From: a virus
IMG/VR virus record: IMGVR_UViG_3300031974_003220
Coordinates: 1-25,176 of that record
DNA: 25,176 nt
Strand: one strand, 5' to 3'
A program made the position numbers and the translations under genes. Under the pieces are notes generated by a model. The model had not been told where the DNA came from. It worked only from the letters and a program-made list of their open reading frames with translations, and ran no database searches. Positions 1-25,176 of the stretch are shown here, in pieces. Within the stretch, counting starts at the first letter, position 1; every line of letters starts with the position of its first letter.

Positions 1-929
1 TCTTCGATATCATTGAATACGACATTCAAGTATTCTGGTTTTAAGATATAGATATTTCTCTTATTATTTTCTATTTCTGATTCGTATTGGTAATTTGTAA
101 CTTCTCTGACCAAAGAACTTGATGGAATTAGTTGGTAGTAACCTAAACCTTCATCATAGAACTCAAAGTAATAAGAATTGCCTTCAATATCAGAATCAAA
201 TATAAGTTGCTCATTTCCTGTAGGACTAAGCATTGGATTTGCTACTGATGGTGTAGAAGGAAGTTTATATTCAAATGCTACGACATTGGTGCTACCAGTA
301 AATGGTGTGTATATTTTTGATACAATATGACGACCGTTGTATTCGCTTTCTGAAATATTATCAATAATAACTTCGGAACCAACTTGTATTCCACTAACAG
401 CACTTGATGGTGTTACAATTACTGTAGTTGATGGCACTACACCATTTCCAGAGAACAAACTAATTTTGGTATTGGTCAGTTTAATAAAGTTTCCATTAGT
501 TCTCCAAGTTTTTGGAAGACGTGTCCCTTCTTTAAGGATAACTGCTCCAGCAGAGTTTCTAACCTCATTTGCTTCATAATGATGGACACCATTATACAGT
601 TCATCATAAGAACCATACTTATCTAACATCAACTGATCAAATGATGTTTGTGGTAGTGGCCATTCTGATTGAATATTCAGAATATTATTTGACAATAAGA
701 TAACCCAGTCCAAAGTAGAGTCGTCATATAGTTTGTATGCAACATTATCAGGTCTTTCATCACCAACAATGCTATATTTCGTGAAGAAGGTTAAGTTGCC
801 AAAAATATCTTCACGAAGTTTTCCTCTCTTGAAAAGGTTTTTTACTTCAACATAGTCAGAAATTGCCTTATTATCAGCAGTTCTGTTAACATAATCAAAG
901 TTTGGGACTTGTCTGAAGTAAGATGCCAT
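1..929 (-). CDS. 53: Baseplate wedge protein gp53 (3' end beyond window)
   Basis: This is an open minus-strand frame with ATG at 929-927 and no stop before the left edge, so at least 309 codons are present. The N-terminal part (about residues 1-120) has the gp53 pattern: MASYFRQVPNFDY, then an ERPDNVAYKLYDDSTLDWV stretch, then an NIQSEWPLP motif and KYGSYDEL. T4 gp53 is a baseplate wedge subunit that helps join wedges to the hub. T4 gp53 is about 196 aa; this protein is longer, with a beta-rich C-terminal extension. It starts 1 nt after the gp48 stop, so the two are translationally linked in one operon. Family call is confident; the role of the extension is unknown. Confidence 0.8.
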   Translation of the reverse strand, partial: MASYFRQVPNFDYVNRTADNKAISDYVEVKNLFKRGKLREDIFGNLTFFTKYSIVGDERPDNVAYKLYDDSTLDWVILLSNNILNIQSEWPLPQTSFDQLMLDKYGSYDELYNGVHHYEANEVRNSAGAVILKEGTRLPKTWRTNGNFIKLTNTKISLFSGNGVVPSTTVIVTPSSAVSGIQVGSEVIIDNISESEYNGRHIVSKIYTPFTGSTNVVAFEYKLPSTPSVANPMLSPTGNEQLIFDSDIEGNSYYFEFYDEGLGYYQLIPSSSLVREVTNYQYESEIENNKRNIYILKPEYLNVVFNDIE

Positions 930-930
930 T

Positions 931-2385
931 TTAGTAACCTATGTGTTCGCTATTAACTTCTTTATAATCAGATTCTGTAATTGGTTCAAGTTCTTGGAAC
1001 TGTAATGTGATCGAATATGCAGTCATAGTTCCATCTTCAAAAGTCATATAAGAATTGTTGGGTGTATAATCAACACTGCAAGATGTTAATGCACATTCTT
1101 TGATTCTATTTAAACCTGGATGATCCAAACCCCTATCTGCAACATTATTTCCATAATGATATTTAATTCTAAAAACATTTGGTGCCTTAAGGAAAATATC
1201 AGTTGCGGTTTCTTTTACAGACATTCCTTGTTTAAAAAACCTAATAATTTTTTTAATTTCTGTCGCTTCTTTATCACTTCTTGCTGCAAGAAAAAATTTA
1301 AAAGTAAAAGGTCTTAGTTGCGGTTTACTGAATAAAAGTTCAACATTGGGATTTAATATTGCTCCAGTTGTTCTTGATAATAAATTTGTAGTTTGCACTG
1401 CTTCTTGAATAAAATAAGTTCTTACAAAGTTTGAAATATCACCACCTGCTGCTTTTAATGCAGCTTGCCCAGTCGCCTCGGTCTGGTTAAATAAATCACT
1501 AGGATTGTTGACTTTTAAACCATATAATTGATTTGCTGCAAATGCTCGTATTGGATTTATGTCACCAGCACCCCATTCAACTCTATTTGAATCTGATATT
1601 TGATTTTGTATTGGAAGAGTTACCGTTCCTTTAGAATCTGTATAATTACGTTTTTTAAATCCAGTAACTACCTTTGCTGAACCACTTCTTTCACTACTAA
1701 AAGACTTTGCTCCGTATCCAATCATCAAAAACTGAATATAGTCTTGTTTATCGGACATATTCTTTGGATATATCAGATTTCCATAATCATCTCTAACATT
1801 TATTCCTGATATTTCAAGAGGTGATGATGCTGCCTGAGCAGAAACTGGTGGCGGTGGTGCTGCTGCAGCATTTCCTGCTAATCCAGTGCCAAGAACTACT
1901 TTATCTTCTTCTTTGTTAATTGCGTTTTGAGCAAATGTATTAACTGTGCGAATCTGCCCTACACCTTTATTATTATAATCTGAAACTTCTTTATTAAAAA
2001 ATGCTACGTCTCTAGCACTAACATTCGTAGCGTTTTTTGCTAAAGGTATAGAATTCAATGCTTCATCGTTGGGAATATATTTTCTCTCATTTCTATTTTT
2101 AGTTGCAAGTATGGCGTGATAAGTAAGAACATTTTCAATGGTTGGAAATCCACCCAACAACGCAGTTGTTTGACTTGTAATGGATGTAGTTCTTGAATTA
2201 TCTGGAAGTTTGTCGTATTCTTCTTTAGTTATTTTTTTTATTAAATTTACTCGCGATCCAGTTGCCACTCCATTTCTGTCTAAATTGTATATTGCTTCTG
2301 TACGCAAACCTCCAACGGACACAAAGTTTTGATCTGTGCCAATTTTGAGACTAAATTCATCGGATTTTACAGTTTTATCTGCCAT
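931..2385 (-). CDS. 48: Baseplate tail-tube cap gp48
   Basis: This 484-aa protein is likely the gp48 tube cap, which sits on the baseplate hub and nucleates tail-tube polymerisation. The C-terminal half (about 340-475) carries the tube-like domain: RPFTFKFFLAARSDKEA, then IKKIIRFFKQ, a PNVFRIKYHYG strand, IKECALTSCSVDYTPN and a YSITLQFQELEPI ending. T4 gp48 has the same order of elements (FTW-type strand, RS-x-E helix, P-V strand, TPNG turn, final strand with ELE/RE). T4 gp48 is 364 aa; the extra length here is in the N-terminal and middle part, which has an Ala/Pro run near residue 175. It lies between the 129-aa gene and gp53. gp54 is a distant paralogue and the main alternative. Confidence 0.7.
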   Translation of the reverse strand: MADKTVKSDEFSLKIGTDQNFVSVGGLRTEAIYNLDRNGVATGSRVNLIKKITKEEYDKLPDNSRTTSITSQTTALLGGFPTIENVLTYHAILATKNRNERKYIPNDEALNSIPLAKNATNVSARDVAFFNKEVSDYNNKGVGQIRTVNTFAQNAINKEEDKVVLGTGLAGNAAAAPPPPVSAQAASSPLEISGINVRDDYGNLIYPKNMSDKQDYIQFLMIGYGAKSFSSERSGSAKVVTGFKKRNYTDSKGTVTLPIQNQISDSNRVEWGAGDINPIRAFAANQLYGLKVNNPSDLFNQTEATGQAALKAAGGDISNFVRTYFIQEAVQTTNLLSRTTGAILNPNVELLFSKPQLRPFTFKFFLAARSDKEATEIKKIIRFFKQGMSVKETATDIFLKAPNVFRIKYHYGNNVADRGLDHPGLNRIKECALTSCSVDYTPNNSYMTFEDGTMTAYSITLQFQELEPITESDYKEVNSEHIGY

Positions 2386-2398
2386 CAGATATACTTTT

Positions 2399-2788
2399 TT
2401 AGTTATTTATTCGCTTTTTTCCATAAGGTAATGAACTCAAGTATTTAACTTCATTTTGGCGAACAATATGTAAAGAACCAACCACTTCTTCCCAAGTATA
2501 ATGTCTCATTTCTCTCCAATGATAGTTGTATCCCTTAAAACCCCATCGCAGCACTTCGGTAACAGCAACTAAAGGGTGTTCGTCGTATTCTATCTTTGGT
2601 GTTTTTGCTTGATAAACAAATGTATAAAACTTACCAGCATCAGGTATCAAGTCAGTTTCGTTGAATATCTGTAAAATATTCATCATTATAAGGTCAGCAT
2701 CTTCAGCACCTTCAATTGCAAGTGCTTTCTTAAGACGAGACACTTTATTAGATGATGTTTGAATGTCTTTACCGAACCCTTCTGCCAT
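2399..2788 (-). CDS. Hypothetical protein, 129 aa, in the gp4-gp48 operon
   Basis: I do not recognise this protein with certainty. It has an N-terminal helical part (about 10-55, with KVSRLKKALAIEG and MMNILQIFNETD) followed by an aromatic, beta-rich part with FYTFVYQAKTPKIEYDEHP and GYNYHWREMRHYTWEEV. The 'TFxY...KTPxxxYDxxPL...GxNyHY' layout resembles small domains in T4-like virion or assembly proteins, but that is only an impression. Its ATG overlaps the gp4 stop by one base (TAATG), and gp48 follows 13 nt later, so it is co-translated with head-completion and baseplate genes and is probably a late structural or assembly protein. Confidence 0.55.
   Translation of the reverse strand: MAEGFGKDIQTSSNKVSRLKKALAIEGAEDADLIMMNILQIFNETDLIPDAGKFYTFVYQAKTPKIEYDEHPLVAVTEVLRWGFKGYNYHWREMRHYTWEEVVGSLHIVRQNEVKYLSSLPYGKKRINN
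2404..2411 (-). promoter_or_regulatory. Possible late promoter before gp48
   Basis: The minus strand reads AATAAATA, matching the N-ATAAATA late core. It overlaps the end of the 129-aa gene and lies 19 nt before the gp48 ATG, which would leave a very short leader. It could be chance in AT-rich DNA. Confidence 0.3.
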
Positions 2789-3234
2789 TACTTAATTCCT
2801 AAATGGTCTTCTGTAATAATTTTGAATTCTAATAATCTATCTTTACACCATTCGTCTGCTGCTTTCCACTTTGCTTCATTCACAGCATAAGTTTTTACTT
2901 CGTTGATATATGTTTTCGTTCTTTTCTTACTTGTTTGAACTGGAGGACGAGTTTGTCTTTTTGGTTTAACTTCAATCACATATTTCTTAACTTCACCACT
3001 TTGTTCTTTAACCTTGATGATAAAGTCGGGAAAGTATCTATGCACTCTTCTATCAACAGGAGAAACATATGGAATGAAAAATTCTTCACTGCCCCACTCT
3101 AAAATATTTTCATTCAAGTCACACCACCGACAAAACTTTCTTTCCCAAGAACTACGACATATAATATTATTAGGATCACCTTTATATTTTCTTGGATATT
3201 CAGGTTTATAACGACTTTTTATGCTTTCTGCCAT
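2788..3234 (-). CDS. 4: Head completion protein gp4 (PD-(D/E)xK nuclease-like fold)
   Basis: This 148-aa protein matches T4 gp4 (also called gp50/gp4, 150 aa) in length and motifs. gp4 acts at the end of DNA packaging to complete the head so tails can join. Visible motifs are PRKYKGDPNNIICRSSWERKF (14-34), ILEWGSEE, IPYVSPVD, HRYFPDF and VIEVKPKRQ. The pair P69-D70 and E88-V-K90 has the spacing of a PD-(D/E)xK nuclease core as in TnsA-like enzymes, and all three residues are kept, so it may be catalytically active. It is first in the leftward operon, 27 nt from a late promoter at 3261-3268, and divergent from the plus-strand tail genes. Confidence 0.88.
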   Translation of the reverse strand: MAESIKSRYKPEYPRKYKGDPNNIICRSSWERKFCRWCDLNENILEWGSEEFFIPYVSPVDRRVHRYFPDFIIKVKEQSGEVKKYVIEVKPKRQTRPPVQTSKKRTKTYINEVKTYAVNEAKWKAADEWCKDRLLEFKIITEDHLGIK

Positions 3235-3260
3235 TATACATAATATATCGGGTCAAATAG

Positions 3261-3268
3261 TATTTATA
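3261..3268 (-). promoter_or_regulatory. T4-type late promoter, reads leftward into gp4
   Basis: Plus-strand tatttata is TATAAATA on the minus strand, the exact T4 late promoter core recognised by the gp55/gp33/gp45 system. It lies 27 nt before the gp4 ATG, in the 35-bp divergent gap. No equally good copy is seen facing right toward the gene at 3270. Confidence 0.75.
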
Positions 3269-3269
3269 G

Positions 3270-4238
3270 ATGGCACCAGAACCAATAAGACTAGAAGTAA
3301 TACCATCTCAATCTACAGAGAATAATGTTGGTGGGGTTGCAGGAGTTCCTTCTCCTAGACAACAGAATACTGCACAAACCACAGATAGACCATCAAATTC
3401 TAGTGGTGGTCCAAGTAAAAGAACAAGAAAAATTAGTGATATTAAAAATAAGTTATTAAGACCTGCTCTTACTTCTCATTATATTTGTAAGTTTCATCCT
3501 CCTACACCAGTTAGTAACTGGACTGAGAAAAAAGGAACACCATTTAATCCAAATCAAGATCTTATAGAAATTTCTTGTTCTGAAGCAGCACTTCCTGGTT
3601 CTTCATTGATGACTCATGATATAACCAGTGATTATACTGGAGTTAGTGAAAAACATGCATATCGTAGAGCATATGATGAAAGAGCAAGTTTTACATTTAT
3701 TGTTGATCATGACTATACCATAATTAAGTTTTTTGAAAACTGGATGTCATATATTGTTGGAGAACAGTTTGCAAGTCAAAATGGTAGACCTGGCATTGAA
3801 GATCCAAATTACTTTTATAGAGTAAGATACCCCAAAGACTATCAAACTGATAATCTATACATCACAAAGTTTGAAAGAGACTATGAGAATACTGGTGTTT
3901 GCCTAGAATATAAGTTTATAAAGGCATATCCACTTAGCATTGTAACAATGCCAGTTAGATATGATACCTCTGAGTTATTAAAATGTACTGTGAACTTTAC
4001 TTATTCTAGATATGTTATAAATCCCACTGAAACAGCACAACAAACACCACAACTTCAAACAGGTTTAGGAATACCACCCAAAAAAACACAGCGAAAAGAA
4101 ACAACTAATCCTGGAAATACTTATGGTCCTGGATCTGTATTTACTGGAAGAGATAGTGCTACTGGAGTAAGGAATGATGGAATTCCAGAACCTGATCCAA
4201 TTACATATAGACAAGAACTTGGTCTAGATCCCCTATAA
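3270..4238 (+). CDS. 54: Baseplate tail-tube initiator, gp54-like
   Basis: This 322-aa protein is probably the gp54 tube initiator (T4 gp54 is 320 aa), which adds to gp48 at the top of the baseplate and starts the tail tube. After a low-complexity N-terminus (1-50), a single tube-like domain (about 65-255) shows HYICKFHPPTP, then EAALPGSSLMTHDI, DERASFTFIVDHDYTIIKFFENWMSYIV, RYPKDYQTDNLYITKFERDY, AYPLSIVTMPVRYDTSELL and VNFTYSRYVI. The order of a strand, a helix with F-x-x-W, and a final 'P-I-S...Y......v-F-Y' matches gp54 and gp19-type tube proteins. The C-terminal 60 residues are polar and probably disordered. There is no clear Shine-Dalgarno. A related gp19-fold protein remains possible. 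Confidence 0.6.
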   Translation: MAPEPIRLEVIPSQSTENNVGGVAGVPSPRQQNTAQTTDRPSNSSGGPSKRTRKISDIKNKLLRPALTSHYICKFHPPTPVSNWTEKKGTPFNPNQDLIEISCSEAALPGSSLMTHDITSDYTGVSEKHAYRRAYDERASFTFIVDHDYTIIKFFENWMSYIVGEQFASQNGRPGIEDPNYFYRVRYPKDYQTDNLYITKFERDYENTGVCLEYKFIKAYPLSIVTMPVRYDTSELLKCTVNFTYSRYVINPTETAQQTPQLQTGLGIPPKKTQRKETTNPGNTYGPGSVFTGRDSATGVRNDGIPEPDPITYRQELGLDPL

Positions 4239-4241
4239 ATA
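4234..4241 (+). promoter_or_regulatory. T4-type late promoter before gp26
   Basis: An exact TATAAATA core overlaps the TAA stop (4236-4238) of the gp54-like gene. It lies 27 nt before the gp26 ATG, the correct distance and direction to start transcription of the gp26/tape-measure operon. Confidence 0.75.
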
Positions 4242-4268
4242 TTCATACTGAAATATCTATAGGTTATT

Positions 4269-4988
4269 ATGCCATTACCAAAGATTTCAACACCAACTTA
4301 TGAGTTGAATTTGCCATCAACTGGAAAGAAAGTTCAATATAGACCATTTCTGGTTAGAGAAGAAAAACTTCTAGTATTAGCACTAGAGAGTGAAAATGCA
4401 AAAGATATTACTACAGCAATGAAGACAGTTATTAAAAACTGTATTCAAACGCGAGGCATTAAAGTAGAATCACTTCCTACATTTGATATCGAATATTTGT
4501 TCCTCAACATTCGCGGTAAGTCTGTTGGAGAAGAGATTGAAGTGAATGTTATTTGTCCTGATGATGAAGTCACTACTGTTCCTGTAACACTGAATGTTGA
4601 TGATATTCAAGTTCAAAAAAGTCCAGAGCACACAAACAACATTAAACTTGATGATGACTTAGTGATGGAAATGAAGTATCCTTCACTAGATCAGTTCATT
4701 AAGAACAACTTTGATTTTTCTGAAAACAGTGCAATGGATCAATCCTTTGAACTGATTTCATCTTGTATTGATAAAATTTATAACTCTGAAGAAGTTTGGT
4801 CTGTTGCTGATGTAACCAAGAAAGAAATCACTGACTTCTTGGAACAAATGAATTCAAAGCAGTTCAAACAAATTGAAAAGTTCTTTGAGACGATGCCTAA
4901 GTTATCTCACGAAATCAAGGTAAAGAATCCTGCAACAGGGGTTGAAAGCACTGTTGTATTGGAGGGACTTGCTAGTTTTTTCGGATAG
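4269..4988 (+). CDS. 26: Baseplate hub assembly protein gp26 (zero-frame product)
   Basis: This 239-aa protein resembles the T4 gp26 family (T4_baseplate; T4 gp26 is 208 aa), needed for hub assembly. Evidence: MPLPKISTPTYELNLPSTG, then VQYRPFLVREEKLLVLALES, a Thr/Val-rich beta middle region and a helical end (EITDFLEQMNSKQFKQIEKFF). This layout, an N-terminal 'RPFLVREEK' and a helical tail, also fits tail-assembly chaperones of the gpG type. The last codons are AGT TTT TTC GGA TAG. This is a T_TTT_TTC slippery heptamer in phase, so a fraction of ribosomes probably shift into the following 55-aa frame. It is followed directly by the tape-measure-like gene. Confidence 0.7.
   Translation: MPLPKISTPTYELNLPSTGKKVQYRPFLVREEKLLVLALESENAKDITTAMKTVIKNCIQTRGIKVESLPTFDIEYLFLNIRGKSVGEEIEVNVICPDDEVTTVPVTLNVDDIQVQKSPEHTNNIKLDDDLVMEMKYPSLDQFIKNNFDFSENSAMDQSFELISSCIDKIYNSEEVWSVADVTKKEITDFLEQMNSKQFKQIEKFFETMPKLSHEIKVKNPATGVESTVVLEGLASFFG
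4976..4982 (+). promoter_or_regulatory. Probable -1 ribosomal frameshift site (T_TTT_TTC)
   Basis: In the gp26 frame the codons are AGT TTT TTC GGA TAG, so TTTTTTC is an in-phase X_XXY_YYZ heptamer two codons before the stop. A shift back by one base enters a frame that is open from 4982 to 5164. A perfect palindrome, GGTCCATATGGACC (4993-5006), can form a hairpin 10 nt after the heptamer and could stimulate slipping. Confidence 0.65.
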
Positions 4989-5167
4989 CCCTGGTCCATA
5001 TGGACCTTGAAACATATTATACGCTCAACTTTTCCTTGATGCAGTATCATAAATATTCATTAACAGAGATTGAAAATATGATGCCTTGGGAGCGTGATAT
5101 TTACGTTGCTATGTTGAAGAATCATTTAGAAGAAGAAAAACTCAAGCAGCAGCAAAATGGGTCCTGA
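4982..5167 (+). CDS. -1 frame extension of gp26 (gpT-like); standalone ATG at 5000
   Basis: This frame is open from the slip site and would add 61 residues after residue 238 of gp26, giving a product of about 299 aa. Read as its own gene it starts with ATG at 5000-5002 and encodes 55 aa: MDLETYYTLNF, LMQYHKYSLTEIENMMPWER, DIYVAMLKNHLEEEKL. There is no Shine-Dalgarno before that ATG, which lies inside the palindrome. The content (short helical, 'F-Y-LMQYHKYSLTEIENM' then a charged helix) and position right before the tape measure fit the T part of G/GT tail-assembly chaperones, which bind the tape measure during tube growth. It is far shorter than T4 gp51 (249 aa). It overlaps the next gene by 11 nt. 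Confidence 0.6.
   Translation, partial: RIALVHMDLETYYTLNFSLMQYHKYSLTEIENMMPWERDIYVAMLKNHLEEEKLKQQQNGS
4993..5006 (+). repeat. Perfect 14-nt palindrome (possible hairpin)
   Basis: GGTCCATATGGACC is its own reverse complement and can fold with a 5-bp GC-rich stem and ATAT loop. It begins 10 nt after the slippery heptamer and contains the ATG of the short downstream frame. It may serve as the frameshift stimulator or hide that start codon. Confidence 0.6.
5048..5055 (+). promoter_or_regulatory. Possible late promoter before the tape-measure gene
   Basis: CATAAATA fits the N-ATAAATA late core and points toward the gene at 5157, about 100 nt downstream, inside the short gpT-like frame. The distance is longer than for the other late promoters here, so it is tentative. 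Confidence 0.3.
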
Positions 5168-7148
5168 CGATTTAGACAATCTACTAGCAAGCATACGTTC
5201 AGGGGAAGGACCCGCTGAACTGGATGAGTTATTGGAAAGTATTAGATCAGAAGGAAAGAAAGAACGTGGTGGTGCTCTAGCGTTATATCAAGGGACCAGG
5301 GGAACTGATTTAGTTGATGAGTATATTGATGAGCGAGTTTTAAGAATATTAGGATTAGGTCAAGTATTTGATATTGACTACTCAACTTATCTTACTTTAT
5401 TGAAAGAAAAGTTAGTACAAGTTAGTATGGGTGGCGGTTCACTTGCAAGAGAGGAGCAAATGCTCTTGCAAGATGAATTCAAAAGAGTCAAAGGAAAGGT
5501 TGGAAGATTTAAATTAAAAGCAAAGACAGCACAAATATCTAGTGGGTTAGGATCAGCACCAATACGGATTTCAAAAGAAAAGTTTTACTTAACAAGTAAT
5601 GCTGTCATACCTAAAAGTCCTTCAATTGAAAAGGTATCTGAAGACTTAAAGGGAGTGCAAGAAGCACTTGATAAGTTACTTGCAGAAATAAGAGCAGATA
5701 ATAAAGAAGAAAAGCGTCAGGCAGAAATAGAAAGAAGAAATAAAATAAGAAATAGAAGAATTGCAAGGGAAAAATTATTAGAAACGTCGCAAAAGAAAGT
5801 ATCGACGGTTGTTACAAAATTAGTTTCTCCACTTAGAGGAATACTTGATAATATTTTTAGATTCTTGTTCTTTGGATTTTTAAGTGGGGCAGTACCTAAA
5901 CTTATTGAATGGTTGGCAGATCCTGCTAATAAGGAAAAAGTTGATGCAATGTTTAGGTTCTTAAAGGACTTTTGGCCTGCAATAGTAGGTGGTCTTGCAC
6001 TATTCTTTACTCCTTTTGGTAGTTTTGTAAGAGGAATACTTGGAATACTTAGTAAGTTTGTTCCTGCTCTTGCAAAACTGGCAATAAAAAATCCAAAAAT
6101 TGCTGCAGCAGTTGGCATTGGTGCTGCGACTGCTTATTTGGCAGGACAATCACAAAAAAGTGCATCGCAAGTATTAGAAGAAAGTGGAAAGGCAGGAGCA
6201 TCTCCACAAGAACAAGCAGAAGAACTTTCAAAACCTGCTAATATATTTCAAACAATTCTTCGTACCCTATATCCTCCTTTAAATGAACCAGTAGAAGGTC
6301 GTTCTAATGGGGGAGAAATATTAGGAAAAGGATTTTTACAAAGAAAGATTACTCCTCAAACTGGAGTGAAAATTAAAGGTGCTGGACCAGATACACAACT
6401 AGTTGCACTGCAACCTGGTGAATTTGTTATGGCTAAAAGAGCAGTGGATACTTATGGTCCACGCTTCTTTATGAATATAAATGAGTCTGTTGGTGCAACA
6501 AATATTCCAAAGTTCAGCAAAGGAATTCAATTTGCTAATAATGGTGGAATTGTTGGAGGACTTCAAGGTTTGATGACATCAATGAGTGGTGTTGGTAGTC
6601 TTGCAGGTTCTTCTACATTAGGAGCAAATGTTGGTGGTCTTATGGGATCATCAACATCAATGAATAGGGTTGGTGGTCTTACAGGTTCTTCTTCTGCATA
6701 TAGTAGTCCTGGCAGACTTGCAGGTTCTTCTACTCCAAAAAGTAGTCCTGGAGGTCTTACAGGTTCTTCTACAATAATGAGTCCTCCTGGAGGTTTTAGT
6801 GGTTCTAGAACAAGTTCTAACTATATCAAACCTTCCACAAAGTTTGGTCCATCTTTGATGAAAGCAGTTACTTCTGCTGCATCAACAAAATCACAGGCAC
6901 GAACTAATGGACCAAGAGTAACTTATAAGAATCCAAAAATTGTTTCACAACAAATGAAAGCACCACCAGGACCTCCAGTAAGGTCAATGAGACCAAATGT
7001 GACAATGTTACCAGAAATTGTGCGTGGTGCTGAAAGTCAAATGATGGAACCAGCATCTAATATGAGTATTCCAAGTTTCTCTGCATCACAGTCAAACTCT
7101 AGTAGAGACTTAAACTTTGCTGTTTACGGAATAGAGGGGATGAACTGA
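5157..7148 (+). CDS. Tape-measure-like tail protein, 663 aa
   Basis: This is probably a tail tape-measure protein or its functional partner, threaded in the tube lumen and setting tail length. It has an acidic N-terminus with two copies of an LDxLLxSIRSxGxxxEL-like segment (about 5-32), a charged coiled-coil (ADNKEEKRQAEIERRNKIR, about 180-205), and a hydrophobic stretch (about 225-335) with several possible membrane segments and an Ala-rich IAAAVGIGAATAYL. An LVALQPGEFVMAKRAVDTYG motif (about 418-437) follows; similar 'PGEFVvxKxA' motifs are typical of tape measures. Residues 465-555 are seven 13-residue repeats (GGLxGSST type). It directly follows the gp26/-1 frame pair, as expected of a tape measure. 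T4 gp29 is 590 aa; sequence similarity to it is not evident by eye. Confidence 0.6.
   Translation: MGPDDLDNLLASIRSGEGPAELDELLESIRSEGKKERGGALALYQGTRGTDLVDEYIDERVLRILGLGQVFDIDYSTYLTLLKEKLVQVSMGGGSLAREEQMLLQDEFKRVKGKVGRFKLKAKTAQISSGLGSAPIRISKEKFYLTSNAVIPKSPSIEKVSEDLKGVQEALDKLLAEIRADNKEEKRQAEIERRNKIRNRRIAREKLLETSQKKVSTVVTKLVSPLRGILDNIFRFLFFGFLSGAVPKLIEWLADPANKEKVDAMFRFLKDFWPAIVGGLALFFTPFGSFVRGILGILSKFVPALAKLAIKNPKIAAAVGIGAATAYLAGQSQKSASQVLEESGKAGASPQEQAEELSKPANIFQTILRTLYPPLNEPVEGRSNGGEILGKGFLQRKITPQTGVKIKGAGPDTQLVALQPGEFVMAKRAVDTYGPRFFMNINESVGATNIPKFSKGIQFANNGGIVGGLQGLMTSMSGVGSLAGSSTLGANVGGLMGSSTSMNRVGGLTGSSSAYSSPGRLAGSSTPKSSPGGLTGSSTIMSPPGGFSGSRTSSNYIKPSTKFGPSLMKAVTSAASTKSQARTNGPRVTYKNPKIVSQQMKAPPGPPVRSMRPNVTMLPEIVRGAESQMMEPASNMSIPSFSASQSNSSRDLNFAVYGIEGMN
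6549..6821 (+). repeat. Tandem 39-bp (13-aa) repeats in the tape-measure-like gene
   Basis: Six clear units run from 6588 to 6821, each 39 nt and encoding variants of xVGGLxGSSTxxx, preceded by one degenerate unit at 6549-6587. The frame is kept exactly, so unit gain or loss would not break the gene. Confidence 0.8.
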
Positions 7149-7149
7149 T

Positions 7150-10100
7150 ATGAAAAGAATAGATCCTAAAAAACTATTACCATCATCAGTCCCAGCAGGA
7201 GGTTCATTTGGTTCTGTATCTCCAAATATATTAGTACCTGTTTCTAATATAACTGCCAAAACTTATGCAAAGGTAGAACCAGAAGAGAATACACCACAGA
7301 AAAGTCAATTAAGAGCACAGACATTTCAGATAAAGTCGAAACTTATTGAAGTTTCTAAATTATTTTCTGTTAAAAATAAATTTACTAGAGATAAGAATAG
7401 AAAGAAACGAATTGAAGAAGAAAGAGAAAGAAGAGAGCAAAGAGAAAAAGAATCTGAAAGAACTACTTTTAACTTTGGTGTAGGACTTCCAAAATTAGTT
7501 TTACCAAGAACTGGGTTTTTAGATTCCATTAAGAGATTCTTACTTTATAGTTTACTTGGGTTTGCTGTTGAAAAATTCTTACCATTAGTTCCAAAATTAT
7601 TGGAATTTGGTAAAATGTTGATTCCAGCAGTACAGTTCTTATCGGACTTTGCTGGAAACTTCCTTGTCAATATGGTTAATTTTATTGATAGAGGTTATAA
7701 AGTATATGATGGTATTAAAGAACAACTTGACCGTATTATACCACCAGACATTTCCAAACAATTTAGTGAGTTTTCTGGTATTTTAAATGCTGCTTTAAAT
7801 ACTGCACTATTTCTTGGTACTGCTGCTATTGGATTAGGTGGACCACTTGGAAAACTTGGCATTGGTGCAAGAGAACTTGGAACTGGTATTGCAGGTGCCG
7901 CTGCTGCAGCAGGTTATGCTAGTAGATACACTTTTAGAACTGTAAAAGATACTGCGCCAATTTTAAGTTCGAGATTATCTAATATGATGTTGAGGACCAG
8001 TATGGGTCTTCCTGCGGCAAAAGTATTACCAACTAAAAAAGCACTAAGAATTCCAGAATTTGCCCTTCAATATAAAGCACAAAAACCAAGTTATACATCT
8101 GCAAAAGACAAAGCAATTGCTGAAAGTATTGTTGAAGGTGCTCTAGATTCAACAAATCAAGCACTTAGAAAACGTGGAATGGGTGTCATTGATGATGCTG
8201 CAGGTAGAAATGTTGCTAGAAATGTTTTAAGATCAATTGGTTTTGGTAATACTGTTGGACCAAATGAACCATTAAGACCCCTTAAAAAAAGTATAGATGT
8301 AGAAAAAATATTTTCTACATACAATCAACCATCCCTTTTTGGACTGGGAAAAAGATTTAAAAAGAAACTGCGTGAAGATGCAGATGCTAAGTTTCTTGAA
8401 AGTCTTGATAAAGACCCAAATTTAAGAGCAGGAGCTGAACAACAGGCTGCAATTGATATAAAGAAACAGCGAGATGTTGATTTGGACAAGTATCTGAAAA
8501 ATATTCTTAATCTTTCAGATGAAGAAATTGATAAACAATTTAAACGTCCAGAAACATCAAGGCAATTAGAATTTGATCTTGAAAAACCAAAAACTCCTGC
8601 AGGACGTAGGAAAAATATATTAGCACGTCTTCTTGGAGGTCCAGGAGAACAAGATCTATTAGACACTCTGAATAAGGGAGCATTTGATTCTGTATCAAAA
8701 CCAAAAGTAACTAGAGTCAGTCCAACACAAGAAGTTGCAAAAGGAATTTCTAAATTTAAATTTGGTGGATTGCGAAAAGCAGGTCCTGGTATTTTTGGTG
8801 CCTTACTTGATATTGGTATTTCTTTAGCACTTGGCGAACCACTTGATCGTGCTGTAGTATCTGCTATTGGTGCTGGACTTGGTGGATGGCTTGGTGGTGT
8901 TGCTGGATCAATTGTTCCTGGTCTTGGTACTATTATTGGAGGAACACTTGGTTCTATGCTTGGTGGTGTCATAACACTTTCTCTTTATGATACTATCTTT
9001 AAGAAAAGACCACGCGGCGATATTATGAGAAGACCACCAGAAGATCCAAAAGAAAAACTAAAAAGACAGATAAAACTAGAACGACTTGAAGGTGGTGGAA
9101 CATATGATGCATATGGTACGGTATCAGCACCATATGTTCCATTTGGATCATATTATTCAATTCAAGATTTGGTTAGACTGGCATTATCTGTTGGATTTAA
9201 AAAAGAAAATGCTGCTATTGCTGCTGCTATTGCAATGGCAGAATCAAGTGGTAATCCAAACAATCACAATGAAAAATACCCAGATAATTCATATGGATTG
9301 TGGCAGATTAATATGCTGGATGAACCTGGTTATATGTTGGGTGAAGAAAGAAGAAGAAAGTTTAATATTAAAGATAACAATGAACTATTCAACCCAACTT
9401 TAAACGCACAGATTGCATATAAACTTTCTGGTGGATATAATTTCAATGCTTGGACTACTTATACTAACGGTAGATATAGAACATTTCTTCGTGCAGCACA
9501 AGAAGCACTTCAAAAGACATCTACAACACCAGTAATACCCAAACCACAAAGTTCATTACCACCATTACCACCAACAAATACTGTTCATGGACAACATTAT
9601 GGTGCTTCTCGAAGTGGTGGCAGACAGCACGCTGGTGTTGACTTTGATATTAGTGGAGATGAAGTTTTCTATTCAAGAATTGGTGGTCAAGTGATTGGTA
9701 TTTACAATGATCCTGGTGGATATGGAAATTATGTAGATATCTACAATAAAGATTTGAATGTAACAGAAAGAATTGCAGAAGGTGCAGTTGTTTTAGTTTC
9801 TCTTGGAGATGTTATTCAACCAGGAACACCAGTTGTGAGGGGAGAAACTGGAACTGGTGTGATTCATTATGAAATAAGAAGAGGAAAATCTGGTTCTGGT
9901 GGATCATTCTCTGGAACATTAAATCCAATAGACTTTTTAAATAATCTTCCCAAACAGAGAGCAAGTATTTCTAAACCATCCACAACAAATATTGCAAAAG
10001 GTCTTGATGAGAAGACATCATATGAAGATGATAATGTTGAAATTGCGTTGCTTCCTATTAAAGAAATAATTGAAAAACCCGTTCCCATTGGTGGTAGTGG

Positions 10101-10164
10101 TGGCGGAACCTTTATAGATACTACTAATAGTTCAAATATATTTGCACCTGCACTTATAGGTTAA
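7150..10164 (+). CDS. Tape-measure/cell-puncturing protein with SLT and degenerate M23 domains
   Basis: This 1004-aa multidomain protein probably acts at DNA entry. Residues 1-130 mirror the upstream 663-aa protein: a charged coiled-coil (RKKRIEEERERREQREKE, about 85-102), then LDSIKRFLLYSLLGFAVEKF and LPLVPKLLEF. Residues 185-300 and 540-630 are hydrophobic or Gly/Ala-rich, with possible membrane-inserting segments. Residues about 668-785 are a soluble lytic-transglycosylase-like domain: AIAMAESSGNP with putative catalytic E698 and SYGLWQIN (714-721). Residues about 812-925 resemble an M23 metallopeptidase: H827-A-G-V-D831 and H906-Y-E, which are the usual zinc ligands. The first His of HxH is V904 and no YxH motif is seen, so peptidase activity is doubtful. 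It lies 1 nt after the previous gene. In T4 the tail lysozyme is in gp5; here the wall-cutting domain is on this protein. Confidence 0.7.
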   Translation: MKRIDPKKLLPSSVPAGGSFGSVSPNILVPVSNITAKTYAKVEPEENTPQKSQLRAQTFQIKSKLIEVSKLFSVKNKFTRDKNRKKRIEEERERREQREKESERTTFNFGVGLPKLVLPRTGFLDSIKRFLLYSLLGFAVEKFLPLVPKLLEFGKMLIPAVQFLSDFAGNFLVNMVNFIDRGYKVYDGIKEQLDRIIPPDISKQFSEFSGILNAALNTALFLGTAAIGLGGPLGKLGIGARELGTGIAGAAAAAGYASRYTFRTVKDTAPILSSRLSNMMLRTSMGLPAAKVLPTKKALRIPEFALQYKAQKPSYTSAKDKAIAESIVEGALDSTNQALRKRGMGVIDDAAGRNVARNVLRSIGFGNTVGPNEPLRPLKKSIDVEKIFSTYNQPSLFGLGKRFKKKLREDADAKFLESLDKDPNLRAGAEQQAAIDIKKQRDVDLDKYLKNILNLSDEEIDKQFKRPETSRQLEFDLEKPKTPAGRRKNILARLLGGPGEQDLLDTLNKGAFDSVSKPKVTRVSPTQEVAKGISKFKFGGLRKAGPGIFGALLDIGISLALGEPLDRAVVSAIGAGLGGWLGGVAGSIVPGLGTIIGGTLGSMLGGVITLSLYDTIFKKRPRGDIMRRPPEDPKEKLKRQIKLERLEGGGTYDAYGTVSAPYVPFGSYYSIQDLVRLALSVGFKKENAAIAAAIAMAESSGNPNNHNEKYPDNSYGLWQINMLDEPGYMLGEERRRKFNIKDNNELFNPTLNAQIAYKLSGGYNFNAWTTYTNGRYRTFLRAAQEALQKTSTTPVIPKPQSSLPPLPPTNTVHGQHYGASRSGGRQHAGVDFDISGDEVFYSRIGGQVIGIYNDPGGYGNYVDIYNKDLNVTERIAEGAVVLVSLGDVIQPGTPVVRGETGTGVIHYEIRRGKSGSGGSFSGTLNPIDFLNNLPKQRASISKPSTTNIAKGLDEKTSYEDDNVEIALLPIKEIIEKPVPIGGSGGGTFIDTTNSSNIFAPALIG

Positions 10165-10165
10165 T

Positions 10166-11494
10166 ATGTCATTTACAAAAGCAGCAGAATCTGCAAACAT
10201 AACTAAGTTTGACTTATTTTCAAATGACGGCAAAAAGAGTTGCAGTCTGCTTGGAGGTGCTGTTGAATTATCTTACTATGAAAGTATTTTTGAAAATAGT
10301 ATAAAGATAACTACAACTATTGTTGATACTGGAAATGCTCTTCCAGCAGATGATGGAACTGAAGGATTTGTAGAACTTATTGATGGTCTTAAGATTGGTG
10401 GTGGTGAAAAAATAGAACTAGAATTTGAAGATAACTTCAAAACAAAACTAAAGTTATCTGGTGATAAAGCATTATATTTGAATCAACTTCGCAATACTGT
10501 TGAAGATACATCATCAAAAGTAAAAACATTTACGATTGATGCATCTTCAAAAGAATTCTTTGATAATGAACTCGTAAGTAAAAGAGTTATTAGACGATAT
10601 GATGGAAAGATATCTGAATCTATAAGAAAAATTCTTACGCAAGTTCTTGGAACACCAAAAGAACTTGATATAGATGAAACTGAAAATAAGTATAATTTTA
10701 TTGGAACAACTAAAAAACCATTTTGGACTATCACTTGGTTAGCAAAAAAGTCAGTTCCTCAAAAGGTTGGTAAAAAGGGCAAGGCTGCAGGATTTTTGTT
10801 CTTTGAAACTTATGATGGGTTTAAATATAAAGCACTTGATATATTGTTTTCGCAGCAATGGAAGAAAAAATACATCTACAACAATCTACCAAAACTTCCT
10901 GTTGGATATGATGGTAAGATATTAAATCCTCCAGTGTTTAATACAAATATTCATCTGCAACCAAAGATGATGATGGGGACATATAATACACAACATAAAC
11001 AATTTAACTTTCTTAACAGTGAATATGAACTGAAAGCACTTGGATATGTAAGGCAGGAAGAAGATGAAGGGATTAAACCTGCAGGACAAGAGTTTAATTT
11101 TGTAAACAAAATCTTTACAGAAGAACCTTCAAGGATAACATATAATATGTCTGATGTTGGTGGTCTTCCAAGTGGAGTCAACTTAAAAGAACAGTTAAAG
11201 CGTTCAAAAGATACTAATCTGGAAAGACAAAGTATTACCAATCAGGCAAATATGAGATACAATCAACTTGGAACTATCCAAGTTCAAATAATGATAGTAG
11301 GTGACTTCTCTCTTAGAGCTGGTGATATGATATATTGTGATTTTCCAGAATTATCATCTAAACCAAATCAAAGAGAAAGTTCTAAGATGAGTGGCATATA
11401 TATGATAGCAGATATTTGTCATCGTATTAACGCACGAGGAACACTTACATCATTAAATCTCATACGAGATTCTTATGGTAAACCTAATAAGTAA
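10166..11494 (+). CDS. Baseplate hub protein, gp27-like
   Basis: This 442-aa protein is likely the baseplate central hub (T4 gp27, 391 aa), which forms the trimeric ring joining the tube to the gp5 spike. Support comes from position (between tape-measure-like genes and the gp5-like protein) and hub features. The N-terminal beta region has ITTTIVDTGNALPADDG and ELEFEDNF (about 50-100). The middle has an insertion-type 'GKISESIRKILTQVLG' helix and TKKPFWTITWLAKKS. The C-terminal barrel has GTIQVQIMIVGDFSLRAGDMI and a final SGIYMIADICHRINARG. The 'G...LRaGDmI.c.fPe' end is typical of phage hub (gpD/gp27/VgrG) proteins. Sequence identity to T4 gp27 is not obvious, so this rests on layout and context. 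It is 1 nt from the preceding gene. Confidence 0.6.
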   Translation: MSFTKAAESANITKFDLFSNDGKKSCSLLGGAVELSYYESIFENSIKITTTIVDTGNALPADDGTEGFVELIDGLKIGGGEKIELEFEDNFKTKLKLSGDKALYLNQLRNTVEDTSSKVKTFTIDASSKEFFDNELVSKRVIRRYDGKISESIRKILTQVLGTPKELDIDETENKYNFIGTTKKPFWTITWLAKKSVPQKVGKKGKAAGFLFFETYDGFKYKALDILFSQQWKKKYIYNNLPKLPVGYDGKILNPPVFNTNIHLQPKMMMGTYNTQHKQFNFLNSEYELKALGYVRQEEDEGIKPAGQEFNFVNKIFTEEPSRITYNMSDVGGLPSGVNLKEQLKRSKDTNLERQSITNQANMRYNQLGTIQVQIMIVGDFSLRAGDMIYCDFPELSSKPNQRESSKMSGIYMIADICHRINARGTLTSLNLIRDSYGKPNK

Positions 11495-11499
11495 GAACA

Positions 11500-11718
11500 A
11501 TGTCAGAAAAATCACTACAACAACATATTAATGATGATAGGGATGAACTGGACAACCCTAACTTGAGTCCACAACGCCGTCGTCATATTGAATCAGAACT
11601 TGATGACTTGGAAAAGTATCAAGCAAATCATCCAGATGAAGATCACGATCCTACACCACTTGAAATGTATTGTGATGTGCATCCTGATGCAGATGAGTGC
11701 AGAATCTATGAGGACTGA
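11500..11718 (+). CDS. CP12-like protein (putative Calvin-cycle regulator)
   Basis: This acidic 72-aa protein ends in PLEMYCDVHPDADECRIYED (53-72). That matches the C-terminal signature of CP12 (YC-x8-EC-R-[VI]-Y-[ED]-[DN]) including Cys58 and Cys67 with eight residues between. In cyanobacteria this redox-sensitive C-terminal loop binds GAPDH, and CP12 then also holds phosphoribulokinase, switching off the Calvin cycle. The N-terminal Cys pair of full CP12 is absent; residues 28-44 (RHIESELDDLEKYQANH) may stand for the central helix. Cyanophages are known to carry cp12 and are thought to use it to divert carbon to the pentose-phosphate pathway. Unusually, it sits between the gp27-like and gp5-like tail genes, with gaps of 5 and 2 nt. 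A virion part that resembles CP12 by chance is less likely. Confidence 0.7.
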   Translation: MSEKSLQQHINDDRDELDNPNLSPQRRRHIESELDDLEKYQANHPDEDHDPTPLEMYCDVHPDADECRIYED

Positions 11719-11720
11719 TA

Positions 11721-13865
11721 ATGTCTGAGGTTTCATTCACCGGTTTTGATCCAGAATTTGTTTCTGTTCTTCCAAGATGGTTTGGAAGAGTAGTTTCAAG
11801 TGAATCGTGGCAGGACAATATGGTCCCCAACAATTTTGATACTGAAGAAGAGATAAAAGGTTGGGGATATCGTTACAAAGTAAGAGTGTTCAGTTGGCAC
11901 ACTGGTGATCAAAACATTGTGCCAGATCAAGAGTTGACTACTGCTAATGTCATCCTGCCTGTCACAGCAGGTTCTGGTCACGGTGGATATGCAGAAACCC
12001 CTTCTATTGCTGCTGGTTCAGTAGTCACTGGATGGTTTATGGATGGTGCTGGGGGGCAAGAGTTATACATTGATGGTGTACTTGGTAATTCAAATAACGA
12101 AGTCCCCAAAAAACAAAAAACTGGAGAAACTGGCGGTTATCAACAGTTTAATAACACATTCAATTCCAAAGCAAAAGTTCCTGATTTTGGAGTTGGTTTA
12201 AATTGGAAACCAATCTCTAGATTTGATATGTTCCACGCATATTCAAAAGCGTGGGATAAGCAACAAAAAGATAAGGAGAAAGAAACACCATTAACTTCTA
12301 CACGAAAGTGTAAAAATCGTAACTCTGAAATGAAAGGCATTCAATTGACCATAAAGAATATGGTTAATGATATTGAGAATGCAAAGAAAGAACTTACAAA
12401 AGCGCGTGGATATCTTGGTGATATTCAATCATTTGCAAGGTCTATTACACCTTATGTAAGAGATGCAGCATCACAAGCATCTAGATATGTAAAAACACTT
12501 ATTGCAAATTCAAGAGGATGGGTTCTTCGTGAAGTAAGAAAGAAAATAAATGAAATTGCACCATTTTTATTTCCAACACAAGTTTCAGTTCTTGAAAATA
12601 AACTAAAAGATGCACTTGGTGGTTTATCCTGTGCGTTTGCAAAAATTATTAATGGACTTCAACAAACATTTCAAGGTTTATTGAAGGACATTACAAATAA
12701 GTTTATCAATATCCCAATGTGTGCCGCAGAGGATATTGTTACAAAATTATTATCTGATGTTTTAGAACAAATTGTTTCTGGTATTACAGGAGCACTTGGT
12801 CCTGTTGTATCATTCATTCAAGATGCTGTAGGAAAAGGACTTAACTTTTTAGGTAGCGCACTTGACTTATTGGATATTATTTCTGGTATTGGTAAATTCT
12901 TTATATGTGATGAAGACCAAGATTGTCCTGAATACGACAAGATAAATCAAGCAGGAAATGCAACACCTGGAGAAGGTTTACAACTTGGACTTCCCAAGAT
13001 TAAACTTGGACAACCACTTCCTGGTATTGGTACTTTTATTGGTCCTACTTGTCCTACAGAACCACAGAAGTGTGGACCACCAGAAGTATTGATATTTGGG
13101 CAGCAAGGTTTTGGTGCCATTGCAAATGCTATCATAAGTCCAAACTCAAATGCTATTATTGGTTTTGATATTGTCAATCCAGGAGAGAACTATTTTGACC
13201 CACCATATGTAAGTATTACTGATGGTTGTGGAAGAGGTCGTGGTGCAGCTGCAAGAGCAAAAGTAAATTCTGATGGCACTATTGGAAAGATTGCTGTAAC
13301 CGCACCTGGAACTGGATATAAATCTCCATCTGGTGGTGCTCTTGGCGGTAATGGTGGTAGCAATCCTTGGAAACTTCCGACAGAAGGAGAAGTTGTTGAT
13401 CCCAATGGAAACCGATTTGTTCTTCCTGTAGGTGTCAACCCACCAAACGCAGATGAGTATGGCGATTATACATATTATCCACCAACACAACCAGAAAATC
13501 CAGTAGAACCTGGAACACAACCAGTAACTCAAGATCAACCAGGACAATATCCAGTTATTCTTGAAATTGATGAGGTTGAAGTTTCGGATCCTGGTTTTGG
13601 TTATCAACCAGGTGATACGATACAAGTTACACCAGATAATGGTGCAGTATTAGAACCAATTATTGTTGGTGATCAGGTTGTTGGTGTTAATGTTGTAAAA
13701 CCTGGAATTGGTTTTGATGACTTCCCAACTATTGAAGTTATTTCTGATACTGGATATAATGCAGAGTTTATTCCTATCTTTAAACCTGTGGATCCAGAAA
13801 CAATTAATGAAATTCCACCAGCAGCAACAATTATTCAAGTTATCGATTGTGTAGGTAAAGTATAA
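11721..13865 (+). CDS. 5: gp5-type baseplate hub/OB-fold protein without lysozyme domain
   Basis: This 714-aa protein begins with a gp5 N-terminal OB-fold (about 17-130): WFGRVVSSESWQDNM, YRYKVRVFSWHTGDQN, ANVILPVTAGSGHGG, GSVVTGWFMDG and LYIDGVLGN line up with T4 gp5 (WFVGVVEDRMDP, GRVRVRVVG, PITSA, GTRVYGHFLD, GIVLGTYGG). Residues 190-300 are helical, 330-410 hydrophobic with Cys residues. Residues about 480-540 and 610-690 are Gly/Tyr beta repeats (GFDIVNPGENYFDPPYVSI and VVKPGIGFDDFPTIEVI types). No lysozyme motif is present, unlike T4 gp5, and the beta-helix is in the next gene. GAGG lies about 8 nt before the ATG. Its TAA overlaps the ATG of the spike gene. Confidence 0.75.
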   Translation: MSEVSFTGFDPEFVSVLPRWFGRVVSSESWQDNMVPNNFDTEEEIKGWGYRYKVRVFSWHTGDQNIVPDQELTTANVILPVTAGSGHGGYAETPSIAAGSVVTGWFMDGAGGQELYIDGVLGNSNNEVPKKQKTGETGGYQQFNNTFNSKAKVPDFGVGLNWKPISRFDMFHAYSKAWDKQQKDKEKETPLTSTRKCKNRNSEMKGIQLTIKNMVNDIENAKKELTKARGYLGDIQSFARSITPYVRDAASQASRYVKTLIANSRGWVLREVRKKINEIAPFLFPTQVSVLENKLKDALGGLSCAFAKIINGLQQTFQGLLKDITNKFINIPMCAAEDIVTKLLSDVLEQIVSGITGALGPVVSFIQDAVGKGLNFLGSALDLLDIISGIGKFFICDEDQDCPEYDKINQAGNATPGEGLQLGLPKIKLGQPLPGIGTFIGPTCPTEPQKCGPPEVLIFGQQGFGAIANAIISPNSNAIIGFDIVNPGENYFDPPYVSITDGCGRGRGAAARAKVNSDGTIGKIAVTAPGTGYKSPSGGALGGNGGSNPWKLPTEGEVVDPNGNRFVLPVGVNPPNADEYGDYTYYPPTQPENPVEPGTQPVTQDQPGQYPVILEIDEVEVSDPGFGYQPGDTIQVTPDNGAVLEPIIVGDQVVGVNVVKPGIGFDDFPTIEVISDTGYNAEFIPIFKPVDPETINEIPPAATIIQVIDCVGKV

Positions 13866-14434
13866 TGGCATCAAAGAATTACGAATCAAAAACCATACAA
13901 ACAAAGGATGGTGCTATTCGGTATGGACATATTCATAGAGATGATGTAAAGTCATCTTTACTTCTTCAAGGACAAGAGTCATTAGAATACATTTCATTTG
14001 ACCAAACAGAACCACGAAAAAGGTGGTTAAGTAGTCGTTGTAGAGGTAGATATCAGGTTGTTGCAGGTGATGACATTGAAAAGGGGCAACCCGCAATGTA
14101 TTTTGATGCCAAGAGTGGTGATATTGTCATCAAAACCAAAGGTCGTATCCGTATGGAAGCGGAAAATATTGACATTATCGCAAGAGGAAGCGATAATAAG
14201 AATGGTAATGTTACTATTGATGCCAATGAAAGTGTAAACCTAATTGGAAGGCGTATTGATGTTACTGGAGATGAGTTAGTTAATATTGTAACAGATGGAA
14301 CTCTTCAAACAGCAGCACTAAATATTATGAAAAGTTATGCTGGGGCATTTGAAAAGTTAAGTGGCGTCGGCACAAAACTATTATCAACAACATCATTTAC
14401 AAGTAACTTAGAAAACATTGCAAATCTAATATAA
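13865..14434 (+). CDS. Baseplate spike protein (gp5C/VgrG-like beta-helix)
   Basis: This 189-aa protein is probably the membrane-piercing spike. The N-terminal part (about 1-75) is beta-rich, with GHIHRDDVKSSLLL and RWLSSRCRGRYQVVAGD. Residues about 80-150 are regular short strands (GDIVIKTKGRIRMEAENIDI, GNVTIDANESVNLIGRRIDV) as in the triple-stranded beta-helix of T4 gp5 C-terminus and VgrG. The start overlaps the stop of the gp5-type gene (TAATG), so the two are co-translated at near-equal level. Together they correspond to T4 gp5N plus gp5C on separate chains. The C-terminal helix (150-189) is Ser/Thr/Leu-rich. No HxH tip-metal motif is seen. Confidence 0.7.
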   Translation: MASKNYESKTIQTKDGAIRYGHIHRDDVKSSLLLQGQESLEYISFDQTEPRKRWLSSRCRGRYQVVAGDDIEKGQPAMYFDAKSGDIVIKTKGRIRMEAENIDIIARGSDNKNGNVTIDANESVNLIGRRIDVTGDELVNIVTDGTLQTAALNIMKSYAGAFEKLSGVGTKLLSTTSFTSNLENIANLI

Positions 14435-14438
14435 TCCT

Positions 14439-15239
14439 ATGAGTTCAGTTAATCACGGACCATCTCACGAAGACGGTCCAGTATATGTTACTAGTGAGAT
14501 TGCAACACCTTTACCGATGAAAGATGTCATTGGTAGAGATATTACTGGTGCTGCTTATATTCAAGGTCCAGTTCAGATGGGAAGACCCACTGATTTTGTG
14601 ACACGATGGGCAACATTAATGGTTGGTGGTCTTGAAAATAATCAATGCGAACCACCTATTATTCCTGGTGCTCTTTGTCCTGGTCCTCTGAATAACCCAT
14701 ATTCTTTAGGTGTTGTTGGAGATGCTGCAATTCTCAATAACCTTGATGTATCAGTAAATATTCGTGCTGGGGCAAATATTATTGCACAAGGAGAAGTGAT
14801 GTCTCGTTGTGGTTCTCATATCTTATCTGCAAAGAAAAACTTTGATATCCCACACCCAACCAAAGAAGGTTGGAGACTGCGCCACACCTGCCCAGAAGGT
14901 CCCTCAAACGATGTTTACACACGCGGTAGAGTAAAGGGAACGGAAATTTATCTTCCTTCCTACTGGAAAGGTCTTGTAGATGAAACTACACTTACAATTA
15001 CACTCACTCCTATTGGTTCTCATCAGGATGTAATTATCAAACGTTGGGATGAGGAGAAAGTATATCTACAATCAAAAGGAAATATGCCAATCGATTGTTT
15101 CTATCAAATCTTTGCGGAACGAAAGGATGGTGAGAGACTAATTGTTGAGTATGAAGGAGAAACACCAGCAGATTATCCTGGAAATAATGACGAATATTCT
15201 GTTTCTGGATATCACTATGACACAAAGGAGAATAATTGA
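14439..15239 (+). CDS. Fibre/virion structural protein, paralogue A
   Basis: This 266-aa protein probably belongs to the tail tip or fibres. The N-terminus (1-130) has Pro/Gly-rich segments and a short beta shaft (VVGDAAILNNLDVSVNIRAG). Residues about 134-242 form a domain beginning NFDIPHPTKEGWRLRHTCPEG, with LPSYWKGLVD, TLTITLTPIGSHQDV and a final AERKDGERLIVEYEG. The 'F-I-x-HP...L.H...EGP...Y.G....LP.YW..L' domain recurs at the ends of cyanophage structural proteins and bacterial fibre-like proteins. The following gene carries the same domain. It starts 4 nt after the spike gene and its TGA overlaps the next ATG. A virion location is inferred from context. Confidence 0.6.
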   Translation: MSSVNHGPSHEDGPVYVTSEIATPLPMKDVIGRDITGAAYIQGPVQMGRPTDFVTRWATLMVGGLENNQCEPPIIPGALCPGPLNNPYSLGVVGDAAILNNLDVSVNIRAGANIIAQGEVMSRCGSHILSAKKNFDIPHPTKEGWRLRHTCPEGPSNDVYTRGRVKGTEIYLPSYWKGLVDETTLTITLTPIGSHQDVIIKRWDEEKVYLQSKGNMPIDCFYQIFAERKDGERLIVEYEGETPADYPGNNDEYSVSGYHYDTKENN

Positions 15240-15892
15240 TGGCTGAACCAACACCATTTGTACAAAGACAGGTAGGAGTAAAAAACTGTGATGGTGATGT
15301 TATTGGCATCAAACATCCAGACTTTGACTACATTCATAGATCCACCACAGGTGATGACGAATATCCTGAAGATGCCTGTCCAAGATATCTTCAAGTAAAT
15401 GGTAAGTTTGATGCACTTCAAGTTGTAAACAATACTACTGTTGGTGGAAACGTTCAAGTAACTGGAAATGTAACAGCAACAGAAGTTACTGCTAATGGAA
15501 TTACACTTACTTCTAGAAAATCATTTGATATTCCACATCCAGTCAAAAAAGGATATCGTTTGAGACACGTTTGTCTTGAAGGTCCAGAGGCAGGTGTTTA
15601 TTACAGGGGAAGACTTACAAACAGTAATATCATTGAACTTCCCGAATACTGGAGAGGTCTTATTGACCCAGAAACAATTAGTGTATCTTTAACTCAAATC
15701 AAAACATCACAAGATTTAATTGTTGAAGAAATTGAGTGGGGCACAAGAATCAAAATCAAGTCGGGTAATGGAACTGGTATTGACTGCTATTATCTTGTTC
15801 ACGCAGAGCGAAAGGACGGCGAGAGACTGATTGTTGAGTATGAGGGTGATACCTATCCAGGAGACGACAGTCAATACAGTCTGAACCGTTGA
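15239..15892 (+). CDS. Fibre/virion structural protein, paralogue B
   Basis: This 217-aa protein shares the C-terminal domain of the gene before it (about residues 95-209: SFDIPHPVKKGYRLRHVCLEG, LPEYWRGLIDPETISVSLT, AERKDGERLIVEYEG), while its N-terminus differs and carries a short beta shaft (NNTTVGGNVQVTGNVTATEV). I chose ATG at 15239 rather than the in-frame TTG at 15236 because AAAGGAG (15224-15230) is 8 nt upstream of the ATG and TGATG overlap is the local habit. The stop TGA (15890-15892) lies inside the -35 box of the next transcription unit. It is the last gene of the long tail operon. Confidence 0.6.
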   Translation: MAEPTPFVQRQVGVKNCDGDVIGIKHPDFDYIHRSTTGDDEYPEDACPRYLQVNGKFDALQVVNNTTVGGNVQVTGNVTATEVTANGITLTSRKSFDIPHPVKKGYRLRHVCLEGPEAGVYYRGRLTNSNIIELPEYWRGLIDPETISVSLTQIKTSQDLIVEEIEWGTRIKIKSGNGTGIDCYYLVHAERKDGERLIVEYEGDTYPGDDSQYSLNR

Positions 15893-15917
15893 CAAGGCGT
15901 CCCAGATGCCCTATAAT
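15889..15917 (+). promoter_or_regulatory. Perfect sigma-70 promoter (TTGACA-17-TATAAT)
   Basis: TTGACA (15889-15894) and TATAAT (15912-15917) are separated by exactly 17 nt. The -35 box includes the stop codon of the upstream tail gene. A promoter this close to consensus would be read by unmodified host RNA polymerase, so the downstream small-gene/tRNA unit is probably expressed early. Confidence 0.85.
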
Positions 15918-15939
15918 AATCAGGTAAGCAACGGACGCC
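15896..15939 (+). repeat. 7-bp inverted repeat flanking the -10 box
   Basis: GGCGTCC (15896-15902) and GGACGCC (15933-15939) are exact reverse complements separated by 30 nt. The left arm is in the promoter spacer and the right arm is just after the expected start site. It could be an operator or fold in read-through RNA; function is not shown. Confidence 0.4.
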
Positions 15940-15943
15940 CCAA

Positions 15944-16126
15944 ATGCAAGATGAGTTCCTGACCCGTTGTGTGGTAGACCCTTCCACCCGAACGGTCTAC
16001 CTTTATTCCAGCGAAGGGTCAGAAAAAGAAGTGGTCTGCGAAACCACCGATCAGTTTATGAATGTGCTAAACTTTGTTCGCACGACTTGTGATGAAAACG
16101 TTCTTTCTTACGCATCTCCTCTATGA
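15944..16126 (+). CDS. Hypothetical small protein, 60 aa
   Basis: I do not recognise this protein. It is acidic with three Cys residues (Cys9, Cys32, Cys49) and an alternating beta pattern (TRTVYLYSSEGSEKEVVCET) followed by a helix (DQFMNVLNFVRTTCD). It is the first gene after the sigma-70 promoter. No clear Shine-Dalgarno precedes its ATG. Its composition looks richer in GC than the tail genes around it, as does the promoter stretch. The stop overlaps the next start (ATGA). Confidence 0.6.
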   Translation: MQDEFLTRCVVDPSTRTVYLYSSEGSEKEVVCETTDQFMNVLNFVRTTCDENVLSYASPL

Positions 16127-16278
16127 GACCTGAAACACGAAAGTCAATGGAAATGCTGTTCAATGCCAAGTGGAACTTGCCAAGAGCAGCAAAACATGCT
16201 AACCTTACTAACAAGGAAATGAAAATCACATTCAACGAATATTGTGCTTTTCATAAACCTACTTATCAACCTGAATAA
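16123..16278 (+). CDS. Hypothetical small helical protein, 51 aa
   Basis: This short frame starts at ATG 16123 overlapping the previous stop (ATGA) and ends at TAA 16276-16278, 9 nt before a tRNA gene. The product is basic and helical: METLFN-like start (SMEMLFNAKWNLPRAAKHA), then NLTNKEMKITFNEYC. The 'NLPRAAKHANLTNKEMK' stretch has the spacing of a helix-turn-helix, so a small DNA-binding role is conceivable, but this is speculative. The tight overlap with the preceding gene supports it as real. Confidence 0.55.
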   Translation: MRPETRKSMEMLFNAKWNLPRAAKHANLTNKEMKITFNEYCAFHKPTYQPE

Positions 16279-16287
16279 GGTTTTTTT

Positions 16288-16380
16288 GGGAGTGTAGCTC
16301 AATTGGCAGAGCGGGAAGCTTATACCTTCCGTATGCACCAGATTAGTGCGCGGTTGGGGGTTCGAGTCCCTCCACTCCTA
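16288..16380 (+). tRNA. tRNA with anticodon UAU (Ile-AUA) and a long variable arm
   Basis: The cloverleaf is visible by eye. The acceptor stem is GGGAGTG/CACTCCT and the D stem GCTC/GAGC. The anticodon stem GGAAG/CTTCC has loop CTTATAC (anticodon TAT). The T arm is GGGGG-TTCGAGT-CCCTC, and the discriminator is A. The variable region is about 25 nt and holds its own hairpin (GCAC-CAGATTA-GTGC), far longer than the usual 5 nt for Ile. A type II arm with a type I body makes the amino-acid identity uncertain. The 3' CCA is not encoded. Confidence 0.7.
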
Positions 16381-16384
16381 CCTT

Positions 16385-16468
16385 GCGAGTATGGCGGAAT
16401 CGGTAGACGCACCAGACTTAAAATCTGTTGACCTTTTGGTCGTGGGAGTTCAAGTCTCCCTACTCGCA
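16385..16468 (+). tRNA. tRNA-Leu (UAA)
   Basis: Acceptor GCGAGTA/TACTCGC, anticodon loop CTTAAAA (anticodon TAA, reads UUA), a type II variable arm as normal for Leu (TTGACCTTTTGGTCG), and T arm GGGAG-TTCAAGT-CTCCC. UUA is a favoured codon in AT-rich phage genes, so it may aid late translation. Confidence 0.92.
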
Positions 16469-16473
16469 CTTGC

Positions 16474-16490
16474 CCTAAATATCCATTAGG
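16474..16490 (+). promoter_or_regulatory. Short hairpin and CTAAATA motif before the 89-aa gene
   Basis: CCCTAA and TTAGGG are complementary arms around a short loop just after tRNA-Leu and may mark a processing site. The same bases include CTAAATA, close to the late-promoter core, about 25 nt before the next ATG. Either reading is tentative. Confidence 0.3.
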
Positions 16491-16505
16491 GTACGGGATA
16501 ATCCC

Positions 16506-16775
16506 ATGAAATACCGCATAGACACTAGATATGTTTGGTATGATAAGGGCAAAAGAATTGTTCTTATGTATTTCATTCAAGGAATTCCATTCACATTTGA
16601 TGAACTTCCAGATGATGGACTTTATGATTTAAGTCTTATCGACATTGCAGACGGTGAAAAGAAGTGGGAACCAGAAGACCTGTATAACGCTTCATACTAT
16701 CTTGTAGAGGAAGAATTTCATCCTCTTATGTTTGAGTTAGAATTGGAAAATCCAGACATGATGCCCATTGATTAG
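16506..16775 (+). CDS. Hypothetical protein, 89 aa
   Basis: I do not recognise this protein. It is acidic, with a beta-rich N-terminus (TRYVWYDKGKRIVLMYFIQG) and a negatively charged C-terminal half (EPEDLYNASYYLVEEEFHP). It sits between tRNA-Leu and tRNA-Thr with its stop 1 nt before tRNA-Thr, so the tRNAs and this gene very likely share one transcript. No Shine-Dalgarno is evident before the ATG. Confidence 0.55.
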   Translation: MKYRIDTRYVWYDKGKRIVLMYFIQGIPFTFDELPDDGLYDLSLIDIADGEKKWEPEDLYNASYYLVEEEFHPLMFELELENPDMMPID

Positions 16776-16776
16776 T

Positions 16777-16849
16777 GCCCCTGTAGCTCAGTTGGTAGAG
16801 CAATGCTTTTGTAAAGCATTTGTCGCAAGTTCAAGTCTTGTCGGGGGCT
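16777..16849 (+). tRNA. tRNA-Thr (UGU)
   Basis: Acceptor GCCCCTG/CGGGGGC, D stem GCTC/GAGC, anticodon stem ATGCT/AGCAT with loop TTTGTAA (anticodon TGT, reads ACA), variable TTGTC, T arm with TTCAAGT loop, discriminator T. No 3' CCA is encoded. ACA is a common Thr codon in the fibre genes here. Confidence 0.92.
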
Positions 16850-16864
16850 TATAAAGGAGACTAT

Positions 16865-17029
16865 ATGAAAATAAATTTATGGTATTCTAAAAGTATGAAG
16901 CAATGGCGCTGGACTCTTACTGATAATAGTCATCCAATAATCAGTCAAGAATCAGGACAGCAACCAATGCTTCGTGATGCGATGAATGATATTGCAAATA
17001 CTGTAGAGTATATGTTAGAATCAAAATAA
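16865..17029 (+). CDS. Hypothetical small protein, 54 aa
   Basis: The start is ATG 16865, with AAAGGAGA at 16853-16860 at good spacing. A longer in-frame ATG at 16820 lies inside the tRNA-Thr gene and is rejected. The product is MKINLWYSKSMKQWRWTL, a short polar turn, then a helix (PMLRDAMNDIANTVEYMLE). No family is recognised. It belongs to the same early unit as the tRNAs. Confidence 0.6.
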   Translation: MKINLWYSKSMKQWRWTLTDNSHPIISQESGQQPMLRDAMNDIANTVEYMLESK

Positions 17030-17048
17030 AAGTGAGCAAAAATACCCA

Positions 17049-17663
17049 GTGAAATCTGATTTTTATATAGATAGAGTTAGTAAAGATGAAGTAAAAGAAC
17101 TTCTTTATACTCATCATTATCTAAAGGATGAATCTAAAGATTTCAAGTCGGGGTATAACTATGGACTTTTTAAACGGACTGAATGGGAATGTCCTCTTAG
17201 GATCGGGAACTGTCTTGCTGCTTGTATTTTTACTGGCCTCCCAGTTCCAGAAATTGCCAGAGGAGCATTTGGACTAGAACGAAATCAACAGGAAGGTTTA
17301 TTTGAACTTTCTCGTTTATGTGTTCATCCAGAAATACAAAAAGAAGAATATAATATCACTTCTTGGTTCGTGAGTCGTTGTATAAGAAAGTTTAAAAAAG
17401 ATACAAATGTGAGAGCAATATTGAGTTACGCCGACTCTGCACATCATAGTGGAATTATATATCGTGCTTGTAACTTTAAATACTATGGTTTAAGTGCTCC
17501 AAAGAAAGATTTTTATTATGCTGACGGCACTAAGCATTCAAGAGGAAGTGTCAAAGGTGCTGAAGGTGAATGGAGAGATAGAACCAGAAAACATAGATAT
17601 TTGATGGTATTTGATAAGGAACTTAAGGTCTTGTGGGATGAAGAAAGTTATGGTATAATTTAA
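17049..17663 (+). CDS. Mom-like DNA-modification protein (GNAT fold)
   Basis: This 204-aa protein resembles the phage Mu Mom family, which converts adenine in phage DNA to a carbamoylmethyl-type base and so blocks host restriction. Motifs in Mom order: HHYLKD (22-27), then a strand LAACIFTGLP (57-66), ELSRLCVHPE (86-95), ITSWFVSRCIRKF (103-115), AILSYAD (123-129), HHSGIIYRACNF (132-143) and a basic KHRYLMVF near 181. These correspond to the 'ELsRLwv...SwFig..lr.l...yp...vSyAD...gH.GtiYqA.nw' pattern of that family. The start is GTG; no in-frame ATG or good Shine-Dalgarno precedes it, so translation may be weak or controlled. It is the last gene before the terminator. A different GNAT acetyltransferase is the alternative. 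Confidence 0.65.
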   Translation: MKSDFYIDRVSKDEVKELLYTHHYLKDESKDFKSGYNYGLFKRTEWECPLRIGNCLAACIFTGLPVPEIARGAFGLERNQQEGLFELSRLCVHPEIQKEEYNITSWFVSRCIRKFKKDTNVRAILSYADSAHHSGIIYRACNFKYYGLSAPKKDFYYADGTKHSRGSVKGAEGEWRDRTRKHRYLMVFDKELKVLWDEESYGII

Positions 17664-17699
17664 GTTCCTTCCGTGTGAATGAAGTCCCTGTGCTTCTCT

Positions 17700-17726
17700 A
17701 ACCTCCCTCTTTGGGGAGGTTTTTTT
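17700..17726 (+). terminator. Rho-independent terminator
   Basis: Stem AACCTCCC (17700-17707) pairs with GGGAGGTT (17714-17721) around a 6-nt loop and is followed by a T run to 17726. It cleanly closes the early unit before the late promoter at 17730. Confidence 0.9.
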
Positions 17727-17729
17727 ATG

Positions 17730-17737
17730 GATAAATA
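17730..17737 (+). promoter_or_regulatory. T4-type late promoter before the 1954-aa gene
   Basis: GATAAATA fits the N-ATAAATA late core, follows directly on the terminator, and is 30 nt before the ATG at 17768. Terminator plus late promoter separate early from late transcription. Confidence 0.65.
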
Positions 17738-17767
17738 ACTCATAACGGAACTATAAGCACTAATAAG

Positions 17768-20700
17768 ATGGGTCTTTCCAGATTAGATAATTTTCTGAAG
17801 TCAGTTCGTGGCACTATTCTTTATGTCGATCCGAATAGTATTGATGCTACGGATAGCATCGAAAATACAGGCAATAGTCTTACTAGACCTTTTAAGACTA
17901 TTCAAAGAGCACTGATTGAGGCATCTCGTTTCTCATATCAAAAAGGTTTAGACAACGATAGATTTAATAAGACTACTATTGTATTATATCCAGGTGAGCA
18001 TACTGTTGATAACAGACCTGGATGGATTCCTGATGGAACAGGTAACTTCAGACTAAGAAGTGGTTTAACATCAACTGATTTTCCACCTTTTGATTTAACC
18101 ACACAGTTTGACCTTTCTTTGGAAAATAACGCATTATATAAACTTAATAGTATTCATGGTGGTGTTATTGTTCCGCGTGGTACATCCATCGTTGGTATGG
18201 ATTTGCGTAAGACAATCATCAGACCAAAGTATGTTCCTAATCCAGAAAACGATCAAATTGAAAGATCTGCTGTTTTCCGTGTAACTGGTGGTTGTTATTT
18301 CTGGCAGTTTACTGTTTTGGATGCTGATCCAAATGGTATTTGCTATAAGGACTATACAATAAATGAGTTTGTTCCTAACTTCTCTCACCATAAGCTGACT
18401 GCATTTGAATATGCAGATGGAACTAATGCAGTAAGTATTGCTGATGATTTCCAAACATATTCAACAACCAGAACTGATCTGGACATGTATTATGAGAAAG
18501 TAGGACTTGCATATGGTCCTGCTTCTGGTCGTGAAATTGAACCTGACTATCCTTCATCTGGTTTAGATATTCAACCTAAGATTGATGAATATCGTATTGT
18601 TGGTTCTAGAGGTGAAGAAGTTGGTATCACAAGTATTCGTGCTGGTGATGGTGTAACATCAACAACTACTATTACTGTTACTCTTGATGAGGCAGCAACA
18701 CAGTTTGATACTGATACTCCCATTAAGATTGAAGGTGTCGGTTCAACAGGATATGATGGACAGTATGTTGTCTTTAATAAGATTGATTCAACCAATATTC
18801 AATATAAAGTACAGAATGCACCAAGCAATGCACTTCCTACAGTAACTGGTGCAACTGTTAATGTCTCTGTAGATACTGTAACTTCTGCTTCACCATATAT
18901 CTTCAACATCTCAATGAGATCGGTATATGGTATGTGTGGTCTTCATGCTGATGGCAACAAGGCATCAGGATTTAAGTCTATGGTCGTTGCACAATTTACT
19001 GGTATTGGACTTCAGAAAGATAATAATGCATTCGTTAAGTACAATACTGATACTGGAATTTATGAAGACTCAACAGTATCTGGAAATGAATCTTTAGGTA
19101 CGAATTCTAGATCTCGTTTCAAACCAGCATATGAAAACTTCCACATTAAGTCTTCAAATGATGGATACATTCAGGTAGTTTCTGTCTTTGCTATTGGTTT
19201 TGCAAATCACTTCTTAGCAGAAAGTGGTGGTGACCAATCAATTAATAACTCAAACTCAAACTTTGGTTCTGTTGCACTTAAATCTTCTGGATTTAGAAAA
19301 AATGCAATTGCAAGAGATGATGTCGGATACATCACTCATATCATCCCACCAAGAGAAAACGAAAGTGCTCAAACAAGTATTGAGTTCAATGCAATTGATG
19401 TTAATAAGGTTGTAGGAACTGCTAATACAAGCAGACTTTATCTTTATAACCAAACAAACGCATCAAACAGACCCGAAAGTGTCATTGATGGATATAGAGT
19501 TGGTGCAAAGGAAAACGATACTCTTAACGTATTAATTTCAAATAGTGGAGTTACTACTTCATATTCGGCACGTATTATTATGCCGAATACTGAATACAGC
19601 GGAAATGAAATTTCATATCAAAAAGAATCTACAGTTGGTAGAAGTTCTGTAGGTGTTAATAGCATTACAAGTAATGTACTTACTTTAGAGTCTGACCATA
19701 GTTTAATTAATGGTGAAAGCATTCGTGTTATCAGTGAAACGGGACAACTTCCTGATGGACTTATCAATAACACAGTGTATTTTGCAATTACAACTGGTAC
19801 TGGTATTGTTGGTTCAAACCAAATCAAAATTGCACAAACCTTAAATGATGCTCTTTCTGATAGTGAAATTGCTATCAATAATAAGGGTGGAATCTTAAAG
19901 GTTGTAAGTAGAGTTTCTGATAAGAAGTCTGGAGATATTGGACATCCAATTCAATATGATACATCTGCATCTCAGTGGTATGTTAATGTTGCAACTGCAG
20001 CAACTGAGACATCATTGTATAATGCAATCGTTGGTTTAGGTTCAACTGCTCTTGGTGATGCAACATCAAGATCATATATCAATAGAAGACCAGATGATAG
20101 AAGTCTGATTGATACTGTATATCGTTTACGTTATGTCATTCCTTCAGATTCTGCTCTTACTGCACGTCCACCATTAGACGGTTATATTATTCAAGAGTCC
20201 AATACTTCTATTGGATCTACTAATACTGAGGTTGGACTGTTATATAACCCAACTTCTGCAACTCTTTCTGATTCAACTCAACTTAGAAATCCAAGATACA
20301 TTGCAGGAGCAGATTGGTCTGGTGGAACTGCAAATATTGTTACAGAAATTCCTCACGACTTGAAAGTTGGTTCTGAAGTCGAAGTTATCAACATCACAAG
20401 TACAAATAATACTGCTGGTGTTGCAAACTCTGCATATAATGGAACCTTCACTGTTGCAGGTATTAGTAGTGCAAAGCAGTTTAGTGTTGCTATCACTAAT
20501 GATCCTGGTTCATTCACAAATGATACTTCAAGCAGAACTACATCACTTCCATACTTTAAGAAAAAGAAAACAGTAGGTACATACTACATCTATAGAACAC
20601 AGGAAGTTCAAGAATATGTTCCTGGAAAGCAGGATGGTATCTATCATCTGTTAGTTCTCAACTCTTCCAACAGTCCAACTGTTGCACCATATAATACTTC

Positions 20701-23632
20701 AAGGTTCTCACAGCCAATTCAATCTTTATATCCACAGACAAATAGAGATAATCCAAAGTCTGACCCACAAGCAGCAGTATCATTTGCCGTTCCTGATGTA
20801 ATTGGTCAAGTTGTAGTTAATGAACCACAACATTCAATTACAAAAGAAACCATAAGCAAGAAACTGGTTGATAATAATATTGGTATTGGACTAACAGAAA
20901 TTACTTCTGTTGCTGCTGGAACTGCACATACTTTCTATACAACTCTTGATCACGGTTTCAATAGAGTTACTGGACTGACTATTACTGATGGTGGAACAAA
21001 CTATGTTGATGGCAACTACTACAATGCAAACCTTGTTGGATTTGCAGGTTCTACAACTGGTTCTTATGCAACAGCACGAGTCACTGTAAGTAGTGGTGCA
21101 ATTACAGCACTGAAAATTATTGATGGTGGTAGTGCTTATGGTATTGGCAATACCCTTTCAGTTGTTGGTGTAGGAACAACCACTGGAAATACTGCAGCAG
21201 TTCTGACTGTAAGCAGTATTTACAGCAATGTCGGTGATGTCTTAAGCGTTCACGATATTTCACCAAGTTCTTACGGACAATATAATACCTTATACAGAAT
21301 CACATCTGTTGATGATGCAAATAAAGTTACGGTTGCTTCTGCATCAACTGTTTCTCCTGCATATGTAAATGGTGTTGGTTCAACAGTAGCAGCAACTGGT
21401 AATGTTATTCTGACTGCAAAAGGTATTGGTGTTCAGACATCTGTATATAATAGTTCTGTTGGTATCTTAACGATTACATCATATAATGCACACGGACTGA
21501 GTGTTAATAATAAAGTTGTAGTTGGTGGATTTACTGACAACTATTTCAATAGAAACTTCATTGTTAAGAGTGTTCCTTCTACAACATCATTCTCAGTTAA
21601 TGTTGGATTGGCAACAGAAGTTCATGCACTTGCTGGTGATGCTTATGTATATCAACCTGCATATAGTTCTTTTGGTGGAAGCATTGTTCCTGGAAATGAA
21701 AGCACAAACGGTAGAATTATTCCAACATATGCTGGTATCACAACCACAATTTCTAGTGCTGTAACTGCAACTGATGCATCAATTGCTATCAGTAATGTAA
21801 CTAACTTCAACTTTAATATTGGTGATTACTTACAGATTGGAGATGAAATTTTAAGAATTAAGTCTGCAGTTACTGGAAACCCTGTTAGCGTATTCAGAGG
21901 TCTTTTAGGAACCAACCAGTCTTCACATAATTCTGGTGATGTTGTCAAGAGAATCAAACCATCACCTATTGAACTTCGTAGAAACTCATTTATCCGTGCT
22001 TCTGCACATACATTTGAGTATCTTGGATATGGTCCTGGTAATTATTCTACTGCATTCCCAGAAAGACAAGATAGAAACATCAGTCCTCAAGAAGAAGTTC
22101 TTTCACAGGCTACTAAGACTGATGGTGGTATTACAATCTTCACAGCAATGAATGCTGATGGTGATTTCTACACTGGAAATAAGAAAGTCAATTCTGCAAC
22201 GGGACAAGAAGAAGTCTTTGACTCACCAATTCCTACTGTAACGGGAGAAGATCCTGGTGTTGGTGGTGTAAGTGTTGGTTTTGATGTTCTTTCACCACTT
22301 GAAGCATCAATTAGTCGTTCTATTCGTGTTGAAGGTGGTCCAGATAAGAACCTTATTTCTGAATTTGATGGTCCATTAGTTATTAACAACAAACTTACTT
22401 CTACTTCTGCAAAGGGTATTGAAGCAAACTCCTTGTTCTTGCAAGGAAGCACAACAGTTTCTAGAAAGTATTCTGTTGGTCTTGGTACTCCTACATTAGC
22501 AGGAAACGCTGGTGATGTTGTTTATAATGGTGTTCCTGCATCTGGTAACTATGCTGGATGGATTTACACCACAAATAATACTTGGGAAGGTTTTGGTTAT
22601 GTAGGATCTTTTGAAGATGAAAGAGTTGGTATTTCTTCTGGTGGTTCTTTCGTTGGTATTGCAACAAACATTGATTTCCGTTCAGGAATTGGTGCTACTG
22701 TTAGAACTGAATATGATACCGTCTCTGGAGTAGGAACTGTTATTGTAGATGCATCTCCATTAAATGTTGGTGTTTCTACAGGAATTGGATTACTTAAGAC
22801 CTTTGTTGGTGTTGCAACAGAAATCAACTTTGTTGGACTTGGTATTACTATTTCTGCGGTTTATAATTCTTCAGGTATTGCAAGTGTTACCTTTGATGGA
22901 ACAGCACCAGGAACTGGATCACCTGGACTGCCTTTGAATTCTATTCAATATAACGATAGTGGTTTCTTTACTGGAAATGGTGACTTTACCTTTGATGGTT
23001 TAAATGTTTATGTTGGAAACTCCATTGGTATTAATTCATCTGCTCCAGGTGCAAAACTTGATATTGTTTCAACAACAACCGAAGCACTTCGTATTAAATC
23101 TACAAGTGGTTCTGGCAATATCGTAAGAGTTGATAATACTGGCAGCGATACAACACCATTTATTATTGATATTAATGGAAACGTTGGTGTTAATACAGTT
23201 GCTGCAAATAGTGCTCTTGATGTAAGAGGAACTGCTTCTGTTGATAAAGTTTGGATTTATGAATCTGACAGAGGAAACTATGTTGGACTTCAAGTCCCAA
23301 CACTTTCTGCAAACTATGCTCTGACATTACCATCAGTAGTTGGAACTGCAAATAGCATTCTTCATACAACTGGTGGTGGTGTTCTTGATTGGGTATCGCC
23401 TAACACAGTTGTTACAGGTGTTCTTACAACTACTGACTATCTTGCTGAAGGTTCTACAAATCTTTACTTCACTAATGAAAGAGCACAAGATGCAGTTGGT
23501 TCTGCAATTAATGCAGGCATACAAACAGGCATCACCGTAACATACGATGACGCCTCAAATGCTATTAATTATAATGTAGAAGCAGCAGCACCTTATCCAT
23601 TCACAACACGCGGATTCAGTATGCCACTATAA
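17768..23632 (+). CDS. Giant virion structural / tail-fibre-like protein, 1954 aa
   Basis: This is very probably a tail fibre or baseplate-attached appendage. The N-terminus has YVDPNSIDATDSIENTG and RPFKTIQRALIEA (about 20-60), then GGVIVPRGTSIVGMDLRKTI and IRP (about 127-155), the pattern of a right-handed pectate-lyase-like beta-helix. The centre is Ser/Thr/Gly/Val-rich beta. Residues about 1070-1130 have Gly/Tyr repeats (TDGGTNYVDG, IDGGSAYGIG) like those of the gp5-type protein. About 1415-1475 hold EYLGYGPGNYSTAFP and NADGDFYTGNKK, common in cyanophage structural proteins. Residue 1892 begins LAEGSTNLYFTNERAQDAVG, a widespread phage fibre motif near C-termini. No host-binding tip domain is recognised. 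It is alone between a terminator/late promoter and a convergent gene. Confidence 0.75.
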   Translation: MGLSRLDNFLKSVRGTILYVDPNSIDATDSIENTGNSLTRPFKTIQRALIEASRFSYQKGLDNDRFNKTTIVLYPGEHTVDNRPGWIPDGTGNFRLRSGLTSTDFPPFDLTTQFDLSLENNALYKLNSIHGGVIVPRGTSIVGMDLRKTIIRPKYVPNPENDQIERSAVFRVTGGCYFWQFTVLDADPNGICYKDYTINEFVPNFSHHKLTAFEYADGTNAVSIADDFQTYSTTRTDLDMYYEKVGLAYGPASGREIEPDYPSSGLDIQPKIDEYRIVGSRGEEVGITSIRAGDGVTSTTTITVTLDEAATQFDTDTPIKIEGVGSTGYDGQYVVFNKIDSTNIQYKVQNAPSNALPTVTGATVNVSVDTVTSASPYIFNISMRSVYGMCGLHADGNKASGFKSMVVAQFTGIGLQKDNNAFVKYNTDTGIYEDSTVSGNESLGTNSRSRFKPAYENFHIKSSNDGYIQVVSVFAIGFANHFLAESGGDQSINNSNSNFGSVALKSSGFRKNAIARDDVGYITHIIPPRENESAQTSIEFNAIDVNKVVGTANTSRLYLYNQTNASNRPESVIDGYRVGAKENDTLNVLISNSGVTTSYSARIIMPNTEYSGNEISYQKESTVGRSSVGVNSITSNVLTLESDHSLINGESIRVISETGQLPDGLINNTVYFAITTGTGIVGSNQIKIAQTLNDALSDSEIAINNKGGILKVVSRVSDKKSGDIGHPIQYDTSASQWYVNVATAATETSLYNAIVGLGSTALGDATSRSYINRRPDDRSLIDTVYRLRYVIPSDSALTARPPLDGYIIQESNTSIGSTNTEVGLLYNPTSATLSDSTQLRNPRYIAGADWSGGTANIVTEIPHDLKVGSEVEVINITSTNNTAGVANSAYNGTFTVAGISSAKQFSVAITNDPGSFTNDTSSRTTSLPYFKKKKTVGTYYIYRTQEVQEYVPGKQDGIYHLLVLNSSNSPTVAPYNTSRFSQPIQSLYPQTNRDNPKSDPQAAVSFAVPDVIGQVVVNEPQHSITKETISKKLVDNNIGIGLTEITSVAAGTAHTFYTTLDHGFNRVTGLTITDGGTNYVDGNYYNANLVGFAGSTTGSYATARVTVSSGAITALKIIDGGSAYGIGNTLSVVGVGTTTGNTAAVLTVSSIYSNVGDVLSVHDISPSSYGQYNTLYRITSVDDANKVTVASASTVSPAYVNGVGSTVAATGNVILTAKGIGVQTSVYNSSVGILTITSYNAHGLSVNNKVVVGGFTDNYFNRNFIVKSVPSTTSFSVNVGLATEVHALAGDAYVYQPAYSSFGGSIVPGNESTNGRIIPTYAGITTTISSAVTATDASIAISNVTNFNFNIGDYLQIGDEILRIKSAVTGNPVSVFRGLLGTNQSSHNSGDVVKRIKPSPIELRRNSFIRASAHTFEYLGYGPGNYSTAFPERQDRNISPQEEVLSQATKTDGGITIFTAMNADGDFYTGNKKVNSATGQEEVFDSPIPTVTGEDPGVGGVSVGFDVLSPLEASISRSIRVEGGPDKNLISEFDGPLVINNKLTSTSAKGIEANSLFLQGSTTVSRKYSVGLGTPTLAGNAGDVVYNGVPASGNYAGWIYTTNNTWEGFGYVGSFEDERVGISSGGSFVGIATNIDFRSGIGATVRTEYDTVSGVGTVIVDASPLNVGVSTGIGLLKTFVGVATEINFVGLGITISAVYNSSGIASVTFDGTAPGTGSPGLPLNSIQYNDSGFFTGNGDFTFDGLNVYVGNSIGINSSAPGAKLDIVSTTTEALRIKSTSGSGNIVRVDNTGSDTTPFIIDINGNVGVNTVAANSALDVRGTASVDKVWIYESDRGNYVGLQVPTLSANYALTLPSVVGTANSILHTTGGGVLDWVSPNTVVTGVLTTTDYLAEGSTNLYFTNERAQDAVGSAINAGIQTGITVTYDDASNAINYNVEAAAPYPFTTRGFSMPL

Positions 23633-23652
23633 TCATCCCCCTTCGGGGATGA
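23633..23652. other. Hairpin at the convergent gene ends
   Basis: TCATCCCC (23633-23640) pairs with GGGGATGA (23645-23652) around a 4-nt loop. It begins right after the plus-strand stop and includes the stop of the minus-strand gene. No T run follows on either strand, so it is not a typical terminator, but it could cap both mRNAs. Confidence 0.55.
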
Positions 23653-24049
23653 CTACAATATTATATCCCGCAAGTACCTGAGTAGTGGTGTTTTGCATAG
23701 AAACTGAAAATGTTGAACCTGGTGCAAGCATCACTTCTGTGGGAAGACCAAATGAATCATAAAATTTTTCAGAATATGCGTTTTGAGTAGTTGCTGCAAA
23801 TGTTGAAGTTGTGGCGCTATAATAATGACTTTGTGATGCTAAATTTCTTCCAATTGCACCCCTATGAATTGTCTGAGAACCTTGAAATAGGGCGGAACCT
23901 TGTCCCCACGATATTATGATACCATTAGTTGTGCCAGTGGGACCAGTAGCCTCAGTCCATTGATAATAGTTAATAATTACTCTTACATTTTCTCCAGTGT
24001 TGTTAGTGTAGGACATTGGTCCATTACCACTCAATACTTGCGAAGCCAT
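23633..24049 (-). CDS. Small beta-rich hypothetical protein, 138 aa
   Basis: I do not recognise a named family. The product is Ser/Thr/Gly/Asn-rich and beta-like (MASQVLSGNGPMSYTNNTG, VRVIINYYQW, VMLAPGSTFSVSMQNTTTQV, YNIVVIPEGG), and resembles small fibre or head-decoration proteins of cyanophages. It lies between two fibre genes on the opposite strand and has its own late promoter at 24074-24081, 25 nt before its ATG, so it is probably a late virion component. The stop adjoins the stop of the 1954-aa gene with no gap. Confidence 0.6.
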   Translation of the reverse strand: MASQVLSGNGPMSYTNNTGENVRVIINYYQWTEATGPTGTTNGIIISWGQGSALFQGSQTIHRGAIGRNLASQSHYYSATTSTFAATTQNAYSEKFYDSFGLPTEVMLAPGSTFSVSMQNTTTQVLAGYNIVVIPEGG

Positions 24050-24072
24050 ATTGACCTTAAAAAACTTTTCTT

Positions 24073-24086
24073 TTATTTATAAATAA
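24073..24086. promoter_or_regulatory. Palindrome with two overlapping divergent late promoters
   Basis: TTATTTATAAATAA is a perfect 14-nt palindrome. TATAAATA reads rightward at 24078-24085 and leftward at 24074-24081, sharing four bases. The left copy faces the 138-aa gene (25 nt to its ATG), the right copy faces the fibre gene at 24115 (29 nt). Both cores are exact T4 late consensus. Confidence 0.8.
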
Positions 24087-24114
24087 CTAAAAAGCATCGA
24101 GGGGAGAGTGAACC

Positions 24115-25176
24115 TTGGCAATCAATAAGAATTTTGTAGTCAAGAACGGTCTCGAAGTAAATACCGAACTTATTCTTGCAAACGCAATTACCAATAAAGT
24201 TGGTATTGGAACAAGTTTGCCATACTACGAATTGCACGTAAATGGTGGTATTGGTTGTTCCGATTTGTATGTTAGTGGTGTTACAACTTCAACTTCTTAT
24301 TATGGTGAGGGTTCTACATTAACCTTTAGTCTTAGTCCAATATCAGTTCCTGGTATTAATGTTACTGGTGTCTCTACACTCGCCACAGTAACTGCAACAG
24401 ATTTAACTGCAGAACGCTTCAATGTAAGTGGAATTGCCACTATTGTTAATGCAGAAATCACAAGTCTTACTGGAACTGCAGGAACTATAACTGATTTTGA
24501 TTCCACTAATGGTTCTATCACGAACCTTACTGGAACTGCTGCCACAATAACTACTCTCGATACTACAGATTTTACTGCTGTAAATGGTTCTATCACGAAC
24601 CTTACTGGAACTGCTGCAACAATTGGAACAGTTCAAATTGCATCAGGTATTATTACATCATCTTCTGGAGTCGTTACTTATTATGGAGATGGAAGTAACC
24701 TGAATGGTTTGCCAGTACAAGGTCTTGGTATTAGAACTGAAGCTGGCACTGTTGGAACTGGTGTTACGATACTTGACTTTAGAGGAGCAGGTATTTCCAC
24801 TGTTACTGTTACTGCTGGAATTGGAACACTACACATTACTGGTGGAGGTGGTGGTTCTATTAGTATCAGTACAAGTGCTCCTCCAGGACCATCTAATGGA
24901 GACCTTTGGTACAGTCCTGATTATGGCAGAACATTTATCTATTATGATGAGTCTTCTGTTGGATATGGTACATCAAAGCAGTGGGTTGATGCTGCCCCAT
25001 TTAATGTTGGAATATTAAGTGCCACTCGTTTTTCAGTTGCTGATCTTGATGTTACAAGTTCGGCAACAATTGCTGGTATTTTGACCATAGGAACACTTAA
25101 TGTAACTGATATAAGTGCTACTGGTGTTGTTACTGCAACATCATTTGTCGGTGATGGATCAGGTCTCACTGGTGTT
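24115..25176 (+). CDS. Fibre-like structural protein with TTG start (3' end beyond window)
   Basis: This frame is open from TTG 24115 to the right edge (354 codons) and reads MAINKNFVVKNGLEVNTE at its start, a common cyanophage fibre beginning. GAGGGGAG (24099-24106) lies 8 nt before the TTG, and no suitable ATG exists, so TTG is the likely start. The product is Thr/Gly/Val/Ile-rich, with shaft-like repeats such as SITNLTGTAATI (twice) and SLTGTAGTI, a Gly run near residue 243, and APPGPSNGDLWY followed by QWVDAAP, a motif often found in collar or fibre proteins. It is probably a tail fibre or neck whisker-type protein. Its late promoter is half of the divergent palindrome. Confidence 0.7.
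   Translation, partial: MAINKNFVVKNGLEVNTELILANAITNKVGIGTSLPYYELHVNGGIGCSDLYVSGVTTSTSYYGEGSTLTFSLSPISVPGINVTGVSTLATVTATDLTAERFNVSGIATIVNAEITSLTGTAGTITDFDSTNGSITNLTGTAATITTLDTTDFTAVNGSITNLTGTAATIGTVQIASGIITSSSGVVTYYGDGSNLNGLPVQGLGIRTEAGTVGTGVTILDFRGAGISTVTVTAGIGTLHITGGGGGSISISTSAPPGPSNGDLWYSPDYGRTFIYYDESSVGYGTSKQWVDAAPFNVGILSATRFSVADLDVTSSATIAGILTIGTLNVTDISATGVVTATSFVGDGSGLTGV
24448..24618 (+). repeat. Direct repeats in the fibre gene
   Basis: A 35-nt segment beginning aatggttctatcacgaacct is identical at 24508 and 24583 (75-nt period), with a more diverged copy at 24448. It encodes SITNLTGTAATI-type shaft units and stays in frame. Confidence 0.75.

Follow-up and report, generated by a model that had tools for sequence, protein, structure and literature searches.

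The window analysed here, a stretch of 25,176 nucleotides from a T4-like cyanophage (IMG/VR record IMGVR_UViG_3300031974_003220), carries on its + strand gene 26 (4269-4988), whose 239-aa product is a member of the T4_baseplate family (PF12322, E=9e-78; phrog_150, E=7e-83) and the candidate short form of a tail assembly chaperone (TAC-N). The 3' end of the gene reads AGT TTT TTC GGA TAG and contains a slippery heptamer, T_TTT_TTC (4976-4982, + strand), in the gp26 phase that a -1 slip requires; GGA is the sole sense codon separating it from the stop TAG (4986-4988). A preliminary description of this DNA had claimed such an exactly phased heptamer near the gp26 stop, and it was found as described. 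A count over 13 genes of the window, with 6745 in-phase positions, gave T_TTT_TTY once, at the end of gene 26. Although these genes encode Phe more often by TTT, TTC is preferred at the A site of the heptamer; the C of this codon is also the first base of CGN, a conserved Arg codon in the -1 frame, which suffices as an explanation, and the idea of a special cause was dropped.

The -1 frame is open from 4976 to 5164 and ends with a TGA (5165-5167) that overlaps the following ORF (ATG at 5157) by 11 nt. The extension that it would add to gene 26 (4982-5167, + strand; 61 codons and the stop) would give a long form of 299 aa (TAC-NC), and the earlier claim that this frame runs open through a 55-aa segment into the tape-measure start proved correct. 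The 55-aa ORF within it matches phrog_634 (E=1e-26), the domain called gp51 in databases, and also the C-terminal end of phrog_150, the profile of the gp26 family (positions 241-280 of 282); this second match was the first sign that gp26 and the small frame form one protein. By itself, one sequence has a chance of approximately 2.5% of showing a -1 open frame this long, so a single sequence is suggestive and it is the comparison of relatives that makes the case.

The next ORF (5157-7148, + strand, 663 aa) is a tape measure candidate, to judge from its position and from weak matches to tape measure profiles (E=4e-4 and 1e-3). Its counterpart in phage Cr30 is annotated as tape measure, and no direct similarity was found between the two. 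A second long ORF follows in tandem (7150-10164, + strand) and has a lysozyme-like domain and an M23 peptidase domain. A hydrophobic stretch in it is weakly similar to one in the 5157-7148 ORF (E=1e-4); both ORFs look tape-measure-like, and either may set the tail length. Further along the + strand, an ORF with a CP12 domain (11500-11718; PF02672, E=1e-12) is placed between tail genes, CP12 being a host-derived regulator of the Calvin cycle. Two adjacent ORFs (14439-15239 and 15236-15892) have a similar C-terminal domain (IPHPxKxGxRLRHxCxEGP ... AERKDGERLIVEYEG), apparently the result of a tandem duplication, and gave no Pfam match. They are followed by three tRNA genes (16288-16849), Ile(tat), with an unusual length of 95 nt, Leu(taa) and Thr(tgt), and by an ORF (17049-17663) that matches the family of Mom (PF25680, E=2e-21), a DNA modification protein for which phage Mu is the best-known source.

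By tblastn, 741 phage records contained relatives of gp26 and 547 contained the small frame, and in the pairs compared the spacing places the small frame in the -1 frame of gp26. Loci were gathered from cultured phages and from IMG/VR, and 338 distinct gp26 loci were compared, 329 of them outside the T-even and Ackermannviridae groups; scans of viral sequences with Cr30, T4 gp26 and Ah1 yielded few loci, and those groups rest on few sequences. In all 329 the heptamer is present in phase, as T_TTT_TTC or T_TTT_TTT, 2 to 10 codons before the stop. The residue that precedes the two Phe varies over seven (Ser, Asn, Asp, Ala, Gly, Thr and His), while T is always the third base of its codon, and TTT encodes the first Phe of the heptamer in every locus. 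Under the codon usage of the genes themselves, and ignoring the relatedness that remains, the probability of finding xxT TTT in all 65 clusters formed at 70% identity is approximately 10^-22. Codon choice is thus fixed at the heptamer while the preceding residue varies, as had been expected of a real slip site.

The -1 extension is equally constant: it is 56-73 aa long and uninterrupted in 323/323 complete cases, and there are no stops in 6250 codons of the -1 frame across 127 clusters, against approximately 10% in the other two frames. Conservation at the protein level begins at the slip, 5' of any ATG, with Arg in 111/127 clusters and His, encoded by both of its codons, in 110/127. The preliminary description had named homologues lacking the heptamer, or with stops in the -1 frame, as what would overturn its proposal, and the 329 loci hold neither. 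A different arrangement is seen in Vibrio Ackermannviridae (loci L006 3180-3405, L177 1710-1920 and L180 1590-1794), in which gp26 ends with CTT TTT or GTT TTT before the stop and a short -1 frame follows; the heptamer is not full, and it resembles the GTTTTT signal of the relatives of phage Adele (PMC12846349).

Ten nucleotides 3' of the heptamer starts a perfect 14-nt palindrome, GGTCCATATGGACC (4993-5006, + strand), which includes the ATG at 5000, both as first described; it can form a modest RNA hairpin with a stem of 5 bp and a loop of 4 nt. When 45-nt stretches were folded along the locus in 127 representatives, a sharp minimum appeared directly past the heptamer, with z averaging -2.18 at +2 nt, in contrast with a background that lies mostly between -0.2 and -0.6 away from it. 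The hairpin stands at an equal distance in most families, with different stems: GGTCC/GGACC here, and approximately 9 and 11 bp elsewhere. In the clade of the window the stem covaries, with GTC..GAC in 10 representatives, ATC..GAT in 10 and a mixed pair in 1 (P 3e-5, a value to be taken, like the others, as a guide only, since the representatives are related to each other). GTT..AAC variants retain the pairing through a change of Asp to Asn, and complete stems are lost when the pairing is shifted by 1 to 3 positions.

The energy of the window hairpin is unexceptional alone (z -0.85 to -2.3, varying with the stretch that is folded), and its support therefore comes from the comparison of the family. 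Like the other comparative checks proposed in the preliminary description, the one on the palindrome came out in favour: position is maintained and compensatory changes occur, though the exact sequence is not kept. Strict conservation of the 14 nt was rejected, since what is kept is a stable hairpin in its place, and some members of the clade lack part of the five-pair stem: in 33/163 distinct clade sequences, fewer than 3 of the 5 pairs form. A search of Rfam returned one sub-threshold match, outside the signal, that was taken as chance. The structural minimum and the covariation, taken together, lead us to regard the palindrome as a real RNA structure, most likely a stimulator of the -1 slip.

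T4 provides a natural control. Its genes 26 and 51 are separate and divergent, and both encode PF12322 proteins. The profile of the shifted cyanophage product matches T4 gp26 with E=1e-26 and T4 gp51 with E=1e-15, and it aligns without gaps with gp51 across the junction into the C-terminal domain, while the alignment with gp26 extends only up to the junction. T4 gp26 is thus the match to the short form and T4 gp51 the match to the shifted long form. The 3' end of T4 gene 26 reads GAG TTC TTT GAG TTA CTA TAA, and the heptamer was found in 0/7 T-even loci; the slip site is thus gone from the T-evens, the group in which T4 encodes its long form separately. Most likely, T4 encodes as the separate genes 26 and 51 the two forms that the cyanophage would obtain from one gene with a slip site. 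The pair that has long been listed as a hub subunit and a hub assembly catalyst and the cyanophage frameshift would then be two routes to the same pair of proteins.

As for function, passages of a review list gp26 and gp51 as hub assembly chaperones and describe T4 gp51 as needed for assembly but not a component of the particle (PMC3004832). AlphaFold2 modelled gp26 with confidence (pLDDT 90.5); among the PDB matches listed for the model, the HK97 tail assembly chaperone (HK97 gp13, 2ob9_B) had the highest probability, 0.63, with a TM of 0.43 normalised to target length and an rmsd of 2.9 across 62 columns, but with E=1.6 it is not significant, and the resemblance is suggestive only. Searches of PDB and NCBIfam with the gp26 sequence gave nothing relevant. 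The proposal that gp26 is a tape-measure chaperone with a long and a short form nevertheless gains support from T4, where gp51 is homologous to the shifted product across the junction and gp26 ends at it, and by analogy with T4 and lambda the products of gene 26 would act as chaperones.

In our judgement, gene 26 is very probably a tail assembly chaperone locus that yields a 239-aa short form and, by -1 frameshifting, a 299-aa long form. This reading draws on what was observed directly: the signals in the sequence, how widely they are conserved, the covariation of the stem, and a shifted product homologous to T4 gp51. From these we infer that slipping at T_TTT_TTC occurs; the literature searched yielded no experimental measurement of frameshifting for any of these phages, and no study recognised there had profiled ribosomes on cyanophage tail genes. 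Most ribosomes would stop at the TAG at 4986 and release the short form. A fraction would be paused by the hairpin (4993-5006) and slip back one base, with both Phe tRNAs pairing again on TTT TTT, after which CGG would be read as Arg and 61 codons of the -1 frame would be translated into the long form, ending where the tape measure ORF starts. Together, the two forms would presumably bind and stabilise the tape measure during tail assembly, like gpG and gpGT of lambda.

The main competing explanation is that gp51 is a separate 55-aa protein initiated at the ATG at 5000 (5000-5002, + strand) and coupled to the gp26 stop, the heptamer being incidental. This is the start inside the hairpin that an annotator would pick; it lies 11 nt past the gp26 stop, gp51 is annotated as a gene of its own in many records, and its annotated start overlaps the gp26 stop in Cr30, YB07, VP-1 and KVP40-like phages. 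Among relatives, however, that start is annotated at differing points or the gene is omitted, an ATG is found at this place in just 43/127 clusters, no ATG occurs within the first 12 codons in 55/124, and 3 clusters lack ATG, GTG and TTG in the first 26 codons. Separate initiation is also at odds with the conservation of the -1 frame protein 5' of the ATG, with a heptamer that is invariant against codon usage, and with T4 gp51, which is a natural fusion. The absence of a Shine-Dalgarno sequence before 5000, invoked in the preliminary description, is true and carries little weight, as the start at 5157 has no evident one either. Accordingly, we judge the ATG at 5000 not to be a real start, and separate initiation seems to us very unlikely. 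A related idea, also unlikely, gives the hairpin a double role, stimulating the slip and hiding the internal ATG; if it were true, ATG-bearing clades might release the free C-terminal domain as a third product under some conditions, which could alter the balance of short and long chaperone.

The long form could also arise from slippage of RNA polymerase on the T run, which would give a mixed population of mRNAs. Slippage is conceivable in principle on a run of six T (seven in Cr30, pf16 and phiM12), but six is short for a process that usually needs eight or more; moreover, the strict codon phase and the downstream hairpin suit ribosomal slipping, and the run is ended by the C that opens the conserved Arg codon of the -1 frame, all of which makes polymerase slippage exceedingly improbable. 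There is next to no likelihood that the -1 frame stays open by chance or is a remnant in decay that yields no product: the single-sequence probability given above is what can be said for it, and it is already refuted by conservation, namely the absence of stops across the 127 clusters and the presence of a recognised domain whose codons vary synonymously. Ribosomal frameshifting is the reading retained here.

The layout of the locus recalls that of G and GT in lambda, where the short form likewise ends just past the slip site, the -1 extension gives the long form and the tape measure gene is next; Xu, Hendrix and Duda (2004, Mol Cell 16:11-21) are said to have described this conserved frameshift in tail genes, including lambda G/GT. 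The likeness to gpG/gpGT that had been claimed holds for the heptamer and for the open -1 extension, and may extend to the next ORF with its weak tape measure matches. The lambda heptamer is GGGAAAG, and lambda differs in this and in having experimental proof; the similarity meant here is one of layout. For T4-like phages themselves, Vladimirov et al. reportedly set out the chaperone role and frameshift of this gene family in Virology in 2022, and the abstract is said to describe frameshifting as conserved in several groups of T4-like phages, with T4 itself using genes 26 and 51. That system concerns the same gene family as cyanophage gene 26, which leaves less of the surprise that the preliminary description implied in a frameshifted chaperone within a T4-type operon: the idea is right but was anticipated. 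What is added here is the scale of the conservation, the covariation of the hairpin and the case against separate initiation.

Passages of later papers, citing the 2022 work, mention that the short-form genes of T4-like phages have poly-T signals for -1 frameshifting (PMC12846349) and that some T4-like phages instead have two genes, a short and a long one (PMC10885494). Genes 26 and 51 would have their annotation corrected in hundreds of genomes of cyanophages, which record the one frameshifted gene as two or omit its second part, and the conserved heptamer with its covarying hairpin constitutes a defined, testable frameshift signal for cyanobacterial ribosomes. A comparable locus in Vandenendeviridae and Andersonviridae, as set out in passages on phage Adele (PMC12846349), has a conserved poly-T -1 frameshift upstream of the tape measure gene that was likewise missed in public annotation; it differs from the cyanophage locus in its motif, GTTTTT as opposed to the full T_TTT_TTC, and in belonging to other phage families.
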